This document shows positions 1 to 64,000 of a stretch of 64,000 bases of DNA, one piece after another (position 1 is the stretch's first letter; every line of letters begins with the position of its first letter). The notes under the pieces are model-generated. The model worked only from the letters and a program-made list of their open reading frames with translations, did not search any database and had not been told where the DNA came from. Source of the DNA: Euzebya pacifica (GTDB lineage Bacteria > Actinomycetota > Nitriliruptoria > Euzebyales > Euzebyaceae). The DNA lies in NCBI RefSeq assembly GCF_003344865.1, contig NZ_CP031165.1, positions 2,733,910 to 2,797,909 on the forward strand, written 5' to 3'. The translations under genes and the position numbers were made by a program.

Positions 1-1
1 C

Positions 2-442
2 GTGACCCGCCGCTACGCCGCGGAGCACGGCACCGACCAGGTCCTGTTCGCCCCCAACGGCGAAGTGCAGGAGACCGGCGCAGCCAACTTCATGATGATC
101 GACGACCGCACGATCATCACGCGGGCGCTGGACTCCTCGTTCCTGCACGGCATCACGCGCGACTCGGTGCTGACGCTGGCCAAGGAGCACGGCTTCGACG
201 TGGAGGAGCGGACGATCACGGTGGAGGAGATGACCAGCCGGATCGACACCGCCGAGTGCGCGCTGTCGGGTACCGCGGCCGTCCTTGCGCCGGTCGGGGC
301 GTTGGTCGTCGACGGCGAACGGCTGACGGTCCGCGACGGTCAGCCCGGCCCCCGGACCACCGAGCTGCGGACGGCCCTCACCGCGATCCAGCGGGCCGAG
401 GCCGCCGACACCTTCGGCTGGACCACCCCCGTCACCGCCTGA
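2..442 (+). CDS. ilvE: Branched-chain amino acid aminotransferase, C-terminal part (gene cut by window start)
   Basis: This is the C-terminal 146 residues of a fold-type IV PLP enzyme that transaminates Leu/Ile/Val with 2-oxoglutarate in the cytoplasm. The visible motifs are the family signature EVQETGAANFMM, whose Glu contacts the PLP ring nitrogen, then GITRDSVLTLA and the phosphate-binding loop SGTAAVLAPVG. The catalytic lysine normally lies just upstream of the visible part, so it and the true start are outside the window; the GTG at base 2 is internal. The C-terminus ends with FGW, as is usual for these enzymes. IlvE is favoured over D-amino-acid aminotransferase or aminodeoxychorismate lyase because of the GITRDSVL and SGTAAVLAPV motifs. 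The gene converges on the epimerase gene that follows. Confidence 0.85.
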   Translation: MTRRYAAEHGTDQVLFAPNGEVQETGAANFMMIDDRTIITRALDSSFLHGITRDSVLTLAKEHGFDVEERTITVEEMTSRIDTAECALSGTAAVLAPVGALVVDGERLTVRDGQPGPRTTELRTALTAIQRAEAADTFGWTTPVTA

Positions 443-450
443 CCCACCCG

Positions 451-567
451 CGTGTCGGACAACGGGCCGCCCGTCGTGAACACCCGACAAGCGGTGTGGT
501 CGGCCGACGGGCACGATCGGACGCGTGTCGGGAAACAGGCCGCCCGTCGTGAACACCCGACAGGCGG
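451..567. repeat. Pair of 44-bp REP-like direct repeats between convergent genes
   Basis: Two copies, 451-494 and 524-567, match at 40 of 44 positions and start 73 bp apart. Each copy contains inverted arms, GTGTCGG near the left end and CCGACA near the right end, plus CCGCC/GGCGG arms, so each can fold. They fill most of the gap between two convergent genes, where they may end transcription from both sides. The shared core is GGCCGCCCGTCGTGAACACC. Confidence 0.75.
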
Positions 568-575
568 CCGGGGTG

Positions 576-1466
576 TCAGCGTCCCAGGACGTGGCGCAGG
601 GCCGGGCCCAGGTCGGGGAAGGCGAACTCGTAGCCGTCGGCCAGCAGCCGCACGGGTTCGACCCGCTGGGAGTGGAACAGCAGCGCGTCGGCCAGCTCGC
701 CCAGCAGCAGCTTGGGCCCGAAGGCGGGCACTGGCAGGAACGCCGGCCGGTTCAGCACGTCGGCCAGCACCTCGGTGAACTCCGCGTTGGTCGTCGGGTG
801 CGGGGCCGTGACGTTGTAGGCGTCGTTGGCGTCGTCGTTGGACAGCGCCCACCGGACGGCCCCCGACACGTCGTCGATCGCGACCCACGGCCACCACTGC
901 TCACCGGAGCCGAAGCGGCCGCCCGCACCCAGCTTGAACAACGGCAGCATCTTCTGCAGGGCGCCTCCCGACGGGTCCAGCACGATGCCGAACCGCGGGT
1001 GGACGACCCGGACACCGGCGTCGCGGGCAGGCTCGGCGGACTCCTCCCAGACCTTGACGACCTCGGCCAGGAAGTCATCGCCCGGCGGGGTCTTCTCGGT
1101 GATGACCTCGTCGCCCCGATTCCCGTAGAGCCCCACCGCGCTGGCGGAGATCAGGACGCGGGGACCACCGTCGGCCTTCGCAACGGCCTCGGCGATCGTC
1201 GTTGTGCCCTGGCGGCGGCTCTCCATGATCCGCTGCTTCTGCTTGTCGGTCCAGCGGCCTGCGCCGATGGACTCACCCGCGAGGTGGATGACGGCGTCGA
1301 CACCGCGCAGCGCGGAGGGATCGAGCGGTCCCTCGGGGCGCCACCGGATCTCGCCGGCGTTGGCGTGGCGGCGCACCATCGGCACGACCTGGTGCCCGTC
1401 GGCGAGGAGGTCGGCGGACAGCCGCGAGCCGATCAGGCCGCTGGATCCGGTCATGGCGATCTTCAT
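576..1466 (-). CDS. TIGR01777 family epimerase/oxidoreductase (YfcH-like SDR)
   Basis: A 296-residue extended short-chain dehydrogenase-like protein. The N-terminus carries the nucleotide-binding glycine motif in MTGSSGLIGSRL (residues 5-16). It then has HLAGESIGAGRWTDKQK, typical of the TIGR01777/YfcH family, and SASAVGLYGNRGDE, which carries the active-site Tyr region. The C-terminal half has a DUF1731-like ending (LLLGELADALLFHSQRVEP). Length matches the family. The substrate of this family is not established, so only a generic NAD(P)-dependent sugar-nucleotide-epimerase-like role is assigned. The gene ends against the REP-like repeats and is transcribed away from the tRNA gene. The start ATG at 1466 places the Rossmann motif at the very N-terminus. 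Confidence 0.88.
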   Translation of the reverse strand: MKIAMTGSSGLIGSRLSADLLADGHQVVPMVRRHANAGEIRWRPEGPLDPSALRGVDAVIHLAGESIGAGRWTDKQKQRIMESRRQGTTTIAEAVAKADGGPRVLISASAVGLYGNRGDEVITEKTPPGDDFLAEVVKVWEESAEPARDAGVRVVHPRFGIVLDPSGGALQKMLPLFKLGAGGRFGSGEQWWPWVAIDDVSGAVRWALSNDDANDAYNVTAPHPTTNAEFTEVLADVLNRPAFLPVPAFGPKLLLGELADALLFHSQRVEPVRLLADGYEFAFPDLGPALRHVLGR

Positions 1467-1621
1467 GTGTGTCTCCGGGGGGTGGGGAGTTGGTCCTGGG
1501 CCGACAGGCGGGTCTGTGCCGGTGTCCGAGCACGACGCGTCGGCAAGGTTCGCACAGATCTACCCCGCACCGTGGAGGGGCATTCGTCCTGGGCGCTCTT
1601 GGCGCTACCATTCCCTGCCCC

Positions 1622-1695
1622 GCCCCCGTAGTCCAACCGGCAGAGACACACGACTCAAACTCGTGCCAGTGTGGGTTCGAATCCCACCGGGGGTA
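1622..1695 (+). tRNA. tRNA-Leu (anticodon CAA) with a short variable loop
   Basis: A 74-nt cloverleaf. The acceptor stem is 1622-1628 with 1688-1694 (one G-U pair). The D stem is 1631-1633 with 1645-1647, the anticodon stem 1649-1653 with 1661-1665, and the T stem 1671-1675 with 1683-1687 enclosing TTCGAAT. The loop CTCAAAC puts CAA at 1656-1658, which reads UUG (Leu). The discriminator is A1695, as in leucine tRNAs, and CCA is not encoded. The variable region is only 5 nt (1666-1670), whereas bacterial tRNA-Leu normally has a long variable arm. The gene stands directly upstream of the coiled-coil protein and the ANTAR regulator. Confidence 0.9.
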
Positions 1696-1723
1696 CCCGT
1701 CGCCGACCGGAGCACGTCCACGA

Positions 1724-2026
1724 ATGCGCAATCCGTTCCCCTCCGCCCGAGACCGGGCGGCACGGAAGCTCGTGCGCATCCGGAGCAAGGTCGCCGACCT
1801 GGACCGCCAGCTGGCGGTCCTCGACGAACAGCTGATGTTCCTCAGCCAGGTCGAATCCGAGGCGCAGACCGATGCGGTCGTCGCCGGACACGACGTGGCA
1901 GCCCGGGAACATCGCGCTGCACGGTCCGACCTGGACCGCACACGACGCCAACGAGACGAAGTCAAGGCCTCTCGGGACCGTCTGCTCGTGGAGCAGGACA
2001 CCCTGCTGGAGCAGATGCTCGACTAG
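1724..2026 (+). CDS. Small coiled-coil protein of unknown function
   Basis: A 100-residue charged protein. Almost its whole length is predicted helix with heptad-like hydrophobic spacing, for example residues 18-46 (RIRSKVADLDRQLAVLDEQL) and the C-terminal 45 residues rich in Arg/Asp/Glu/Leu, ending LLVEQDTLLEQMLD. It has no signal peptide, membrane segment or cysteine. It lies between the tRNA-Leu and the ANTAR response regulator, about 40 bp before the latter. The start is taken at ATG 1724, 28 bp after the tRNA; longer in-frame starts would run through the tRNA gene. I do not recognise a named family. A dimeric coiled coil in the cytoplasm is the only structural inference. Confidence 0.7.
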   Translation: MRNPFPSARDRAARKLVRIRSKVADLDRQLAVLDEQLMFLSQVESEAQTDAVVAGHDVAAREHRAARSDLDRTRRQRDEVKASRDRLLVEQDTLLEQMLD

Positions 2027-2065
2027 GCTGTGCGCTCGTCCACACCTACAGGGATTATCCACCGC

Positions 2066-2659
2066 ATGACCGACGCTGCCGCCCCCATCCGGGTACTGAT
2101 CGCCGAGGACGAGGCGCTGATCCGCCTCGACCTCAAGGAAATGCTGCTGGAAGAGGGCTTCGACGTGGTGTCGGAGGTCTCCGACGGCGCGACCGCCGTC
2201 CGCATGGCCCGTGAGCTACGCCCCGACCTGTGCATCCTCGACCTGAAGATGCCGGTCATGGACGGCATCCAGGCCGCCGAGCAGATCACCGGCGAACGCC
2301 TCTCCGCCGTCCTCATCCTGACCGCCTTCAGCCAGCGGGACCTGATCGAGAAGGCCCGCCGGGCCGGCGCCATGGCCTACCTCGTCAAGCCCTTCCAGAA
2401 GCACGACCTGCTGCCGGCCATCGAGATCGCCGCCGGACGGTTCAAGGACCTGCAGGGGCTCGAGGCCGAGGTCGGCACGCTGACCGATCGGCTCGAGGCA
2501 CGCAAGGTCGTGGACCGGGCCAAGGGGCTGCTGATGGAGCACGAGGGGCTCACCGAACCGCAGGCCTTCCGCTGGATCCAGAAGGCCGCCATGGAGGAAC
2601 GCCTGACCATGAAGCTCGTCGCCGAGCAGGTCATCGAGAAGTTCGAGGGCGAGGGGTAA
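2066..2659 (+). CDS. pdtaR: ANTAR-domain response regulator (PdtaR-like)
   Basis: A 197-residue response regulator whose output domain binds RNA. The receiver domain (residues 8-125) has the acidic pocket AEDE, phosphoacceptor Asp59 in ILDLKMPVMDG, Thr in LILTAF and Lys in LVKPF. The ANTAR domain (about residues 140-195) has the helical pattern LEARKVVDRAKGLLMEHEGL followed by AFRWIQKAAM. ANTAR proteins act as antiterminators by binding paired hexanucleotide-loop hairpins in mRNA leaders. The partner kinase of the mycobacterial homologue, PdtaS, is encoded elsewhere; no such kinase lies next to this gene. The start ATG 2066 was chosen because it gives the standard short N-terminus (MTDAAAPIRVLIAEDE). 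A longer GTG start at 2030 is less likely. Confidence 0.92.
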   Translation: MTDAAAPIRVLIAEDEALIRLDLKEMLLEEGFDVVSEVSDGATAVRMARELRPDLCILDLKMPVMDGIQAAEQITGERLSAVLILTAFSQRDLIEKARRAGAMAYLVKPFQKHDLLPAIEIAAGRFKDLQGLEAEVGTLTDRLEARKVVDRAKGLLMEHEGLTEPQAFRWIQKAAMEERLTMKLVAEQVIEKFEGEG

Positions 2660-2666
2660 CCCCCTG

Positions 2667-3809
2667 ATGGTCCGCGTCCTGGCCACGAGCGTCGACAGCG
2701 CCGGACACGCGGCCCTGCTGCTGCCGCTCGCGGCGGCGGCACGACGGACCGGCCACGAGGTGCTCGTCGTCCTCGGTCCAGCCACCGCCGGACGGGCACG
2801 AGGGATGGGGCTGGCGGTCCACGAGCTCCCGGTGCCCGACGACGACGTCGCGGCGGAACGGGCCGAGCTCTTCGGCCGGTCCATGGAGCTCATCATGGGC
2901 GGGGAGCGATACCGGGGCGACCTGCTGGTCGTGGGCGAGGTCTTCGGCCGGCTCAACACCGTCCGCGACCTCGAAGGGCTGCATGACGCCGTCGAGCGGT
3001 TCCGACCCGACGTGCTGCTCCACGATCCGTTGTGCGGCCCGGCGCTCGTCGCCGCGACCGCGGCCGGCGTGCCGTCCGTGGTGAGCGCCTGGTATCCCCG
3101 GGAGGGCCTGGCGGCGTTCGAGGCGGCCTGCGCAGCGGGCGCAGCCGTCGCCAGCGACCGGGAACCGGAGATCCTCGCCGACGTCCTCGCCGACGCCACG
3201 AGGCTCTCGCCGCTGCCACACGGCGCCGATCCCAGCGACGTCGTGCGCTGGCGCATGCGATCCCGTGGGCGTGCTGCCGAGGCCAGCCGTCCTCGGCCCC
3301 TCGTCTACGCGACCCTCGGCACCGTCGTCGGGCAGATCCCTCCGCTCGCGGTCCGGTTCCTCGGCCTGATCCACGCTGCGGTCGCGGGCCTGGACGTCGA
3401 CGTCAGGATCACCGTCGGCCACGACACCGACCGTCGGCTGCTTCCCGCGCCGCCCGAGAACGTCGAGATCCTGCCGTTCCTCGACCACGCGGAGGTCATG
3501 CCCAACGCTGCGGTCGTCGTCAGCCATGGGGGCCTGAACACGGTCATGGATGCGGCCGCGTGGGGCAGGCCACAGGTCGTCATCCCCACGCATGCGACCG
3601 ATCAGATCGTGACCGGGGGATGGCTGCAGGACGCCGGTGCCGGTCGCTGCCTGCTCGACGAGGACCAGGCGCCGCACGTCCTGGCCGAGGCGCTGGAACG
3701 CGCCCTCGCCGGCGACCACGACCGAGGTGCTGCTGCGCTGGCCGAGACGCTCGCCGCGCTGCCCTCCCCGGACGAGGCGATCACCACCGCCCTCGCCCGG
3801 TGTGTCTAG
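2667..3809 (+). CDS. GT1-like (MGT/UGT-type) glycosyltransferase
   Basis: A 380-residue two-domain GT-B fold protein. The N-terminal half begins [21 protein letters not shown], the acceptor-side start typical of macrolide/sterol-type glycosyltransferases. The C-terminal half has LVYATLGTV, then [26 protein letters not shown] and [14 protein letters not shown], which is the nucleotide-sugar binding region (SHGG and D/Q motif) of family GT1. No signal peptide or membrane segment is visible, so it should be cytoplasmic. The acceptor and sugar are unknown. It starts 7 bp after the ANTAR regulator and probably shares its transcript. Its stop codon overlaps the convergent ABC ATPase gene by 4 bp. 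Confidence 0.85.
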
Positions 3810-4576
3810 AGCACCATCGACAGGAACTGCTTGGTCCGCTCGTGCTGGGGATTCTCCAGCAGCTCCTCGGGGCTGTTCTCCTCCACGACGACGCCGCCGT
3901 CCATGAAGACGACGCGGTCGGCGACCTCGCGGGCGAAGCCCATCTCGTGGGTGACGACCATCATGGTCATGCCCTCGCTGGCCAGGTCCTTCATGACCTG
4001 CAGCACCTCGCCGACCAGCTCGGGGTCCAGCGCCGAGGTCGGCTCGTCGAAGAGCATCATCTCGGGGTCCATCGACAGGGCGCGGGCGATGGCGACGCGC
4101 TGCTGCTGACCACCCGACAGCTGTCCCGGGTAGGCGTGCACCTTGTCGGACAGGCCCACCCGCTCGAGGTTGCGCTTGGCGATCTCCTCCGCCTCGCCCT
4201 GCTTGCGCTTCAGGGCCCGACGCTGGGCGATCGTGAGGTTGTTCAGCACGTCGAGGTGCGGGAACAGGTTGAACTGCTGGAAGACCATGCCGATGGCCGT
4301 GCGGACCCGGTTGAGGTCGACGTGCTCGTCGGTGATGTCGGTGCCGTTGATGACGATCCGGCCGTCGGTCGGCTCCTCGAGGCGGTTGACGCACCGCAGC
4401 AACGTGGACTTGCCGGACCCCGACGGGCCGATCACGCACACGACCTCGCCGCGGCCAACGTGGAAGTCGATGCCCTTGAGCACCTCGAGGTCACCGAAGT
4501 ACTTGTGCAGCTGCTGCACGTCGATGGCGGCAGCACCGCGGCCGGGCTGGGTGGGGGAGGGGGATGCGCTCATCAC
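3806..4576 (-). CDS. Polar amino-acid ABC transporter ATP-binding protein (GlnQ type)
   Basis: A 256-residue ABC ATPase of the polar amino-acid transporter class. It has Walker [11 protein letters not shown]-loop [13 protein letters not shown], signature LSGGQQQR, Walker [17 protein letters not shown] and the switch His in [17 protein letters not shown] and GMVFQ are characteristic of GlnQ/GltL/HisP proteins. It energises import by the permease encoded immediately upstream, whose stop overlaps this start by 4 bp (ATGA at 4573-4576). The first 15 residues ([14 protein letters not shown]) form a loose, probably disordered N-terminus. Substrate cannot be read from the ATPase; glutamate/glutamine-type amino acids are the usual ligands. 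Confidence 0.93.
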
Positions 4577-5412
4577 AGGGCCGCCTTGTTCCGCTTCTCG
4601 AGCTGCGCGACCAGGAAGGTCAGCGGCAGCGTGATCGCCACGTACACCACGGCCACCACGATCAGGGGCGTGCCGTTGAAGGTGGTGTTCTGCAGGTCCC
4701 GGCCGAACTTCAGCAGCTCCTTGGAACCCGGTGTCGTCCCGAGGACGAACAGCAACGAGGTGTCCTTGATCAGCAGGACGAGCTCGTTGGTCAGCGGCGG
4801 GATGATGATGCGGAAGGCCTGCGGGATGACGATGGAGGTGAGGGTCCAGAAGCCGCTCATGCCGAGCGACCGCGCTGCCTCGACCTGGCCCTTGGGGACC
4901 GCTTCGATGCCGGCGCGGATCGTCTCGGCCATGTAGGCCGCCGCCACGATCCCGAGCCCAAGGGTGGCCTTGCCCAGCGTCCCACCGGGGATCTCCACAT
5001 CGAAGGCGATCGGGACGGCGAAGCCGATCAGCAGGATGGTGACCAGCGCGGGCAGGGCCCGGAAGAACTCGATGTAGGCGCGAGCGATCCAGCGGTAGGG
5101 ACCCACCGACGACAGGCGCATCAACGCCAGCAGCAGGCCGAACGCCAGGCCGAAGACGAACGACGTCGCCGTGTACAGCAGGGTGTTCTTCGCCGCTTGG
5201 GTGACCACCTCGGGGAACATGTCCGCGGCGATCTCGACGTTGAGGAAGGACTTCTGGATCGCCTCGATGTCGGCGCCGAGCACGAATCCCACCGCGATGA
5301 GGACGAGGACGCCGTAGAGCACGTACTGGCGCAGCTCGGCCTTGCGTGCAGGCGACATCCCCTTCCCTGCGCTGCTCGAGAGGTCGCTCCCGGTGTCGTC
5401 AGTCACGCTCAT
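4573..5412 (-). CDS. Polar amino-acid ABC transporter permease (HisMQ/GlnP type)
   Basis: A 279-residue inner-membrane permease with a His/Glu/Gln/Arg/opine-type TM domain. It has about five hydrophobic segments, starting near residue 30 ([19 protein letters not shown]). The cytoplasmic EAA loop [33 protein letters not shown] docks on the ATPase. The start at ATG 5412 is preceded at good spacing by AAAGGA. An ATG nine codons upstream (5439) is also open but has no ribosome site. The gene lies between the binding-protein gene and the ATPase gene, and overlaps the ATPase gene by 4 bp. Confidence 0.92.
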
Positions 5413-5440
5413 CCGCCGATCCTTTGTCCTGAACGTCATG

Positions 5441-5470
5441 CGCGGGGGAGTCCTGGTGGACTCCCCCGCG
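5441..5470 (-). promoter_or_regulatory. Intercistronic stem-loop between binding-protein and permease genes
   Basis: A perfect 12-bp inverted repeat (5441-5452 with 5459-5470) encloses a 6-nt loop. It lies after the stop of the solute-binding gene and before the permease start, with no U-run following. Such hairpins in ABC operons usually protect the 3' end of the abundant binding-protein message or partially terminate, giving more binding protein than permease. That role here is inferred from position and structure. Confidence 0.7.
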
Positions 5471-5526
5471 TCAGAGGCTACGGCCTGGGGCCTCGGGGTG
5501 GAGGACGCCCGGACCGAGAGCGGGTC

Positions 5527-6402
5527 CTAGGACTCCGAGAAGTAGGAGTCGTAGATGGTGTCGTAGGTGCCGTCCTCGCGCATGGCGGACAGGGCGCCGT
5601 TGATGGCCTCGATCAGCTCGGGGTTGGCGTCCTGCTCGAAGGCCATGCCGTACTCCTCGTCGGTCTCGTAGGTCTCGACGACCGAGAGGGAGTCGTCCTG
5701 CTGGGCGCGGTCGATGTTGACCGGCAGGTCCTGCAGGATGCCGACGATGTCGTTGGCAGCGAGGGCGGTGAACAGGTCCGCGCCGGCGTCGAAGGCGACC
5801 AGCTCGGCGGTGTCGGGGGCGTTCTCGGTGGCGTAGGCCTCACCGGTGGTGCCGGACTGGACGCCCAGGCGACCCTCGACGTCGGCGAGGGCCGTGATGC
5901 CGGAGTCGGCCGGGACCATGAGGGACTGCGCGGCGTTGTAGTACGGGTCGGAGAAGTCGATGTTCTCCTCGCGCTCCTCGGTGATGGTCATCGCGGAGAT
6001 GGCCATGTCGCAGGTGCCGGACGCCATCGCGGTACCCGAGGTCAGGGCGTCGAAGCCGGTGTTGATGACGGCCAGCTCCAGGCCGAGGCGGGTGGCGACC
6101 TCGTCGACGATGTCGATGTCGAAGCCACCGAAGCCGGTGTCGGAGTCGGGGTCCTCGACCTCGAAGGGCGCGTAGGGTGCCTCGGTGCAGACGGTGAGGT
6201 TGCCTTCCGACACCAGCGTCAGGTCGGCGGGCGCCGCTTCTTCGGCAGCCTCCTCGTCGTCGCCGGCGGCCTCGTCGGCGGTGCTGGTGGCCGAGCCCGA
6301 CGCGTCGTCTGTCTCGGTGCTGTCGTCGGAGCTGCACGCCGCGAGGGCAAGTGCAAGGATCATGGCTGCCGCGAGGACGCGGAGGGCACGAGCGAGTGAC
6401 AT
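5527..6402 (-). CDS. Amino-acid ABC transporter solute-binding lipoprotein
   Basis: A 291-residue periplasmic-binding-protein family 3 lipoprotein. The signal peptide ends in the lipobox LALAAC with lipidated Cys23. An acidic Ser/Thr/Glu/Ala linker (about 24-60) leads into the ligand domain, which starts NLTVCTEAPYAPFEV. Family 3 hallmarks follow: GFDIDIVDEVATRLGLEL, DMAISAMTITEEREENIDFSDPYYNAAQ and GTTGEAYA. The start ATG 6402 has AGGAGA 6 nt upstream; longer in-frame extensions lack a signal peptide. First gene of a binding protein-permease-ATPase operon. The ligand is likely a polar amino acid; the exact one is not readable. Confidence 0.93.
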   Translation of the reverse strand: MSLARALRVLAAAMILALALAACSSDDSTETDDASGSATSTADEAAGDDEEAAEEAAPADLTLVSEGNLTVCTEAPYAPFEVEDPDSDTGFGGFDIDIVDEVATRLGLELAVINTGFDALTSGTAMASGTCDMAISAMTITEEREENIDFSDPYYNAAQSLMVPADSGITALADVEGRLGVQSGTTGEAYATENAPDTAELVAFDAGADLFTALAANDIVGILQDLPVNIDRAQQDDSLSVVETYETDEEYGMAFEQDANPELIEAINGALSAMREDGTYDTIYDSYFSES

Positions 6403-6613
6403 TGGGGATTCTCCTGCATGATGATGGGCTCGAGGAGCCCTGAACGGGTTCTCGGGAACGTACCGCGAGAAGGCAACGATCGCGATAGTTGGTTGTTTCG
6501 ACGACGTTTCGTCGGACTCCTCCCCGAGATGTCGCTCGGGTGCATCTCGGCCTATCCTTGGCCACATGGACAGGGGCCCGCTGGGTCCGGCATCACGATC
6601 AGTCGGAGGCAGC

Positions 6614-7573
6614 GTGCGACACGGACAGCCCGATCACCCCATGGGTGGTCGTGGATGGGGTCTCGTCGTGCTGCTCGTCGTCTGCCTCCTCGCCGCTGCC
6701 TGCGGCGGGGGCGATTCCACGGAGGAGGAGCGGGCGGCGCAGGCCGAGATCGCGACCCTCGCATCGGAGGCCCTCGACGCGCTGGACGAGGCGGTTGCCG
6801 TGTCGGGCGAGCAGCTGCAGGAAGCCGCGGAGCAGGTCAGCGAGGCCGTGCAGGAAGGACAGCTCGGCCTGGCCACCCCCGGTGTGCTGGTCGTCGGGAC
6901 GAACGCCGACTTCCTGCCGTTCGTGGGCCGGGGGGACGATGACGGGATCAGGGGGTTCGACGTCGACCTCATGACCGAGGTCGGTTCCCGCATGGGGCTG
7001 GAACCCGTCTGGGTCGACATGCCGTTCCCCAACCTGACGGGCGCCGTCACCACCGGTGAGGTCGATGTCGTCATCGCCGCGATCACCATCACCAACCAGC
7101 GGGAGGAGGTCATCGACTTCTCCCACCCCTACTTCGTCGGATCGCAGGGCCTGGCCGCCCCGCCCGGCAGCGATCTGACCGGGGTGGAGGACCTCTCCTC
7201 CGACGTCACCATCGCGGTCCTCGCCGACACCACCGGCGAGGCCTACGCCACCGACACCTTCCTCGATGCCGAGATCGCCAGCTACGCCGACCGCGCGACG
7301 GCCCTGGGGGCGCTGTCCGCCGGCGCGGTCGATGCGGTGTTCATGGACACCGATGCACTCGTGGAGCAGGCGCGAGAGGGTTCGGTCGTGCTGGTGGAGG
7401 AGGTACCGACCGCCGAGCGGTACGGGATCGGCCTCGCCGAGGACAACGCACCGTTGCGCACCGCGGTCAACGAGGCGCTCGACGCGGTTGTCGCCGACGG
7501 CACCTACGAGCGCATCTTCACCGAGTGGTTCCCCGGCCGCGATGTCGAACAGGTCATCGACCTCCTGCGCTGA
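6614..7573 (+). CDS. Orphan family-3 solute-binding lipoprotein with coiled-coil linker
   Basis: A 319-residue lipoprotein divergent from the amino-acid ABC operon. The signal peptide ends LLAAAC (Cys30 from the GTG start at 6614, which has GGAGG 4 nt upstream; ATG 6641 and ATG 6566 are alternatives). Between the lipobox and the ligand domain lies an unusual helical, heptad-like Glu/Ala segment of about 55 residues (AEIATLASEALDALDEAVAV and onward). The binding domain then follows (VLVVGTNADFLPFVGRGDDD; AAITITNQREEVIDFSHPYF; ADTTGEAYATDTF). No permease is adjacent, so it may serve the minus-strand transporter, another one, or act as a sensor. Paralogous to the 5.5-6.4 kb gene. Confidence 0.88.
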   Translation: MRHGQPDHPMGGRGWGLVVLLVVCLLAAACGGGDSTEEERAAQAEIATLASEALDALDEAVAVSGEQLQEAAEQVSEAVQEGQLGLATPGVLVVGTNADFLPFVGRGDDDGIRGFDVDLMTEVGSRMGLEPVWVDMPFPNLTGAVTTGEVDVVIAAITITNQREEVIDFSHPYFVGSQGLAAPPGSDLTGVEDLSSDVTIAVLADTTGEAYATDTFLDAEIASYADRATALGALSAGAVDAVFMDTDALVEQAREGSVVLVEEVPTAERYGIGLAEDNAPLRTAVNEALDAVVADGTYERIFTEWFPGRDVEQVIDLLR

Positions 7574-7923
7574 TCGTCCCGCTCGTCCCGCGCGAGCGGC
7601 CCACGGCGACAGCGCACTGGATGAACGGGTTGGGGCAGGAGCCGTCATTCTTGCTGGACGCTGGATTACGATGCGTCAACGCCCGGACGGCAGGTGCTGT
7701 CGGTGAAGTCGTTTGGAGGAGATCGGCGTCGGGCGTCGAATCACAATCACATCAGGTGTGCTCACGCCGCGATCGCGCGGTGATCAGGGCGGCACCAGCG
7801 GGCCATCGCCTCCGAGGCAGGTGGACTTCCACCCCTCCGGCCCGCGTATCCGTCCCGCCCGAGCGTTGTCGCCGCGACAGCATCCGGCCGGACATCAACG
7901 CAACCACTGACGAGGAGCAAGAC
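7574..7923 (+). promoter_or_regulatory. Gene-free 350-bp leader ahead of the liv operon
   Basis: I see no convincing gene in this 350-bp gap; the short open frames have weak codon bias and no ribosome sites. It must hold the promoter of livHMGF. TACGAT at 7667-7672 resembles a -10 element but has no clear -35 partner. The region is less GC-rich than its surroundings around 7640-7760. The GAGGAG ribosome site of livH lies at its right end (near 7912). Confidence 0.4.
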
Positions 7924-9282
7924 GTGCGGATGACCTGGCTCTTGCCGAGCCGCGACCGAGGACCTCGGCTCGCGCTCGGCGGCCTGCTCGTGCTGCTCGC
8001 TGTCCTCCTGGCACCCCTGGCGGTCACCCCCGCCTCGGCCCAGGACGCCAGCGAAGCGGTGCTCGGACGGGTGTTCTCCGGTGCCGGACCCGATCAGGTC
8101 CGACACGCCGGCGTGACGATCACCGCCGCTGACGAGGCCGGGGCGGAGGTGGCCAGCGGACAGACCGACGAGAACGGTGAGGTCCGGCTGGAGCTGCCCG
8201 GGCCCGGGGCCTTCGTCGTGGCGCTCGACGTCTCCACGCTGCCGGAGGGGCTCGTGCCCCGCGGTGAGGTGTCGGAGCGCAGCCTGAACGTGCAGGCGGG
8301 CAGGACGGGCAACGCCCTGTTCCCGCTCGACGAGACCGACGGCGATGGGGGTGTGATCGCCGGTGGACCGGGCGAGGCGACGTTCTCCGACAAGCTGAGC
8401 GCAGTCCCGCAGCTGTTCGTGGACGGGCTGAAGCTCGGCTCGATCATCGCCATCACGGCCATCGGGCTGTCGCTGATCTTCGGCACCACCGGCCTGGTCA
8501 ACTTCGCCCACGGCGAGCTGGTCACCCTCGGCGCCGTCGTGGCCTTCCTCTTCAACGCCTCACCCGCCGGCCCCGGCTGGCACCTCGTCCTCGCGGCGAT
8601 CATCGCCGTGGTGGTCGGGGCAGGAGCCGGCGGCGCGATGGAGAGCGGCATCTGGGCGCCGCTGCGCAAGCGCGGTGTCGGCCTCATCTCGATGCTGGTC
8701 ATCTCCATCGGCCTGTCGTTCATCATCCGCAACGTCATCCAGATCGTGTACGGCGGCGGTACTCGGCCCTACACCAACTACAACATCCAGTCGGCCGTCG
8801 ACCTGGGGCCCATCTCGATCGTCCCGCGCGACCTGTGGATCATCATCCTCTCGACCGCGGTGCTCATCGGCATCGGCCTGATGCTGCAGCGGACCAAGAT
8901 CGGCAAGGCGCTTCGTGCCGTCGCCGACAACAAGGACCTCGCAGAGTCCTCCGGGATCGACGTGGACCGGGTCATCCGGTTCGTGTGGCTGCTCGGCGGT
9001 GGGCTCTCGGCGTTCGGTGGGGTCCTGCTGGGCACCACCGAGCAGGTCAACTTCAACATGGGCTTCAACCTGCTCCTGCTGATGTTCGCCGGGATGATCC
9101 TTGGCGGCATCGGGACGGCCTATGGCGCCATGGTGGGTTCGCTCGTCGTCGGCGTGATCAGCCAGGTGTCCACCGCGTTCTTCTCCGTCCAGCTGAAGTT
9201 CGTGTGGGCCCTGGTCATCCTCATCATCGTCCTGCTGATCAAGCCCCAGGGCTTGCTCGGCAAGGCCGAACGGTTCGGGTAG
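7924..9282 (+). CDS. livH: Branched-chain amino-acid ABC permease LivH with an N-terminal secreted domain
   Basis: A 452-residue permease, about 145 residues longer than E. coli LivH. Residues 1-40 look like a Sec signal peptide ending TPASAQ. Residues 41-140 form a carboxypeptidase-regulatory/CnaB-like beta domain (VLGRVFSGAGPDQVRHAGVT, then QTDENGEVRLELPGPGAFVV). Only after that does the LivH membrane domain begin (DGLKLGSIIAITAIGLSLIF; TTGLVNFAHGELVTLGAVVA; LGGIGTAYGAMVGSLVVG; IKPQGLLG). GTG 7924 is preferred because GAGGAG lies 6 nt upstream; ATG 7930 is possible. It forms the LivHM channel for Leu/Ile/Val or related ligands. First gene of livHMGF. Confidence 0.9.
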   Translation: MRMTWLLPSRDRGPRLALGGLLVLLAVLLAPLAVTPASAQDASEAVLGRVFSGAGPDQVRHAGVTITAADEAGAEVASGQTDENGEVRLELPGPGAFVVALDVSTLPEGLVPRGEVSERSLNVQAGRTGNALFPLDETDGDGGVIAGGPGEATFSDKLSAVPQLFVDGLKLGSIIAITAIGLSLIFGTTGLVNFAHGELVTLGAVVAFLFNASPAGPGWHLVLAAIIAVVVGAGAGGAMESGIWAPLRKRGVGLISMLVISIGLSFIIRNVIQIVYGGGTRPYTNYNIQSAVDLGPISIVPRDLWIIILSTAVLIGIGLMLQRTKIGKALRAVADNKDLAESSGIDVDRVIRFVWLLGGGLSAFGGVLLGTTEQVNFNMGFNLLLLMFAGMILGGIGTAYGAMVGSLVVGVISQVSTAFFSVQLKFVWALVILIIVLLIKPQGLLGKAERFG

Positions 9283-9301
9283 AGCGGGAGCACCAGAAAC
9301 C

Positions 9302-10348
9302 ATGGATCTCGGAAACGTACTCATCGATGGCTTCCGGGCCGCGTTCGGCGTCGAAGCCGTCGTGTTCGCCCTGGCCGCCATCGGCCTCAACATCCACTTC
9401 GGCTACACCGGCCTGCTGAACTTCGGGCAGGTGGGCTTCATGCTCGTCGGCGCCTACGGCGTGGCGATCATGGGGCGTCCGTGCCCCGACGTGGCGGCCA
9501 CCCAGACCGCGGCCGACCAGATCGGTCCCTGCGGGCAGCCGCTCGTCGTCGGCGTGCTCGTCGGCATCCTCCTGGCCGTCATCCTCGCCCTCCTGCTGGG
9601 CGCCCCCACGCTGCGGCTGCGCAGCGACTACCTGGCCATCACCACCATCGCGGCCGCGGAGATCCTGCGGTTCGTCTTCCGCTCCGACGTCGCACGCCCC
9701 ATCACCAACTCGGTGTTCGGCCTCCAGCAGTTCGCCGGTGACTTCTTCGCCGTCAACCCCTTCCCGGACGGACCGAGTGATCGCTACTTCGGTGCGCTCA
9801 ACTACTCGGGCCAGCAGCTGTGGGTCATGGTCGTCGGCTGGGCGCTCGTCGGGCTGCTGACCTACTGGACCTGGTCGCTGATGCGGTCGCCCTGGGGTCG
9901 CGTGCTCAAGTCCATCCGCGAGGACGAGGACGCCGCTCGTGCGCTGGGCAAGAACGTCTTCTCCTACAAGATGCAGGCCCTCATCCTCGGCGGCATCTTC
10001 GGTGCGCTGGGCGGGATCTTCCTCGCCATGGGCACCCAGGCCGTCAACCCCGACACCTACATCCCCGTCCGGACGTTCTTCGCCTACGTGATCATCATCC
10101 TCGGTGGTGCCGGCACCATCTGGGGTCCGATCGTGGGGACGTTCATCTTCCTGTTCCTGACCGCTGGCCTCGACACCTTGATGCGTGAGCTCATCGAGGG
10201 CGGGATCATCAGCGAGTCCATCATCGCGACCCAGGAGATCGGCCCGATCCGGTTCATCCTCGTCGGCCTCATGCTGGCGCTGCTGATGGCGTTCCGTCCG
10301 CAGGGAATCTTCGGCAACAAAGAGGAGATGCTGCTCGATGCCCGCTGA
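9302..10348 (+). CDS. livM: Branched-chain amino-acid ABC permease LivM
   Basis: A 348-residue inner-membrane permease, partner of LivH. It shows the LivM family landmarks ALAAIGLNIHFGYTGLLNFG near the N-terminus, LRLRSDYLAITTIAAAEILR, the cytoplasmic loop WGRVLKSIREDEDAARALGK that contacts the ATPases, and GGAGTIWGPIVGTFIF. An insertion with two cysteines (residues about 60-80) lies between early membrane segments. Its 3' end overlaps livG by 11 bp, indicating translational coupling. Length is close to the family norm of 300-420 residues. Confidence 0.93.
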   Translation: MDLGNVLIDGFRAAFGVEAVVFALAAIGLNIHFGYTGLLNFGQVGFMLVGAYGVAIMGRPCPDVAATQTAADQIGPCGQPLVVGVLVGILLAVILALLLGAPTLRLRSDYLAITTIAAAEILRFVFRSDVARPITNSVFGLQQFAGDFFAVNPFPDGPSDRYFGALNYSGQQLWVMVVGWALVGLLTYWTWSLMRSPWGRVLKSIREDEDAARALGKNVFSYKMQALILGGIFGALGGIFLAMGTQAVNPDTYIPVRTFFAYVIIILGGAGTIWGPIVGTFIFLFLTAGLDTLMRELIEGGIISESIIATQEIGPIRFILVGLMLALLMAFRPQGIFGNKEEMLLDAR

Positions 10349-11246
10349 CAAGACCGCGGCAACGCGTCCGACCATCGTGGATCGGCGCATCCTGGACGAC
10401 GTCGCGCCCGAGCCCGGCGTCGCCAAGCCCGATCCCGTCCTGATCGTCGACGGCGTCCGCCGGAGCTTCGGTGGCCTGACCGCCGTCGACGTCCAGCACC
10501 TGGAGATCCAGCGGGGCCTGATCACCGCGCTGATCGGTCCCAACGGTGCGGGCAAGACGACCTTCTTCAACCTGATGACCGGGTTCGACTCGCCGACGGA
10601 CGGCACGTGGTCCTTCGACGGCCACGACCTCGGCGGTGTGCCCGCCCACAAGGTCGCCCAGTACGGCATGGTCCGCACCTTCCAGCTGACCAAGTCGCTC
10701 AACCGCATGAGCGTCATCGAGAACATGCGCCTGGCCGGGACCGGCCAGACGGGTGAGCGCTTCCTGCCGGCCATCATCCCCGGGATGTGGAAGAAGCAGG
10801 AGGCCGAGATCACCGAGCGGGCCGACGAGCTGCTCGCCCGGTTCAAGCTCGACGCAAAGCGCGAGGACCTCGCCGGCACCCTGTCGGGTGGTCAGCGCAA
10901 GCTGCTGGAGATGGCACGCGCACTCATGGTCGGGCCGGAGCTCGTCTGCCTCGACGAGCCGATGGCGGGTGTGAACCCGGCGCTGGTCCAGTCCCTGCTG
11001 GGACACGTCAAGAGCCTCCGCGACGAGCTCGGCATGACGGTGGTCTTCGTCGAGCACGACATGGACGTCGTCATGGACATCTCCGACTGGGTTGTCGTCA
11101 TGGCCGAGGGTCGCGTCATCGCCGAGGGACCACCCGCGTCCATCGGCACCAACGAAACCGTCATCCGGGCCTACCTGGGTGGCTCCGAAGGAGAGGGCGA
11201 GGTCGCCCTGTCCGACATCGAGGCGGAGCAGGAGGACCAGCGATGA
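10338..11246 (+). CDS. livG: Branched-chain amino-acid ABC transporter ATPase LivG
   Basis: A 302-residue ATPase. It has Walker A GPNGAGKTT, LivG-type YGMVRTFQLTKSL, signature LSGGQRKLLEMARALM, Walker B LVCLDEPMAGVNP and the switch His in FVEHDMDVVMDISD. MAGVNP is diagnostic of LivG as against LivF. About 35 extra N-terminal residues (MPADKTAATRPTIVDRRILD) precede the nucleotide-binding domain. It pairs with LivF to power LivHM. The start overlaps livM by 11 bp and the stop overlaps livF by 4 bp. Confidence 0.94.
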   Translation: MPADKTAATRPTIVDRRILDDVAPEPGVAKPDPVLIVDGVRRSFGGLTAVDVQHLEIQRGLITALIGPNGAGKTTFFNLMTGFDSPTDGTWSFDGHDLGGVPAHKVAQYGMVRTFQLTKSLNRMSVIENMRLAGTGQTGERFLPAIIPGMWKKQEAEITERADELLARFKLDAKREDLAGTLSGGQRKLLEMARALMVGPELVCLDEPMAGVNPALVQSLLGHVKSLRDELGMTVVFVEHDMDVVMDISDWVVVMAEGRVIAEGPPASIGTNETVIRAYLGGSEGEGEVALSDIEAEQEDQR

Positions 11247-12076
11247 GCCACGACGAAGAGGTCGCCGCAGCGCGGCAGAAGGTCGTCGACGAGGCCGCGT
11301 CGCATCATGGCGCCGAGGCCCTCAGCGAGGCCGGGCGTCCACCGAGCGCTGCCGAGTCGGTCCTGTACGCCGAGAACCTGATCGCCGGCTACCTGCCGGG
11401 GGTCAACATCCTCAACGGCGCCAACATCCATGTCCGCGAGGGTGAGCTCGTCGGCATCATCGGCCCCAACGGTGCCGGCAAGTCGACCCTCATCAAGGCG
11501 ATGTTCGGCCTCGTGGAGGTTCGTGACGGCCACGTCATCCTCCGCGAGAACGACATCACCGGGATGACCGCCCACGAGCTGGTCGACAAGGGCGTGGGCT
11601 ACGTCCCGCAGACCAACAACGTCTTCCCCTCCCTCACCATCGAGGAGAACCTCGAGATGGGTGTGTACCTGCGCCCCTCGATGTTCAACGAGCGGTTCGA
11701 CTTCGTGGCCGGGCTGTTCCCCAAGCTGGCCGACCGTCGCAAGCAGCGCGCCGGGTCCCTGTCGGGTGGTGAACGGCAGATGGTCGCCATGGGCCGTGCG
11801 CTGATGATGGATCCCAGCGTCCTGTTCCTGGACGAGCCGTCGGCCGGCCTGTCGCCGGCCAACCAGGGCGTGGTGTTCCACCGCGTCAAGCAGATCAACG
11901 ACGCGGGCGTCACGATCATCATGGTCGAGCAGAACGCCCAGCAGTGCCTGAAGATCTGTGACCGGGGCTACGTGCTGGACCAGGGCCGCGACGCCTACAC
12001 CGGTACCGGGCTCGAGCTGCTGAAGGACCCCAAGGTCATCGAGCTCTACCTCGGCACCCTGGTCAAGACCGACTGA
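11243..12076 (+). CDS. livF: Branched-chain amino-acid ABC transporter ATPase LivF
   Basis: A 277-residue ATPase. It has Walker A GPNGAGKSTLIKA, the LivF motif GVGYVPQTNNVFPSLTIEEN, signature LSGGERQMVAMGRALM, Walker B VLFLDEPSAGLSP and MVEQNAQQCLKICDRGYVLD. About 40 N-terminal residues precede the nucleotide-binding domain, similar to the extension on LivG. ATG 11243 overlaps the livG stop by 4 bp. Last gene of the operon, followed at once by a strong terminator. No binding-protein gene is in this operon; the nearest candidate is at 23.9-25.3 kb. Confidence 0.94.
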   Translation: MSHDEEVAAARQKVVDEAASHHGAEALSEAGRPPSAAESVLYAENLIAGYLPGVNILNGANIHVREGELVGIIGPNGAGKSTLIKAMFGLVEVRDGHVILRENDITGMTAHELVDKGVGYVPQTNNVFPSLTIEENLEMGVYLRPSMFNERFDFVAGLFPKLADRRKQRAGSLSGGERQMVAMGRALMMDPSVLFLDEPSAGLSPANQGVVFHRVKQINDAGVTIIMVEQNAQQCLKICDRGYVLDQGRDAYTGTGLELLKDPKVIELYLGTLVKTD

Positions 12077-12108
12077 CGGTCAGGACCGACTGACAGCTGC
12101 GTTGGAGG

Positions 12109-12144
12109 AGGGCCCGTCGGACACCCGGCGGGCCCTCGTCTTTT
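12109..12144 (+). terminator. Intrinsic terminator of the livHMGF operon
   Basis: The hairpin AGGGCCCGTCGG / CCGGCGGGCCCT (12109-12120 with 12125-12136, one mismatch region) has the loop ACAC and is followed by CGTCTTTT. It lies about 30 bp after the livF stop and just before the iron-regulated bfd gene. Confidence 0.85.
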
Positions 12145-12155
12145 GTCCCTCGGCA

Positions 12156-12174
12156 GATGGTTAGGCTAACCTAA
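12156..12174 (+). promoter_or_regulatory. DtxR/IdeR iron box overlapping the bfd start region
   Basis: The 19-bp site matches the IdeR/DtxR consensus TTAGGTTAGGCTAACCTAA at 16 of 19 positions; the three differences are the leftmost bases. It ends 5 bp before the bfd start codon. A repressor bound here would cover the transcription start, and there is no room for a normal leader, so bfd may be leaderless. Iron-loaded IdeR could repress or, as for mycobacterial bacterioferritin genes, activate; position alone favours repression. Confidence 0.8.
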
Positions 12175-12179
12175 CCTCC

Positions 12180-12455
12180 ATGTACGTCTGTCAGTGCAAG
12201 GTCGTCACCGACCGCCAGATCGAAGCCGCCGTGGCGGAGGGGTGCACCTCCGTTCGACAGGTCGCTGCCCTGACCGGCGCGGGGACCGCGTGCGGTGGCT
12301 GCGTGCCGACGCTGCGCAACATGGTGTGCGGCAGCTGTCCGTCCCTCGCGACCGAGCTGCCCTGCGACGACGCGCCCGTGGGCGAGCCCGTTCGGGCACA
12401 GCTGCGGACCCGTGGCGAGCTGACCGTGACCGCTGGCGGGGCCGTCCGCACCTGA
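12180..12455 (+). CDS. bfd: Bacterioferritin-associated ferredoxin-like [2Fe-2S] protein
   Basis: A 91-residue protein with a BFD-like [2Fe-2S] domain. The four ligands are visible as Cys4-x-Cys6 (VCQCKVVTDRQI) and Cys38-x2-Cys41 (GTACGGCVPTLRN), the standard Bfd arrangement. Bfd donates electrons to bacterioferritin to release stored iron as Fe(II). The C-terminal 40 residues, with three more Cys (50, 53 and 62), are not part of the usual 64-residue Bfd and are unexplained. It begins directly after the iron box and precedes the bacterioferritin gene, matching its proposed partner role. No ribosome site is visible, consistent with leaderless translation. Confidence 0.85.
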   Translation: MYVCQCKVVTDRQIEAAVAEGCTSVRQVAALTGAGTACGGCVPTLRNMVCGSCPSLATELPCDDAPVGEPVRAQLRTRGELTVTAGGAVRT

Positions 12456-12496
12456 CATACTCAAGCCGCCACCCGTCACCAGAAGGACGTCACGAA

Positions 12497-12973
12497 ATGC
12501 AACCGGTCAGCCCTCGCATCGTCGAGCTGTTCAACGACGCGCTCACCTTCGAGCTCACCGTCACCAACACCTACTTCCTGCACGCCAAGATGCTGGACAG
12601 CTGGGGCTTCCCGAAGCTGGGGAAGCGCTTCTACGACTACTCCATCGACGAGATGAAGGACGCCGACGAGCTGATCGAGCGCATCCTCATGTTCGACGGG
12701 CACCCCAACGTGCAGCGCCTGAACGCGATCACCGTCGGCGAGAACGCCCAGGAGATGCTGTCGCTGGCGCTGGAGAGCGAGAAGCTGGCCGTGGCGACGT
12801 TCAACGCGGCCGCCAAGGAGTGCCACGACCTCGGTGACCACGGCTCGGCCGCGGTGTTCGAGGAGATGGTCCGCGACGAGGAGACCCACGCCGACTGGTT
12901 CGAGTCCCAGCTCGACGCCATCGAGCGCATCGGGGTCGAGAACTACCTGGCCGGTCAGCTCCACGGCGAGTAG
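12497..12973 (+). CDS. bfr: Bacterioferritin
   Basis: A 158-residue four-helix ferritin-like protein that stores iron in a 24-mer shell. Recognisable features are FELTVTNTYFLHAKMLDSWG (ferroxidase Glu19), IDEMKDADELIERILMFDG (Glu52 and the haem-ligand Met53), LALESEKLAV and MVRDEETHADWFESQLD (Glu and His ligands). In E. coli Bfr the motif reads EMKHAD, whose His is a ferroxidase-iron ligand; here that residue is Asp55. ATG 12497 follows AGAAGGA. It is 41 bp after bfd and probably shares the iron-box promoter. Its stop is one base from the end of the convergent copC gene. Confidence 0.93.
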   Translation: MQPVSPRIVELFNDALTFELTVTNTYFLHAKMLDSWGFPKLGKRFYDYSIDEMKDADELIERILMFDGHPNVQRLNAITVGENAQEMLSLALESEKLAVATFNAAAKECHDLGDHGSAAVFEEMVRDEETHADWFESQLDAIERIGVENYLAGQLHGE

Positions 12974-12974
12974 G

Positions 12975-13643
12975 TCACTGCTCGCTGCCGTCTCGCCGGG
13001 CACGCGAGAGCATCACCGCACCCACGGCGAGGACGGCGAAGAACGCCGCCACGACGACGAGCGCACGTGTCGTCGTCGAGGCCGCTTCCGGGTCCCCCGG
13101 AACCACTGACGGGACCGCCGTGGCGTCGGTCGCCTCGGGTGCGTCCGACGGTTCGGTCACCTCGCTGGTGGTCGCCGCAGGTGTGGCCGTCTCCGACGGG
13201 GGCGGCGTCGCGGCGCTGTCCGATGTCGAGGCGCTCGGCGACGTGGTCGGTGCCACCGCGCCCGGCGGGGTCGCCACGTCCGCTGGTGGGGCGAAGGTGA
13301 ACGTGAAGGTGCCGGTCTGGTCGTCGCCGTCGGCGGCGGTGATGGCCCAGTCGACCCGGTGGGGGCCCGGGGTGACCGCCAGGTTGAGGGGAACGGTCAC
13401 GGTGGCGCCGTCGAGGGTGGGGGGTGCCGCGACCAGGTCGTCGCCGTTGGGGTCGATCACCCGGACGGCCGGCTGGCTGTCGGGGAGCAACGCGGCGGTG
13501 AAGTCGAGCACCACCTCGATCGGGGGGTCGGCCACCTCGCTGTCGGCCTCGGGAACGGTGGTGTCCACCTCGGTGTGGGCGCTGGCGGGCAGGGCCCACA
13601 CGGACACCAGCAGGACGGCGGCAAGGACGATCGTCGAACGCAT
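12975..13643 (-). CDS. copC: CopC-domain membrane-anchored protein (copper-binding)
   Basis: A 222-residue secreted protein. The signal peptide ends ALPASA and mature His1 follows immediately (HTEVDTTVPEADSEV), the N-terminal copper ligand position of CopC proteins. The CopC beta domain spans about residues 22-118 (PPIEVVLDFTAALLP; GPHRVDWAITAADGD). A long Thr/Ser/Pro/Ala linker of about 70 residues and one C-terminal membrane helix (ALVVVAAFFAVLAVGAVML) with a basic tail anchor it outside the membrane. No CopD is adjacent. It probably binds Cu in the cell wall space. Convergent with bfr and divergent from the cobalamin riboswitch. Confidence 0.85.
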   Translation of the reverse strand: MRSTIVLAAVLLVSVWALPASAHTEVDTTVPEADSEVADPPIEVVLDFTAALLPDSQPAVRVIDPNGDDLVAAPPTLDGATVTVPLNLAVTPGPHRVDWAITAADGDDQTGTFTFTFAPPADVATPPGAVAPTTSPSASTSDSAATPPPSETATPAATTSEVTEPSDAPEATDATAVPSVVPGDPEAASTTTRALVVVAAFFAVLAVGAVMLSRARRDGSEQ

Positions 13644-13704
13644 GGGGCGCAGCGTAGGTCGATCCGGGGGCGTTCGGACGTTTGTCCCACCGGCGACGGC
13701 CGAG

Positions 13705-13895
13705 TACGGTGACCCCGCTCACCTGCGGTGGTGCTCGGGAAGTCCGGTGTGATACCGGCGCGGTCCTCGCCACTGTAACCGGAGGAGCGAACGCCTCTTT
13801 TGGCAGTCCCACTGGCCACGTGCCGGGAAGGGCGAGGCGTTCGTGCACGGCCCGTTCGGCCGACGACCCGGAAGCCAGGAGACCGGCCACCCGCA
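13705..13895 (+). promoter_or_regulatory. Cobalamin (AdoCbl-class) riboswitch
   Basis: The hallmark elements occur in order: GGTGGTGCTCGGGAAGTCCGG (13728-13745), the core GCCACTG (13769-13775), the paired arms around GAGCGAACGCCTC and GAGGCGTTCG (13785-13853), CGGGAAG (13824-13830) and the B12 box GAAGCCAGGAGACC (13871-13884). It lies 45-240 bp upstream of the TTG start of the btuF-like gene, so it should turn off btuFCD-cobQ when cobalamin is plentiful. Exact ends are approximate. Confidence 0.92.
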
Positions 13896-13940
13896 CCGAG
13901 CACCCACGATTCCGCGAGGCACGGAAAGGAGGGGACGACG

Positions 13941-15356
13941 TTGGTCTCCCCATTCACCAAGAGGCTGCGAAGCGCAGCCATGTTCGTCCTGTTCGCCCTG
14001 GTCCTGGCCGCATGCGCCGCCGACCCGTCCGGTCGGGACACCAGCAACGACCCGCCCTCCAGCGAGGAGGACACGGCCGAAGCCAGCGAAGGCGCCCCGG
14101 ACGCCGAGGACGACGGCGAGGCCGAGGATGCGGCCATGACCGATGGCGAGGCCGCCGACACCGCCGACGCCAGCGAGGAAGGGGCTGCCGATGCGGTCGC
14201 CCCGCCGGAGGCCAACCTCACCGACGGCTGCGCCACCGAGGACCTGCAGGACCTGGACTGGTTCCCCGACAAGGTCGTCTTCGACGTGGCCGAGGGCATC
14301 AGCGCCACCTACGACGGCAACGTCAAGCTGGTCACGATCGACCGTCCCAACGACAGCGCCGATGCGGTCCCGCTGACCGTTGCGCTGGTCCAGTGCGGCA
14401 CGACCCTCCCCGATGACGTCCAGGCCGACATCGTCGTCGACGTCCCCGTGCAGCGTGCGGTGACCTACTCCACCACCTTCCTCCAGGGCTTCGACCTGAT
14501 CGGTCGCACCGACGTCCTGGTCGGCCACGGTGGCCTGCAGTACGCCTCCACCCAGTCCGTCGTCGAGGCCGCCGAGGCCGGCGACATCGTCGAGGTGGGC
14601 AACCAGACCTCTCCTGACCTGGAGACCCTCGCGGCCGCCGAGCCCGACGTGATCATGGTCAGCGCCGGCTTCTCCGGGGCCGACCCGACCGAGCCGTTCG
14701 CCGCCCTCGACGTGCCCGTCGTGCCCAACGCGTCCTACCTGGAGGTCGACCCGCTCGGCCGCGCCGAGTGGATGAAGCTCGAAGCGATGCTGCTCAACGA
14801 GGAAGCCGCGGTCGTCGACGTGTTCGACGGCGTCGCCGCGGACTGGGACGAGCTGGTCGCGCTGGCCGCCGACGTCCCCGAGGACGACCGTCCGACGGTG
14901 CTGACCAACGACCCGTTCGAGGGGACCTGGTTCGCCTCCGGCGGCGAGTCCTACACCGCGTCGCTGATCGCCGCGGCCGGCGGTGCCTACGTGTTCGCCG
15001 ACGAGCCCGGCTCGACCCTTCCGCTGGACCTGGAAACGGTGCTCGAGCGTGGTCAGGACGCCGACGCCTGGCTGTCGGCCGGTTCGGTTGCCGTGACGCC
15101 CGAGCAGTTCGTCGCCGACGACGAGCGCCTGGGCCTGTTCGCGGCCTTCCCCGACAACGTGTGGGCCAACGATGCCGACCTCGGCCCGACCGGCGGCAAC
15201 CGGTTCTACGAGGAGGGTGCGGTCCGTCCGGACCTGGTCCTCGCCGACATCGTGGCGATCCTGCACCCCGACCTGCTGCCCGACCACGAGCCCCGGTTCT
15301 TCGGGCTGCTCGGGTCCCAGGCGGGTGACGGCGCCGAGGCCGGCGCGTCCGGATGA
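13941..15356 (+). CDS. btuF: Corrinoid ABC transporter solute-binding lipoprotein (BtuF type)
   Basis: A 471-residue lipoprotein. TTG 13941 is taken as start because AGGAGG lies 8 nt upstream; ATG 13980 would cut the signal peptide. Lipobox VLAAC (Cys25) is followed by an acidic linker of about 65 residues. The PeriBP class III (BtuF/FhuD) domain follows, with VQRAVTYSTTFLQGFDLIGR, TLAAAEPDVIMVSAGF and SLIAAAGGAYVFAD. The riboswitch upstream and cobQ/cbiZ downstream make cobalamin or cobinamide the likely ligand, though the domain family also binds haem and siderophores. The stop overlaps btuC by 4 bp. Confidence 0.88.
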   Translation: MVSPFTKRLRSAAMFVLFALVLAACAADPSGRDTSNDPPSSEEDTAEASEGAPDAEDDGEAEDAAMTDGEAADTADASEEGAADAVAPPEANLTDGCATEDLQDLDWFPDKVVFDVAEGISATYDGNVKLVTIDRPNDSADAVPLTVALVQCGTTLPDDVQADIVVDVPVQRAVTYSTTFLQGFDLIGRTDVLVGHGGLQYASTQSVVEAAEAGDIVEVGNQTSPDLETLAAAEPDVIMVSAGFSGADPTEPFAALDVPVVPNASYLEVDPLGRAEWMKLEAMLLNEEAAVVDVFDGVAADWDELVALAADVPEDDRPTVLTNDPFEGTWFASGGESYTASLIAAAGGAYVFADEPGSTLPLDLETVLERGQDADAWLSAGSVAVTPEQFVADDERLGLFAAFPDNVWANDADLGPTGGNRFYEEGAVRPDLVLADIVAILHPDLLPDHEPRFFGLLGSQAGDGAEAGASG

Positions 15357-16597
15357 GCCCCGATCCCGTCGCCGAGACCGCCTCGACGGCCGCCCCGACG
15401 CTCGACCCGGCCACACCCCGGGTCGGCCCCGCCGGTGACCCCGACCGGTCGCTGGTGACGCGATCGGGGCCTGCGTCGCCCATGGACGACGCAGCCCCCG
15501 ATCGCGCCGATGGGGACGTGGTCGACCACCACTACCCGCGGGAGGAGGGGCGGGGCACGAGCCGTCGCCCCGTCGTCCCCATCCTGCTCGGCCTGCTCGT
15601 GCTGACCGCCGGGTTGTTCGCCGGCGCGCTGGCGCTCGGGTCGGTCGCCATCCCCGTCGTCGAGGTGTGGACCGTCCTGACCGGCGGTGAACCCTCCACC
15701 TCGTCATGGTCGGTCATCATCACCGACATCCGCCTGCCACGCGCCGTGACCGCCCTGGTCGCCGGCGCCGGGTTGTCCGTCGCTGGCCTGCAGCTGCAGA
15801 CCCTCTTCCGCAACCCCCTGGCCGACCCGTTCGTCCTGGGCATCGCGTCGGGGGCCAGCCTGGGCGTTGCGCTGGTCAGCCTGGCCGGCAGCGGCTCGAT
15901 GTTCCTCGGCACGCTCGCGCTGGGCGGCAGCGTCTCCACCGCCGTTGCCGCCGCGATCGGCGCAGGCCTCGTGCTGGGCGCCGTCCTCACCTTCGCCCGC
16001 CGGATCCGCTCCATCACGAGCGTGCTCATCATCGGGCTCATGGCTGGCTACCTCGCCGGGTCGGTCGTCAGCCTCCTGCTGTTCTTCTCCGACTCCGACG
16101 ACTTCCGCGCCTACCTGGCGTGGAGCCTCGGGTCCTTCCGCGGGGTCACCTGGTCGGAGCTTGCCGTGCTCGTGCCCGCTGCCGTGATCGGGCTGCTGCT
16201 GGCCGCATCGACCGTCAAGGGCCTCAACGCCCTCCTGCTGGGGGAGCGGTACGCCGAGTCCGTGGGCGTCAACGTCCGCGCCGTACGTGCCGCGATCATC
16301 GTCTCCTCCTCCTTGTTGGCAGGCGTCATCACCGCCTTCGCCGGGCCCATCGCGTTCGTCGGGCTGGCGGTCCCCCATCTGGGTCGGGCGCTGCTGCGCA
16401 CCTCCGACCACCGCGTGCTGATGCCGGCCGTCGTCCTGATCGGTGCCTGCGTGGCGCTCGGCACCGAGATCATCGCCGGTGTCCCCGGCCAGGACCTCGC
16501 GCTTCCGCTCAACGCCGTCACCCCGGTGCTGGGCGCCCCGGTCGTCATCGTCGTCCTGATGCGGTTGCGCCGGTCGGCGGAGGTGGTGCTGTCGTGA
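15353..16597 (+). CDS. btuC: Corrinoid ABC transporter permease (BtuC/FecCD family)
   Basis: A 414-residue FecCD-family permease. The first about 70 residues are hydrophilic and Pro/Asp-rich, an extension not found in E. coli BtuC. The membrane domain follows with about 9-10 helices and the family motifs DIRLPRAVTALVAGAGLSVA, LQTLFRNPLADPFVLGIASG, FAGPIAFVGLAVPHLGRALL and ALPLNAVTPVLGAPVVIVVL. The ATPase-coupling loop NVRAVRAAI is visible. ATG overlaps the btuF stop by 4 bp and the stop overlaps the btuD GTG by 4 bp. Assigned to corrinoids on operon context. Confidence 0.9.
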   Translation: MSPDPVAETASTAAPTLDPATPRVGPAGDPDRSLVTRSGPASPMDDAAPDRADGDVVDHHYPREEGRGTSRRPVVPILLGLLVLTAGLFAGALALGSVAIPVVEVWTVLTGGEPSTSSWSVIITDIRLPRAVTALVAGAGLSVAGLQLQTLFRNPLADPFVLGIASGASLGVALVSLAGSGSMFLGTLALGGSVSTAVAAAIGAGLVLGAVLTFARRIRSITSVLIIGLMAGYLAGSVVSLLLFFSDSDDFRAYLAWSLGSFRGVTWSELAVLVPAAVIGLLLAASTVKGLNALLLGERYAESVGVNVRAVRAAIIVSSSLLAGVITAFAGPIAFVGLAVPHLGRALLRTSDHRVLMPAVVLIGACVALGTEIIAGVPGQDLALPLNAVTPVLGAPVVIVVLMRLRRSAEVVLS

Positions 16598-17706
16598 CCG
16601 CGACGTCCTCCCCGTCTTCTGCGAGCTCCCTCGACGGAGCCGCCCTCGACGGCGCTCTGGACGGAGCTGCCCTTGCCGCTGTCGGTCTCCGGGCCGGGTA
16701 CCACGACGGTCGGCAGCCCGTCCCGATCGTCGGGCCCGCCGACCTGTCTGTCCATCGCGGCCGGTTCGTGGCCGTGCTGGGACCCAACGGGGCCGGCAAG
16801 ACGACGCTGCTGCGCACCCTCGGTGGGGTCATCCCCCCGCTGGACGGCCGTGTCACGGCCACCACCGCATCCGGCACGCGCGAGCTGACGAAGATGAAGC
16901 GGGCCGACCGGGCCACCCACATCGCGGTCGTGCTGACCGACCACCCCGACGTCGGACTGCTCCGGGCCCGGGACATCGTGGCGATCGGCCGGCATCCCCA
17001 CACGGGCTGGTCGGGCCGCATGACCGCGCGGGACCACCAGATGGTCGACGACGCCCTCGAGGCGGTCGGGGCGACCCATCTGGCCGATCGTGAGCTGGCC
17101 CGGCTGTCGGACGGCCAGCGCCAGCGGGTGTGGATCGCCCGGGCGCTGGCCCAGGAACCCGCCGTGCTGCTGCTCGACGAACCCACGGCATTCCTGGACC
17201 TGCCCGGTCGGGTCGAGGCCATCGGGCTGCTGCGCAGGCTGGCCGCCACCCGCGACCTGGCCGTGGTCGCGTCCATCCACGACCTCGACCTGGCCCTGCG
17301 CGTCGCCGACACCGCCTGGCTGCTGGACGGCTCGGGCACCGTCGAGGTCGGCGCCCCCGAGGACCTGGCCCTCGACGGGGCGATCGACCGCGCCTTCGGT
17401 CGGGACGACATCCGGTTCGACCTGGCCACGGCGTCGTTCCAGCTGCCCGTTGACTGCTGCGCCGAGGTCTCCGTCACCGGGGTCGACGGCCGTGACCCCG
17501 ACCCGACCCGGGCCCTGTGGACCGGGAGGGCGCTGGCACGGGCCGGTGCCGTCGTGGTCGATCGGTCCGCCTGGTTGACGGTGGAGGTGCTGCCCGACCG
17601 CTGGCGCCTGCGCGGCCCCGAGACCGTGGAGTGCACCACCCTGCAGCAGCTGGCCGAGGCCGTCCGCGCCGCCGGGCTCGTGGTGCCCACCGGCGACCGG
17701 CAGTGA
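16594..17706 (+). CDS. btuD: Corrinoid ABC transporter ATP-binding protein (BtuD type) with C-terminal extension
   Basis: A 370-residue ATPase. It has Walker A GPNGAGKTTLLRTLGG, signature LSDGQRQRVWIARALAQ, Walker B VLLLDEPTAFLDLPGR and the switch His in SIHDLDLALRVAD. Residues 1-35 are a low-complexity leader and the ABC domain ends near residue 260. The remaining 105 or so residues (for example DIRFDLATASFQLPVDCCAE and AGAVVVDRSAWLTVEVLPDR) are an extra C-terminal domain that I do not recognise. GTG 16594 overlaps btuC by 4 bp, and the stop overlaps cobQ by 4 bp. Confidence 0.88.
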   Translation: MTATSSPSSASSLDGAALDGALDGAALAAVGLRAGYHDGRQPVPIVGPADLSVHRGRFVAVLGPNGAGKTTLLRTLGGVIPPLDGRVTATTASGTRELTKMKRADRATHIAVVLTDHPDVGLLRARDIVAIGRHPHTGWSGRMTARDHQMVDDALEAVGATHLADRELARLSDGQRQRVWIARALAQEPAVLLLDEPTAFLDLPGRVEAIGLLRRLAATRDLAVVASIHDLDLALRVADTAWLLDGSGTVEVGAPEDLALDGAIDRAFGRDDIRFDLATASFQLPVDCCAEVSVTGVDGRDPDPTRALWTGRALARAGAVVVDRSAWLTVEVLPDRWRLRGPETVECTTLQQLAEAVRAAGLVVPTGDRQ

Positions 17707-19205
17707 CCCATCCGGCGCCGGCGGTGCTCGTCGCCGGCACGGGCAGCGACGCTGGGAAGACCACCCTCGTCGCAGCCCTCTGTCGCCTGCTGGTCGACCG
17801 CGGCATCGACGTCGCACCGTTCAAGGCCCAGAACATGGCGCTCAACAGCGCGGTCGCCAGCGACGGTGGTGAGATCGGCCGGGCACAGGCGCTGCAGGCA
17901 GCCGCCGCCCGCATCCCCGCCACGACCGCCATGAACCCGATCCTGCTGAAGCCCAGCGGCGACCGGACCAGCCACGTCGTCGTCGACGGCCGGCCGCTGC
18001 AGGAGACCGACGCCGTGGCCTACGGGCCGCTGACGACCCGCCTGTGGCCCCACGTCCGCCGTGCGCTGGCGGACCTGCGGACCCGCCACGAGCTGGTGGT
18101 GTGCGAAGGCGCCGGGGGAGTGGCCGAACCGAACCTGCGCGATCGCGACCTGGTCAACATGGGCCTGGCCGCCGACGCCGACCTGCCCGTCGTGGTCGTC
18201 GGTGACATCGAGCGGGGCGGGGTCTTCGCCAGCCTCTACGGCTCGTGGGCACTGCAGCCCGACGAGGATCGGCAACGGATCCGTGGCTTCGTCATCAACC
18301 GGTTCCGCGGCGACGCCAGCCTGCTCGACCCGGCCATCGAGGACCTGACCGCCCGTACCGGCGTGCCCGTCCTCGGCGTGGTGCCGTGGGTCGACGGCCT
18401 CGGACTTGATGCCGAGGACTCCCTCGGCCTGCGCGATCTCGACGGCGGGCCACCCGTGGGGGAGGAGGGGCTGCGCATCGCCGTCCTCCGCCTGCAGCGG
18501 ATCTCCAACTTCACCGACATCGACGCACTCGGCCGGGAGCCCGGCGTCACCGTGACCTTCACTGAGTCCGCCGCCGCCGTGGCCGACGCCGACCTCGTCG
18601 TCATCCCCGGTACCCGGGCGACCGTGGCCGACCTCGACCGCCTGCGCCAGCTGGGCCTGGACCGTGCCCTGCGGGACCGAGCGACCGCCGGGGGACCGAT
18701 CCTCGGCATCTGCGGTGGCTACCAGATGCTGGGACGTGCCATCACCGACACCGTCGAGGGTGGGGGTGGCACCGTCGCCGGGCTGGGCCTGCTGCCCGTC
18801 GAGACCACGTTCCACGTCGACAAGGTCGTGCGTCGGGTCAGCGGCGACGCCCCGGCGCTCGGGACCGACGCCAGCGGCTACGAGATCCGCCACGGCCGGA
18901 CGACGGTCGACGCCGAGGCGAAGGTCCTGGTCCGCGACGACGACGGACGGCCGGGAGGCGTGGTCGCCGGACCGGTCATGGGTACCTCGTGGCACGGGTT
19001 GGCCGACCACGACGACACCCGCCGGGCCCTGCTGCGGTGGGTGGCCGAGCAGCGCGGGCGCCGGTTCGTGCCCGGCAGCGTCCCTGCCGCCGCACACCGC
19101 GAAGCCGACCTCGACCGCATCGCCGCCGTCGTCGCCGACCACGTCGACGTCGACCGGATGTTGTCCCTCGCGGGCTGGCGGGCCGTCCCGTCGGCGGGCC
19201 GGTGA
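17703..19205 (+). CDS. cobQ: Cobyric acid synthase
   Basis: A 500-residue two-domain amidotransferase that adds four amide groups to adenosylcobyrinic acid a,c-diamide, using glutamine and ATP. The N-terminal ATP-binding domain has GTGSDAGKTTLVAALCRLL and APFKAQNMALNS. The class-I glutamine amidotransferase domain starts near residue 270 (LRIAVLRLQRISNFTDIDAL). It has the nucleophile Cys337 in ILGICGGYQML and the CobQ-type ending GTSWHGL. Length matches CobQ/CbiP (about 480-510). GTG 17703 overlaps btuD by 4 bp, so this biosynthetic enzyme is under the same riboswitch as the importer. Confidence 0.95.
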   Translation: MTHPAPAVLVAGTGSDAGKTTLVAALCRLLVDRGIDVAPFKAQNMALNSAVASDGGEIGRAQALQAAAARIPATTAMNPILLKPSGDRTSHVVVDGRPLQETDAVAYGPLTTRLWPHVRRALADLRTRHELVVCEGAGGVAEPNLRDRDLVNMGLAADADLPVVVVGDIERGGVFASLYGSWALQPDEDRQRIRGFVINRFRGDASLLDPAIEDLTARTGVPVLGVVPWVDGLGLDAEDSLGLRDLDGGPPVGEEGLRIAVLRLQRISNFTDIDALGREPGVTVTFTESAAAVADADLVVIPGTRATVADLDRLRQLGLDRALRDRATAGGPILGICGGYQMLGRAITDTVEGGGGTVAGLGLLPVETTFHVDKVVRRVSGDAPALGTDASGYEIRHGRTTVDAEAKVLVRDDDGRPGGVVAGPVMGTSWHGLADHDDTRRALLRWVAEQRGRRFVPGSVPAAAHREADLDRIAAVVADHVDVDRMLSLAGWRAVPSAGR

Positions 19206-19260
19206 CATCCCGGCCGTCGGCTACCGTGTCGGCCACTCGTCCACCCTGCAGGAGACCCCG

Positions 19261-20256
19261 ATGACCCATCAGCTGGACCTGCCGATCCGGCCGCGTCGCA
19301 ACCGGACCAGCCCCGCGTTGCGTGACCTCGTCCGCGAGACCACCCTGACGCCGGCCGACATGCTGCTGCCGATGTTCCTGCACGTCGACGACCACGACGT
19401 GCCGATCGAGTCCATGCCCGGTGTGACCCGTTGGAGCCTCGATGGGCTCGTGAAGGAGGTCGGCCGGGTTGCGGGCCTGGGCATCCGTGGGGTGGTGCTG
19501 TTCCCCAAGATCGACGACGCGCTGAAGTCCTCCCGGGGCGAGGAGTGCCACAACCCCGACGGGCTGTATCCCCGCGCCATCCGCGCGATCAAGGACGCCC
19601 ACCCCGAGATGCTCGTCATCACCGACGTCGCGCTCGACCCCTACTCCAGCGAGGGGCACGACGGCATCGTCGCCCCCGACGGACGGATCCTCAACGACGA
19701 GACCGTCGAGGTGCTCGCCAAGCAGGCCGTCTGCCAGGCCGACGCGGGCGCCGACATCATCGCGCCGAGCGACATGATGGACGGGCGGGTCGAGGCCATC
19801 CGCGACGCCCTCGATGCCGACGGCCACACCGACGTCGGGATCATGTCCTACACCGCCAAGTACGCCAGCGCCTTCTACGGCCCCTTCCGTGGTGCGCTGG
19901 ACTCCGCCCCCAAGTCGGGCGACAAGAAGACCTACCAGATGGACCCCGGGAACGTCCGCGAGGCGCTCCGCGAGTACGAGCAGGACGTGCTCGAGGGTGC
20001 CGACATGGTCATGGTCAAGCCGGCCGGACCGTACCTCGACGTGATCCGGCGGCTGGCGGAGGTCTCGACGGTGCCGGTCGCTGCCTACCAGGTGAGCGGC
20101 GAGTACCTGATGATCGCCGCGGCCTCGCGGGCCGGTTGGCTCGACGAACGGGCGGTCGCCATCGAGACGTTGACCGGCATCAAGCGTGCCGGGGCCGACA
20201 TCGTCCTGACCTACTACGCCGACCGGGTCGCCGAGTGGCTCCAGACCACCAGCTGA
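19261..20256 (+). CDS. hemB: Delta-aminolevulinic acid dehydratase (porphobilinogen synthase)
   Basis: A 331-residue cytoplasmic enzyme that condenses two 5-aminolevulinates to porphobilinogen, the first common step to haem and the corrin ring. The two active-site lysines are visible: Lys200 in YTAKYASAFYGPFR and the Schiff-base Lys253 in VMVKPAGPYLD. The metal region reads VALDPYSSEGHDG without the Cys cluster, so it belongs to the Zn-independent (Mg-type) class. CAGGAG lies 7 nt before ATG 19261. It sits among cobalamin genes rather than with other hem genes, which suggests precursor supply for corrinoids or a displaced gene. Confidence 0.96.
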   Translation: MTHQLDLPIRPRRNRTSPALRDLVRETTLTPADMLLPMFLHVDDHDVPIESMPGVTRWSLDGLVKEVGRVAGLGIRGVVLFPKIDDALKSSRGEECHNPDGLYPRAIRAIKDAHPEMLVITDVALDPYSSEGHDGIVAPDGRILNDETVEVLAKQAVCQADAGADIIAPSDMMDGRVEAIRDALDADGHTDVGIMSYTAKYASAFYGPFRGALDSAPKSGDKKTYQMDPGNVREALREYEQDVLEGADMVMVKPAGPYLDVIRRLAEVSTVPVAAYQVSGEYLMIAAASRAGWLDERAVAIETLTGIKRAGADIVLTYYADRVAEWLQTTS

Positions 20257-20273
20257 CCGTCGAGGGGGACCGC

Positions 20274-20924
20274 ATGGTCCTCGTCCTCGACCGGCCCCGT
20301 CCCTGCGTGGCTTCCACCATCGTGGGTGGCGGCATCGGCACCGTGCGGACGTGGCTCAACCTGGAGGTGCCGCTGTCCTACGACCGGGTCGACCCGGTCG
20401 CGCACCTGAAGGAACGGGCCGACGACCTCGAGGGGCCGATCGTGGCCACCATGACCGCCGCCGCCGTCGATCGCTGGGTCGAGGGCCGACAGGGCCTGGC
20501 GTGGGTCGTGGCCACCGTGGGTGTGTCGGTGCCGCTGGCTGCGGCCGGCAGCTGGGAACCCCACCACGGCCCGGGGACGATCAACATCGCCGCCGTGCTC
20601 GACGCGCCGCTCGACGACGCCGGCCTGGTCAACGCCGTGCAGACGCTGACCGAGGCCAAGGCGCAGGCCATCGCCGACGCCGGCCTGCTGGCCACCAACC
20701 GTGACGGGGTCGCCACCGGCACGGCGACCGACTCCGTCCTCGTCGCGGCGGCGCCGATCCGGTCCCGCCCCGATGCCATCGACCCCTCGTTGTGGGACGG
20801 CCCGTCGTCCTTCGCCGGCCCCGCCACACGGGTCGGCCACGACCTGGCGATGGCGACCCACACCGCCATCACGGCCGGCGTTGCCCGCTGGCTGGCCGAC
20901 CACCCCTCCACCGGAACCCGCTAG
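20274..20924 (+). CDS. cbiZ: Adenosylcobinamide amidohydrolase
   Basis: A 216-residue CbiZ-family protein. CbiZ removes the aminopropanol side chain of adenosylcobinamide or pseudocobalamin to give adenosylcobyric acid, allowing foreign corrinoids to be remodelled. Matches to the family include STIVGGGIGTVRTWLNLEVP, VATMTAAAVDRW, GTINIAAVLDAPLDDAGLVN and the C-terminal GVATGTATDSVLVAA. It starts 17 bp after hemB with GAGGGGG in front of ATG 20274, and is followed 15 bp later by a BtuF-like protein. With BtuFCD it forms an import-and-remodel route. Confidence 0.9.
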   Translation: MVLVLDRPRPCVASTIVGGGIGTVRTWLNLEVPLSYDRVDPVAHLKERADDLEGPIVATMTAAAVDRWVEGRQGLAWVVATVGVSVPLAAAGSWEPHHGPGTINIAAVLDAPLDDAGLVNAVQTLTEAKAQAIADAGLLATNRDGVATGTATDSVLVAAAPIRSRPDAIDPSLWDGPSSFAGPATRVGHDLAMATHTAITAGVARWLADHPSTGTR

Positions 20925-20939
20925 CCCCAGGAGCCTCTC

Positions 20940-21836
20940 GTGTCCGATGCCATCGCCAGCCTCATCCCGTCCGGAACCGACATCGCCGCTGCCCTCGGGC
21001 TCGGTGATCGGTTGGTCGGCGTCTCCCACGAGTGCGACCACGCGATCGCCGAGGGGAAGCCGGTGCTGACCAGCTCGATCCTCGACCTGACGATGACGCC
21101 GGGCGAGATCGACGCCGCGGTCAGCGCGTCCGTTGCCGACGGCCACAGCCTGTACCGCACCGACCGACCCCTCCTTCACGAGCTCGACCCCGCGCTGGTC
21201 CTCAGCCAGGACGTGTGCGACGTGTGCGCCGTCAACGGTGAGGTCGCCCGTGGCGACGTGCCGGAGGGCGCCGAGCTCATCATGCTGACCGCGGTCCGCC
21301 TGGCCCACCTCTGGGAGGACCTGGCGCGGGTCGGCAAGGCCGCAGGTGTGGTCGACGCCGCCGAACGCGTGATCGCTGACGCCAAGCAGGACCTGACGGC
21401 GGTCGCCGAGTCGGTGGCCGGTGTGGAGCGACCCCGCATCGTGGCGCTGGAGTGGGGCGACCCGTACTTCATCGCTGGCCACTGGGTGCCCGAGCTGATC
21501 GACCTCGCCGGCGGCGTCGACGCGTTGGCGCAGCCGGGTGAGGCATCCCGCCGGGTCACCCCCGAGGAGGTTGCCGAGGCCGACCCCGACATGATCCTGT
21601 TCGTCCCCTGCGGCTACTCCCTCGAGCAGTCGGTGGAGGAGGCACGCGGCCTGCCGCTCGCCGGCCTGCGTGCCGTCGAGGAAGGCCGGTTCTGGGCGAT
21701 GGACGCCACCCGGCTGTTCAGCCGCTGCACCCCGCAGGCCGTCGTCAGCGGCGCCCGCGCGCTGGCCTCGGTCATGCACCCCGACCGCGCCGGCACCCCC
21801 ACCCCCGCCGACGCCGTCCGCATCACCCTCCCCTGA
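20940..21836 (+). CDS. Signal-less BtuF-like cobalamin-binding protein
   Basis: A 298-residue class III periplasmic-binding fold (COG0614) that starts directly with IASLIPSGTDIAAALGLGDRLVGVSHECD and has no signal peptide or lipobox. It carries the motif LSQDVCDVCAVNGE found in a distinct bacterial and archaeal branch annotated as cobalamin-binding. The C-terminal part has AEADPDMILFVPCGYSLEQS and FWAMDATRLFSRCTPQAV. GTG 20940 has AGGAG 6 nt upstream. Lacking export signals it is probably cytoplasmic, perhaps as a corrinoid carrier or sensor for the adjacent CbiZ; this is inference from context. Confidence 0.83.
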   Translation: MSDAIASLIPSGTDIAAALGLGDRLVGVSHECDHAIAEGKPVLTSSILDLTMTPGEIDAAVSASVADGHSLYRTDRPLLHELDPALVLSQDVCDVCAVNGEVARGDVPEGAELIMLTAVRLAHLWEDLARVGKAAGVVDAAERVIADAKQDLTAVAESVAGVERPRIVALEWGDPYFIAGHWVPELIDLAGGVDALAQPGEASRRVTPEEVAEADPDMILFVPCGYSLEQSVEEARGLPLAGLRAVEEGRFWAMDATRLFSRCTPQAVVSGARALASVMHPDRAGTPTPADAVRITLP

Positions 21837-21840
21837 CGCT

Positions 21841-21985
21841 TGTCGCCTGACCGGCGTGAGGGGCCGGTGGTGCGACACGCCTCCGGTGTGTGTTGTCTAA
21901 CCCGCGCGAGGCGCCGGTGGTGCGACACGCCTCCGATGTGTGTCGGCTGGCCCGTGCGAGGCGCCGGTGGTGCGACACGCGGGGG
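21841..21985 (+). repeat. 50-bp tandem repeat, about 2.9 copies
   Basis: Units start at 21841, 21891 and 21941 with an exact 50-bp period. The third is cut off after the shared GGTGGTGCGACACG. Each unit begins TGTCG and contains GCGACACG near position 32, giving internal inverted arms. The array begins 4 bp after the btuF-like stop and ends just before the convergent sodX stop, so it occupies the gap between convergent genes. Confidence 0.9.
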
Positions 21986-21990
21986 TGGGG

Positions 21991-22401
21991 TCAGGTCGAC
22001 CAGAGCCAGCCGGAGCGGTCGGCGGGGGAGTAGCGGTAGACGGGACGGCCGAGGACCAGGCGTCGGGGGACCGGGCCGAAATGGCGGGAGTCGGTGCTGG
22101 CCGACGGGTTGTCGCCACGCACCGTGACGGTGCGACGGTCCACCGCATCCGCCCGCTTGACCAGCAGCAGGCCGGGGTTGCGAGGGTGGCTCACCACCAC
22201 GAGGCAGCCCGGCCGGACGGGGCCAGGGAGGACCAGCAGGCGGTCGCCGGGCAGCAGCGTCGGCAGCATGCTCGGTCCCTCCACCGTGACCCGGGGAAGG
22301 GTCACCAGGCGGGCCGTTCCGAGGAGCACGGCGAGCAGGACGGCCACTGCAGGCTTCGTGACAGAGCGGGGGGTTGGTGCCGGGTCGGATGGTGGGGGCA
22401 T
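21991..22401 (-). CDS. sodX: Ni-superoxide dismutase maturation protease (signal peptidase I-like)
   Basis: A 136-residue S26-family peptidase. After an N-terminal membrane helix (VAVLLAVLLGTARLV) it has the catalytic Ser in VEGPSMLPTLLPGD and the general-base Lys in LLLVKRADAV, followed by RGDN. It is much shorter than LepB and is divergently placed 53 bp from the Ni-SOD gene. That arrangement matches SodX, which trims the Ni-SOD propeptide so that His1 can bind nickel. It ends beside the 50-bp repeat array. Confidence 0.88.
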   Translation of the reverse strand: MPPPSDPAPTPRSVTKPAVAVLLAVLLGTARLVTLPRVTVEGPSMLPTLLPGDRLLVLPGPVRPGCLVVVSHPRNPGLLLVKRADAVDRRTVTVRGDNPSASTDSRHFGPVPRRLVLGRPVYRYSPADRSGWLWST

Positions 22402-22454
22402 GGGTAGCTAGAGTGTGGCCCGCTTTGCTGTCCACCCCCACAAGGAGAACCAGA

Positions 22455-22868
22455 ATGCTCCAGCGAATCCTCGCCCTGACCGACCGCGTCAGCGCCCCGC
22501 GCACGGCGCACGCCCACTGCGACCTGATGTGTGGTGTCTACGACCCCGCCCAGGCCCGCATCGAGGCCGAGTCGGTCCTCAAGATCACCGAGAAGTACCA
22601 GGACAGCGACGACCCGGTCTTCAAGGACCGCGCGATCTTCATCAAGGAAGAGCGCGCCGAGCTGGTCAAGCACCACCTGTCCGTGCTGTGGACCGACTAC
22701 TTCAAGCCGCCGCACGTCGAGCAGTTCCCGCAGCTGCACGACCTGTTCTGGCGCGCCATCAAGGCCGCTGGTGACGCCAAGAAGAGCGTCGACCCGGCCG
22801 ACGGCCAGAAGCTGCTCGACCTGATCGACGAGATCGCCGAGATCTTCGCCGAGACCAAGAAGGGTTAG
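22455..22868 (+). CDS. sodN: Nickel-dependent superoxide dismutase precursor, variant Ni-hook
   Basis: A 137-residue NiSOD. A 20-residue leader ends before His21, which becomes mature His1. The hook reads HCDLMCGVYDP, with metal ligands His21, Cys22 and Cys26. The usual hook is HCDLPCGVYDP, so position 5 is Met in place of Pro. The rest of the four-helix protein is typical (ARIEAESVLKITEKYQ; TDYFKPPHVEQFPQLHDLFW). The enzyme is a hexamer that dismutates superoxide. ATG 22455 follows AAGGAG. The maturation protease gene is divergent, and a hairpin terminator follows the stop. Confidence 0.95.
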   Translation: MLQRILALTDRVSAPRTAHAHCDLMCGVYDPAQARIEAESVLKITEKYQDSDDPVFKDRAIFIKEERAELVKHHLSVLWTDYFKPPHVEQFPQLHDLFWRAIKAAGDAKKSVDPADGQKLLDLIDEIAEIFAETKKG

Positions 22869-22889
22869 CAGCCCGCAGTATCCGAGGCC

Positions 22890-22918
22890 ACGCCCCGACC
22901 CCCGCGGTCGGGGCGTCG
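22890..22918 (+). terminator. Hairpin terminator after sodN
   Basis: The perfect 10-bp stem CGCCCCGACC / GGTCGGGGCG (22891-22900 with 22906-22915) has a 5-nt loop, followed by TCGTCGTTCG. There is no clear U-run, so termination may be weak. It lies between the sodN stop and the hydratase gene. Confidence 0.65.
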
Positions 22919-22950
22919 TCGTTCGTGCGGTCAGCTGGTAGACCACCACC

Positions 22951-23796
22951 ATGCCGATCGACATCGATGCCCTGCTGGCCGCCGACCCCATCGAGTGGGA
23001 CTCCTCCTGGACACAGAAGGACGTGATCCTGTACCACCTCGGGATCGGCGCCGGCGTGCCGGCCACCGACCCCGCCGAGCTGCGGCTCACCTACGAACCC
23101 GACCTAGTGGTCATGCCGTCCTTCGGGACGGTGCCGGGCTTCCTGCCCATCCCGTCCTACGCCGACCTGCCCGGGTTCGACATCGACCTGCGCATGCTCG
23201 TCCACGGCGAGCACGACCTGGTCCTGCACCGGCCGCTGCCGACGGAGGCGACCGCCACCTCGAGCGCCCGCGCGACCGGGGTGTACGACAAGCGGTCCGG
23301 CGCGTCGGTGGTCTTCGAGAACACCACCACGGTCGACGGCGAGCCGATCGCGACCAACACCATGACGGCCTTCATCCGTGGCGAGGGTGGATTCGGTGGC
23401 GACTCCGGCCCGTCCGGTGACCGGATCCGTCCGCCGAGGCGTGATCCCGACGCCGTCGTCGAGACGCCGACCCTGGAGCAGCAGGCCCTGCTGTACCGGT
23501 TGAGCGGCGACGCCAACCCCCTGCACGCCGACCCGGCCTTCGCGGCCGTCGGTGGGTTCGAGCGCCCCATCCTCCACGGCATGTGCACCTTCGGCATCGC
23601 CTGCAAGGCCGCCGTCCACGCGCTCCTCGACGGCGACACCACCGCCGTCACCCGCTACCAGGCACGGTTCTCCGGTGTGGTCCTGCCCGGTGACACCCTC
23701 ACCCACTCGCTGTGGCGAGAGGACGACGGCATCGTCATCGAGAGCCGCGTCGACGACCGGGCGGTCCTCAAGCAGGCCAGGCTCACCGTCGGCTGA
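22951..23796 (+). CDS. MaoC-family (3R)-hydroxyacyl-CoA hydratase-like protein
   Basis: A 281-residue double hot-dog protein of the hydratase-2 type. The C-terminal half carries the catalytic signature YRLSGDANPLHADPAFA with RPILHGMCTFG, the Asp/His pair that adds water across trans-2-enoyl-CoA to give (3R)-hydroxyacyl-CoA. The N-terminal hot-dog half (VILYHLGIGAGVPATDPAEL) lacks these residues, as in eukaryotic MFE-2 hydratases and mycobacterial homologues. Likely cytoplasmic and in fatty-acid or polyester metabolism. Transcribed separately from sodN. Confidence 0.9.
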   Translation: MPIDIDALLAADPIEWDSSWTQKDVILYHLGIGAGVPATDPAELRLTYEPDLVVMPSFGTVPGFLPIPSYADLPGFDIDLRMLVHGEHDLVLHRPLPTEATATSSARATGVYDKRSGASVVFENTTTVDGEPIATNTMTAFIRGEGGFGGDSGPSGDRIRPPRRDPDAVVETPTLEQQALLYRLSGDANPLHADPAFAAVGGFERPILHGMCTFGIACKAAVHALLDGDTTAVTRYQARFSGVVLPGDTLTHSLWREDDGIVIESRVDDRAVLKQARLTVG

Positions 23797-23829
23797 CCCG
23801 CCCCGGGCACAACGGAACGGAAACGACAA

Positions 23830-23860
23830 CAGGGCCCGGCGCGTGATGCGCCGGGCCCTG
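23830..23860. terminator. Bidirectional terminator between convergent genes
   Basis: A 13-bp perfect stem (23830-23842 with 23848-23860) encloses a 5-nt loop. It lies between the stops of the hydratase gene (+) and the LivJ-like gene (-). On the minus strand it is followed by the U-rich GTTGTCGTTT. Confidence 0.85.
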
Positions 23861-23899
23861 CCGAGTCCCTGGTGGTGATCAGACGATCACCGGAGGGTG

Positions 23900-25285
23900 T
23901 TACTGGCTGGAGACGATCGTGTCGATCTGCTCCAGGGTGCCCTCGGCGGTGAACTCCGAGAGGGCGTAGGTGCCCTGCGAGGGCTCACCGGCGTCGGTGA
24001 AGTCCATCGGACCGGACGGGCCGTCGTAGTCGATGTCCTCGCCAGCGTCGAGCAGCTCGATGCACTCGGCGTAGGAGGTGCACTTGGTGCCGCCACCGGT
24101 GACGGCGATCATGTTGTCGGCGATCGCCTGGGAGGAGTTGGACCCACCAGCGTGCGCAGCCAGGGCGGCAGCGATGGCGCAGTCGTAACCCTCAGCAGCG
24201 AACAGGGTGTCCGTCACGTCGGGAGCGAACTCCGACAGGGCGGTGTTGAAGCCCTCGTCCGACGCAGGGGTCGGGGAGGTGGTGCGCATGCCGACCAGGA
24301 CGGCCGGGTTGTTCGGGTCGACCAGGCCGGGGGTGTCGTTGGAGGCGATGCCGTCGGCACCGAAGACAACGATGTCGGCCGGGCCAACGCCACGCTCGAT
24401 CATGGTCGACAGGATGCGGGCACCCTCGTCGAAGGCGATCAGGGCGACGGCGTCTGCGCCGGAGTTGACGACCTGCTCGACCTCAGCGTCGAAGCTCTGG
24501 GCCATCGGGTCGTAGGTGGTCTCGACGGCAACGGTCGCGCCGGCGTTCTCGAGGGCAGCCACGGTGGCGTCCAGCAGGCCCTGACCGTAGTCATCGGCAC
24601 GCGCCAGGACGGCAACGTTGGTGCCGCCAGCGGCCACGATCTGCTCGGCCAGGACCGGACCCTGCAGGGCGTCGGTCGGGGCAGCGCGGAAGTACAGGCC
24701 ACCGTCGTCGTAGTTGGTGAAGGTGGGGGAGGTGTTGGACGGCGAGCACTGGACGACGCCCGCACCGGTGATCTTGTCGATGATCGTCAGGGAGATACCG
24801 GACGAGGCCGCACCCATGATGATGTGGACGTCCTCGGCGAGCAGGCGGTCAGCGGTCTGGTTGGCGATGGTGCCGTCACCGTCACCCTCGTCACCGCCGT
24901 CCTGCAGGACCTCGGCACCGTTGACGCCGCCGGCCTCGTTGATCTGCTGCACGGCGAGCTGGAAGCCGTTGATGATCGGCGGGCCCAGGAAGGCGAGCTG
25001 ACCGGTCTCGGGCAGGATGTAGGCCATCTTGAGGTTCTCCGCGCCGTCACCGGCGGGCTCCTCTGCGGCTTCCTCGGTGGTGGCCTCCTCTGCAGGCTCC
25101 TCCTCCTCGGTTGCCTCGTCCGTCGCCTCGTCCTCGGTGGGCTCGTCGACGGTCTCTTCGGTTGCGTCGGCGTCGGCGTCCTCTTCGGTCGCGTCGTCGC
25201 CGCTGTCGGATGCGCATGCGGTCGCGACGATCGCCAGCAGGGCGATCATGGCGACGAGGCGCAGCCACTTAAGGTTGGTGGTCAT
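23900..25285 (-). CDS. livJ: Branched-chain amino-acid-type solute-binding lipoprotein (LivJ/LivK family)
   Basis: A 461-residue PBP1-fold lipoprotein. The signal peptide ends IVATAC (Cys24). A strongly acidic Glu/Asp/Ala/Thr linker of about 55 residues precedes the ligand domain (AYILPETGQLAFLGPPIING; INEAGGVNGAEVLQDGGDE; IMGAASSGISLTIIDKITGA). LivJ-like hallmarks include CSPSNTSPTFTNYDDGGLYF and AEGYDCAIAAALAAH. AGGAG lies 9 nt before ATG 25285. The gene is monocistronic and stands about 12 kb from livHMGF, which lacks its own binding protein; pairing is plausible but unproven. Confidence 0.9.
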   Translation of the reverse strand: MTTNLKWLRLVAMIALLAIVATACASDSGDDATEEDADADATEETVDEPTEDEATDEATEEEEPAEEATTEEAAEEPAGDGAENLKMAYILPETGQLAFLGPPIINGFQLAVQQINEAGGVNGAEVLQDGGDEGDGDGTIANQTADRLLAEDVHIIMGAASSGISLTIIDKITGAGVVQCSPSNTSPTFTNYDDGGLYFRAAPTDALQGPVLAEQIVAAGGTNVAVLARADDYGQGLLDATVAALENAGATVAVETTYDPMAQSFDAEVEQVVNSGADAVALIAFDEGARILSTMIERGVGPADIVVFGADGIASNDTPGLVDPNNPAVLVGMRTTSPTPASDEGFNTALSEFAPDVTDTLFAAEGYDCAIAAALAAHAGGSNSSQAIADNMIAVTGGGTKCTSYAECIELLDAGEDIDYDGPSGPMDFTDAGEPSQGTYALSEFTAEGTLEQIDTIVSSQ

Positions 25286-25617
25286 GCCACTGACTCCTCT
25301 TGGATGGGGGTTGTGCGTTGCGTGCCCGCAGGCCCGAAAGGGGCACAGGGTCGGCACGCGCGGCAGATTACTTGCGATTGCTGTAGGAGGTGCGTCCCTC
25401 GGGGGGAATTCCCTCCGGGCCACCGTGTTGTGCGAGTGTCCCGCAACACACCGCCACGGGTACATCTCCTACTACGGTCGTAACGCTACTACGGTCGTCG
25501 GAGGAATGTGATCAAGGCAGTGCGCAAGCCGGGCCCACGGGGGCAGGGTCCGGCGATGCGCGGAGGCCTTCGACATGGAACCACTGATCTCCTGCTCGAC
25601 GTAGGATCGACGCCCCC
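25286..25617. promoter_or_regulatory. Divergent livJ-polA promoter region with a 13-bp direct repeat
   Basis: This 332-bp gap has no gene. CTACTACGGTCGT occurs twice, at 25469-25481 and 25486-25498 (17-bp period). GTGTTG and CAACAC arms around 25423-25447 can form a stem. TAGGAT at 25602-25607 is a good -10 for polA, placing its start only a few bases before ATG 25618, so polA may be nearly leaderless. The direct repeat could bind a regulator of livJ. Confidence 0.5.
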
Positions 25618-28386
25618 ATGACTGCACCTCGACCGACCCTCGCCCTCCTGGACGGCTACAGCCTGGCCTACCGCGCGTTCTTCGCGCTGCCCGAGGACCT
25701 GCGCACCACCACCGGCCAGGTCACCAACGCCGCGTACGGCTTCACGTCCATGGTGATCAAGCTGCTCGACGAGCACCCGCCGGAGGCCCTGGCCGCCGTG
25801 TTCGACAAGGGGCGCCCGGCCGAGCGGACCGAGCTGCTGCCCGAGTACAAGGCCAACCGCAAGAAGTCGCCGGACGAGTTCAAGTCCCAGCTGCCGCTGA
25901 TCGACGAGGTCCTCGAGGCCATGGGCATCCCGCGTGTCGACCTCGAGGGCCAGGAGGCCGACGACCTCATCGCCAGCTACGCAGAGACCGCCAAGGCCGA
26001 CGGCTGGGACGTGCTGGTCGTCACCGGCGACCGCGACCTGTTCCAGCTGGTCGACGAGGGCGACGGCGAACACGGGGCCGTCAGGGTGCTCTACACCCGG
26101 CGCGGCATCAGCGACACGATCGTGATGGACACCGCCGCGGTGGAGGACAAGTACGGGGTGCCGCCGACCAGCTATCCGATGCTCGCCGCCCTCCGCGGTG
26201 ATCCCAGCGACAACATCCCCGGCGTGCCCGGGGTCGGCGACAAGACCGCCTCCAAGCTGCTGGCCGCCCACGGGACCCTGGAGGGGATCTACGACAACAT
26301 CGAGCAGATCCGGGGCAAGAAGGTGCCCGCGATGTTGCTGGAGCACCGCGACGCCGTGATGGCCAGCCGCATCGTCACCACCGTCAACCGCCAGCTGCCC
26401 CTGCCACGACCGGTGGAGGACTTCCGTCGTGGCGAGATCGACGCCCCAGCCGTCCAGCGACTGTTCGCCACCCTGGAGTTCCGCTCGCTGTGGGACCGGC
26501 TGAACGAGACGGTCCTCGGCGCCCAGGCGGAAGAAGCCGCAGGCGGCTTCGACAACGAGCCGCACCGTGGCGACACCGGAGAGATCGCGGCCTGGCTGGG
26601 CAAGGTGCCCGGTGGCCAGCCCGTCGCCGTGGTCCCCACGACCGCCGGGTCCCTGCCCGCCGTCGAGGCCGTCGCGATCGCCCTGGCCGCGTCCGGCGCC
26701 GACCCCATCACCGCCCGCACCGAGGTGCTCGGCGAGGACGACCGCGTCGCGGTCCAGCGGTTGTTGTCCGGCACCGACGACCATCCCCTGTGGGTCCACG
26801 ACGGCAAGAAGCTGCACCACTTCGCCCGTGCCGCCGGCTTCGACGAGCCGACCGAACCGATGATCGACACCGAGGTGTGGGCCTACGTCCTGCAGCCGTC
26901 GGCCCGCACCTACGCCCTGGACAAGCTCGCGCTGGAGTACCTCTCCAAGCACCTGGCCACCGAGGAGGAGGTCCAGCGGGCAGGGGAGGAGTCGGGGCAG
27001 CTCGGCATGTTCGAGACCGAGCAGGACACCGCCTGGCGTGCTCGTGCGTTCGAGGCCCAGGCGTTGTTCGAGCTGGCAGAGGTGCTGGACGCCGAGGTGA
27101 CTCAGCGCGGTCAGGCCGACCTGATTCGCCGTATCGAGCTGCCGCTCATCGCCGGGCTGGCGGACCTCGAACGGGCCGGCATCACCGTCGACGGTCGCGT
27201 GCTGGCCGAGCTGGGCGCGGACCTCGAGGACAAGGTCGCCGACGCCCGGTCCCGTGCGCTCGTGGCGGTCGAGGGTGACGAACGCGACCTCGAGGACTTC
27301 CAGGACCTGGGCTTCCTCGACTCGCCCAAGAAGCTGCAGAGCCTGCTGTTCGAACACCTCGGCCTGAAGAAGACCAAGAAGATCAAGACCGGCTGGTCCA
27401 CCGACGCGGCGGAGCTTCGCAAGATCGTCGAGGAACACCCGGTGATCCAGGCGATCCTCGACTACCGCGAGTACAGCAAGCTCAAGGGCACCTACATCGA
27501 CCCGTTGCTGGCGATGGTGGGTGCCGACCGCACCCGCCGGGTGCACGCGGAGTTCAACCAGACCGTCGCCGTCACCGGCCGCTTGTCCAGCCAGAACCCC
27601 AACTTGCAGAACATCCCGATCCGTACGGAGCTCGGTCGGCAGATCCGCCGGGCGTTCGTCCCGGGCGAGGGCTACGACACGCTGGTCGTCGCCGACTACT
27701 CCCAGATCGAGCTGCGGGTCATGGCCCACCTGTCGGGGGACGAGGGGCTGCTGGACGCGTTCGGTTCGGGGGAGGACATCCACGCGGCGACCGCGGCCAA
27801 GGTCTTCGGGGTCGACGTCGCCGACGTCGACAACACCCAGCGGTCCAAGATCAAGGGCATGACCTACGGGCTGGCGTACGGCCTGAGCTCCTTCGGCCTG
27901 GCGCAGCAGCTGTCGATCGGCCGGGACGAGGCCCAGGAGCTGATGGACGCCTACTTCGAACGCTTCCCCGGCGTGCGGTCCTACCTGTACGGGGGAGTGG
28001 AGGAGGCGCGGCGCAGCGGCTACACCGAGACCCTGACCGGCCGTCGCCGCTACCTGCCCGACCTGATGAGCGAGAACCGGCAGCGTCGCGCCATGGCCGA
28101 ACGCATGGCGCTCAACGCCCCGATCCAGGGCACCGCCGCCGACATCATGAAGATCGCCATGAACGACGTGCGGGCAGCCATGGCCACCGCCGACTGGGCG
28201 GGTGACCCGGCGCCCCAGCTGCTGCTGCAGGTCCACGACGAGCTCGTGTGCGAGGCAACCACGGCCGATCACGACCAGCTCCGCGACCTGCTGGTGGACA
28301 CCATGTCCGGGGTGATCGAGCTGGCCGTCCCGCTCGAGGTCGACTGGGCGTCCGGCCCGTCGTGGGCCGAGGCCGAGAAGCACTGA
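25618..28386 (+). CDS. polA: DNA polymerase I
   Basis: A 922-residue polymerase for gap filling and Okazaki-fragment maturation. The 5'-3' exonuclease domain (about 1-290) has LLDGYSLAYRAFFALP, EADDLIASYAET and GDPSDNIPGVPGVGDKTA. The middle domain lacks the DxE and other acidic residues of a working 3'-5' exonuclease, as in other actinobacterial Pol I. The polymerase domain has Asp693 in ADYSQIELRVMAHLSGDE (motif A), the O-helix region KGMTYGLAYGLSSFGLA and VHDE with Asp874 (motif C). The stop is one base before the metZ start. ATG 25618 is consistent with the -10 box just upstream. Confidence 0.97.
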   Translation: MTAPRPTLALLDGYSLAYRAFFALPEDLRTTTGQVTNAAYGFTSMVIKLLDEHPPEALAAVFDKGRPAERTELLPEYKANRKKSPDEFKSQLPLIDEVLEAMGIPRVDLEGQEADDLIASYAETAKADGWDVLVVTGDRDLFQLVDEGDGEHGAVRVLYTRRGISDTIVMDTAAVEDKYGVPPTSYPMLAALRGDPSDNIPGVPGVGDKTASKLLAAHGTLEGIYDNIEQIRGKKVPAMLLEHRDAVMASRIVTTVNRQLPLPRPVEDFRRGEIDAPAVQRLFATLEFRSLWDRLNETVLGAQAEEAAGGFDNEPHRGDTGEIAAWLGKVPGGQPVAVVPTTAGSLPAVEAVAIALAASGADPITARTEVLGEDDRVAVQRLLSGTDDHPLWVHDGKKLHHFARAAGFDEPTEPMIDTEVWAYVLQPSARTYALDKLALEYLSKHLATEEEVQRAGEESGQLGMFETEQDTAWRARAFEAQALFELAEVLDAEVTQRGQADLIRRIELPLIAGLADLERAGITVDGRVLAELGADLEDKVADARSRALVAVEGDERDLEDFQDLGFLDSPKKLQSLLFEHLGLKKTKKIKTGWSTDAAELRKIVEEHPVIQAILDYREYSKLKGTYIDPLLAMVGADRTRRVHAEFNQTVAVTGRLSSQNPNLQNIPIRTELGRQIRRAFVPGEGYDTLVVADYSQIELRVMAHLSGDEGLLDAFGSGEDIHAATAAKVFGVDVADVDNTQRSKIKGMTYGLAYGLSSFGLAQQLSIGRDEAQELMDAYFERFPGVRSYLYGGVEEARRSGYTETLTGRRRYLPDLMSENRQRRAMAERMALNAPIQGTAADIMKIAMNDVRAAMATADWAGDPAPQLLLQVHDELVCEATTADHDQLRDLLVDTMSGVIELAVPLEVDWASGPSWAEAEKH

Positions 28387-28387
28387 C

Positions 28388-29566
28388 ATGGACGAGCAGC
28401 AGCTGCGCCCCGACACCCTCGCGGTTCGTGCGGGGCTGGACCGCGGCCACCACGACGAGACCGCCGAGGCCCTCTACCTGACGTCGGGCTACGTCTACGC
28501 CTCGGCGGAGGAAGCGGCCGCGGCGTTCGCCGGCGAGCTGGACCGACACCGTTACTCCCGCGTGTCCAACCCGACCGTGTCGATGCTGCAGGAACGGGTC
28601 CGCGCCATGGAGGGTGCCGAGGCGGCCTGGGCAACCGCCAGCGGCATGGCCGCGGTCTTCAACGCCCTGCTGGCCTGCACCCGCACCGGCGACCGGGTCG
28701 TCGCGTCGCGCAGCCTGTTCGGCTCCTGCTTCGTCATCCTCGACGAGCTGCTGCCCCGCTACGGGATCACCTGCGACTTCGTCGACGGTGACGACCTGAC
28801 CCAGTGGGAACGTGCCCTGTCTGCCCCGGCCCAGGCCGTCTTCTTCGAGAGCCCTGCCAACCCCATGCAGCAGCTGGTCGACATCGCCGCCGTCAGCGAC
28901 CTGGCCCACGCCGCCGGGGCCACGGTGATCGTGGACAACATCTTCGCCTCGCCGGTCTTCCAGCGCCCGCTGGAACACGGTGCCGACGTCATCGTCTACT
29001 CCACCACCAAGCACATGGACGGGCACGGCCGGACGCTCGGCGGCATGGTCCTCGGGACGGCCGCCTTCATCGGCGAGCAGCTGCAGCCCTTCATGCGGCA
29101 CACCGGTCCCACCATGAGCCCGTTCAACGCCTGGGTGGTCCTCAAGAGCCTGGAGACGATGTCGCTGCGCGTCGAGCGCATGGCCGCGTCGGCCCTGGAC
29201 CTCGCCGGCTGGCTGGAGGGCCACGACGCCGTCACCTGGGTGCGCCACCCGTGGCTGCCGTCCCACCCCCAGCACGAGCTCGCACGCCGACAGATGACCG
29301 GTGGGGGCACGGTCGTGACGTTCGAGGTCGAAGGCGGCACCGACCGGGCGTTCGGGGTCCTCAACGCCCTCGGGGTCATCGACATCTCCAACAACTTCGC
29401 CGACGCCAAGTCCCTCACCACCCACCCGGCGACGACCACGCACCGGCGCATCGGGCCCGACGCCCGGCGGGCCATCGGCATCAGCGACGGGACGATACGG
29501 CTGTCGGTCGGGCTGGAGGACGTCGAGGACCTGCGCGACGACCTCGACCGGGCCCTCGCCATCTGA
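28388..29566 (+). CDS. metZ: O-succinylhomoserine sulfhydrylase (trans-sulfuration PLP enzyme)
   Basis: A 392-residue Cys/Met-metabolism PLP enzyme. It has YSRVSNPTVSMLQERV, ASGMAAVFNALLA, VDNIFASPVFQRPLEHGADV and the PLP Lys208 in YSTTKHMDGHGRTLGG; KHMDGHGR is typical of MetZ. It should make homocysteine directly from O-succinyl- (or O-acetyl-) homoserine and sulfide. Cystathionine gamma-synthase is the main alternative, but the TKHMDGHGR and GLEDVEDLRDDLDRAL regions favour MetZ. It starts one base after polA, so it is likely translationally coupled to it. A hairpin follows. Confidence 0.9.
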   Translation: MDEQQLRPDTLAVRAGLDRGHHDETAEALYLTSGYVYASAEEAAAAFAGELDRHRYSRVSNPTVSMLQERVRAMEGAEAAWATASGMAAVFNALLACTRTGDRVVASRSLFGSCFVILDELLPRYGITCDFVDGDDLTQWERALSAPAQAVFFESPANPMQQLVDIAAVSDLAHAAGATVIVDNIFASPVFQRPLEHGADVIVYSTTKHMDGHGRTLGGMVLGTAAFIGEQLQPFMRHTGPTMSPFNAWVVLKSLETMSLRVERMAASALDLAGWLEGHDAVTWVRHPWLPSHPQHELARRQMTGGGTVVTFEVEGGTDRAFGVLNALGVIDISNNFADAKSLTTHPATTTHRRIGPDARRAIGISDGTIRLSVGLEDVEDLRDDLDRALAI

Positions 29567-29581
29567 CGGCGAATACCGAAC

Positions 29582-29598
29582 GGGGGTGTTTCGCCCCC
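29582..29598 (+). terminator. Hairpin after metZ
   Basis: GGGGGTG / CGCCCCC forms a 7-bp stem (with one G-U) and a TTT loop. It sits 15 bp after the metZ stop and upstream of the probable acyl-CoA oxidase promoter. No U-run follows. Confidence 0.5.
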
Positions 29599-29623
29599 AT
29601 CGGCTGGGGTTACGTTCTCCAGC

Positions 29624-31564
29624 GTGAGCACCACCCAGTCACTGCGCACGTTGCTCGATGGGCCCCACGCGGCCGTCCGCGACGAAGTCCGGACGTTGCT
29701 GAAGGACCCCGACATGGGACCCGCCATCGGGTTGGGGGTGGAGGAGCACCGGGCCCGCGTGGCGCAGCAGATGCAACGCCTCGCCAGCCACGGCATCGGC
29801 CCGTCGCTTGGGTTCCCTGGCCACGTGGGCGGCCACGACGACCCCGGGGGCGGCATCGCTGCCTTCGAGACGCTGGCCTTCGGTGACCTGTCGTTGCTGG
29901 TCAAGGTCGGCGTGCAGTGGGGCTTGTTCGGCGGCGCCGTGATGCAGCTCGGCAACGCCGAGCAGATCGAGCGCTACGGCCCCGACATCGTCACCCTCGC
30001 CCTGCCCGGGTGCTTCGCCATGACCGAGACGGGCCACGGCTCCGACGTCGAGCAGCTGCGCACCACCGCCACCTACGCGCCGGCCGACGACGAGTTCATC
30101 GTCCACACCCCTGACGAGGACGCCCGCAAGGACTACATCGGCAACGCCGCCCGTGACGGGCGCATGGCCGTGGTGTTCGCCCAGCTGATCGTCGACGACA
30201 CCAACCACGGCGTGCATGCCCTGCTCGTGCCGCTGCGCGATGACGAGCACAACCTGCTGCCCGGCGTGCACATCACCGACGACGGCCACAAGGCCGGGCT
30301 CAACGGGGTGGACAACGGCCGGATCACCTTCGATGCCGTCCGTGTCCCGCGCACGAACCTGTTGGACCGCTTCGGCACGGTGGACCCCGACGGCACCTAC
30401 CGCAGCACCATCGAGAGCCGCACCCGCCGGTTCTTCACCATGCTTGGGGCGCTGGTGCAGGGCCGGACCTCGGTGTCGGGTGCGGCGATCAACGCCAGCA
30501 AGGTGGCGCTGACCATCGCCGTCCGCTACGGCGAGACCAGGCGGCAGTTCTCCTCACCCGACGAGGTCCAGGAGAACCGCCTGCTGGACTACCAGGCCCA
30601 CCAACGGCTGCTGCTGCCGCTGCTCGCCCGCACCTACGCGCTGCACTTCGCGCAGGAGGAGCTGGTGCGTCGCTACGTCGCCTCGCAGGACGGCGACGAC
30701 GCCGAGGCCCGCCGCGAGGTCGAGTCCATCGCCGCGGGCATGAAGGCCCAGGCGACCTGGCACTGCAACGAGGTCATGCAGGCGTGTCGCGAGGCCTGCG
30801 GCGGCGCCGGCTACCTGTCGGAGAACCGGCTGCCGTCGTTGCGAGCCGACACCGACGTCTTCGCGACGTTCGAGGGCGCCAACACCGTGCTCATGCAGCT
30901 CGTGGCCAAGGGCCTGCTCACCGGCTACAGCGAGGAGTTCTCCGAGCTGGACCTGATGGGCACCGTGCGCTTCGTCGCCGACCGGGTCCTGGACAACGTC
31001 GTGGAGCGGCTGCGGGCCGTGCCGCTGCTGCAGTCCCTTCGCGGCGCCGCCCCGGTCCGCCAGACCGAGGACCTGCGCGACCGCGGCTGGCACTGCGAGC
31101 TGTTCGCGGATCGGGAGGAACACGCCCTGGAGACGGTGGCCGCCCGCATCAAGGCCGGCATGGACGACGACGGCGATGCCTTCGCGGCCTTCAACCGCGC
31201 CCAGACCCACGTCCTGTACGCCGCCCGCGTGCACATGGAGAACGTGGTGCTCGGCCACCTGACCGCCGCGGTTGGCAAGTGCGAGGACGACGACGTCCGC
31301 GAGCTGCTCGGGCTGGTCGCCGACCTCTACGCCCTGCACACCATCGAGGCCGACCGGGCCTGGTTCCTCGAGCACGGCCGCCTCACGCCCGAGACGACCA
31401 AGGGAATCACCCAGATGGTCGACGTGCTGTGCAACGAGCTGCGGCCACGGGCGCTGGAGCTGGTCGAGGCGTTCGGCGTCCCGGAGGAGGCGCTGATGGC
31501 ACCCATCGCCACCGGCGCCGAGGCGGCGCGGCAGCAGCTGCGATCGGTCGCCGGTCCGGCCTAG
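29624..31564 (+). CDS. Acyl-CoA oxidase/dehydrogenase (ACOX-type flavoprotein)
   Basis: A 646-residue flavoprotein of the acyl-CoA oxidase group, longer than ordinary acyl-CoA dehydrogenases (about 380-400) because of the extra C-terminal domain. It shows GCFAMTETGHGSDVEQLRTTATY, FTMLGALVQGRTSVSGAAI, RRQFSSPDEVQENRLLDYQ and EACGGAGYLSENRLPSLRAD with TFEGANTVLMQLVAKGLL. It oxidises acyl-CoA to trans-2-enoyl-CoA, with oxygen as likely acceptor. GTG 29624 has no ribosome site. TACGTT at 29611-29616 fits a -10 about 8 bp upstream, suggesting a leaderless message. Confidence 0.9.
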   Translation: MSTTQSLRTLLDGPHAAVRDEVRTLLKDPDMGPAIGLGVEEHRARVAQQMQRLASHGIGPSLGFPGHVGGHDDPGGGIAAFETLAFGDLSLLVKVGVQWGLFGGAVMQLGNAEQIERYGPDIVTLALPGCFAMTETGHGSDVEQLRTTATYAPADDEFIVHTPDEDARKDYIGNAARDGRMAVVFAQLIVDDTNHGVHALLVPLRDDEHNLLPGVHITDDGHKAGLNGVDNGRITFDAVRVPRTNLLDRFGTVDPDGTYRSTIESRTRRFFTMLGALVQGRTSVSGAAINASKVALTIAVRYGETRRQFSSPDEVQENRLLDYQAHQRLLLPLLARTYALHFAQEELVRRYVASQDGDDAEARREVESIAAGMKAQATWHCNEVMQACREACGGAGYLSENRLPSLRADTDVFATFEGANTVLMQLVAKGLLTGYSEEFSELDLMGTVRFVADRVLDNVVERLRAVPLLQSLRGAAPVRQTEDLRDRGWHCELFADREEHALETVAARIKAGMDDDGDAFAAFNRAQTHVLYAARVHMENVVLGHLTAAVGKCEDDDVRELLGLVADLYALHTIEADRAWFLEHGRLTPETTKGITQMVDVLCNELRPRALELVEAFGVPEEALMAPIATGAEAARQQLRSVAGPA

Positions 31565-31618
31565 CTGTAGCGTCAGGCGAATCGTCGGGTCCGTGACACC
31601 GCTGGCATCCTTGGGCAC

Positions 31619-32005
31619 ATGTCCGCCGACCCCCGTTCCCCGTCGCTGCTGAACGCCCTGCGCGTTCGTTGTCCCCTCTGCGGACACAAGCCGATCACCG
31701 AGGGGTACGGCAACGTCGTCGACGAGTGCCCCAGCTGCCACTACTCCTACACCCACGGTGAGGACGGCTACTGGGTCGGCGCCCTGATCATGAACATGGC
31801 CGTGTGCCTGATCAGCTTCTTCGTGGCGTTCCTCGGCACGATCCTGCTGACGTGGCCCGACGTGCCGTGGGGTGCCCTGACGTTCATCGCCATCGGCGTG
31901 ATGGTGGCGGTGCCGATCTGGTTCTACCCCCGCTCCAAGACCGTGTGGGTGTGGGCGGACCTGCGGATCCACCCCTACACCGAGGACGACCGACCGGCCT
32001 TCTGA
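31619..32005 (+). CDS. DUF983 family membrane protein
   Basis: A 128-residue protein with an N-terminal zinc-ribbon-like pair of CPxC motifs (RCPLCGHKPI and ECPSCHYSYTH) followed by two membrane helices (about 55-75 and 80-100) and the motif FYPRSKTVWVWADLRIHP. This arrangement is the DUF983 family, whose role is unknown. A GEDGYWVGALIMNM segment leads into helix 1. It starts 54 bp after the acyl-CoA oxidase stop and 214 bp before rpsA. A small hairpin with T-run follows. Confidence 0.85.
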   Translation: MSADPRSPSLLNALRVRCPLCGHKPITEGYGNVVDECPSCHYSYTHGEDGYWVGALIMNMAVCLISFFVAFLGTILLTWPDVPWGALTFIAIGVMVAVPIWFYPRSKTVWVWADLRIHPYTEDDRPAF

Positions 32006-32073
32006 CCCGGCCTCGTCCGGCAGCTGTTGCCCTTGGTTGACAGCGGCCGGGCCGTACAGCAGACTGGCTGCTC

Positions 32074-32092
32074 GCCCCTACTCGGGGCTTTC
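32074..32092 (+). terminator. Small hairpin with T-run upstream of rpsA
   Basis: GCCCC / GGGGC (32074-32078 with 32084-32088) has loop TACTC and is followed by TTTCTG. It lies 69 bp after the DUF983 stop and 127 bp before rpsA. It may end the upstream transcript or act as an attenuator in the rpsA leader if the promoter is upstream of it. Confidence 0.5.
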
Positions 32093-32218
32093 TGTGCTGC
32101 ACGCGAGACAGAGCCGCGCCCCAGCACCCGTCGCCCCCCGGACGAGGGGCACTCCCATCGAAGCCAGCGTCGACCGACGTCGACACCCTGCAGAATCCCC
32201 TGTGAACGGACCGCCAAC

Positions 32219-33874
32219 ATGACCGACCAGTACACCCTCACGTCCGCTGTGGACGAAGAACGCGAACGAGGTGCCGCCATCCTCCTCGAGGAGTTCGGCT
32301 CCGAAGAAGCGTTCCTCGCTGCCCTCGAGGCCACCGTCAAGGACTTCGACGACGGCGACATCGTGGAGGGGGTTGTCGTCAAGGTCGACCCCGAAGAGGT
32401 CCTGCTGGACATCGGGTTCAAGTCCGAGGGTGTCATCCCCTCGCGCGAGCTGAGCATCAAGCACGACGTCGACCCCAACGAGGTCGTCGCCGTCGGTGAT
32501 GTCATCGAGGCACTGGTCCTGCAGAAGGAGGACAAGGACGGCCGTCTGGTCCTGTCCAAGAAGCGCGCCCAGTACGAGCGCGCCTGGGGCAAGATCGAGG
32601 AGATCCACGAGCGGGACTCCACGGTCACCGGTACCGTCATCGAGGTCGTCAAGGGCGGCCTCATCCTCGACATCGGCCTGCGCGGCTTCCTGCCCGCCTC
32701 GCTGGTGGAGATGCGTCGTGTCCGCGACCTGCACCCCTACGTGGGTCAGGAGCTCGAGTGCAAGGTCATCGAGCTCGACAAGAACCGCAACAACGTCGTC
32801 CTGTCCCGTCGCAAGTTCCTGGAGGAGACGCAGAGCGAGTTCCGCCGCGAGTTCCTCGAGACCCTGCAGAAGGGCGAGATCCGCAAGGGCACGGTCAGCA
32901 GCTGCGTCAACTTCGGTGCCTTCGTGGACCTGGGTGGCGTGGACGGTCTGGTCCACGTGTCCGAGCTGTCCTGGAAGCACGTCGACCACCCCGGTGAGGT
33001 CGTCGAGCTCGGCCAGGAGGTCGAGGTCGAGGTCCTGGACGTCGACCTGGAGCGCGAGCGCGTCTCCCTGTCGCTCAAGGCGACCCAGGAAGACCCGTGG
33101 CAGCAGTTCGCCCGTCAGCACTACGTCGGCGAGTTCGTCGAGGGCAACGTCACGAAGCTGGTTCCCTTCGGTGCGTTCGTCAAGGTCGAGGACGGCATCG
33201 AGGGCCTCATCCACATCTCCGAGCTGGCCGACGCCCACGTCGAGCAGCCCGAGCAGGTCGTGAAGGTCAACGACCGGATCACCGTCAAGATCATCGACAT
33301 CGACGACGTCCGTCGTCGTATCTCCCTCTCGCTGAAGCAGGCCGTCAAGGCCGGTTACGGCGAGGCCCCGGAGATCGACGAGGCTCCGGCCTACGCCGCG
33401 GAGGACTCCTCCTCCGGTCGTGCGCCCGAGGCCGGCGACGGTGGCTCGGCCATGGGTGCTGCCCTGGCCCAGGCGCTGCAGCGCTCCCAGGGTGCGCAGC
33501 AGGCCGAGGAGGCCAGCTCCGAGGAGGGTGGCCTGTCCGCCCAGGACGTCATCGCCCGGGTTCAGGCCCAGGCTGCTGCCGTCAAGGACGACGAGCCCGC
33601 CGAGGCTGCTGCCGAGGAGGCACCGGCCGACGCGCCGGCGCCCGCCGAGGACGACACGACCACCGAGCAGGCGGTCGCTGAAGAGGCTCCCGCTGAGGAG
33701 GCTCCTGCTGAGGAGGCTGCCGTCGAGGAGGCTCCTGCTGAGGAGGCTGCCGTCGAGGAGGCCCCTGCTGAGGAGCCTGCCGTCGAGGAGGCCCCCGCTG
33801 AGGAGGCTCCTGCCGAGGAGGACGAGGCGACCGACGCCGACGCCGACGCCGACGCGTCGTCCGAGGACGAGTAG
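32219..33874 (+). CDS. rpsA: 30S ribosomal protein S1
   Basis: A 551-residue S1 with four RNA-binding OB domains at about residues 45-115, 133-200, 220-290 and 305-375, the actinobacterial pattern. Markers include GDIVEGVVVKVDPEEVLLDI, LILDIGLRGFLPASLVEMR, GTVSSCVNFGAFVDLGGVDG and GNVTKLVPFGAFVKVEDG. It brings mRNA to the ribosome. The C-terminal 170 residues are acidic and end in tandem EEAPAEEA/EEAPAEEAAV repeats and a DADADA tail. The repeated DNA (33670-33815) also gives long antisense frames that are artefacts. A 13-bp terminator follows. Confidence 0.97.
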   Translation: MTDQYTLTSAVDEERERGAAILLEEFGSEEAFLAALEATVKDFDDGDIVEGVVVKVDPEEVLLDIGFKSEGVIPSRELSIKHDVDPNEVVAVGDVIEALVLQKEDKDGRLVLSKKRAQYERAWGKIEEIHERDSTVTGTVIEVVKGGLILDIGLRGFLPASLVEMRRVRDLHPYVGQELECKVIELDKNRNNVVLSRRKFLEETQSEFRREFLETLQKGEIRKGTVSSCVNFGAFVDLGGVDGLVHVSELSWKHVDHPGEVVELGQEVEVEVLDVDLERERVSLSLKATQEDPWQQFARQHYVGEFVEGNVTKLVPFGAFVKVEDGIEGLIHISELADAHVEQPEQVVKVNDRITVKIIDIDDVRRRISLSLKQAVKAGYGEAPEIDEAPAYAAEDSSSGRAPEAGDGGSAMGAALAQALQRSQGAQQAEEASSEEGGLSAQDVIARVQAQAAAVKDDEPAEAAAEEAPADAPAPAEDDTTTEQAVAEEAPAEEAPAEEAAVEEAPAEEAAVEEAPAEEPAVEEAPAEEAPAEEDEATDADADADASSEDE

Positions 33875-33890
33875 CCACACAGACACACAC

Positions 33891-33926
33891 GAAGGACCCG
33901 AGCCACCGGCTCGGGTCCTTCTGTGT
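33891..33926 (+). terminator. Strong intrinsic terminator of rpsA
   Basis: A perfect 13-bp stem, AAGGACCCGAGCC / GGCTCGGGTCCTT (33892-33904 with 33908-33920), has loop ACC and is followed by CTGTGTT. It lies 17 bp after the rpsA stop. Confidence 0.9.
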
Positions 33927-34045
33927 TCGTGGCCAGATCCCGCGACACGACACGGATCTGTCGTCTCCCGGACAGGATTCAGTTGTTTGTCGTCGAACGC
34001 GTGTCGGGCATGTGTTCGTTGAACCGGAGCAGCCCGAGCGGTGTC

Positions 34046-34064
34046 CGGTTCCGAACGGGAACCG
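34046..34064 (+). promoter_or_regulatory. Palindromic site upstream of the duplicated lipoprotein gene
   Basis: CGGTTCCGAACGGGAACCG is a 7-bp perfect inverted repeat around GAACG, ending 18 bp before the ATG of the lipoprotein gene. A second, imperfect inverted repeat, CGAACGCGTG / CATGTGTTCG, lies at 33995-34019. Either could be an operator. The second is not a canonical LexA box because the gap between half-sites is too long. Confidence 0.5.
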
Positions 34065-34082
34065 ACAGAAAGCGGTCTACGA

Positions 34083-35441
34083 ATGAACCACTCCACTTCA
34101 CCCCTGTCCTGGCGTCTGCTGGCGCCGTTGATGGTCCTTGCCCTCGTCCTCGCCGGATGCGCGGCCGATGACTCCGACGACTCCGACGACGTCGACGATG
34201 TCGAGGTCCAGACCGAGGACGCAACCCAGTCAGACCCGGCGGCCGACGATGTCGCCTCCACTCCGGACGCCGAAGCCGCGACGGAGGACGTCGCGAGCGA
34301 GGACCCCAGCACTGCGGAGACCGAGGCTACGGAGGACGCCGAGTCCGAGCAGTCCATCGCTGCCTTCGAGAGCGTCCGGGAAGCGGCCACGTACGTGACC
34401 GACGAATCCGCACCGGCCCTGGCCGCGGGTCTGGGGCAGGCCGCGGGCTTCGACGGGGTCGACTCCGAGGGCGCAGCGCTGCAGGAGGACCTGGCCGCCA
34501 CGCTCCAGGGTCACGTCTATCTCGCCGCCATCACCCTCGAGCAGCTGCTGAAGGACCGACCGGATGCCTTCGCGGCTGCCGCCGAGTCCCTCGCAGAGAA
34601 CACCGAACGCCTGGCCGGGCTCGTGGGCTCCGTGGCGCCCGACCAGCAGGAGGCCTTCCAGAGCCTGTGGGAGAACCACATCGACTTCTTCGTCGCCTAT
34701 ACCGAAGGGGCCAAGGCTGGCGACCAGGCAGCCAAGGACGACGCGCTCGCCGGGCTGAACCAGTACCGGCAGGACGCTGGTGCCTTCTTCGCCGAGATCA
34801 CCGGCGGTGCGATCGCCGCGGAGGACGTCACGGCGAGCCTCGAGCAGCACGTCAACACCGTGATCGCCACCATCGACGGCTTCGCTGCCGGTGACACCGG
34901 CGCGTTCGACCAGCTCAAGGGTGCAGCCGACCACGTCGTGGACAACTCCGCACGTGCCCTGGCGGGCGCCATCGCGACGGCCGCCGGGATCGACGGTGTC
35001 GACACCGATGGGGCAGCCCTGCTGACCGACATCAGCACCACCCTGCAGGAGCACGTCTACCTCGCCTCCATCGCGCTGGAGCAGCTCGTCGTGGGCGACC
35101 AGGCCGCGTTCGAGGCGGCAGCCGCGACACTCGATGCGAACTCCCAGCAGCTCGCTGACCTCGTGGCCGCGGTTGCGCCCGACCAGCGTGACGCCTTCCT
35201 CTCGCTGTGGCGCAACCACATCGGATTCTTCGTCGACTACACCAACGGCCTCCTGGCCGGCGACGAGGCAGCCACCCAGGGCGCCCTAGACAACCTCGCC
35301 CAGTACCGTCAGGACGCCGGCGCCTTCTTCGCCGACATCACCGATGGTGCGCTGAGCCAGGACGCCGTCGCAGGCGGCCTGGAAGGCCACGTCGACACGG
35401 TGATCACCGCCATCGACGACGTCGGAAGCGCGCTCGCATGA
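34083..35441 (+). CDS. Lipoprotein made of an exact 180-residue tandem duplication of a helical, His-containing domain
   Basis: A 452-residue lipoprotein; signal peptide ends VLAGC (Cys26), then an Asp/Glu/Thr-rich linker to about residue 95. The remainder is two copies of an all-helical unit with a constant 180-residue (540-bp) offset. Shared elements are LQxHVYLAxxxLEQL (His144 and His324), LWxNHIxFFVxYT (His199 and His379), QYRQDAGAFFAxIT and LExHVxTVIxxID (His256 and His436). Three His per unit fall at equivalent helix positions, so metal or cofactor binding outside the membrane is possible. I recall similar LW..H...F..Y helical units in other bacteria but no named function. Own promoter region and terminator. 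Confidence 0.8.
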   Translation: MNHSTSPLSWRLLAPLMVLALVLAGCAADDSDDSDDVDDVEVQTEDATQSDPAADDVASTPDAEAATEDVASEDPSTAETEATEDAESEQSIAAFESVREAATYVTDESAPALAAGLGQAAGFDGVDSEGAALQEDLAATLQGHVYLAAITLEQLLKDRPDAFAAAAESLAENTERLAGLVGSVAPDQQEAFQSLWENHIDFFVAYTEGAKAGDQAAKDDALAGLNQYRQDAGAFFAEITGGAIAAEDVTASLEQHVNTVIATIDGFAAGDTGAFDQLKGAADHVVDNSARALAGAIATAAGIDGVDTDGAALLTDISTTLQEHVYLASIALEQLVVGDQAAFEAAAATLDANSQQLADLVAAVAPDQRDAFLSLWRNHIGFFVDYTNGLLAGDEAATQGALDNLAQYRQDAGAFFADITDGALSQDAVAGGLEGHVDTVITAIDDVGSALA

Positions 35442-35490
35442 TGTTGCGGGGTCATCCTCGACGGTCGTGACCACGACGATGCACCCGGAC

Positions 35491-35523
35491 GGGCCCGACC
35501 TCGTGTCGGGCCCGTCCCCCTTT
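35491..35523 (+). terminator. Intrinsic terminator after the duplicated lipoprotein gene
   Basis: GGGCCCGAC / GTCGGGCCC (35491-35499 with 35505-35513) has loop CTCGT and is followed by GTCCCCCTTT. It separates the lipoprotein gene from coaE. Confidence 0.8.
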
Positions 35524-35556
35524 GTGCCGCGATCGGGCGACCGTCAGGATGACGTC

Positions 35557-36150
35557 ATGCAGCTCGTTGGCCTCACCGGTGGCATCGCATCCGGCAAGTC
35601 GACCGTGTCCGGGCGGTTCGCCGACGTGCACGGGTTCCCCGTCATCGACGCCGACATGGTTGCGCGGTTCGTCGTCGAACCCGGTCAGCCGGCCCTGGCG
35701 GAGATCGCCGACCGCTTCGGTGCGGACATGCTGCTGGCTGACGGCACGCTCGACCGGCCGGCGCTCGGCGCGCTCGTGTTCGCCGACGAGGCCGCCCGAC
35801 AGGACCTCAACGGCATCACCCATCCCCGGATCGCGGAGGAGATGGGCCGTCGCATCGGTGCACTCGCCGACCACGACGGCCCGGTGGTCGTCGACTCGCC
35901 CCTGCTCGTGGAGATGGGCCATGCCGAGGCCTATCCGACGATCGTGGTCGTCGCCGTGGGGCCCGAGGTCCAGCACGACCGGCTGGTGGCCGACCGGGGC
36001 ATGGACCCCGACGAGGCGTGGGGACGCATCAACAGCCAGGCGCCGCTCGCGGACAAGCTGGCCGTCGCCACCCACGTGATCTGGAACGAGGGGACGATCG
36101 CCGAGCTCGAGGCCCGCGTCGACGAGGTGGCCGCGTCGCTGACCGCTTGA
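35557..36150 (+). CDS. coaE: Dephospho-CoA kinase
   Basis: A 197-residue P-loop kinase that phosphorylates the 3'-OH of dephospho-CoA, the last step of CoA synthesis. It has the P-loop GLTGGIASGKSTVSGRF, VIDADMVARFVV, the CoA-side HPRIAEEM and VVVDSPLLVEMG. Length is normal. ATG 35557 is chosen because it starts directly at MQLVGLTGG with AGGA upstream; the longer frame from 35467 would include the terminator of the previous gene. The rpsA-coaE-uvrB neighbourhood is common in actinobacteria; here uvrB lies about 24 kb away. Confidence 0.95.
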   Translation: MQLVGLTGGIASGKSTVSGRFADVHGFPVIDADMVARFVVEPGQPALAEIADRFGADMLLADGTLDRPALGALVFADEAARQDLNGITHPRIAEEMGRRIGALADHDGPVVVDSPLLVEMGHAEAYPTIVVVAVGPEVQHDRLVADRGMDPDEAWGRINSQAPLADKLAVATHVIWNEGTIAELEARVDEVAASLTA

Positions 36151-36153
36151 CGG

Positions 36154-38283
36154 TCAGCGGGGGTTGATCACCACCGCAACCGACATGGGGGCGGTCGCCA
36201 GCAGGTGGGTCACGGTGTGGCCGAGGAACGCCCCACCCTCGTGACGTGGTTCGCCACCGACGACCAGCAGCGAGGCGTTGGCCTCGACGGCAGCAGCGAC
36301 GAGGTCCTCCGCGACGGTGCGGGACCGACGCAGCTTGACGTCCACCCCGACCCCGGAGCGTTCGGCAGCCTGCCGTGGCTCGGCGAGCATCCCGTCGATG
36401 TCGGCGAAGGCCTGCGCCTGCCAGCGGGATGCCTTCTGACGGTCCCGCCGGTCGACGCGGGGCTGGTCGATGATGTGGATCATCGACAGCTCGGCCCCGC
36501 CGCCCGCCGCCATGCGGATCGCGAGGTCGATCGCCAGGCCACCTGAGGTGGTTCCGCTGGCACCCACGGCGATGCGGTCCAGGTCGATGTCCTCCGGCGG
36601 CCGGTCCAGGGCGCTGCGGACCAGCAGCACGGGCACCGTCGCGGCCGTGACGATCTGCTGCAGCACGCGGCTTGCGGTCGGGCCGCCGGCCGACGTGGCC
36701 GTGGCGCCCAGCGCGATCATCTCGTAGCCCATGACCGACTCGGCCAGGACCGCCTTCGCGGGATCCTCGGCGATGTGGTCGCGCCAGCGCATCCGCCGGT
36801 CGACGTGGGTCTGGATGCTGCGGGCCGCCTCGCGGCCGGCGACCGCGTCCTCGGCGGCGGAGTGCACGGTCAACGCGGTGATGCTGGCCGTGGGCGGCAG
36901 GACGCGGGAGAGCACGCGACCGGCCAGGACCGAGGAGCCACCACCACGGGTGGGCAACAACGCGGTCCGGACCTGCGCCAGCACGCCGGTGTCGCCCTCG
37001 TCGGGGCCGTCGGGGTCCAGCTGCAGCAGCCAGGTCAGCAGGGGAGGGGCCATCAACGACGTGGCGACGGCCATGACGACCACCGCGGAATAGGCCTCGT
37101 TGGACAGCACGCCCAAGGACAGGCCCAGGGACGCCACGACGATCTCGAGGGCCCCCCTGGCGTTGAGGCCCACGCCGATGGCGAGGCCGTCGCGGTTGCC
37201 GAAGCCGCCCAGGCGCGCGCCCACCCAGCCGCCCAGCACCTTGGCCCCGACGGCCACGGCGAGGATGGCGAGGGTCCACCACAGCAGGGGAGGGGCAACG
37301 ATCGCGAAGAGGTCGACCTTCAGGCCGGCGGTGGCGAAGAAGACGGGAGCCAGCACGTGGTCGGCCAGGGTGCTGAGCGGCTGCTCCACCCGACGGCCGC
37401 CGAGGGGTGATCGTGCCAGCACCATGCCGGCCACGAACGCGCCGAGCACGGCTTCCACACCCAGCGCCTGGGTGATCGATCCGGCGATGATCACGATGAT
37501 CACCGACACGCCGAGCATCGTCCCGTTGCTGGCGTCGTGGCGTCGGACGAAGCGCAGCAGGCGGTCGACGCCACGCTGGCCGATCGTCAGCCCACCCACG
37601 ATGGTCAGCAACGCCCCGCCCAGCGCGATGGCCAGGCCGACCGCAGGGGACGTGCCACCGCCCACGCCGCCGGAAGCCACCGCGGCGACGACGCCCAGCA
37701 GGGCCCAGCCGACCACGTCGTTGAGCATGCCGGCCGCCAGCATGATCTGACCGACGCCGGCCTTGGCGAGCCGCAGCTCACGCAGGACCTTGGCCACGAC
37801 CGGCAACGCCGAGATGCCGAGCGCCACCCCCATGAACAGCGGCAGGGCCGCCCGGTCCTCACCGCCCGAGAACGAATCGGGCAGGACCTGTCCGAGCCCG
37901 TAGCCCAGGGCCACCGGGATGACGAGGCTGGCACCACCGACCGTCAGGGCGGCCCTGCCGAGCCGCCGCAGGGTGCCGAGGTCGACCTCGAACCCGGTTG
38001 CGGCCAGCAGGAGGACCACACCCAGCCATGCCACCGCCGCGATCATGATCGCGACGGTCCCCTCGTCGGGGAACAGCTGCTCGGTCACCTGCGGGAACAC
38101 GCGTCCGAGCAGGGTGGGACCGAGGAGGATGCCGGCAGACAGCTCACCGACGACAGTGGGTTGTCCCAGCCGCTTCGCGAGGTGGCCCAGGACCTTCGCG
38201 GACGTCAGCAGGAGCGCCAGCGCGATCCAGAAGCGAAGGAGGTCGGACTCGAGGACGGCGCCAGCGGCGAGGACAGTCGTCAT
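36154..38283 (-). CDS. CPA2 cation:proton antiporter fused to two universal-stress (USP) domains
   Basis: A 709-residue protein. Residues about 15-410 are a Kef/NapA-type Na+/H+ exchanger domain with about 12 membrane helices (LGQPTVVGELSAGILLGPTLLG; LPVVAKVLRELRLAKAGVGQIMLAAGMLNDVVGWALL; GAFVAGMVLARSPL; GVGLNARGALEIVVASLGLSLG). NDVV contains the transport Asp. The cytoplasmic tail (about 450-709) holds two USP-like modules (ALTVHSAAEDAVAG to PVLLVRSAL, and IAVGASGTTSGGLAIDLAIR to SVAVVINPR), which may sense nucleotide or energy status. The start overlaps the downstream-transcribed neighbour by 4 bp. Convergent with coaE, 3 bp apart. Confidence 0.9.
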   Translation of the reverse strand: MTTVLAAGAVLESDLLRFWIALALLLTSAKVLGHLAKRLGQPTVVGELSAGILLGPTLLGRVFPQVTEQLFPDEGTVAIMIAAVAWLGVVLLLAATGFEVDLGTLRRLGRAALTVGGASLVIPVALGYGLGQVLPDSFSGGEDRAALPLFMGVALGISALPVVAKVLRELRLAKAGVGQIMLAAGMLNDVVGWALLGVVAAVASGGVGGGTSPAVGLAIALGGALLTIVGGLTIGQRGVDRLLRFVRRHDASNGTMLGVSVIIVIIAGSITQALGVEAVLGAFVAGMVLARSPLGGRRVEQPLSTLADHVLAPVFFATAGLKVDLFAIVAPPLLWWTLAILAVAVGAKVLGGWVGARLGGFGNRDGLAIGVGLNARGALEIVVASLGLSLGVLSNEAYSAVVVMAVATSLMAPPLLTWLLQLDPDGPDEGDTGVLAQVRTALLPTRGGGSSVLAGRVLSRVLPPTASITALTVHSAAEDAVAGREAARSIQTHVDRRMRWRDHIAEDPAKAVLAESVMGYEMIALGATATSAGGPTASRVLQQIVTAATVPVLLVRSALDRPPEDIDLDRIAVGASGTTSGGLAIDLAIRMAAGGGAELSMIHIIDQPRVDRRDRQKASRWQAQAFADIDGMLAEPRQAAERSGVGVDVKLRRSRTVAEDLVAAAVEANASLLVVGGEPRHEGGAFLGHTVTHLLATAPMSVAVVINPR

Positions 38284-38987
38284 GCACCGACCTTGGGGCG
38301 GGTGGAGGGCGTGACGGGGGACGCGCCGTCAGCGGGCGCGCGGGTCAGGTCGACGACACGGGCCCGGTGCCGGCGACGGACCGGCTGCGGTCCGAGGTTG
38401 CGGAGCCGTGCCCCGGTGACACCCAGCGGCGGGCCGCCGTTGGGGGGCTGGACCAGCAGGACCTCGTGGTCACGGGGCACCCGTCGCAGCGTCCGCAGCC
38501 GCGTCGATCCCTGCAGCGGGACGAGCGGTTGGGCCACGTCGGCCCAGGTGCCGTGGAAGTCCGGTCGTGCGAGCGCCGCGACCGCAACCTCCATCGACAC
38601 CACGCCCCATCCGTCATCGGTGCGGACGACCGCCGGGACGAGCGGGGACAGCAGCGCAAGGTCGTGCCGGGGATGGGTCGACTGACGGCTCAGCCGGGGC
38701 AGGGGTTCGGCGACCTCGCCGATCGTGATGTCCGGCATCTGGCTGACCTCCAGGTCCCGGTCCCGTCGGGCCAGCACCACGACCAGCATGGAGGTGGCAA
38801 CGCCCAGCAGCGGCAGTCCCCACTGGGTGCCTGCCAGCGTCCCGTACAGGCCGCCGATGAGCGCGATGGCGGATGCGACCAGCCCGAGGTCGAGCAGACC
38901 CAGTCCGAACAGGCGGGGTTCGTACAACCCGCGGCCGATCCGACCGTCGCGGCGGCTGGCGGTATCGGGGGTGGGGGTTGCGGCCAT
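38280..38987 (-). CDS. Membrane protein of unknown function
   Basis: A 235-residue protein with two adjacent membrane helices near the N-terminus (about residues 27-47, GLLDLGLVASAIALIGGLYG, and 53-71, GLPLLGVATSMLVVVLA). A soluble 160-residue domain rich in Arg, Pro and Val follows. I recognise no domain. It is the first gene of a two-gene minus-strand unit with the antiporter, overlapping it by 4 bp, so it may be an accessory or regulatory subunit of that transporter. Basic C-terminal segments (RRRHRARVVDLTRAPADG) suggest the soluble part is cytoplasmic. Confidence 0.7.
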   Translation of the reverse strand: MAATPTPDTASRRDGRIGRGLYEPRLFGLGLLDLGLVASAIALIGGLYGTLAGTQWGLPLLGVATSMLVVVLARRDRDLEVSQMPDITIGEVAEPLPRLSRQSTHPRHDLALLSPLVPAVVRTDDGWGVVSMEVAVAALARPDFHGTWADVAQPLVPLQGSTRLRTLRRVPRDHEVLLVQPPNGGPPLGVTGARLRNLGPQPVRRRHRARVVDLTRAPADGASPVTPSTRPKVGA

Positions 38988-39075
38988 GACACCACGATGC
39001 GGTGTCCGCCCGCGAAGGGTGTACTCGTGTTCGGGTAGTTCGGCGACCGGCTGTCGGCAGTCCCGGAGCCCCGGA

Positions 39076-39732
39076 TCAGGGTGGGTCGACGACCTCGTAC
39101 TGCAGGGCCAGGCTCACGGCCTCCAGGCGGCTTCCCGCGCCGAGCTTGCCCATGAGGTTGCGCACGTGGGTCTGCACGGTCTCCGGGGAGATACCCAGCC
39201 GTTCGGCCGTCTCGGCGGTGCTGGCCCCGTAGACGAGGTGCTCGAGCACCTCGACCTCCCTGCTGGTCAGGGCCTCCCGCACCAGGTCAGCCCGTCGACG
39301 GCGGTTCAGGTCGGCGTCGAGGGCACGCAGCCGACGTTGGGTCTCAGCCGCGGGCAGGACCACACCGCCGCTGGCCACCACCCGGACCGCCGCGATGATC
39401 TCGGGGATCTCCGCGGTCTTCTGCAGCACCGAACGCGCGCCGGCCTGGATGGCACGGCCGAGCTCACGGTCGTCGCGGAGGCCGGTCAGCACGACTGACG
39501 GGACCGGGGGGTCGGCCTCCAGCAGGGCGGCCACGACGTCGGCGCCGTGGCCGACGGGCAGCTCGAGGTCGACCACGGCCACGTCGGCCCCTGCGGCCGC
39601 ACGCACGGCCGCAGCGGGATCGCCGTCCTCGCGATGGCCGATGACCTCGATGTCGTCCTCGAGGTCCATGACGGCGCTCATGGCCTGGCGCAGGCTGGCG
39701 TGGTCCTCGATCAGCAGCACACGGATGGTCAT
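39076..39732 (-). CDS. NarL/LuxR-family response regulator
   Basis: A 218-residue regulator. The receiver domain has the acidic IEDH pocket, phosphoacceptor Asp55 (VAVVDLELPVGHG), Thr in VVLTGL and Lys in VLQKTAEI. The C-terminal LuxR helix-turn-helix (about 155-212) reads LTSREVEVLEHLVYGAS to LGISPETVQTHVRNLMGKLG. It is translated after the histidine kinase with a 4-bp overlap (39729-39732), so the two are a cognate pair. ATG 39732 is used, as the in-frame extension to 39852 lies inside the kinase gene. Confidence 0.92.
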   Translation of the reverse strand: MTIRVLLIEDHASLRQAMSAVMDLEDDIEVIGHREDGDPAAAVRAAAGADVAVVDLELPVGHGADVVAALLEADPPVPSVVLTGLRDDRELGRAIQAGARSVLQKTAEIPEIIAAVRVVASGGVVLPAAETQRRLRALDADLNRRRRADLVREALTSREVEVLEHLVYGASTAETAERLGISPETVQTHVRNLMGKLGAGSRLEAVSLALQYEVVDPP

Positions 39733-41255
39733 CGGTTCTCCTCCACGGACTCCTGGAGCGGCAGCACCACACGAACCCTGGCTCCCGTGTCGGTGGGACG
39801 TTCGAAGGCCACGGTCCCGCCGTGCGCGTTGACGATCTGGCGGACCACCCACAGGCCGAGGCCGGTGCCCTCGGCATCGTCCTGGCCTCGACGGTACTTC
39901 TCGAACAGCTCCTCGGCGTGGACCCCGACCCCGGGGCCCCGGTCGGCGACGCGGATCACGTACGTCCCGTCGCGGGCCCGCCCCTCCAGCACGATGGGCG
40001 TGCCCACCGGTGCGTGGCGGACGGCGTTGGTGATGAGGTTGCGAAGCACCTGGGAGATGCGAACGGGGTCAAGCGGCAGGGTGCGGTCCTCCGACGACAC
40101 GTGCACCGCGTGCTCCCCGGCGAGGGCCCGGCCGAACGAGCCGGCCTCGTCCAGCAGCGGTGCGATCGCCACTGGCCGCAGGTCGACCGACAGCGCCGTG
40201 TCCTCCATCTCCTTGAGGTCGTCCATGCGATCGATCAGCGTCCGCAGCCGGCGGGCCTCGGTGACGATCCCGTCGACCGCCCGCTGGCGGGCAGGGGCGT
40301 CCCCGCCCCGCTGGAGCAGGTGGCCGTAGGCGGAGATCGTCATGACCGGCGTGGACAGCTCGTGGGTGACCACCGAGCGGAACGACGCCTCGCGTTCGAC
40401 GTAGTCCTGCAGCCGGCTGGAGACCTCCCGCAGCTCCCGCAGGTCGGCCTGCGACACGTCGAGCGCGCGCACCCGGTCGGCACGGAGGCGGGCCAGCTGG
40501 CGGACGACCCCGGCCAGCAGCACCAGCGCGGTGACGGCACGGAGCAGGTCGGCGGAGGTGATGACGGGTCCGAGGCCGCTGGGGAAGATCGCCTCGTGCA
40601 GCTGGGTGAACACGCCGATGATCAGCGCCCACGACAACCATCGCTCCAGCGGTTGTTCGTCGCGGCGGTACAGCCGCTCGGCGAGGAACGCGCCGAGGCC
40701 GAACAGCGCCATCGGCACGATCTCGAACGCCCGCTGCACCGGGGTCGGCTGGGGGAAGCCGTCGGCCCCGATCACCGTGGGCAGGGCAGGGGAGGGGCCG
40801 GTCACGATGACCACCTCGATGGCCACGAGCGCGAGGAGGGACACCGTGACCAGGCGGGCGGTGGACCAGCGGGGCCACTCCGCACCGGCGAGGACGAACA
40901 GCACCCCGACGACGTACCGGGCGGCGATCCACGGGAGGAGGGTCTCGTCGCCGGTCAGGTCGGTGGTGCCCAGGTTGGGCAGGACGCCGAACCACAGGTC
41001 GGTCACACCCAGCAGGACGAGGGCAGCGACGAACGGTCGGCGCGCGGCCTGGTCCACGCCGGTCCCGCCGGATGCCAGCAGGCCGGCGGCAGCCATGGAC
41101 GCGAGGAACCGCGTGGTCTCCAGCGCAACCCTCGTGCCCGGTGCACGAAACGCCGGTGTCGGCGTGCTCGGCAGGAAGACCACGAGGGTCACCGCGAGCA
41201 GCGCCAGGACGAGCGCGGTGTGGGACCGTCCCGACGACCTTGAGGAGACCGGCAT
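39729..41255 (-). CDS. Membrane sensor histidine kinase (HisKA/HATPase)
   Basis: A 508-residue kinase. The N-terminal about 240 residues hold some seven membrane helices (ALVLALLAVTLVVFLP; ALVLLGVTDLWFGVLPNLG; YVVGVLFVLAGAEWP; LVTVSLLALVAIEVVIVTG), an integral-membrane sensor. A helical linker leads to HisKA with phospho-His298 in VVTHELSTPVMTISAYG. The HATPase domain has NLITNAVRHAP, VADRGPGVG and GTGLGLWVVRQIVNAHGG. The paired regulator is NarL-type, although HisKA kinases usually work with OmpR-type partners. The start lies 22 bp from divergent moaA. Confidence 0.92.
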   Translation of the reverse strand: MPVSSRSSGRSHTALVLALLAVTLVVFLPSTPTPAFRAPGTRVALETTRFLASMAAAGLLASGGTGVDQAARRPFVAALVLLGVTDLWFGVLPNLGTTDLTGDETLLPWIAARYVVGVLFVLAGAEWPRWSTARLVTVSLLALVAIEVVIVTGPSPALPTVIGADGFPQPTPVQRAFEIVPMALFGLGAFLAERLYRRDEQPLERWLSWALIIGVFTQLHEAIFPSGLGPVITSADLLRAVTALVLLAGVVRQLARLRADRVRALDVSQADLRELREVSSRLQDYVEREASFRSVVTHELSTPVMTISAYGHLLQRGGDAPARQRAVDGIVTEARRLRTLIDRMDDLKEMEDTALSVDLRPVAIAPLLDEAGSFGRALAGEHAVHVSSEDRTLPLDPVRISQVLRNLITNAVRHAPVGTPIVLEGRARDGTYVIRVADRGPGVGVHAEELFEKYRRGQDDAEGTGLGLWVVRQIVNAHGGTVAFERPTDTGARVRVVLPLQESVEENR

Positions 41256-41277
41256 CGTGCAAGGCTAGGCTGACGGC

Positions 41278-42288
41278 GTGACGACCGTCGACACCCGCGG
41301 CAGGGGACTGCAGGACCTCCGGGTCTCAGTGACCGATCGATGCAACTTCCGTTGCACCTACTGCATGCCGCGCGAGCTGTTCGGTCCCGACCACGCGTTC
41401 CTCGAGCGCAGCGCGCTGCTGTCGTTCGAGGAGATCGTCCGGGTCGTGCGGGCAGCAGCGGGTCACGGGGTCAGCAAGATCCGCCTGACGGGCGGCGAAC
41501 CGCTGCTGCGCCGGGGCCTTCCCGACCTCGTGGCCATGATCCGGGCGGTCGACGGGATCGACGACATCGCCATGACCACCAACGGCGTGCTGCTGCCCGA
41601 CCTGCTGCCGGACCTGGTCCAAGCGGGACTGGACCGGGTGACGGTCAGCCTGGACGCCATGGACCCCGAGACCTTCCTGCGGATGGCCGACACGAAGGTC
41701 GACGTGGGTGTCGTCCTCGCCGCAATCGATGCGTCGGTCGAGGCGGGGCTGGGGACCAAGGTCAACGCCGTCGTGCAGCGGGGGGTCAACGAGGGCCAGA
41801 TCGTGCCGCTGGCCGAGATGGGCCGGGACAAGGGCGTCACGGTCCGCTTCATCGAGTTCATGGACGTCGGCAGCACCAACCGCTGGACGCCCACCGATGT
41901 CGTGTCGGCCCAGGAGATCCTCGACACCATCGGGGCGGTCCATCCGCTGGAGGGGGCCGACGAGCACCGGGGCACCGCCGTGGCCGACACCCACCGCTAC
42001 GCCGACGGCGGCGGCACCGTCGGGGTCATCGCCAGCGTCACCCAGCCGTTCTGCGCCACCTGCGTCCGCGCCCGCCTGTCGGCGATCGGTGAGCTGTTCA
42101 CCTGCCTGTTCGCCAGCAAGGGACACGACCTGCGGGCGTTCCTCCGCGACGAACGGGCCACCGATCCCGAGCTGGTCGAGGAGCTGGGTCGTATCTGGGG
42201 TCGGCGGACCGACCGCTACAGCGAGGTCCGCCACCAGCGCCAGCACCAACCCGCCGATCGCGTGGAGATGTCCTACATCGGCGGCTGA
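41278..42288 (+). CDS. moaA: GTP 3',8-cyclase, molybdenum cofactor biosynthesis protein A
   Basis: A 336-residue radical-SAM enzyme that makes 3',8-cyclo-GTP, the first step to molybdopterin. The N-terminal cluster ligands are Cys22, Cys26 and Cys29 in TDRCNFRCTYCMP. IRLTGGEPLLR and VSLDAMDPETF follow, then the C-terminal cluster motif FCATCVRARLSAIGELFTCLF. The chain ends in Gly-Gly (YIGG), as MoaA must. GTG 41278 has no ribosome site. TAGGCT at about 41264-41269 suggests a leaderless transcript. It probably supports the molybdenum hydroxylase operon 1.8 kb downstream; no other moa gene is in the window. Confidence 0.96.
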   Translation: MTTVDTRGRGLQDLRVSVTDRCNFRCTYCMPRELFGPDHAFLERSALLSFEEIVRVVRAAAGHGVSKIRLTGGEPLLRRGLPDLVAMIRAVDGIDDIAMTTNGVLLPDLLPDLVQAGLDRVTVSLDAMDPETFLRMADTKVDVGVVLAAIDASVEAGLGTKVNAVVQRGVNEGQIVPLAEMGRDKGVTVRFIEFMDVGSTNRWTPTDVVSAQEILDTIGAVHPLEGADEHRGTAVADTHRYADGGGTVGVIASVTQPFCATCVRARLSAIGELFTCLFASKGHDLRAFLRDERATDPELVEELGRIWGRRTDRYSEVRHQRQHQPADRVEMSYIGG

Positions 42289-42330
42289 CGTGCGGCTGGG
42301 TCCCCCGGGGCCGACGGCCAACCGGCTGGA

Positions 42331-42945
42331 TCAGGCGGGCAGCTCGATCTGGACGACGTGGCGGTTGACGGCGTCGAGGGTGGCGCGGACCACGGCTTCG
42401 CGAGCGTCGCCACGGACCAGCGCCGCACCGAGCAGCAGCTGGTCGTCGGCCTTCACCTGGACCGTGACCTGGTCGTCGTCGCCGTCGATCGTGCCGATCC
42501 GGTCGATCCGGCTGACGTCGTAGACAGCGCCGTCGCGCACGAAGTCGTTGAGGGCGGCCACCGCAGCCTCGGCAGTCATCCTGAGCAGGTCGACGCGACG
42601 GCCGGTCGTCTCGCGCGTCCCCACGTGGGTACGACCGATGACGGCAAGCGTCACCTGCACCCGCACGTCGTGCCCCTCCCGCTCGATCAGCAGGTCGGTG
42701 AAGATCGGTCGGCCCTCGCGAGCGGGCTTGCCCTGCTCGGGGTGGACCTGCATGGTCTCCAGGTCGATCCGACCGACCTCGACCATCGTCCGCACGACGG
42801 CTTCGGTGACCGCACGCCGGTCCGCGCCAGCGGCGAACTCCACGCGCAGGTTGGCCGGACCGAGCGGGTCGGGCCAGCGCACCACGGCCACCGCCACGCC
42901 GGGGATCTGGCGGACGGCGGTCTGGAGATCGGCCAGATCGGTCAT
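42331..42945 (-). CDS. Conserved-looking protein with two repeated alpha/beta modules, function unknown
   Basis: A 204-residue soluble protein. After an N-terminal segment (TAVRQIPGVAVAVVRWPDPL) there seem to be two related modules of about 60 residues: RPIFTDLLIEREGHDVRVQV to AEAAVAALNDFV, and SRIDRIGTIDGDDDQVTVQV to VRATLDAVNRHV. In each, two beta strands with alternating hydrophobics are followed by a Gly-containing turn and a helix ending in an Ala/Leu-Asn pattern. I have no named family. It overlaps the next minus-strand frame by 4 bp, so the two form an operon. Convergent with moaA. Confidence 0.65.
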   Translation of the reverse strand: MTDLADLQTAVRQIPGVAVAVVRWPDPLGPANLRVEFAAGADRRAVTEAVVRTMVEVGRIDLETMQVHPEQGKPAREGRPIFTDLLIEREGHDVRVQVTLAVIGRTHVGTRETTGRRVDLLRMTAEAAVAALNDFVRDGAVYDVSRIDRIGTIDGDDDQVTVQVKADDQLLLGAALVRGDAREAVVRATLDAVNRHVVQIELPA

Positions 42946-43190
42946 TCCGACCCACCTGCCGGCGCGGGGACGCGACGACCGGACCGCAGGTCGTCCTCGG
43001 CGAGCGCCCGCCCCGTGGCGGCAGCCCGTGCGGCCGACGACACCGCCATGTCAGCCGACGAGTCGTCGCCCGACGGGGCGGGGATCGGCTCGGCGTCCTC
43101 GTGGGGTGTCGGGTCGAAGCTGATCGACACCGGAGCAGGCGGCGGCGCGCTGGCAACGCGAATGCGCTCGATGATCCGGGCCCGCTGCAT
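42942..43190 (-). CDS. Small Pro/Ala/acidic protein, function unknown
   Basis: An 82-residue frame that starts MQRARIIERIRVASAPPPAP, continues with a Pro/Asp/Glu-rich middle and ends ALAEDDLRSGRRVPAPAGGSE. No domain is recognised. Its stop overlaps the start of the downstream gene by 4 bp, the main evidence that it is real. A GTG at 43256 would extend it to 104 residues. A -10-like TAGTAT on the minus strand (43266-43271) would make that longer form nearly leaderless, so the start is uncertain. Confidence 0.5.
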   Translation of the reverse strand: MQRARIIERIRVASAPPPAPVSISFDPTPHEDAEPIPAPSGDDSSADMAVSSAARAAATGRALAEDDLRSGRRVPAPAGGSE

Positions 43191-43261
43191 AGGTGATGTC
43201 CCCGTGGGTCGACTGTGACGGGTACGGACACGCCCCCCGACAGACGTGGACTGCACCTCGG

Positions 43262-43275
43262 TTCGATACTATGAC
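43262..43275 (-). promoter_or_regulatory. Candidate promoter of the two-gene unknown operon
   Basis: On the minus strand the AT-rich CATAGTATCG (-10-like TAGTAT) stands out in otherwise GC-rich DNA, 7-10 bp before a GTG at 43256 and 76 bp before ATG 43190. No good -35 partner is seen at normal spacing. Confidence 0.35.
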
Positions 43276-43318
43276 CGAAACGGAGGGTTACCGCCAGTGG
43301 TCAAACCGTCATGTTGCC

Positions 43319-43774
43319 TCAGCGGTAGTAACGGGTGACCAGCTCGGCGACGCACACGGGCTTCGTTCCGCCGTCGCGTTCGACGGTCAGCTCCGACACC
43401 GACTGCAGGCCGCCCTGCACCTCGGTCAGCTCGACCAGCGTCATGGTGCCGCGTACGGCAGTACCGACCGGGACCGGGGCGGGGAAGCGCACCTTGTTCA
43501 ACCCGTAGTTGACCGCCATCGACACACCCTCGACGGTGAGCAGCTCCCAGGACAGGACGGGCGCCAGCGACAGGGTGAAGAAGCCGTGGGCGATCGTGCT
43601 GCCGAACGGCCCCCTGGCGGCGCGCTCCGGATCGGTGTGGATCCACTGATGGTCACCAGTGACGTCGGCGAACCCGTCGACCATCCGTTGGTCCATGTCG
43701 TGCCATTCGGTCGGACCGATCGGGGTGCCCACCAGGGACTCGAGGTCGTCGAGGTGCACGGTCTGCTGGCTCAT
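43319..43774 (-). CDS. MaoC-family (R)-specific enoyl-CoA hydratase-like protein
   Basis: A 151-residue single hot-dog protein. The hydratase signature is clear: FADVTGDHQWIHTDPERAAR followed by FGSTIAHGFFTLSLAP, with the catalytic Asp and His. It likely hydrates enoyl-CoA to (R)-3-hydroxyacyl-CoA as a dimer. ATG 43774 has GGAGAA 6 nt upstream; a longer frame to 43858 would run through the 13-bp repeats. It is monocistronic and divergent from the Mo-hydroxylase operon. Confidence 0.9.
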   Translation of the reverse strand: MSQQTVHLDDLESLVGTPIGPTEWHDMDQRMVDGFADVTGDHQWIHTDPERAARGPFGSTIAHGFFTLSLAPVLSWELLTVEGVSMAVNYGLNKVRFPAPVPVGTAVRGTMTLVELTEVQGGLQSVSELTVERDGGTKPVCVAELVTRYYR

Positions 43775-43805
43775 CGCTGTTCTCCGTCGGGTAGTCGAGT
43801 CGAGG

Positions 43806-43844
43806 CCGGATGTCGGGTCCGGATGTCGGGTCCGGGTGTCGACT
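43806..43844. repeat. Three 13-bp tandem repeats in the maoC-coxS divergent promoter region
   Basis: The unit CCGGATGTCGGGT occurs at 43806-43818 and 43819-43831, with a diverged third copy at 43832-43844. The array starts 32 bp upstream of the MaoC start (minus) and ends 217 bp before coxS (plus). Position suggests an operator, but no regulator gene lies beside it. Confidence 0.75.
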
Positions 43845-44060
43845 GCGGATCCAACCACAGCCGGTCCGGGCGGGCCCCATCAGTGCCCGCGTCACCGATT
43901 GCGAGAAACCCCTACCGGAGGACCGGCCGCCGTTCTAGGCTCGCGATGCGACCCGCTGGATTGCCTCGGTGAAGGAGCACACCGGGGATGGAGCCGCTCC
44001 GCTGGTCGCACGAAGACGGTGCCGGTCTTCGGCGCCCGATCACTTTTCGGAGGGCACACC

Positions 44061-44557
44061 ATGACAACCACGTCCGCGCGCGCAGATCGCGTGCAGATCC
44101 GGGTCTCGGTCGACGGGACCACCTACGACGACGAGGTGGAACCTCGGCTGCTGTTCGTCCACTACCTGCGCGACGTGCTGGGCCTGACCGGCACCAACGT
44201 CGGGTGCGACACCTCCAACTGCGGGGCATGCACCGTGCTGGTGGACGGCCGCTCGGCCAAGTCGTGCACGATGCTGGCCGCCCAGGCCGACGGGGCGGAG
44301 GTCACCACCATCCAGGGCCTCGGCAACGGTGAGCTGACACCCGTGCAGAAGGCGTTCCACGAGAAGCACGGCCTGCAGTGCGGCTACTGCACCCCCGGCA
44401 TGATCTGCGCGGCGACGTCGTTGCTCAGCCAGAACCCCGACCCGACGGAGCACGAGATCCGCGAGGGGCTGGAGGGCAACCTCTGTCGCTGCACCGGCTA
44501 CCAGAACATCGTTGCCGCCGTCCAGCAGGCCGCTGGCGAGATGAACGGAGGGTCGGC

Positions 44558-44561
<4 letters not shown>
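44061..44561 (+). CDS. coxS: Molybdenum hydroxylase small subunit, 2x[2Fe-2S] (CoxS family)
   Basis: A 166-residue electron-transfer subunit. The plant-type cluster motif is [20 protein letters not shown] with a fourth Cys in KSCTM. The second, helical cluster domain has QCGYCTPGM and [11 protein letters not shown]. Reductant from the Mo site passes through these clusters to the FAD subunit. GGAGGG lies 7 nt before ATG 44061. The stop overlaps coxL by 4 bp. First gene of an eight-gene operon; it is preceded by a 286-bp region shared with the divergent MaoC gene. Confidence 0.95.
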
Positions 44562-46936
<2,375 letters not shown>

Positions 46937-46940
46937 ACCG

Positions 46941-47792
46941 ATGATCCCCGCAACCTTCGACTACGTCCGGGTGACCTCCGTCGCCGACGCCGTCCAGGCG
47001 CTGTCCTCTGCCGAGGACGCCAAGCTGCTGGCCGGTGGACATTCCCTGCTGCCGCTGATGAAGCTGCGGCTGGCCTACCCCGAGACCCTGATCGACATCG
47101 GTCGGGTCGAGGAGATGAAGGGCGTCCGCGAGGACGGCAACCGTCTCGTCATCGGGGCAGCCACCACCCACTACGACGTGCTGAGCAACCCGCTGGTCCA
47201 GCAGCACTGCGGCGTCATCGCCGACGTGACGGCCAAGGTCGGCGACCCACAGGTCCGCCACCGCGGCACCCACGGCGGGTCGCTGGCCCACGGCGACGCG
47301 GCCAGCGACATGCCAGCGATGGCGTTGTCCCTCGGCGCCCGGTTCGTCGCGGAGGGTCCCAACGGCCGTCGCGACATCAAGGCCAGCGACTTCTTCAGCG
47401 ACTACCTCGAGACGGCGCTGGCGCCCGACGAGGTGCTCGTGGAGGTGTCGTGGCCCAAGCTGCCCGATGGTGCCCGCTGGAACTACCAGAAGTTCACGCG
47501 CGTCACCCAGGGCTGGGCGATCGTCGGTGCGCTGGCGGTCGTCGCCGGAAACGGCTCCATCGACCACGCCCACATCGGACTGACCAACATGGGTTCGACC
47601 CCGGTGCGTGCCTCGGGCGTCGAGGCTGCGCTGGCGGGGCTCGACACCGGCGACAGGGCCGCCATCGACGCGGCCTGTGAACAGGCAGCGGAGGGCACCT
47701 CGCCCCCGTCGGACCTCAACGGCGACGCCGCCTACCGGCAGCACCTCGCCCGGGTCCTCACCCGTCGTGCCGTCCGGGCCGCGCTGTCCTGA
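46941..47792 (+). CDS. coxM: Molybdenum hydroxylase FAD subunit (CoxM family)
   Basis: A 283-residue FAD-binding subunit that passes electrons on to the respiratory chain or another acceptor. The two FAD motifs are AGGHSLLPLMKLRL and THGGSLAHGDAASD. The C-terminal CO_deh_flav_C domain follows (LTNMGSTPVRASGVEAALAG). It begins 4 bp after coxL. Gene order here is S-L-M, whereas the well-known form-I CODH operons are M-S-L. A 14-bp hairpin separates it from the maturation genes. Confidence 0.95.
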   Translation: MIPATFDYVRVTSVADAVQALSSAEDAKLLAGGHSLLPLMKLRLAYPETLIDIGRVEEMKGVREDGNRLVIGAATTHYDVLSNPLVQQHCGVIADVTAKVGDPQVRHRGTHGGSLAHGDAASDMPAMALSLGARFVAEGPNGRRDIKASDFFSDYLETALAPDEVLVEVSWPKLPDGARWNYQKFTRVTQGWAIVGALAVVAGNGSIDHAHIGLTNMGSTPVRASGVEAALAGLDTGDRAAIDAACEQAAEGTSPPSDLNGDAAYRQHLARVLTRRAVRAALS

Positions 47793-47807
47793 TCCGATGG
47801 ACCAGCA

Positions 47808-47839
47808 GGGGTGGGGCCGCCCGACGGCGGCCCCACCCC
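47808..47839 (+). terminator. Hairpin between the coxSLM structural genes and the maturation genes
   Basis: A perfect 14-bp GC stem (47808-47821 with 47826-47839) has loop CGAC and no U-run. It probably reduces read-through from the structural genes to the accessory genes, or stabilises the coxSLM message. Confidence 0.7.
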
Positions 47840-47893
47840 GCTGGCCGGTCCGTTCGCCGACCCCACTTCGCCGACCACATGGTGTGATCCTCC

Positions 47894-48811
47894 TTGACCC
47901 AGCCAGCCGGCCCGATGCCCGACGGCGTCGCCTCCCCAGATGACCTTCGACGGGCGCTCGCCGACGCCGACTACCTCGCCGACACGGGCCTGGCGACCGT
48001 CGCCTGGCTGGGACTGCGCCTGTCCCGGCCGCTCTTCCTCGAAGGCGAGCCCGGCGTGGGCAAGACCGCCCTGGCACAGGCCCTCGCGGGCCTGCTCGAC
48101 GCGCCGCTGATCCGCCTCCAGTGCTACGAGGGCATCGACGCGTCACAGGCCCTGTACGACTGGGACTTCCCCCGCCAGCTGCTGCACCTGCGAGCCGCCG
48201 AGACGGCCGGGTCCACCGGTGACGTCGAGGCGCTCGAGCACGAGCTGTACGACGAACGATTCCTGCTGGCCCGCCCCCTCCTCCAGGCGATCCGCACCAG
48301 CCCGGCGGTCCTGCTGATCGACGAGATCGACCGGGCCGACGACGAGTTCGAGGCGTTCCTGCTCGAGCTGCTCAGCGAGTACGCCGTCACGATCCCCGAG
48401 CTCGGGCGGATCGTGGCCGAGGTGCCACCGGTCGTCGTCATCACCTCCAACCGCACCCGCGAGGTGCACGACGCCCTGAAGCGCCGGTGCACGTACCACT
48501 GGCTGGACCATCCCACGTTCGAACGCGAGGTGGCCATCGTCCGTCGTCGCTGCCCGGACGCAGGTGCGGAGCTGACCGCCCAGGTGGTCGGGGTGGTGCA
48601 GGGGCTCCGGGCCGAGGACCTGTTCAAGCCGCCGGGTGTGGCCGAGACGCTGGACTGGACCCGTGCCCTCGTGGCCCTCGGCGCGGACACCCTCGACGTC
48701 GAGCTCGCCACCCACACGCTGGGCTCGGTCCTGAAGTACCGGGAGGACCTCGAGCAGGCCAGCAAGCTCGACCTGGGACGGCTCGTCGCCAACGCCGTAC
48801 AGGGGGTGTGA
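47894..48811 (+). CDS. coxD: MoxR-type AAA+ ATPase (CoxD-like maturation factor)
   Basis: A 305-residue AAA+ ATPase. It has Walker A LEGEPGVGKTALAQALA, Walker B VLLIDEIDRADDEFEAFLLE, sensor 1 VVITSNRTREVHDALKRRC and the YEGIDASQALYDWDF segment typical of CoxD. In CODH systems CoxD, with a VWA partner, helps insert the [Cu-S-Mo] or sulfurate the cofactor. TTG 47894 is the likely start, though ATG 47915 is possible; neither has a strong ribosome site. The stop overlaps the region before the VWA gene. Confidence 0.88.
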   Translation: MTQPAGPMPDGVASPDDLRRALADADYLADTGLATVAWLGLRLSRPLFLEGEPGVGKTALAQALAGLLDAPLIRLQCYEGIDASQALYDWDFPRQLLHLRAAETAGSTGDVEALEHELYDERFLLARPLLQAIRTSPAVLLIDEIDRADDEFEAFLLELLSEYAVTIPELGRIVAEVPPVVVITSNRTREVHDALKRRCTYHWLDHPTFEREVAIVRRRCPDAGAELTAQVVGVVQGLRAEDLFKPPGVAETLDWTRALVALGADTLDVELATHTLGSVLKYREDLEQASKLDLGRLVANAVQGV

Positions 48812-48816
48812 GGGAG

Positions 48817-49965
48817 ATGCACACACCGCCCACGGACGCCGCCGACGCCCTGGACACGGCCGTGGCCTTCGCGCGGACGGTCCGGTCCACCGGTGTCCCC
48901 GTGACGACCGGACGGATCCGCGCCTTCGTCGAGGCCCTGGAGGTCCTCGACGCCGGCCGGCGCCTCGACGTGTACTGGGCCGGCCGCTCGACCCTGTGCG
49001 GCAACCGGGACGACCTGGGCCGCTACGACCGGGCCTTCGAGGCCTTCTTCGAGGGCGAGGCCCCCCACACGAGGTTGCGACCGGGCACGCCCAGCAGCCA
49101 ACGGCCGCAGCTGCGGTCCCTGACCGCCCCGCTGCACGGTGGCGACGACGACGGGGACGACGACGAGCTGCACCTGACCGCCAGCGCCAGCCGGCACGAG
49201 GTCCTCCGCCAACGGGACCTCGCGTCGTTGACCCCGGCGGACCGGGACCTGGTCAACCGCCTCCTGGCCGCGATGTCGCTGCCGGGCGAGCCCCGTCGCA
49301 CGCGTCGCCACCATCCGTGGCACCGCGGTGGGCTCGACGAGCACGCCACCGTCCGCGAGGCCCTCCGGGGCATGGGCGACCCCCGCGTGCTGCATCGCCG
49401 CCGCCACCGACGGCGGCCCCGGACCGTGGTCCTGCTGGTCGACGTGTCCGGGTCGATGGGCACCTACGCCGACGCCCTCCTGCGGTTCGCCCACGTGGCC
49501 GTCGGTCGGGGCGGCGGTACCGGGCGGGCCGAGGCGTTCACCATCGGCACCCGGCTGACCCGCATCACCCGCGAGCTGTCCCACCGTGATCCCGACACCG
49601 CCATGGCCGCCGTGGCCGGCGCCATCCCCGACTGGTCGGGGGGCACCCGCCTGGGCGACGGGCTGAAGGAATGGCTGGACCGCTGGGGCCAGCGCGGGCT
49701 GGCGCGGGGTGCGATCGTCGTGATCCTGTCCGACGGCTGGGAACGCGGCGACACGACGGTCCTGGCCACCCAGATGGAGCGGTTGCAGCGGCTGGCCCAC
49801 AGGGTCGTGTGGTCCAATCCCCGCAAGGCCGCCCCCGGCTACGAACCGCTCGTCGGCGGCATGGCTGCCGCCCTGCCGCACGTCGACGAGTTCCTGACCG
49901 GCCACTCGGTGGCCGCACTCGAACGACTGGCCCGTGTCGTGATGGGAGGCGACGTCCATGCGTGA
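48817..49965 (+). CDS. coxE: VWA-domain protein (CoxE-like maturation partner)
   Basis: A 382-residue protein with an N-terminal helical DUF58/CoxE-type region and a C-terminal von Willebrand A domain. The MIDAS motif is VVLLVDVSGSMGTYAD, with Thr in WSGGTRLGDGLKEW and Asp in VVILSDGWERGD. It works with the preceding MoxR ATPase as a chaperone pair. A GTG at 48808 (overlapping the coxD stop by 4 bp) is an alternative start. ATG 48817 is preferred because AGGGGG lies 10 nt upstream. The stop overlaps the XdhC-like gene by 8 bp. Confidence 0.88.
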   Translation: MHTPPTDAADALDTAVAFARTVRSTGVPVTTGRIRAFVEALEVLDAGRRLDVYWAGRSTLCGNRDDLGRYDRAFEAFFEGEAPHTRLRPGTPSSQRPQLRSLTAPLHGGDDDGDDDELHLTASASRHEVLRQRDLASLTPADRDLVNRLLAAMSLPGEPRRTRRHHPWHRGGLDEHATVREALRGMGDPRVLHRRRHRRRPRTVVLLVDVSGSMGTYADALLRFAHVAVGRGGGTGRAEAFTIGTRLTRITRELSHRDPDTAMAAVAGAIPDWSGGTRLGDGLKEWLDRWGQRGLARGAIVVILSDGWERGDTTVLATQMERLQRLAHRVVWSNPRKAAPGYEPLVGGMAAALPHVDEFLTGHSVAALERLARVVMGGDVHA

Positions 49966-51064
49966 CATCCTGACCACCCTCGCCAGCTGGCACGACGCCG
50001 GTGTCCCGACGGCCATCGCGACCGTGGTGGAGACCCAGATCAGCGCCCCGCGCGACCCCGGCGCCGCCATGGCGGTCAACGCCGACGGGGTCGTCGTCGG
50101 CAGCGTCTCCGGTGGCTGTGTCGAGGGCGCGGTCGTCGAGCAGTGCCAGGAGGTCCTGGCCGGAGGACCCGCGAGGCAGGTGACCTACGGGGTCTCCGAC
50201 GACGAGGCCGTGGCGGTCGGCCTGACGTGTGGCGGCGAGATCTCCCTGTTCGTCGAACCCTTCGCGATCCCCGGCTTCGCCGAGGTCCGCCGGATGATCG
50301 AGGACGGCCGAGGCGTCGCCATCGGCACCGTCGTCGACGGGCCCGGCAACGTGGGTTCCAAGCTGGTCGTGACCGAGGACGCCCAGGACGGCGACCTGGG
50401 CAGCGAGGGGTTGGCGGTTGCGGTGTCCAGCGACGCGCGGGGCATGCTCGCCCAGGGACGGACCGGGCGACGGTCCTACGGCGCCGACGGCGAACGGCGG
50501 GTCGACGACGTCACCGTCTTCGTGCAGTCCTTCCAGCCACCCCCACGGATGTACGTGTTCGGCGCCATCGACTTCGCGGCTGCCGTGGCGAGGATCGGCA
50601 AGTTCCTCGGCTACCACGTGACCGTGTGCGATGCGCGGCGGGTCTTCGCCACGCGCGCTCGTTTTCCCGACGCCGACGAGGTCGTCGTCCAGTGGCCCCA
50701 CCGGTTCCTGCCGACGGCGCCGGTCGACGCTCGCACGGTGTTGTGCGTGCTGACCCACGACCCGAAGTTCGACGTGCCGCTGCTCGAGGTCGCCCTGCGA
50801 ACCGACGCCGGGTACATCGGCGCGATGGGCTCCAGGCGAACCCATGCCGATCGGCTGGATCGACTCCGCGACCTGGGCCTGACGGAGGAGGAGCTGGGCA
50901 GGCTGCGGTCGCCCGTCGGGCTGGACCTGGGTGCCCGGACTCCGGAGGAGACCGCCGTGTCCATCGCCGCGGAGATCGTGCAGCTGCGCTGGGGTGGCAG
51001 CGGACAGCCGCTGACCCGGACCAGTGGCCGTATCCACCCCGACCGCGAGGACGCCCTCACGTGA
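49958..51064 (+). CDS. coxF: XdhC/CoxI-family Mo-cofactor maturation protein
   Basis: A 368-residue XdhC-family protein with the N-terminal XdhC/CoxI domain (AIATVVETQISAPRDPGAAM; GSVSGGCVEGAVVEQC) and a C-terminal Rossmann-like domain (MYVFGAIDFAAAVARIGKFLGYHVTVCD; GYIGAMGSRRTHADRLDRL). XdhC proteins bind the molybdenum cofactor and help its sulfuration and insertion into the large subunit. It overlaps coxE by 8 bp and the MocA-like gene by 4 bp. Confidence 0.93.
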   Translation: MRDILTTLASWHDAGVPTAIATVVETQISAPRDPGAAMAVNADGVVVGSVSGGCVEGAVVEQCQEVLAGGPARQVTYGVSDDEAVAVGLTCGGEISLFVEPFAIPGFAEVRRMIEDGRGVAIGTVVDGPGNVGSKLVVTEDAQDGDLGSEGLAVAVSSDARGMLAQGRTGRRSYGADGERRVDDVTVFVQSFQPPPRMYVFGAIDFAAAVARIGKFLGYHVTVCDARRVFATRARFPDADEVVVQWPHRFLPTAPVDARTVLCVLTHDPKFDVPLLEVALRTDAGYIGAMGSRRTHADRLDRLRDLGLTEEELGRLRSPVGLDLGARTPEETAVSIAAEIVQLRWGGSGQPLTRTSGRIHPDREDALT

Positions 51065-51708
51065 GCGCCCCCGGCATCCGTGATGTCGCCGGCGTCGTGC
51101 TCGCCGCCGGCGCCGGCCGACGCATGGGCGGCCCCAAGGCGCTGGTCGAGCTGGGCGGCACCCCGCTGGTGGTGATGGCCACCCGCGCGTTGGTCGAGGG
51201 GGGCTGCGCCCCGGTCGGTGTCGTGACCGGATCGGCCGGCGACCGCGTTGCCGGGGTCCTGGTCAACGACGCGGTCGGACGCGGGGCGACCATCGTCCCC
51301 AACGACCGCTGGGAGGAGGGGCAGGCGACCTCGGTGGCCGTGGGGCTGTCCTGGGCCGCAGGGCGCGGCGTCGGTGGTGTCCTCCTCCACCTCGTCGACC
51401 TGCCCGGCGTCGGTCCGGCTGCGGTCGCTCGCCTCCTGCGGGCCCGAGAGGAAGCCCACCCCGGCGTGCAGGCATGGGTGGCCACCTACGGCGGTCACCC
51501 TCGCAACCCGGTGCTGCTGGCCGCCGATGCATTCGAGGACGTCATGGCCGGACTGGCCGGCGACCGGGGCGCACGTGGTTGGCTGGACACCCACCCCGAG
51601 GTCGTGCAGCACGTCGCCTGCGACGATGTCGCGGTGCCCGACGACCTTGACACCCCCGACGACCTGGACACGTGGACCCGGTCCACACACGAGGAGATCA
51701 GACGCTGA
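51061..51708 (+). CDS. mocA: Molybdenum cofactor cytidylyltransferase-like protein (MocA family)
   Basis: A 215-residue nucleotidyltransferase of the MobA/MocA group. The NTP-binding motif is VVLAAGAGRRMGGPKALVEL, with a second motif LHLVDLPGVGPAAVARLL and a GHPRNPVLL segment. MocA transfers CMP to molybdopterin to make MCD, the cofactor form used by CoxL-type enzymes, so its place in this operon fits. GTG 51061 overlaps the previous stop by 4 bp, and its stop shares one base with the coxG ATG. Confidence 0.9.
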   Translation: MSAPGIRDVAGVVLAAGAGRRMGGPKALVELGGTPLVVMATRALVEGGCAPVGVVTGSAGDRVAGVLVNDAVGRGATIVPNDRWEEGQATSVAVGLSWAAGRGVGGVLLHLVDLPGVGPAAVARLLRAREEAHPGVQAWVATYGGHPRNPVLLAADAFEDVMAGLAGDRGARGWLDTHPEVVQHVACDDVAVPDDLDTPDDLDTWTRSTHEEIRR

Positions 51709-52487
51709 TGGAACTGACCCACACATTCGACGTGCCCGTCCCGCCCGCCCGCGCCTTCGAGGTGCTGCGTGACATCGAACGCATCGGCCCCTGCATGCCC
51801 GGGGCCACCGTCGACGATGTCGACGGCGAACACTTCAGCGGTCGGGTGAAGGTCAAGCTCGGCCCGATCCAGGTCACCTACCGGGGTGAGGCCGACTACG
51901 TCGACGTCGACACCGAGGCGCTGACGGCCACCATCAACGCCCGCGGTCGCGAGGCACGCGGGTCGGGCACCGCCAACGCGGTGGTCAGGGCCTCCGTCGT
52001 CGACGGGCCCGACGGCGGGGCGACCGTGAAGGTCGTCACCGAGCTCGCCATCACCGGCAAGCCGGCGCAGTTCGGTCGCAGCGTCATGAGCGACGTCGGG
52101 GAGAAGCTGATCGGCCAGTTCGCCGACTGCCTGGCGGGCGAGCTCGCAGGTGGGGACGAGGACGACGACGAGGCCACGGCGGACACGGCCGCCGCCGACA
52201 CCTCCACCGGGCAGGCATCCGACGACGCCGCCGTCGATGGCGAGACCGCTGATGCGGCCGCTGCGGCCACCAGCAACGGGGCGAGCCCTGCACCCTCCTC
52301 GCCGGCCGCAGGTGCGGCGACGACACCGGCCCGGCCCGCGTCGACGCCCAAGGCGAGGACCACCGACGACGCGATCGACCTGCTCGACGTCGCGGGGGCC
52401 CCGGTGGCGAAGAAGCTCGCGCCGGCCGCCCTCGGCGCCCTGCTGCTGTACGTCCTCTACCGGATCCTGACCTCACGCAAGGACTGA
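51708..52487 (+). CDS. coxG: CoxG-like SRPBCC protein with C-terminal membrane anchor
   Basis: A 259-residue protein. Residues 1-145 are a CoxG-type SRPBCC domain (FDVPVPPARAFEVLRDIERI; CMPGATVDDVDGEHFSGRVK; GEKLIGQFADCLAGELA). A disordered Ala/Thr/Asp/Pro linker of about 85 residues leads to one C-terminal helix (LAPAALGALLLYVLYRIL). In Oligotropha-type systems CoxG anchors CODH to the membrane, and the linker-plus-helix layout fits that. The ATG overlaps the previous stop codon by one base. Last gene of the operon, convergent with the transglutaminase gene. Confidence 0.92.
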   Translation: MELTHTFDVPVPPARAFEVLRDIERIGPCMPGATVDDVDGEHFSGRVKVKLGPIQVTYRGEADYVDVDTEALTATINARGREARGSGTANAVVRASVVDGPDGGATVKVVTELAITGKPAQFGRSVMSDVGEKLIGQFADCLAGELAGGDEDDDEATADTAAADTSTGQASDDAAVDGETADAAAAATSNGASPAPSSPAAGAATTPARPASTPKARTTDDAIDLLDVAGAPVAKKLAPAALGALLLYVLYRILTSRKD

Positions 52488-52530
52488 CCGGAGGGGCCGT
52501 CCGTCCCCCCTCGGGGACCGGCGGGCGGCC

Positions 52531-54615
52531 TCATCGTCGCGTCAGGATCCGGTCGACCGCGGCATGGGCCGACTCGTCGTCGGGGCCGGGAGCGGCGTAG
52601 CGGCGTGCCTCCTCGTGGGCGCGGACGAGGTCCAGCTCGGCACGGTCGAGGTGCGGCAACGTTCGGTTGGCTCGCGACACCGCCTCCCGTGGCGTGTCGG
52701 AGGGTCGGGCAGCCACGCCCTCGACCTCCAGCGCGGACAGGAGGCGGACCCACGGTGACCGACGACGCAACCGCCGGGCGGCCATCGCTGCCGAGGCCAT
52801 CCAGCCGGCCCCTGCAAGCACCAACGCACCAGCCGCTCCGGCCACCCAGGGCCGGGGGTCGGCGGTGACCGCGTCACGGAGCCGAGCGAGCAGCCGGCCG
52901 ATCAGGACCTCCGATGGCCTGCCGTCGGGATCCAGCACCTGCGACGTGGCGCCGGTGGGGTCGAACGGCACCCATCCGACCCCGGGTACCTCGACCTCGA
53001 CCCAGGCATGGGCGTCGGCGGCGCGGACCACGTACTGACCGCTGAACAGGTCCCTCGTCCCCGGCTGGAATCCGGTCACGAACCGTGCGGGGATCCCCAC
53101 CGAGCGGAGCAGGACCACCATGGAGGTGGCGATCGGTTCGCACCAACCGACACGGCTCTCGAACAGCAGGTGGTCGACGGGGTCGGCCGAACGGGGGACC
53201 ACCGGCCCCTCCAGGCTGTAGGCGACCCGGTTGCCGATCCATGCCTGGACCGTCTCCGCGATCGCGTACGGGGTCGGGGCCGCAGCCTGTGCGGCGAGCT
53301 GCCGGGCGAGGTCGTGCACACGTTGCGGCACGCTGTCGGGCAGCGCCGTCCACCGTGGGTCGACCGTCCCGGCGCTGCCGGGCCGGACCGTCCGCAACGT
53401 CGATGCCGGTGTGACGTCGATGGCGGAGACCACCGAGTAGACCGTCCCCGCGGACATGTCGACCGACGTCGTCAGGGTGCCGTCGTCCCACGGTGCGACG
53501 CTGCGGGCAGCCAGCCACACCTCCCGGGGGTCCGATGCCGCGAAGACCAGGTTCGGCGTGGCGTGCAGCAGCTCGATGGTCTGGGTCACGCGCTGCTGGA
53601 CCGACGCCTCACCGCGTGGTTGGCGGAGCACCACGGGCAGGCCCTGGACCGGGCGTGGGTCGGTCGCCGAGCGTCCCCACACGCCGTCGTCGTACACGTC
53701 GAACACCACACCGCGGAGCGGGCGCGGACGGTCGGTGCGCACCCGCATGATCGGGGTGTCGTCGAGCTCGCCCACCGAGCGGGGGTCGACCCGGTCCGCG
53801 AACCCGAAGTAGTCCACCGGCCCGCCACCCTGCGCCCCGCCGCCGTCGGCGAACGGTGGCTGGATCCGGCCGTTGTCGGTCGTGGCCGCCGGCCCCGCCG
53901 ACCCGAAGGAGAACGGCAGTCCACCGAGGGACCCGCTGGAGCGCAACGGCAGCAACCCGAACAGCAGCACGGCCACAGCGGCCACCGCGGCGACGCTGCG
54001 CCCGGTTGCGCGAGCCGGTGACCTCTCCGGCCCCCCGGGGTCCTCGACGTCGACGGGGGGACCGACGACGCCGTCCTCGGCCCACTCCTGCGCCCGGGAC
54101 CGTCCGTGCCGGTGAAGGGCCACCGCCGAGGCCGACAGGTGCAGCGCGAACAGCACGAACATCCAGGCGTCCGGACCGGTTGCCAGCGCCAGGCCGAGCA
54201 ACGCCAACGACGACACGAGGCCGAACATCAGGTCACGACGCTGCGGCAGGTCGAAGGCGTGCAGGACCTGGATCTCCAGGAACAGCACCGAAAGGGGAAG
54301 CCGGGCGTCGTCGACCGTGGTGATGCCCGACAGGCCGTCGAAGAAGCGGATCAGGACAGCGACCGCGAGGACGCTGATCACGATCTTGGCGGCCCAGTTG
54401 GAGTCGTTGCGCCGCCGGTGGGACCACAGGAACGCCAGCGGCATGACCAGGACGATGGCCGTCGACTCGCCGAGCGGTGCGGCACCGGCGAACAGCACCG
54501 CCAGCGCCCCGGCCATCACGGCGACGAGGACCGCCACCCGCAGGGTGACGTCGTGTTCGGGCCGCCGGGTCGTGTTGACCTCGGCGACCGCCCTGATCAG
54601 GCGCCCGCCAGCCAT
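52531..54615 (-). CDS. Membrane transglutaminase-like protein (DUF3488-TgpA type)
   Basis: A 694-residue protein. The first about 230 residues hold some six membrane helices (LRVAVLVAVMAGALAVLFAG; IVISVLAVAVLIRFF; DLMFGLVSSLALLGLALA). A large extracytoplasmic part carries the transglutaminase core with Cys492 in SRVGWCEPIATSMVVLLRSV, His in AADAHAWVEVEVPG and Asp in FDPTGA. A further helix and a cytoplasmic DUF4129-like tail follow. ATG 54615 has GGAGGAGG upstream and overlaps the DUF58 gene by 19 bp. It forms a module with DUF58 and MoxR seen in many bacteria; the substrate is unknown. Confidence 0.9.
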   Translation of the reverse strand: MAGGRLIRAVAEVNTTRRPEHDVTLRVAVLVAVMAGALAVLFAGAAPLGESTAIVLVMPLAFLWSHRRRNDSNWAAKIVISVLAVAVLIRFFDGLSGITTVDDARLPLSVLFLEIQVLHAFDLPQRRDLMFGLVSSLALLGLALATGPDAWMFVLFALHLSASAVALHRHGRSRAQEWAEDGVVGPPVDVEDPGGPERSPARATGRSVAAVAAVAVLLFGLLPLRSSGSLGGLPFSFGSAGPAATTDNGRIQPPFADGGGAQGGGPVDYFGFADRVDPRSVGELDDTPIMRVRTDRPRPLRGVVFDVYDDGVWGRSATDPRPVQGLPVVLRQPRGEASVQQRVTQTIELLHATPNLVFAASDPREVWLAARSVAPWDDGTLTTSVDMSAGTVYSVVSAIDVTPASTLRTVRPGSAGTVDPRWTALPDSVPQRVHDLARQLAAQAAAPTPYAIAETVQAWIGNRVAYSLEGPVVPRSADPVDHLLFESRVGWCEPIATSMVVLLRSVGIPARFVTGFQPGTRDLFSGQYVVRAADAHAWVEVEVPGVGWVPFDPTGATSQVLDPDGRPSEVLIGRLLARLRDAVTADPRPWVAGAAGALVLAGAGWMASAAMAARRLRRRSPWVRLLSALEVEGVAARPSDTPREAVSRANRTLPHLDRAELDLVRAHEEARRYAAPGPDDESAHAAVDRILTRR

Positions 54616-55661
54616 CCCCGCACCTCCTCCAGGGACTGGAGGGTGGTTGCGTCCGACGGCGTGGAGACGACGATGGCGGTTGGGTCGTCGCGATCGGGAC
54701 GCACGACCACGCCGGGCCCGTCGGTCCGGGCGTCGCGGCTGCCGCGGGGCCCGCCCGGGTCGGGGGACGGAGGTCCGACGGGGCTGCCACCGAGCGGATG
54801 CTGCCTGGCCAGCTGCTCCGCCATCGTCGCGGTCCACTCGACCGGATGGCCCTGCAGGACGAGCGTGGCACCGCTATCGGCCCCGGCAGCCGTGGCCAGG
54901 GCGGTGACGACCGTGGTCGCCAGCACCATCTGGGGCGGCGTCCATCCGTGGTCCCGTGCCAGCTCGATCCGTACGTGCGGTCCGGTGGAGCCGCTGGTGT
55001 CCCGGACGAGCAGCTGGCCCCGGCGGGCGCTGGCCCGCCAGTGGACCAGCCGGCTGCCGTCCCCGGCGGCGTGCTCCCGCAGGCCCGTGACCTCGTCGCG
55101 GCCGACCCGATGCCGTTCCTGCGGCCCGTGTCCGCCGACGATGCGAGCCAAGCGCTCGGCTGCTGGGTGGACGCTGGGCACGACCGTGCAGCGCACCTCG
55201 TGGCCGGACCGGCGCACGGCCGCGGCGAGGGTCAGGCTGCCGACGGTCCGGAGGACGACGTCAACGGTGTCCAGCGGACCGACCGATCGACGCACGGGCG
55301 CCCGGACGGTGCTGGTGCCAGCCTCCCCGAGGACCGTCCGCAGCCCGAGGGAGGGAATCGCGAGGAGGGTCGAGCCCGGGTGCTGGGGACGAGTGACCTG
55401 GATCGTCACGACGGGCGGGGCCTCGATCGTGCCGGTCCCGTCGCCGGAGACGACACACCCCGTGGCCTGCTGCAGCCGTCGGGCACCGGCCACGTCGACC
55501 GCGACTCCGGCGGCCAGCGTGGCGGCCAGCAGGACCAGCCATCCCGACCCGATGTTGGAACCCGCGAAGTACAGCACCGTCGCCAGCGCCAGCACCGACC
55601 AGCCGACCCCCGTCGGCCGTGTCGTCAGCAGTCTGCGGTCGGGGAAGGCCACGCGTCTCAA
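54597..55661 (-). CDS. DUF58 family membrane protein
   Basis: A 354-residue protein with two N-terminal membrane helices (VGWSVLALATVLYFAGSNI and GWLVLLAATLAAGVAVDVAG), a beta-rich middle and the DUF58 signature GLREHAAGDGSRLVHWRASARRGQLLVRD. The C-terminal part is a degenerate VWA-like fold. DUF58 proteins are partners of MoxR ATPases in a presumed metal-insertion or chaperone role. The gene lies 6 bp after moxR and overlaps the transglutaminase start by 19 bp. Confidence 0.9.
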   Translation of the reverse strand: MRRVAFPDRRLLTTRPTGVGWSVLALATVLYFAGSNIGSGWLVLLAATLAAGVAVDVAGARRLQQATGCVVSGDGTGTIEAPPVVTIQVTRPQHPGSTLLAIPSLGLRTVLGEAGTSTVRAPVRRSVGPLDTVDVVLRTVGSLTLAAAVRRSGHEVRCTVVPSVHPAAERLARIVGGHGPQERHRVGRDEVTGLREHAAGDGSRLVHWRASARRGQLLVRDTSGSTGPHVRIELARDHGWTPPQMVLATTVVTALATAAGADSGATLVLQGHPVEWTATMAEQLARQHPLGGSPVGPPSPDPGGPRGSRDARTDGPGVVVRPDRDDPTAIVVSTPSDATTLQSLEEVRGWLAGA

Positions 55662-55667
55662 CGGCGA

Positions 55668-56639
55668 TCAGGCGGCGACGGGGGTCTCGTGCAGGACCGC
55701 CTGCACGACCCCGTCGGGCCGCTCGCCGCGACCGTCGACCACGAGGCGGTGGACCAGTACCGCAGGTGCAACCCGCTTGATGTCGTCGGGAAGGACCACG
55801 GGGCGCTGGTCCAGCAACGCCATCGCCTGTGCCAGCCGGACCAGCTGCAGCGCCGCACGCGGCGACGCGCCGAGGCGGACCCCGGCCCGGTTCCGGGTGG
55901 CCCGCACGAGCCGGACGGCGTAGCCCACCAGGTCCTCGGTCGCCGTCACGTTTCGCGCGGCGGCCTGCAGGCCGGCCAGCTGGTGCAGGTCGAGCAGCGG
56001 GGGGAGGGTCGTCAGCGGGTCGGCACGAAGCTGGCTGGCGACGATCGCCACCTCGTCCACGGCCTCGGGGTACCCCATCGACGTCGCAGCGGTGAACCGG
56101 TCCAGCTGGGACTCCGGCAGGGGGTGGACCCCGTGCTGCTCCGCCGGGTTCTGGGTCGCGAGGATCATGGACGGCTGGGGGAGGGCGTGGGTGACCCCGT
56201 CGACGGAGACCTGGCCCTCCTCCATCGCCTCCAGGAGGGCGGCCTGCGTCCGTGGGGACATCCGGTTGGCCTCGTCGACGACGACGATGTTGGCGAACAG
56301 CGGGCCGGCCACGAACTCGAACCGCTCCTCGCGCGGCCGCCAGACCGCCGCGCCGGTCAGGTCGGTCGGCAACAGGTCGGGTGCACCCTGGATGCGGGTG
56401 TGCTGCCCGTCGATCGTTCGCGCCAGGGTCCGGGCGAGGACGGTCTTGCCGACGCCGGGGACGTCCTCCAGCAGCAGGTGCCCGCCGGCCAGCAGCGTCG
56501 CCACCGACAGGGTGACGACCGAACGCTTGCCCACGACGACCCGCTCGACGTGGTCGACCAGCCGAGCGGCCAGCGTCGGGTCGACCGGCGTCGACGTCTC
56601 GGCCTGTCCGGGCGAGCCGGGCAGCAGGGGAGTGGACAC
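55668..56639 (-). CDS. MoxR-type AAA+ ATPase
   Basis: A roughly 323-residue AAA+ ATPase of the MoxR proper subgroup, distinct from the CoxD-like paralogue at 47.9 kb. It has VVVGKRSVVTLSVATLLAGG, Walker A LEDVPGVGKTVLARTLA, IQGAPDLLPTDLTGAAV, Walker B IVVVDEANRMSPRTQAALLE and sensor 1 MILATQNPAEQHGVHPLPESQLDRF. GTG 56639 is chosen because GGAAGG lies 8 nt upstream; ATG 56666 and GTG 56681 are alternatives. First gene of a MoxR-DUF58-transglutaminase operon. Confidence 0.92.
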   Translation of the reverse strand: MSTPLLPGSPGQAETSTPVDPTLAARLVDHVERVVVGKRSVVTLSVATLLAGGHLLLEDVPGVGKTVLARTLARTIDGQHTRIQGAPDLLPTDLTGAAVWRPREERFEFVAGPLFANIVVVDEANRMSPRTQAALLEAMEEGQVSVDGVTHALPQPSMILATQNPAEQHGVHPLPESQLDRFTAATSMGYPEAVDEVAIVASQLRADPLTTLPPLLDLHQLAGLQAAARNVTATEDLVGYAVRLVRATRNRAGVRLGASPRAALQLVRLAQAMALLDQRPVVLPDDIKRVAPAVLVHRLVVDGRGERPDGVVQAVLHETPVAA

Positions 56640-56751
56640 TGGCGAAGCCTTCCGTGTACCGGGCATGCCGTGGCACGCCACGACGCGTGCGTGTCAACTG
56701 ACATCGGCAGGCGGTGCCGGCCCCTTGAGTCCTGGGTGCCGGTGCGTGGCC

Positions 56752-57147
56752 CTATGCGGTGTGGGCTGCGCCGTCGGCGTCGTCGACCCCGGGGGTGTAC
56801 CGGCCCGCCAGCGCGGCCGCCGAGGCGGCCCCGAGGACCATGGCAACGCCCTCCTGCGCACCGGGGGCGGTCGTGCTGAAGACGGCCATGACGAGGAACC
56901 GGAGGAAGACGGCCATGACGGGGCTGCCGACCGCCGTCAGCCGTGCGACCGCGGCGATCCGCTCGCCGCCGATCACCCGCAGGCCGGCCGCCGCCCCCGC
57001 GGCGGATGCGGCAGGCAGCAGGACACCCAGGATCACCAGCGCCACCCACCATCCCGTCGGGCGGACGGGGCTGGCCACCAGCACACCGACGAGGAGCGTG
57101 GCCCCCACGGCGGCGCCGGCGGCGGCCCCTCCCAGGCGGCGGGTCAC
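56752..57147 (-). CDS. Small membrane protein of unknown function
   Basis: A 131-residue hydrophobic protein with about four membrane helices (AAAGAAVGATLLVGVLVA; WWVALVILGVLLPAASAAGA; SPVMAVFLRFLVMAVFS; GVAMVLGAASAAALAG). I recognise no family. GTG 57147 overlaps the stop of the enoyl-CoA hydratase gene by 4 bp, so the two are co-transcribed. It lies about 110 bp upstream of the moxR start on the same strand. Confidence 0.65.
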   Translation of the reverse strand: MTRRLGGAAAGAAVGATLLVGVLVASPVRPTGWWVALVILGVLLPAASAAGAAAGLRVIGGERIAAVARLTAVGSPVMAVFLRFLVMAVFSTTAPGAQEGVAMVLGAASAAALAGRYTPGVDDADGAAHTA

Positions 57148-57926
57148 TTCCCCTGGTAGACGCCGTCGCGCCGCTCGACGAACGACCGGAGCCCCTCGGC
57201 AGCGTCCTCGCTGGTCATGATCGGGACCAGCGAGGCGTGCATGTCGGCGATCGCCGCGTCGGTGGAGACATCGCGGGACAGGCGGGACTGCCGCAGCGTG
57301 GCCTGGACACCCAGCGGTGCCTGCTTGGCGATCGTCTCGGCGATCGCGGTCGCCGCAGCGAGCTGCTCGCCGGCCGGCACCACCTCCTGGACCAGTCCGA
57401 TCCGGTGGGCTTCCTCGGCGCCGAACTCCTCCCCGGTCAGCAGGAACTTCATCGCGTTGCCCCATCCGAGGTTGCGGACGGCGCGGATGGTGGCTCCGCC
57501 GAACGGCACGATGCCGCGGCCGATCTCCAGCTGGCGGAACCGGACGTCGTCGGCCGCCACGATGATGTCGGCAGCCAGGGCCAGCTCGATGGTGAGGGTG
57601 AACGCGACCCCCTGGACTGCCATGACGACCGGCTTGGGGCACGGTTCGCCCCAGATGCCGAACGGGTCGGTCATGCCCTCGGGCACGAACGGTTCCCCCG
57701 CAGCGATGGCCGGGCCGACGTCGGCCAGGTCCAGGCCTGCCGAGAAGTGGTCGCCCCGGGCCGAGACGACGCCCACGCGCAGGTCGTCGTCGGTTGCCAA
57801 GCGGTCGTAGGCCTCCGCGAGGGCGTGCAGCATCCCTCGGTCGAAGGCGTTGCGCTTCTCCGGACGGTCGACGCCGATGTGGAGGACGTGGCCGTCGACT
57901 CGGGTGGTGATGTGCGCTGCGGGCAT
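57144..57926 (-). CDS. Enoyl-CoA hydratase/isomerase (crotonase family)
   Basis: A 260-residue crotonase-fold protein. It has IGVDRPEKRNAFDRGML, the first oxyanion region SARGDHFSAGLDLADV and the second, VVMAVQGVAFTLTIELALAADIIVAADD. In typical hydratases two Glu residues lie near GxxxGGG. Here that region reads VQGVAFTLTIELAL, so the second oxyanion motif is altered and the reaction could be isomerase- or hydrolase-like. Normal length. ATG 57926 follows a roughly 560-bp gene-poor region that contains a candidate sRNA on the same strand. Confidence 0.85.
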   Translation of the reverse strand: MPAAHITTRVDGHVLHIGVDRPEKRNAFDRGMLHALAEAYDRLATDDDLRVGVVSARGDHFSAGLDLADVGPAIAAGEPFVPEGMTDPFGIWGEPCPKPVVMAVQGVAFTLTIELALAADIIVAADDVRFRQLEIGRGIVPFGGATIRAVRNLGWGNAMKFLLTGEEFGAEEAHRIGLVQEVVPAGEQLAAATAIAETIAKQAPLGVQATLRQSRLSRDVSTDAAIADMHASLVPIMTSEDAAEGLRSFVERRDGVYQGK

Positions 57927-58017
57927 GGGCTGGCTCCTGTCACGAGGGTGGGCGCAGCCTACGGGGCCGTCGCAGCAGGGACGAACCGGCCGCAGGCAGC
58001 GGGGGTGGGCACACCCT

Positions 58018-58100
58018 CGAAAAAGGGATCGGGCCCGGCACGGGGGAGTGCCGGGCCCAGCAGCGATGACATGAGGGGGTGGGCATCACCGCTGCAAGCT
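58018..58100 (-). ncRNA. Candidate 6C-type small RNA (two C-rich-loop hairpins plus terminator)
   Basis: On the minus strand two hairpins occur in a row. The first (58094-58061) pairs CAGCG-TGATG with CATC-GCTG around a loop containing CCCACCCCCTCATG. The second (58058-58031) is a perfect 11-bp stem with loop TCCCCC, followed by a T5 run (58024-58020). Paired stem-loops with runs of about six C in each loop, the second being the terminator, define the actinobacterial 6C RNA. Here each run is five C. No gene upstream on this strand needs a terminator, which favours a free sRNA. The rest of 57.93-58.49 kb holds no gene I can support. Confidence 0.6.
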
Positions 58101-58491
58101 TGTGTGTGTTGGCCGCTGGGCCGAGGTCTGTGGGGTCCGTCTCCGCGGACCGTGTACGCAGGGCCGAGCCGACCCGTTCGTGTCCCGCCTGGACCCGTGC
58201 AACCAAGGTGCCCATCACGGAATTGGATGAATCATGTTCGGTGAATCTTCTTCAGCGAACTCGTCCGTGCACCGTGAAGGATGACGGAACGTGTTCCGAT
58301 GATGACTCGTCGGATTGCCGGCTGCGGAGTCTAGGGCAGAGTGTCGCGGCTGCAGGAACCCCCACCGGCGGCCGGTCGGTCAGGCCGGCATCGGGTCGGT
58401 TGTACCGTTGGCGAGAAACTTATGGCCCCGGGGTGGGTCCATCGAGAAAGGTTGTCGGGTTTCCACGGAGGTGTTCGGGAGTGATGGCGCG

Positions 58492-59067
58492 GTGCATCGA
58501 TCGGGCCCGGCGTTTGCCGTGTTCGACGACGCCGCCCTGCTCGCCCGTGCCCGCGGTGGCGACGTGGGGGCCTTCGAGGAGGTCATCCGCCGCAACTACG
58601 GCATGCTCTTCAGCGTCGCGCGCGGCATCTGTGGCCGCGATGCCGATGCCGAGGATGCCGTCCAGGAGACCTTCGTCAGGGCATGGCGTGCCCTTGCGAC
58701 ATTCAGGGGCGACAGCCAGGTCTCGACGTGGCTGTACCGCATCGCGACCAACACCAGCCTCAGCCTCGTCACGCGTCGCAAGGAGGGGGTGTCCGCGGAC
58801 GTCCCCGACAGGGCGGACCCGTCCTCGTCCCCGGAGGGAACGGTGGAGGGCATGGAACGGGTCGCCGTGGTCCAGCAGGCCCTCGCCGACCTCAGCGAGG
58901 ACGCGCGCGCGGCCTTCGTGCTGCGCGACGTCCAGGGCCTTGCCTACGAGGACATCGCCGAGAGCCTCGACATCTCGCTGTCCGCGGTCAAGAGCCGCAT
59001 CTTCCGTGCCAGGCAGGCCGTCGCCGACGCCCTCTCCGCCCACGATCGAGGGGAGGGAGGGACATGA
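58492..59067 (+). CDS. ECF-like RNA polymerase sigma factor
   Basis: A 191-residue sigma-70 family ECF-type factor. Region 2 reads EEVIRRNYGMLFSVARGICG to AVQETFVRAWRALATFRGDSQVSTWLYRIATN. Region 4 reads LADLSEDARAAFVLRDVQGL with the helix-turn-helix YEDIAESLDISLSAVKSRIFRARQAV. GTG 58492 is preferred (GGGAG 10 nt upstream, sensible N-terminus); the open frame extends to 58315. The stop overlaps the next gene by 4 bp. No anti-sigma factor of a known type (ZAS or membrane) follows, which is unusual. Confidence 0.9.
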   Translation: MHRSGPAFAVFDDAALLARARGGDVGAFEEVIRRNYGMLFSVARGICGRDADAEDAVQETFVRAWRALATFRGDSQVSTWLYRIATNTSLSLVTRRKEGVSADVPDRADPSSSPEGTVEGMERVAVVQQALADLSEDARAAFVLRDVQGLAYEDIAESLDISLSAVKSRIFRARQAVADALSAHDRGEGGT

Positions 59068-59354
59068 CCGCCATCGACGCATTCGATGACCCCGACGGGT
59101 TGGATCGGGTGACCATGGCGCTGGTCACCGAAGCCGCCGGCCTGCTCCGGTCCATCGCCGTCCCACGCGAGGAAGCCGTCGAGGCCACGGTGCAACGTGT
59201 CCGTGCCGAGGCCATCGTGAGCGTCCTTGCCGGGTCCATCTTCGGCTCGATCGGGCGTGTGGCTCGTGCAACCCCCGACCTGCTCGGGCTGCGCGAGGAC
59301 CCCCCCGGCAGCCATGATGGGCCGACGTCTGCCCCCACCGAGGACCCTCGATGA
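59064..59354 (+). CDS. 96-residue protein co-encoded with the sigma factor, function unknown
   Basis: A 96-residue protein, mostly helical: residues 10-50 (LDRVTMALVTEAAGLLRSIA; PREEAVEATVQRVRAEAIVS), then a short hydrophobic stretch (VLAGSIFGSIGRVARATPDLL) and a Pro/Ser-rich tail. It has no zinc-binding His/Cys and no full membrane helix, so it is not a standard anti-sigma factor. It overlaps the sigma gene and the channel gene by 4 bp each, so all three are tightly coupled. It might be a novel regulator of the sigma factor or a channel partner; neither is shown. Confidence 0.65.
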   Translation: MTAIDAFDDPDGLDRVTMALVTEAAGLLRSIAVPREEAVEATVQRVRAEAIVSVLAGSIFGSIGRVARATPDLLGLREDPPGSHDGPTSAPTEDPR

Positions 59355-60094
59355 CCTTCGACACCCTGCTCGCCGCCGACGGCCCACTCGTCCGCACGCT
59401 GGTCCCGATCATCGTGTGCGTGGTCGCGGCCTTCGTCCTGGCGTGGCTCCTGCGTGTCCTCGGTGGCCGACTGCTGGACGACAGGGCGGAGGTCAACTCC
59501 CTCGCCAAGGCGACCCTCGTGGGGGTCAGCGCGGTGGGGTTCCTCCTCGGCCTCGGCCGCCTCGTGGACCCCGTCGCCACCGACACGGGCCTGCAGGCCG
59601 CCATGTCGGGGATGATCGGCGCCCTCCCCGGGCTGACGATCAGCTTCATCCTGGTCATCGTTGCCCTCCTGGTCGCGGCGGTCCTGCGTGCCACCGTGAC
59701 GCGGGTGGTCGCCACCGTGCGTCCGGCCATGGCCCGGGTGGCCGGTGCGGTCGTGTACTGGGCCATCGTGGTGCTCGTCTCGCTGATCGCCGCCGAGCAG
59801 GCAGGCATGGACGTGGGTGTGCTGCGGCAGCTTCTGATCATCACCTTCTCGGGCCTGGTCGTGGCCGCGGCGCTGGGGCTCGGCCTCGGGCTGCGACCCC
59901 TGCTCGGCTCCGTGATCGCCGGCCGACACGTCGACAACATGCTCGAGGTGGGCTCCATCGTCACCTTCGGGGACGTCACCGGCGAGGTGGTCGGGGTCGG
60001 CCACGTGTCGGTCAGCCTGCGCACCCCCGACGGTCAGGTCGTCGACATCCCGCACGAACGGTTCCTCGACCAGCCGACCGCATCCTCGAGCTGA
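59351..60094 (+). CDS. MscS-like channel family membrane protein
   Basis: A 247-residue membrane protein with about five helices: residues 15-35 (LVPIIVCVVAAFVLAWLL), 52-68, 90-112 (GLTISFILVIVALLVAAVL), 130-148 and 160-180. A pore-lining Gly/Ala helix (VVAAALGLGLGLRPLLGSVIAG) leads to the start of an MscS beta domain (LEVGSIVTFGDVTGEVVGVG; VDIPHERFLDQP). The C-terminal alpha/beta domain of full MscS is missing, so this is a minimal form. It probably responds to membrane tension. Third gene of the sigma factor operon. Confidence 0.8.
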   Translation: MTFDTLLAADGPLVRTLVPIIVCVVAAFVLAWLLRVLGGRLLDDRAEVNSLAKATLVGVSAVGFLLGLGRLVDPVATDTGLQAAMSGMIGALPGLTISFILVIVALLVAAVLRATVTRVVATVRPAMARVAGAVVYWAIVVLVSLIAAEQAGMDVGVLRQLLIITFSGLVVAAALGLGLGLRPLLGSVIAGRHVDNMLEVGSIVTFGDVTGEVVGVGHVSVSLRTPDGQVVDIPHERFLDQPTASSS

Positions 60095-60119
60095 CCGAAA
60101 CCCCCGTCCGGGCGACACG

Positions 60120-60160
60120 GTCTCCCGTGTGGCCCTCCTGACAACCCCCTGACGGGAGAC
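60120..60160. promoter_or_regulatory. Inverted repeat upstream of uvrB
   Basis: GTCTCCCGT (60120-60128) and ACGGGAGAC (60152-60160) are perfect 9-bp inverted arms 23 bp apart, 38-80 bp before the uvrB start. It may be a long stem-loop that ends the upstream operon, or an operator. It does not match the actinobacterial SOS box (GAAC-N4-GTTC). Confidence 0.55.
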
Positions 60161-60198
60161 AGGGTGACGGTGGTTGACGGGCACGCGACCATGGGGGC

Positions 60199-62262
60199 AT
60201 GTCGAGTCCCACCACGCCGGTCCGTCGCGACGGTCGGTTCGAGATCGTCAGCGACTACAAGCCGGCCGGTGACCAGCCCCGCGCGATCACTGGTGTGACC
60301 GACGCCCTTGGACGGGGCGAGACCGACGTCTGCCTGCTCGGCGTCACCGGTTCGGGCAAGACGTTCTCGATGGCCAACATCATCCACGAGGTCCAGCGGC
60401 CGACGCTCGTCATGGCACCCAACAAGACGCTGGCCGCGCAGCTGGCGGGCGAGTTCAAGGAGTTCTTCCCCAACAACGCCGTCGAGTACTTCGTCAGCTA
60501 CTACGACTACTACCAGCCCGAGGCGTACGTCCCGTCCTCCGACACCTACATCGAGAAGGACTCCTCGATCAACGACGAGATCGAGCGGCTGCGGCACGAG
60601 GCGACCATGTCGCTCATGACCCGCCGCGACGTGCTCATCGTGGCCTCGGTGTCCTGCATCTACGGGCTGGGGTCGCCGGAGCAGTACGAGAAGTACCACC
60701 TCATGCTCAGCGAGGGCATGGACATCGACCTGGACAAGGTCATCCGACGGCTGGTCGAGCTGCAGTACGAGCGCAACGAGCTCAACTTCGTCCGCGGCAA
60801 GTTCCGGGTGCGTGGCGACACCCTGGAGATCTTCCCCGCCGACGGCGAGACCGCCTGGCGCATCGAGTTCTTCGGCGACACCATCGACCGCATCACCCGT
60901 CTCGAGCCGATCACCGGTGAGCTGATCGGCGAGTTCGAGCAGGTCATGATCTTCCCGAACTCCCACTACATCACCGGTGGCACGGGGCTCGAACGGGCCA
61001 TCCAGACCATCCAGGCCGAGCTCGACGAGCGCCTGGAGGAGCTGACGTCGGCCGACAAGCTGCTCGAGGCCCAGCGGCTGCGCATGCGGACCAACTACGA
61101 CCTGGAGATGCTGAAGGAGATCGGGATGTGCTCGGGCATCGAGAACTACTCCCGTCACCTGGACGGGCGAAGCCCCGGCGAGACGCCGTACACGCTCATC
61201 GACTACTTCCCCGATGACTTCCTGCTGATCGTCGACGAGTCCCACGTGACGGTGCCGCAGGTCGGCGGCATGTACGAGGGCGACCGGTCGCGCAAGACCA
61301 CCCTCGTCGACCACGGCTTCCGACTGCCCTCGGCGATGGACAACCGGCCGCTCCGCTTCGAGGAGTTCCGCGAGAAGGTCGGCCAGACCGTGCACGTCTC
61401 GGCGACACCCGGGCCCTTCGAGCGGCGCATGTCCTCGACCATCGTCGAGCAGGTCATCCGTCCGACGGGACTGATCGACCCCGAGGTGCTGCTGCGGCCG
61501 ACCAAGGGACAGATCGACGACCTGATCGAGGAGATCCGGGGGCACGCCGAACGCGACGAACGCGTGCTGGTCACCACGCTGACCAAGAAGATGTCGGAGG
61601 ACCTCACCGACTACCTGCTCGAGGCCGGCCTGAAGGTCCGCTACCTGCATTCGGAGATCAACACCGTCGAGCGGATCGAGATCCTCCGCGACCTGCGCAT
61701 GGGGCACTTCGACGCGCTGATCGGCATCAACCTCCTCCGTGAGGGCCTCGACCTGCCCGAGGTGGCGCTTGTCGCCATCCTCGACGCCGACAAGGAGGGG
61801 TTCCTGCGGTCCGAGACGTCGCTGATCCAGACCATCGGGCGTGCCGCACGAAACGTGAACGGCAAGGTCGTGATGTACGCCGACAACATCACCGACTCGA
61901 TGCGAACGGCGATCAGCGAGACGAACCGTCGCCGGGCGATCCAGGAGCAGTTCAACCGCGAGAACGGCATCGACCCCCAGACCATCCGCAAGCGCGTCGG
62001 CGACATCATCCAGATGGCGCGTGCCGCCGAGGCGGGCATGCCCTACCAGTCCGCCGACCCCTCGGACCGTGCGCGCGAGGCCCTTCCGGGCATGCCCGAT
62101 GTCAGCGACCTTCCGTCCGACGAGCTGGCCACCCTGATCCAGACGCTCAGCGACGAGATGCACCAGGCCGCAAGCGAGCTCCGGTTCGAGTACGCCGCCC
62201 GGCTGCGCGACGAGATCGGTGAGCTGAAGCGCGAGCTGCGGGGCATGAGCGCCGCAACCTGA
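60199..62262 (+). CDS. uvrB: UvrABC excision nuclease subunit B
   Basis: A 687-residue damage-recognition helicase. It has Walker [16 protein letters not shown], the family signature [19 protein letters not shown], the beta-hairpin region [24 protein letters not shown]-like [11 protein letters not shown], and helicase motifs [20 protein letters not shown] and QTIGRAARN. The C-terminal UvrC-binding UVR motif is present ([20 protein letters not shown]). Full length for the family. ATG 60199 is preceded by the inverted repeat rather than a classical LexA site. Single gene. Confidence 0.97.
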
Positions 62263-62360
62263 CCGGCGGTCTCCCAGCCCACCTGGCCCACCCCCGGAGT
62301 ACCGTGCCGCGCTCACCGGTCGCCCCTCGGCGACCGCACGACGGGAAACGGGAACGGCTC

Positions 62361-64000
62361 ATGAGGTCGAGGACGGTTGCGCTGCTGGGTGCCCTGATGC
62401 TGCTGATGGCAGCCTGCTCGGGGGCCGACGAGCCACTCGAGACGCCCACGGGGGTGGACGCGTCCGACAGCGGCGACGGCAGCGGCGACGACACCGGAAC
62501 CGACGGTGCCGAGGCCGACGCCCCGGCCGCGACCGACGACGCCACCGGGGACGACGACGACGGGCGGACCAGCGGCGACGGGGGAGCGGACACCACGCTC
62601 GTCGGCGATGTGGGCTTCGGCCTGGACGTCGAGCCGCTCGAGCCCGAGTCGTGGACCTACATGCTGTACTCCATCGCCGACACCAACCTCGAGGAGCCGA
62701 TGCTGGAGGACGTGGCCGAGATGGCCACGGTGGGCTCGCCGATCGGGGTCAACACCGTCGCGCTGGTCGACCGCGAAGCGGGACACACCGACCAGCCGTT
62801 GCTGAACCTCGACGACTGGGAGACGGCCAAGCTCCTGTACGTCCAGGCCGACGAGTTCGCCGAGATCGCCGACCTCGGCGAGGTCGACATGGCCGACCCG
62901 ACGACGCTGGCCTCCTTCATCGCCTTCGCCGTGGAGACCTTCCCCGCTGACAACTACGCCCTGACCATCTCCGACCACGGCGGTGGCTGGACCGGGATCG
63001 GCCCCGACGACAGCAGCGGCGAGGTCCTCGACCTCGGCGAGCTCGCCGCCGGTCTGCAGGCCGGACTCGACGTCGCGGGCCTCGACCGCATCCAGCTGCT
63101 GGGCTTCGACGCCTGCCTCATGGCCACCTACGAGGTCGCCAGCGCCCTGTCGCCCTACGCCGACTACCTCCTGGCCTCCGAAGAGCTCGAGCCGGGACAC
63201 GGCTGGGACTACGGTGCCCTCGGTGCCATCGAGGCCGACCCGACCATCGACGCCGTCGGACTCGGCACGGCCTTCGTCGACGGGTTCGTCGGGCAGGCAG
63301 ACGCACAGGGGACGGGCGCGGAGATCACCCTCTCGCTCCTCGACCTCGCGGGCATGCCGACGCTCGAGGACGCCATGTCGACCTTCGCCGGCACCCTCAC
63401 CGAGCAGGTCGAGGCGCTCGGCGTGCTGATCGGACGCCAACGGGCCAGCACCGTGGAGTACGGCCGGTCGCCCGATCCCTCCCAGAGCACGCACCTCACC
63501 GACCTCGGCCAGTTCGTCGCCGAGATCGGGGTGCAGAGCCTGCAGGTGTCCGACGACGCGGATGCGGTGCTGCGTGCGATCAACGACACCGTCGTCGCCC
63601 AGACCGTCGGGCCGGCCCGCCTCGGCTCGACCGGCATGTCCATCTACTTCCCGCCCAGCGACGACCTGGCTGACGGCGCCTACCTCCAGGTGCCGGGCAG
63701 CGAGGCGTGGGCCCAGTTCCTGACCGCCTACTACACCGCGGGCCAGTCGATCCCCCGTGGCGGGCAGCCGGCTGCGGCGGGCCAGGACGCCGCGGAACAT
63801 GCCGCCCCCGAACCGACCGATGGCGAGGGCCTCGGCACCGAGGGCGACGGACCGAGCGTGGTCGGCGCCGACGCCACCGTCACGCCGGTCGAAGGGGGCG
63901 TGGAGGTCACGGTCGAGCTCGATCCGGCCTCACTCGCCAACGTCGTCGACGCGCGCCTGTCCTTCGGCTACATCGACCCCGACGACGGGGCGATCGTGCA
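62361..64000 (+). CDS. C11-family (clostripain-like) cysteine peptidase lipoprotein, cut by window end
   Basis: The first 546 codons of a frame still open at base 64000. The signal peptide ends LLMAAC (Cys16), followed by a Gly/Asp/Thr-rich linker. The peptidase domain starts near residue 95 (WTYMLYSIADTNLEEPMLED). It has the catalytic His206 in TISDHGGGW and Cys252 in LLGFDACLMATYEVAS, the clan CD dyad of family C11, then EELEPGHGWDYGAL. After residue about 490 a beta-type region begins (VVGADATVTPVEGGVEVTVEL). It acts outside the cell on Arg- or Lys-type bonds in characterised relatives; here specificity is unknown. ATG 62361 follows GGGAACGG. Confidence 0.88.
   Translation, partial: MRSRTVALLGALMLLMAACSGADEPLETPTGVDASDSGDGSGDDTGTDGAEADAPAATDDATGDDDDGRTSGDGGADTTLVGDVGFGLDVEPLEPESWTYMLYSIADTNLEEPMLEDVAEMATVGSPIGVNTVALVDREAGHTDQPLLNLDDWETAKLLYVQADEFAEIADLGEVDMADPTTLASFIAFAVETFPADNYALTISDHGGGWTGIGPDDSSGEVLDLGELAAGLQAGLDVAGLDRIQLLGFDACLMATYEVASALSPYADYLLASEELEPGHGWDYGALGAIEADPTIDAVGLGTAFVDGFVGQADAQGTGAEITLSLLDLAGMPTLEDAMSTFAGTLTEQVEALGVLIGRQRASTVEYGRSPDPSQSTHLTDLGQFVAEIGVQSLQVSDDADAVLRAINDTVVAQTVGPARLGSTGMSIYFPPSDDLADGAYLQVPGSEAWAQFLTAYYTAGQSIPRGGQPAAAGQDAAEHAAPEPTDGEGLGTEGDGPSVVGADATVTPVEGGVEVTVELDPASLANVVDARLSFGYIDPDDGAIV

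Follow-up and report, generated by a model that had tools for sequence, protein, structure and literature searches.

Methionine in place of the hook proline is a lineage trait among nickel superoxide dismutases

Introduction

Can a nickel superoxide dismutase (Ni-SOD) do without the proline of its nickel hook? In Ni-SOD crystal structures, Pro5 forms a cis peptide. The question arises at the sodN gene of a 64,000-nucleotide stretch of Euzebya pacifica DNA (the window), whose product has methionine at this position. A preliminary description of the locus, made from the letters of the DNA, recognized a Ni-SOD and regarded Met5 as an individual oddity whose thioether was the point of interest. 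Here, we place the gene among its homologues, ask whether its product is likely to work, and weigh what residue 5 may do in the hook.

The sodN gene and its product

The precursor translated from the window gene (Table 1) reads MLQRILALTDRVSAPRTAHA and then HCDLMCGVYDPAQARIEAESV..., with the hook HCDLMCGVYDP directly after MLQRILALTDRVSAPRTAHA. Its identification as a Ni-SOD in the preliminary description is borne out by profile searches, in which it scored 161.4 bits against TIGR02753 (sodN; curated cut-off 90) and 151.2 bits against PF09055 (curated cut-off 25), as well as by its fold and by a neighbouring sodX. The AF2 model, with a mean pLDDT of 94, has the helical-bundle fold of a Ni-SOD subunit and matches Ni-SOD crystal structures with TM 0.91-0.94 and 63-65% identity; the 16 PDB structure matches at E <= 0.001 are without exception Ni-SOD chains (best E 3.5e-12). 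The hook itself has low confidence in the AF2 models, with a block mean of 65 in the Met5 protein and 64 in a Pro5 homologue. The reading of methionine for Pro5 also holds: the codon is ATG, and proline occupies this position in all five readable sequences of the six solved Ni-SODs in the PDB copy used.

Table 1. Features of the sodN-sodX locus (window coordinates).
Feature	Coordinates	Strand	Basis
sodN (137 aa), precursor of the Ni-type superoxide dismutase	22455..22868	+	ORF, translation, TIGR02753, PF09055, AF2 match
N-terminal propeptide, 20 residues, ending ...AHA before His1	22455..22514	+	Sequence; conserved Ala at -1
Nickel hook HCDLMCGVYDP	22515..22547	+	Sequence; invariant ligand residues
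Met5 codon ATG, at the Pro5 position	22527..22529	+	Codon reading; alignment to PDB Ni-SOD sequences
Plausible ribosome-binding site AAGGAG, 7 nt 5' of the sodN start	22442..22447	+	Sequence reading
sodX (136 aa), maturation protease for Ni-SOD; divergent from sodN	21991..22401	-	TIGR02754, 86 bits (cut-off 63.25); PF10502, 55 bits

The starts of sodX and sodN are separated by 53 bases. From family knowledge, we take SodX to be the protease that cuts the SodN propeptide. The nickel ligands His1, Cys2 and Cys6 follow the propeptide directly and would be exposed upon its removal. Residue -1 is alanine in all 66 distinct Met5 sequences and in 137 of 139 Pro5 sequences, and, within the sequence retrieved around each gene, a sodX-like ORF accompanies 62/66 distinct Met5 genes and 136/139 Pro5 genes. 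The remaining neighbours of the pair have other roles; positions 17517-21836, upstream of sodX, hold a CobQ-like cobyric acid synthase, an ALA dehydratase and a Peripla_BP_2 binding protein, a tetrapyrrole/B12-like neighbourhood. A promoter scan of positions 22300-22960 found none. Homology, ligands and fold, together with the partner protease, identify the product of the window gene as SodN, one that lies outside the narrow published hook consensus.

Distribution of Met5

A census was built from every Ni-SOD match in 396 sampled genomes of the window's phylum (108 with Ni-SOD) and 66 genomes of its class (56 with Ni-SOD), giving 131 loci at which the hook was read. Residue 5 is proline in 76, methionine in 42, tyrosine in 11 and phenylalanine in two. 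Within the window's class, 38 of 56 loci have Met5, 17 Pro5 and one Phe5, unevenly spread over the families: Met5 is found in 28/28 loci of family f4, in four loci of the window's own family f1 (the fifth has Phe5) and in six of f3 beside 12 with Pro5, and the four loci of f2 and the single one of f5 are Pro5. Three other genomes of the window's genus (L039, L048, L055) share Met5. The alignment suggested in the preliminary description thus finds Met5 widespread (42/131), and the idea of an individual oddity falls away: Met5 is a lineage trait, and the window gene, taken singly, is ordinary for its class.

These counts also bear on a sequencing or assembly error at the Met5 codon, an explanation raised at the outset and one in whose favour nothing was counted. 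The same codon is present in the three same-genus genomes and throughout the 42 Met5 loci of the census, the window's own included. Among the 12 nearest relatives of the window gene, all Met5, fourfold-degenerate third positions are 46-72% identical and the Met codon is retained. Because relatives share the methionine while fourfold-degenerate positions have drifted, a base-call error was ruled out; we give it practically no chance.

A wider scan of 84,980 species genomes with a Met5 hook pattern, allowing any NTN codon at residue 4, returned 54 stretches, and all 53 readable ones are Met5 Ni-SODs with Leu4. Record titles assign them to Nitriliruptoraceae, Nitriliruptorales and Euzebyales, to Acidimicrobiia, Saccharibacteria and Spechtbacteria, and to a few others. 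One record, L176 (JACZWZ010000019.1), is titled Acidobacteria; its phylum search gave the window's actinobacterial genomes, so the title is probably wrong. Sampling the phylum of one Saccharibacteria locus, which GTDB places in Patescibacteria, showed a Ni-SOD in 30 of 379 genomes, with 27 Pro5, two Met5 and one Ala5.

With codon 5 left free, the hook pattern was found in 159 of 296 genomes of a second actinobacterial class, apparently Acidimicrobiia. Among the 150 matches listed there, read by eye, residue 5 is proline in 68 (34 from one genus), phenylalanine in 46, tyrosine in 22 and methionine in 14, so that 82 hooks lack Pro5. The class with Streptomyces-like genomes gave the pattern in 228 of 355 genomes; by eye, the matches listed comprise 13 Tyr5 hooks, all from genus g57, one off-target and otherwise Pro5. 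Hooks with a deviation at another position, such as L121 with Thr8, escape such patterns. Among the matches listed, Pro5 is near-fixed in the class with Streptomyces-like genomes, and it is not so elsewhere. Viral contigs and phage records yielded no Ni-SOD, and a plasmid search gave two Ni-SOD matches, both Pro5. On plasmid NZ_CP141945.1 of Novosphingobium sp. RL4, locus L247 has the hook HCDIPCKIYDP, in which lysine replaces Gly7.

Conservation and predicted function

Residue conservation was read from two sets of distinct sequences. The first, of 177 rows, derives from the 244 of 245 loci with a hook (sodN is cut off in L174) after removal of two short sequences (L140, L153) and 65 identical ones; L216-L245, 30 duplicates from a resampling of the window's phylum, were removed as identical sequences. 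The second, of 273 rows, leaves out L140, L153, L215 and L279 as short and L174, which has no hook, with identical sequences merged. Some Phe5, Tyr5 and Met5 loci were chosen by residue 5 and are left out of the census; the composition of the larger set, 139 Pro, 66 Met, 41 Phe, 26 Tyr and one Ala, therefore includes partly selected Phe and Tyr rows.

His1, Cys2, Cys6 and Tyr9, correctly described at the outset as retained, are invariant in all 177 sequences of the first set, together with Asp3 and Gly7. E17, R39, K44, E45, H54, W59 and K89 are kept in 78/78 non-Pro sequences of the same set. Other positions vary. Asp10 is replaced in many Met5 enzymes (21 Asn and 10 Tyr among 64 Met5 sequences; L034, L040-L047, L056-L076, mostly f4). 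In the window's class, the Pro5 enzymes L068 and L077-L083, with HCDIPC hooks, have Arg, His or Trp for Tyr62. Glu17 and Arg47, presumably the residues that hydrogen-bond His1 in Streptomyces Ni-SOD, are replaced by Ala17 and His47 in 21 Pro5 sequences, taken to be mainly the Patescibacteria rows L186-L215.

In the genome that contains the window (98.38% complete), a search for three SOD families found a single member, the Ni-SOD; the other two families were judged by the Pfam models for Fe/Mn-SOD and Cu/Zn-SOD, neither of which had a match there. Neither family is present in 36 of the 38 Met5 genomes of the class. Cu/Zn-SOD occurs in 7/66 genomes of the class, two of them Met5 genomes (G051, G075), and Fe/Mn-SOD in 2/66 (G279, G405); both of the latter have no Ni-SOD match, which looks like one enzyme replacing the other. 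Among 30 further genomes checked outside the class, both families are absent from 13/13 Met5, 1/1 Phe5, 1/1 Ala5 and 7/11 Tyr5 genomes, absences that weigh less for several small and possibly incomplete Patescibacteria genomes. In genus g57, all four Tyr5 genomes have Cu/Zn-SOD and three of them Fe/Mn-SOD, and Fe/Mn-SOD occurs in 2/4 Pro5 comparator genomes. Since it is the sole recognized SOD in its own genome and its counterparts are so in 36/38 Met5 genomes of the class, the window's Met5 SodN is very probably functional.

The Met5 proteins could conversely be degenerate or moonlighting homologues with little SOD activity, given that the residue they lost belongs to a hook printed as conserved, H2N-HCXXPCXXY, in a 2026 paper (PMC12933891). 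However, all ligands and sodX are retained, the protein is the sole recognized SOD in most Met5 genomes, and conservation across the class is strong, all of which makes such a loss of activity very improbable.

The role of residue 5

In the mechanism that we propose for the functional enzyme, once the 20-residue propeptide is removed, nickel would be bound as in Streptomyces Ni-SOD, by His1 (amine and imidazole), Cys2 (amide and thiolate) and Cys6 (thiolate), and cycling between Ni(II) and Ni(III) would dismute superoxide. Residue 5 would serve as a spacer between the two cysteine ligands. Pro5 would pre-form the turn in the textbook enzyme; in its place, a bulky hydrophobic residue (Met here, Phe or Tyr elsewhere) may pack there, the folded protein rather than proline keeping the hook in position. 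Peptide maquettes whose Leu4-Pro5 bond was modelled as trans bind nickel, and their rate of superoxide dismutation is about 10^6 per M per s (PMC5722923). Their activity suggests more than one way of forming the hook turn, and the cis bond seems, by analogy with these peptides, not to be obligatory for basic Ni-SOD chemistry. As the maquettes are far slower than native SOD, activity may still suffer with a trans hook.

Alternatively, Met5 may be a tuned second-sphere residue or alternative ligand, whose thioether, placed by the open axial site, alters redox potential, substrate access or protection of the sulfurs. Methionine accounts for 38 of the 39 non-Pro loci of the window's class, by far the commonest choice, and retention of ATG despite strong synonymous divergence indicates selection on residue 5. 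Yet otherwise identical hooks have Phe in 41, Tyr in 26 and Ala in one of the 273 sequences, none of which offers a thioether, and in the window's own family L037 combines Phe5 with retained Tyr62 and Lys64. This interchangeability among homologues argues against a special role of the thioether, which is ruled out as an essential function, and we consider the tuned-ligand explanation unlikely. The emphasis that the preliminary description laid on sulfur is accordingly not sustained, and an effect of residue 5 on hook geometry, which it also raised, is possible.

The single alanine apart, the replacements at position 5 have bulk and hydrophobicity in common, not sulfur, and so a packing or spacer role is favoured over a thioether-metal contact. 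Judged from the sequences, the hook proline appears dispensable across large bacterial groups. Overall, we think it likely, with good confidence, that the window encodes a working, SodX-processed Ni-SOD from a large natural subfamily that dropped the hook proline, residue 5 acting as a spacer; we infer activity, nickel loading and the packing role.

Origin of the proline-free hook

A quick tree of the 177 sequences, built without column 5, has four Pro/non-Pro changes when left free. Its starred clade of 64 rows around the window (SH-aLRT 96) is entirely non-Pro, with 51 Met, 11 Tyr and two Phe. A single clade of all 78 non-Pro rows is not rejected by the AU test, applied to the 177-sequence tree only (p 0.306), and constraining 77 of them together (without L163) gives a likelihood slightly better than that of the free tree. 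The best topology of a quick 273-row tree has seven Pro/non-Pro changes, and the smallest starred set around the window there includes some Pro5 rows. The simplest reading, and a likely one, is a single ancient loss of Pro5 with transfers, for example to Saccharibacteria.

Position 62 varies along with position 5. Tyr62, which we take to be the tyrosine of the substrate pocket, is retained in 63/66 Met5 and 131/139 Pro5 sequences and is replaced by Phe62 in 26/26 Tyr5 and 40/41 Phe5 sequences; Phe62 is thus found in 66 of 67 sequences with an aromatic residue 5 versus 3 of 206 others, the exception to the pairing being L037, with Phe5 and Tyr62. Besides Phe62, all 26 Tyr5 sequences have Thr, Ala or Ser for Lys64 and His83 for Lys83; loci remodelled in this way are L117, L119, L122-L129 and L131, and further, for example, L254, L255 and L341-L349. 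The pocket tyrosine seems to have been lost from position 62 and, in one group, to have reappeared at position 5. Genome G304 has two Met5 sodN copies, L114 and L120, one with Tyr62 and the other with Phe62.

Because the tree has only one Tyr62-to-Phe62 change, the association goes back to a single ancestor; a test of independent pairs is powerless, and the covariation was set aside as proof of a contact and kept as a lead only. The same caution applies to Leu4 and Lys90, present in 134/134 non-Pro sequences versus 102/139 and 45/139 Pro5 sequences, respectively: functional coupling was not accepted beyond a lead, and shared descent may explain the fixation.

A more far-reaching scenario is conceivable, which we hold to be doubtful. 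Loss of Pro5 may have founded a subfamily with a differently built hook, in which a non-proline Leu4-X5 bond is cis or trans and the free amide of residue 5 lies near the thiolates, with a different second-sphere tuning. One branch would then have rebuilt its pocket, residue 62 losing the tyrosine hydroxyl and position 5 becoming Phe or Tyr, so that the tyrosine moved from 62 to 5 and Lys64 was lost. The Met5/Tyr62 combination of the window would be a surviving intermediate.

Significance and comparison with known systems

The published consensus H2N-HCXXPCXXY is not matched by the window's SodN, owing to Met5, and fails in 55/131 census loci; it therefore describes a subset of the family and does not define it. 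A full-text search of open-access papers for the hooks HCDLMC, HCDLYC and HCDLFC found no paper. In the same literature, we found no discussion of Pro5 replacement in Ni-SODs, with prior mention possible elsewhere, and no activity, metal or structural measurement on any Met5 enzyme. The solved Ni-SODs compared here and the peptide mimics have Pro5. Most enzymes of the window's class break this rule, as do about half of the matches listed for the apparently acidimicrobial class, and nearly all of those listed for the class with Streptomyces-like genomes follow it. Large bacterial groups thus appear able to dispense with the hook proline, and the description of the hook as conserved deserves correction. 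Natural variants without Pro5 allow its role to be measured without destabilizing artificial mutants, and their hooks widen the motif to be used in Ni-SOD searches.

The closest comparison is with the Streptomyces enzymes 1t6u and 1q0d, which we take to be the Ni-SODs of Streptomyces coelicolor and S. seoulensis. The window's SodN shares their fold and aligns with them free of gaps (TM 0.91-0.94, 63-65% identity), and it has in common with them all nickel ligands, Tyr9, Glu17, Arg47, Tyr62, Lys64 and Lys89. It differs at hook position 5, where Streptomyces has proline. With the Tyr5 and Phe5 Ni-SODs of other Actinomycetota (e.g. L117, L122, L308-L349), it shares the absence of Pro5, the same ligands, Leu4 and Lys90. 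In contrast to those enzymes, of which 66/67 have Phe62 and all 26 Tyr5 members lack Lys64 and have His83, it carries Tyr62, Lys64 and Lys83. The cyanobacterial Ni-SOD resembles it in the HCD..C hook and in PF09055; unlike the window's SodN, the cyanobacterial hook, printed as HCDGPCVYDPA, has the proline, and glycine at position 4 (PMC2234264). The maquettes HCDLPCG(VY..) (PMC5722923) reproduce the minimal hook as in Ni-SOD, but as an isolated peptide with Pro5.

Follow-up and report, generated by a model that had tools for sequence, protein, structure and literature searches.

The gene at 34083-35441 of the window, by which we mean the whole 64,000-nucleotide stretch of Euzebya pacifica DNA analysed here, raises the question of what a lipoprotein built of two repeated helical units, with histidines at matching places in each, may be doing at the cell surface, and whether selection has kept both repeats. 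Sequence searches of Pfam, NCBIfam and the PDB, conducted with single proteins and with profiles, yielded chance-level matches only, and no family in them covers the protein. Here we propose, with moderate confidence, that it is a surface-anchored helical metal protein lined with histidines, probably binding copper, that is partnered with a cupredoxin and belongs to a SigK-type stress regulon.

Layout of the gene and its internal duplication

Translation of 34083-35438 (forward strand) gives a protein of 452 amino acids that starts with a signal peptide and a lipobox (LAGC26), in agreement with the initial annotation of the product as a surface lipoprotein. The features of the gene, all on the forward strand, are as follows:

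34083-35441 (+): gene of the two-unit helical lipoprotein, 452 amino acids (translation and homologues)
34083-34160 (+): signal peptide and lipobox LAGC, Cys26 being the anchor (read from the translation)
34161-34358 (+): acidic, low-complexity linker, amino acids 27-92 (translation)
34362-34445 (+): helix A, amino acids 94-121, with Tyr104 at 34392-34394 (AF2 secondary structure, residue counts)
34467-34886 (+): helices B-F of unit 1, with His144 (34512), Asn173, Trp196, His199 (34677), Tyr228 and His256 (34848) (AF2; residues invariant in 67/67 rows)
34902-34985 (+): helix A', carrying the fourth histidine, His284 (34932-34934) (His in 62/67 rows)
35007-35435 (+): helices B'-F' of unit 2, with His324 (35052), Asn353, Trp376, His379 (35217), Tyr408 and His436 (35388) (AF2, alignment counts)

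When the protein was slid along itself a single peak appeared, at an offset of 180 residues, where 99 of 182 residues (54%) were identical with zero indels, identity at all other offsets being 19% or less. The constant offset of 180 residues noticed in the initial annotation is thereby borne out, and the duplication, described there as exact, is so in its indel-free spacing but not in its sequence. The two units comprise residues 93-452, and their DNA is 68% identical, with 57% identity at third positions. Histidines occur at positions 3, 144, 199, 256, 284, 324, 379 and 436; the pairs 144/324, 199/379 and 256/436 lie exactly where they had been listed, but the count of three per unit overlooked a fourth position of the family, which in this protein is a histidine only once (H284) and is replaced by Y104 in the first copy.

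Exact spacing combined with diverged DNA had also been taken to imply selection for both copies. Examination of the family weakens this argument, since the units within one protein tend to resemble each other (median mutual identity 67%) more than they resemble the units of other proteins, and the two units of the window protein form a clade (support 0.985), each being the nearest relative of the other. Judging from these sequences, the units of one protein evolve in concert or arise by repeated duplication, and because sister units tend to be alike, spacing and diverged DNA alone make a weak case for selection. The invariance of both sets of histidines is the better argument.

Distribution, conserved residues and predicted fold of the family

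The genome of E. pacifica holds no paralogue of the gene, only matches to its signal peptide and linker. A homologue is present in 19 of 61 related genomes, and at least one unit was found in 36 of the 296 genomes sampled from the phylum. Scanning of GTDB genomes identified 157 relatives in Actinomycetota, Bacillota, Chloroflexota and the haloarchaeon Natronocalculus, 80 of which were kept. Relatives with a single unit are encoded on plasmids of the proteobacterium Methylocystis and of Nocardioides. The gene on the Methylocystis rosea plasmid (L130:5794-6486), for a protein of 230 amino acids, adjoins a sigma factor gene; a gene annotated as encapsulin and NnrS lie close by. At the other extreme of unit number, two Chloroflexota proteins (L069:5833-8745 and L075:5761-8625) contain four units followed by a fused C-terminal plastocyanin-like cupredoxin domain. 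One further relative, cut by the end of its contig (L010:3-1637, reverse strand), has at least three units so near to identical in appearance that they look like a very recent amplification.

Conservation was counted in an alignment of 67 rows that includes the window protein. Invariant in all 67 rows are (window numbering) His144/324, Asn173/353, Trp196/376, His199/379, Tyr228/408 and His256/436, so that each of the two helical units of about 180 amino acids carries the pattern H-N-WxxH-Y-H; the family was scanned with the pattern LWxxHIxFFV, which makes the conservation of the Trp and the second His (WxxH) partly circular and does not affect the other residues. Histidines not conserved in homologues had been named beforehand as part of what would refute the initial claim; the six histidines are in fact invariant (67/67), and the single-unit relative keeps all four histidines of its unit. 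Alignment of the Methylocystis protein by hhalign (172 columns, 22% identity, E 6e-21) places its four histidines and the first Asn in register.

The fourth histidine, at the position of H284, is kept in 62 of the 67 rows, five other members being without one. The helix that bears it is N-terminal in 18 members (N-type), with His in 17 of them and Tyr in the window protein, and C-terminal in about 48, and no member with this helix at both ends was seen in the segments read from the 67-row alignment. The two arrangements are related by a circular permutation of one helix, as is expected if the helix with the fourth histidine packs between the first and the last helices of the bundle. The haloarchaeal member from Natronocalculus (L046:5779-7095) is of the N-type and close to the actinobacterial members, a probable case of transfer between domains.

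Structure prediction with AF2 and the family alignment gave twelve long helices for the two units (pLDDT 96.2, pTM 0.93) and six helices for a single unit (pLDDT 94.0, pTM 0.88), in support of the initial reading of the units as all-helical. In the single-unit model each helix bears one conserved polar residue no more than three residues from its middle, the mean distance of these six key residues from mid-helix being 1.4 residues (p about 0.001 against random positions). On a helical wheel five of the six point no more than 55 degrees away from the hydrophobic face (mean angle, p 0.08), the His of helix A' being off that face at 161 degrees, and the test weakly backs an orientation of the key residues toward the core in the model. 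From the predicted structure we infer that the histidines of a unit may come together within the bundle. Foldseek comparison of the two-unit and one-unit models with the PDB returned nothing at E <= 0.001, with TM values of at most 0.44. The best alignments of a single unit were to helical bundles of antiparallel type; it matched the designed antiparallel six-helix barrel 8qad over 144 of 145 residues with Z 8.4, a value usual for helical bundles, and rhodopsins with Z about 7, within the range expected of them; as these Z values are middling and typical of bundles, kinship with 8qad, with rhodopsins or with any fold, new or old, is not claimed.

The lipobox is retained by most actinobacterial relatives, and members linked to a sortase end in MPxTGxG with a transmembrane segment or in PxGGVETGxGG, so that anchoring at the cell surface takes either route in the family, lipid or sortase. 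In RefSeq some members carry the name 'copper amine oxidase' (for example Planococcus WP_232336900.1). These Planococcus proteins are direct homologues with two units and have a class F sortase or a plastocyanin gene alongside; compared with the window protein, the Bacillota members have a sortase signal in place of the lipobox and helix A at the C-terminal end. We rejected the name, as Pfam found no Cu_amine_oxid catalytic or N-terminal domain in the window protein, in 12 relatives or in two proteins bearing the label, which leaves the TPQ cofactor Tyr of such enzymes no catalytic domain to lie in.

Genomic partners and a candidate promoter

Neighbours were counted at the 80 loci with profiles built from the recurrent neighbours. 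Genes of plastocyanin-like cupredoxins stand within 1 kb of the family gene at 31/80 loci and at none between 1 and 6 kb, class-F-type sortases within 1 kb at 30 loci and beyond it at 3, and sigma factors with RskA-type anti-sigmas (a SigK/RskA-type pair) mostly within 2.5 kb. Pfam confirmed the domains of these neighbours (Copper-bind/Cupredoxin_1, Sortase, Sigma70_r2/r4, RskA_C and zf-HC2). Neither cupredoxin nor sortase was found at 22 of the 80 loci, and no partner of any of the three kinds at seven; such partners are typical of the family and not obligatory. Relatives from the organism's own class (L010 to L020) have a cupredoxin alongside in nearly all cases, and on annotated plasmids 'copper amine oxidase' adjoins 'plastocyanin/azurin family copper-binding protein' or 'class F sortase'. 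A neighbourhood of this kind shows an association and not the identity of the bound cofactor, and it cannot tell electron transfer from copper handling. One plastocyanin-like neighbour, from Planococcus (L129:6152-6664, reverse strand), has its C-terminal copper-ligand segment FCEPHPVM ahead of the VQHN strand segment; Pfam finds its two pieces out of order, and from its sequence this cupredoxin looks circularly permuted.

The window gene itself lies between an S1-domain gene upstream, likely rpsA, and coaE, with a Na/H antiporter also near, and no cupredoxin, sortase or sigma factor adjoins it. Cupredoxin genes occur elsewhere in the genome, and its single RskA-type gene with an adjacent sigma gene is about 225 kb away. 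An Rfam scan of the 30-40 kb region of the window returned nothing. The S1-domain protein ends in a long acidic tail of Ala/Glu/Pro-rich repeats (EEAPAEEA..., 33460-33871); an open frame of 807 amino acids antisense to its gene, reaching into the lipoprotein gene (32078-34501, reverse strand), is most likely an artefact of high GC; and at 36154-38283 (reverse strand) a Na+/H+ exchanger has a universal stress protein domain fused at its C-terminus.

The upstream regions of the relatives share ACC(A/C)ATCCG-N15-TCCGAACC (CGAAC), the best exact word pair occurring in 14 of 50 upstream regions and in at most 4 in shuffles. This motif resembles what we take to be the mycobacterial SigK consensus, no paper giving that consensus having been found in the literature searched. 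Upstream of the window gene a position weight matrix (PWM) places the following:

34028-34057 (+): candidate SigK-type promoter, degenerate, with AGCAGCCCG (34028-34036) and TTCCGAACG (34049-34057) in the 15-base register

The matrix, built from 31 relatives, scores 9.2 at this place, a score equalled by 1.4% of random 220-base segments; the -35 element is weak and the -10 element good, and the match is suggestive only of a SigK-type promoter for the gene. Genome-wide the pattern has 76 matches, too many to define a regulon, one of which (C1:2510511) falls at the sigma/RskA pair of this genome and is a better copy than that of the window gene.

A proposed function and its rivals

In the mechanism that we propose the six long helices of each 180-residue unit would pack into an up-down bundle, and their mid-helix polar residues (His, Asn, His, Tyr, His, and His or Tyr) would line the core and hold a metal. 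Outside the membrane a cupredoxin would exchange electrons or copper between its type 1 site and this histidine site, and a SigK-type sigma factor would switch the gene on when the RskA-type anti-sigma senses a redox or metal signal in the envelope. That the histidines bind a cofactor, as had been suggested at the outset, is plausible, and the neighbours and fusions point to copper; that the protein binds metal at all, that the metal is copper, that a relay runs between it and the cupredoxin and that the window copy is so regulated are what we infer. In a more ambitious form of the proposal, in our view rather improbable, the family would be a hitherto unrecognised class of copper redox proteins at the cell surface. 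A copper centre of His, Tyr and Asn would occupy the core of the six-helix bundle and take up or hand on electrons by way of a separate type 1 cupredoxin, in a SigK/RskA-controlled response that three bacterial phyla have in common; the fold would be one for which no structure has been solved, its lineages differing by a natural circular permutation of one helix.

The polar residues might instead only stabilise the bundle through a buried hydrogen-bond network, the protein being a structural or adhesive surface component of an envelope-stress regulon. Anchoring by lipid or sortase throughout the family and the tandem repeats suit such a role, but the invariance of the histidines across phyla, down to 22% identity, exceeds the needs of packing, and the tight linkage to cupredoxins also argues against it, so that we hold it to be unlikely. 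MPT70 and MPT83 are fasciclin-domain proteins unrelated to the window family. Their presence in the mycobacterial SigK-RskA regulons (PMC7509140) speaks for the structural reading, and the likeness to those regulons lies in an ECF sigma with an RskA_C/zf-HC2 anti-sigma beside genes of surface lipoproteins.

A helical bundle with conserved mid-helix histidines would also suit a haemoprotein, in which pairs of histidines bind haem (bis-His) and the protein, as a surface haem carrier or haemoprotein, exchanges electrons with the cupredoxin; the fold search adds a weak similarity to designed haem maquettes, of a kind common for bundles. We regard this reading as quite unlikely: Foldseek gave no match at E <= 0.001, CxxCH is absent, the lone Cys being that of the lipobox, a metal site explains the invariant Asn and Tyr at least as well, and the recurrent neighbours include copper proteins and no genes of haem transport or maturation. 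EfeO and the imelysin-like (Peptidase_M75) lipoproteins are extracytoplasmic, all-helical metal proteins paired or fused with a cupredoxin, and the same pairing here, together with the cupredoxin fusions of L069 and L075, could indicate uptake of iron or another metal by a comparable helical domain. This reading appears very unlikely to us, for Pfam scans gave no Peptidase_M75/imelysin match, HxxE is absent from the window translation, the window family has six helices per unit and no sequence match to EfeO, and no permease such as EfeU recurs among the neighbours. For the histidine-lined copper protein that we prefer, copper nitrite reductase, in which a cupredoxin-type copper site works with a three-His site as a type 1/type 2 pair, offers a works-like comparison only, its histidine site lying between cupredoxin domains and the putative site of the window family in a helical bundle.

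Literature searches on class F sortase with cupredoxin, on RskA with copper and on 'copper amine oxidase' with sortase, which covered few subscription papers, yielded no description of the family, and within that literature neither the family nor its association with cupredoxin, sortase and SigK/RskA appears to have been described. A widespread and conserved surface family that has so far had only an unsupported label is now connected with copper proteins and with a regulator of defined type whose promoter can be read, and annotators have reason to stop calling it 'copper amine oxidase'. What triggers the SigK/RskA cascade of mycobacteria is described as unknown (PMC7509140), and a putative metal protein that recurs in SigK/RskA regulons offers a testable lead on it.
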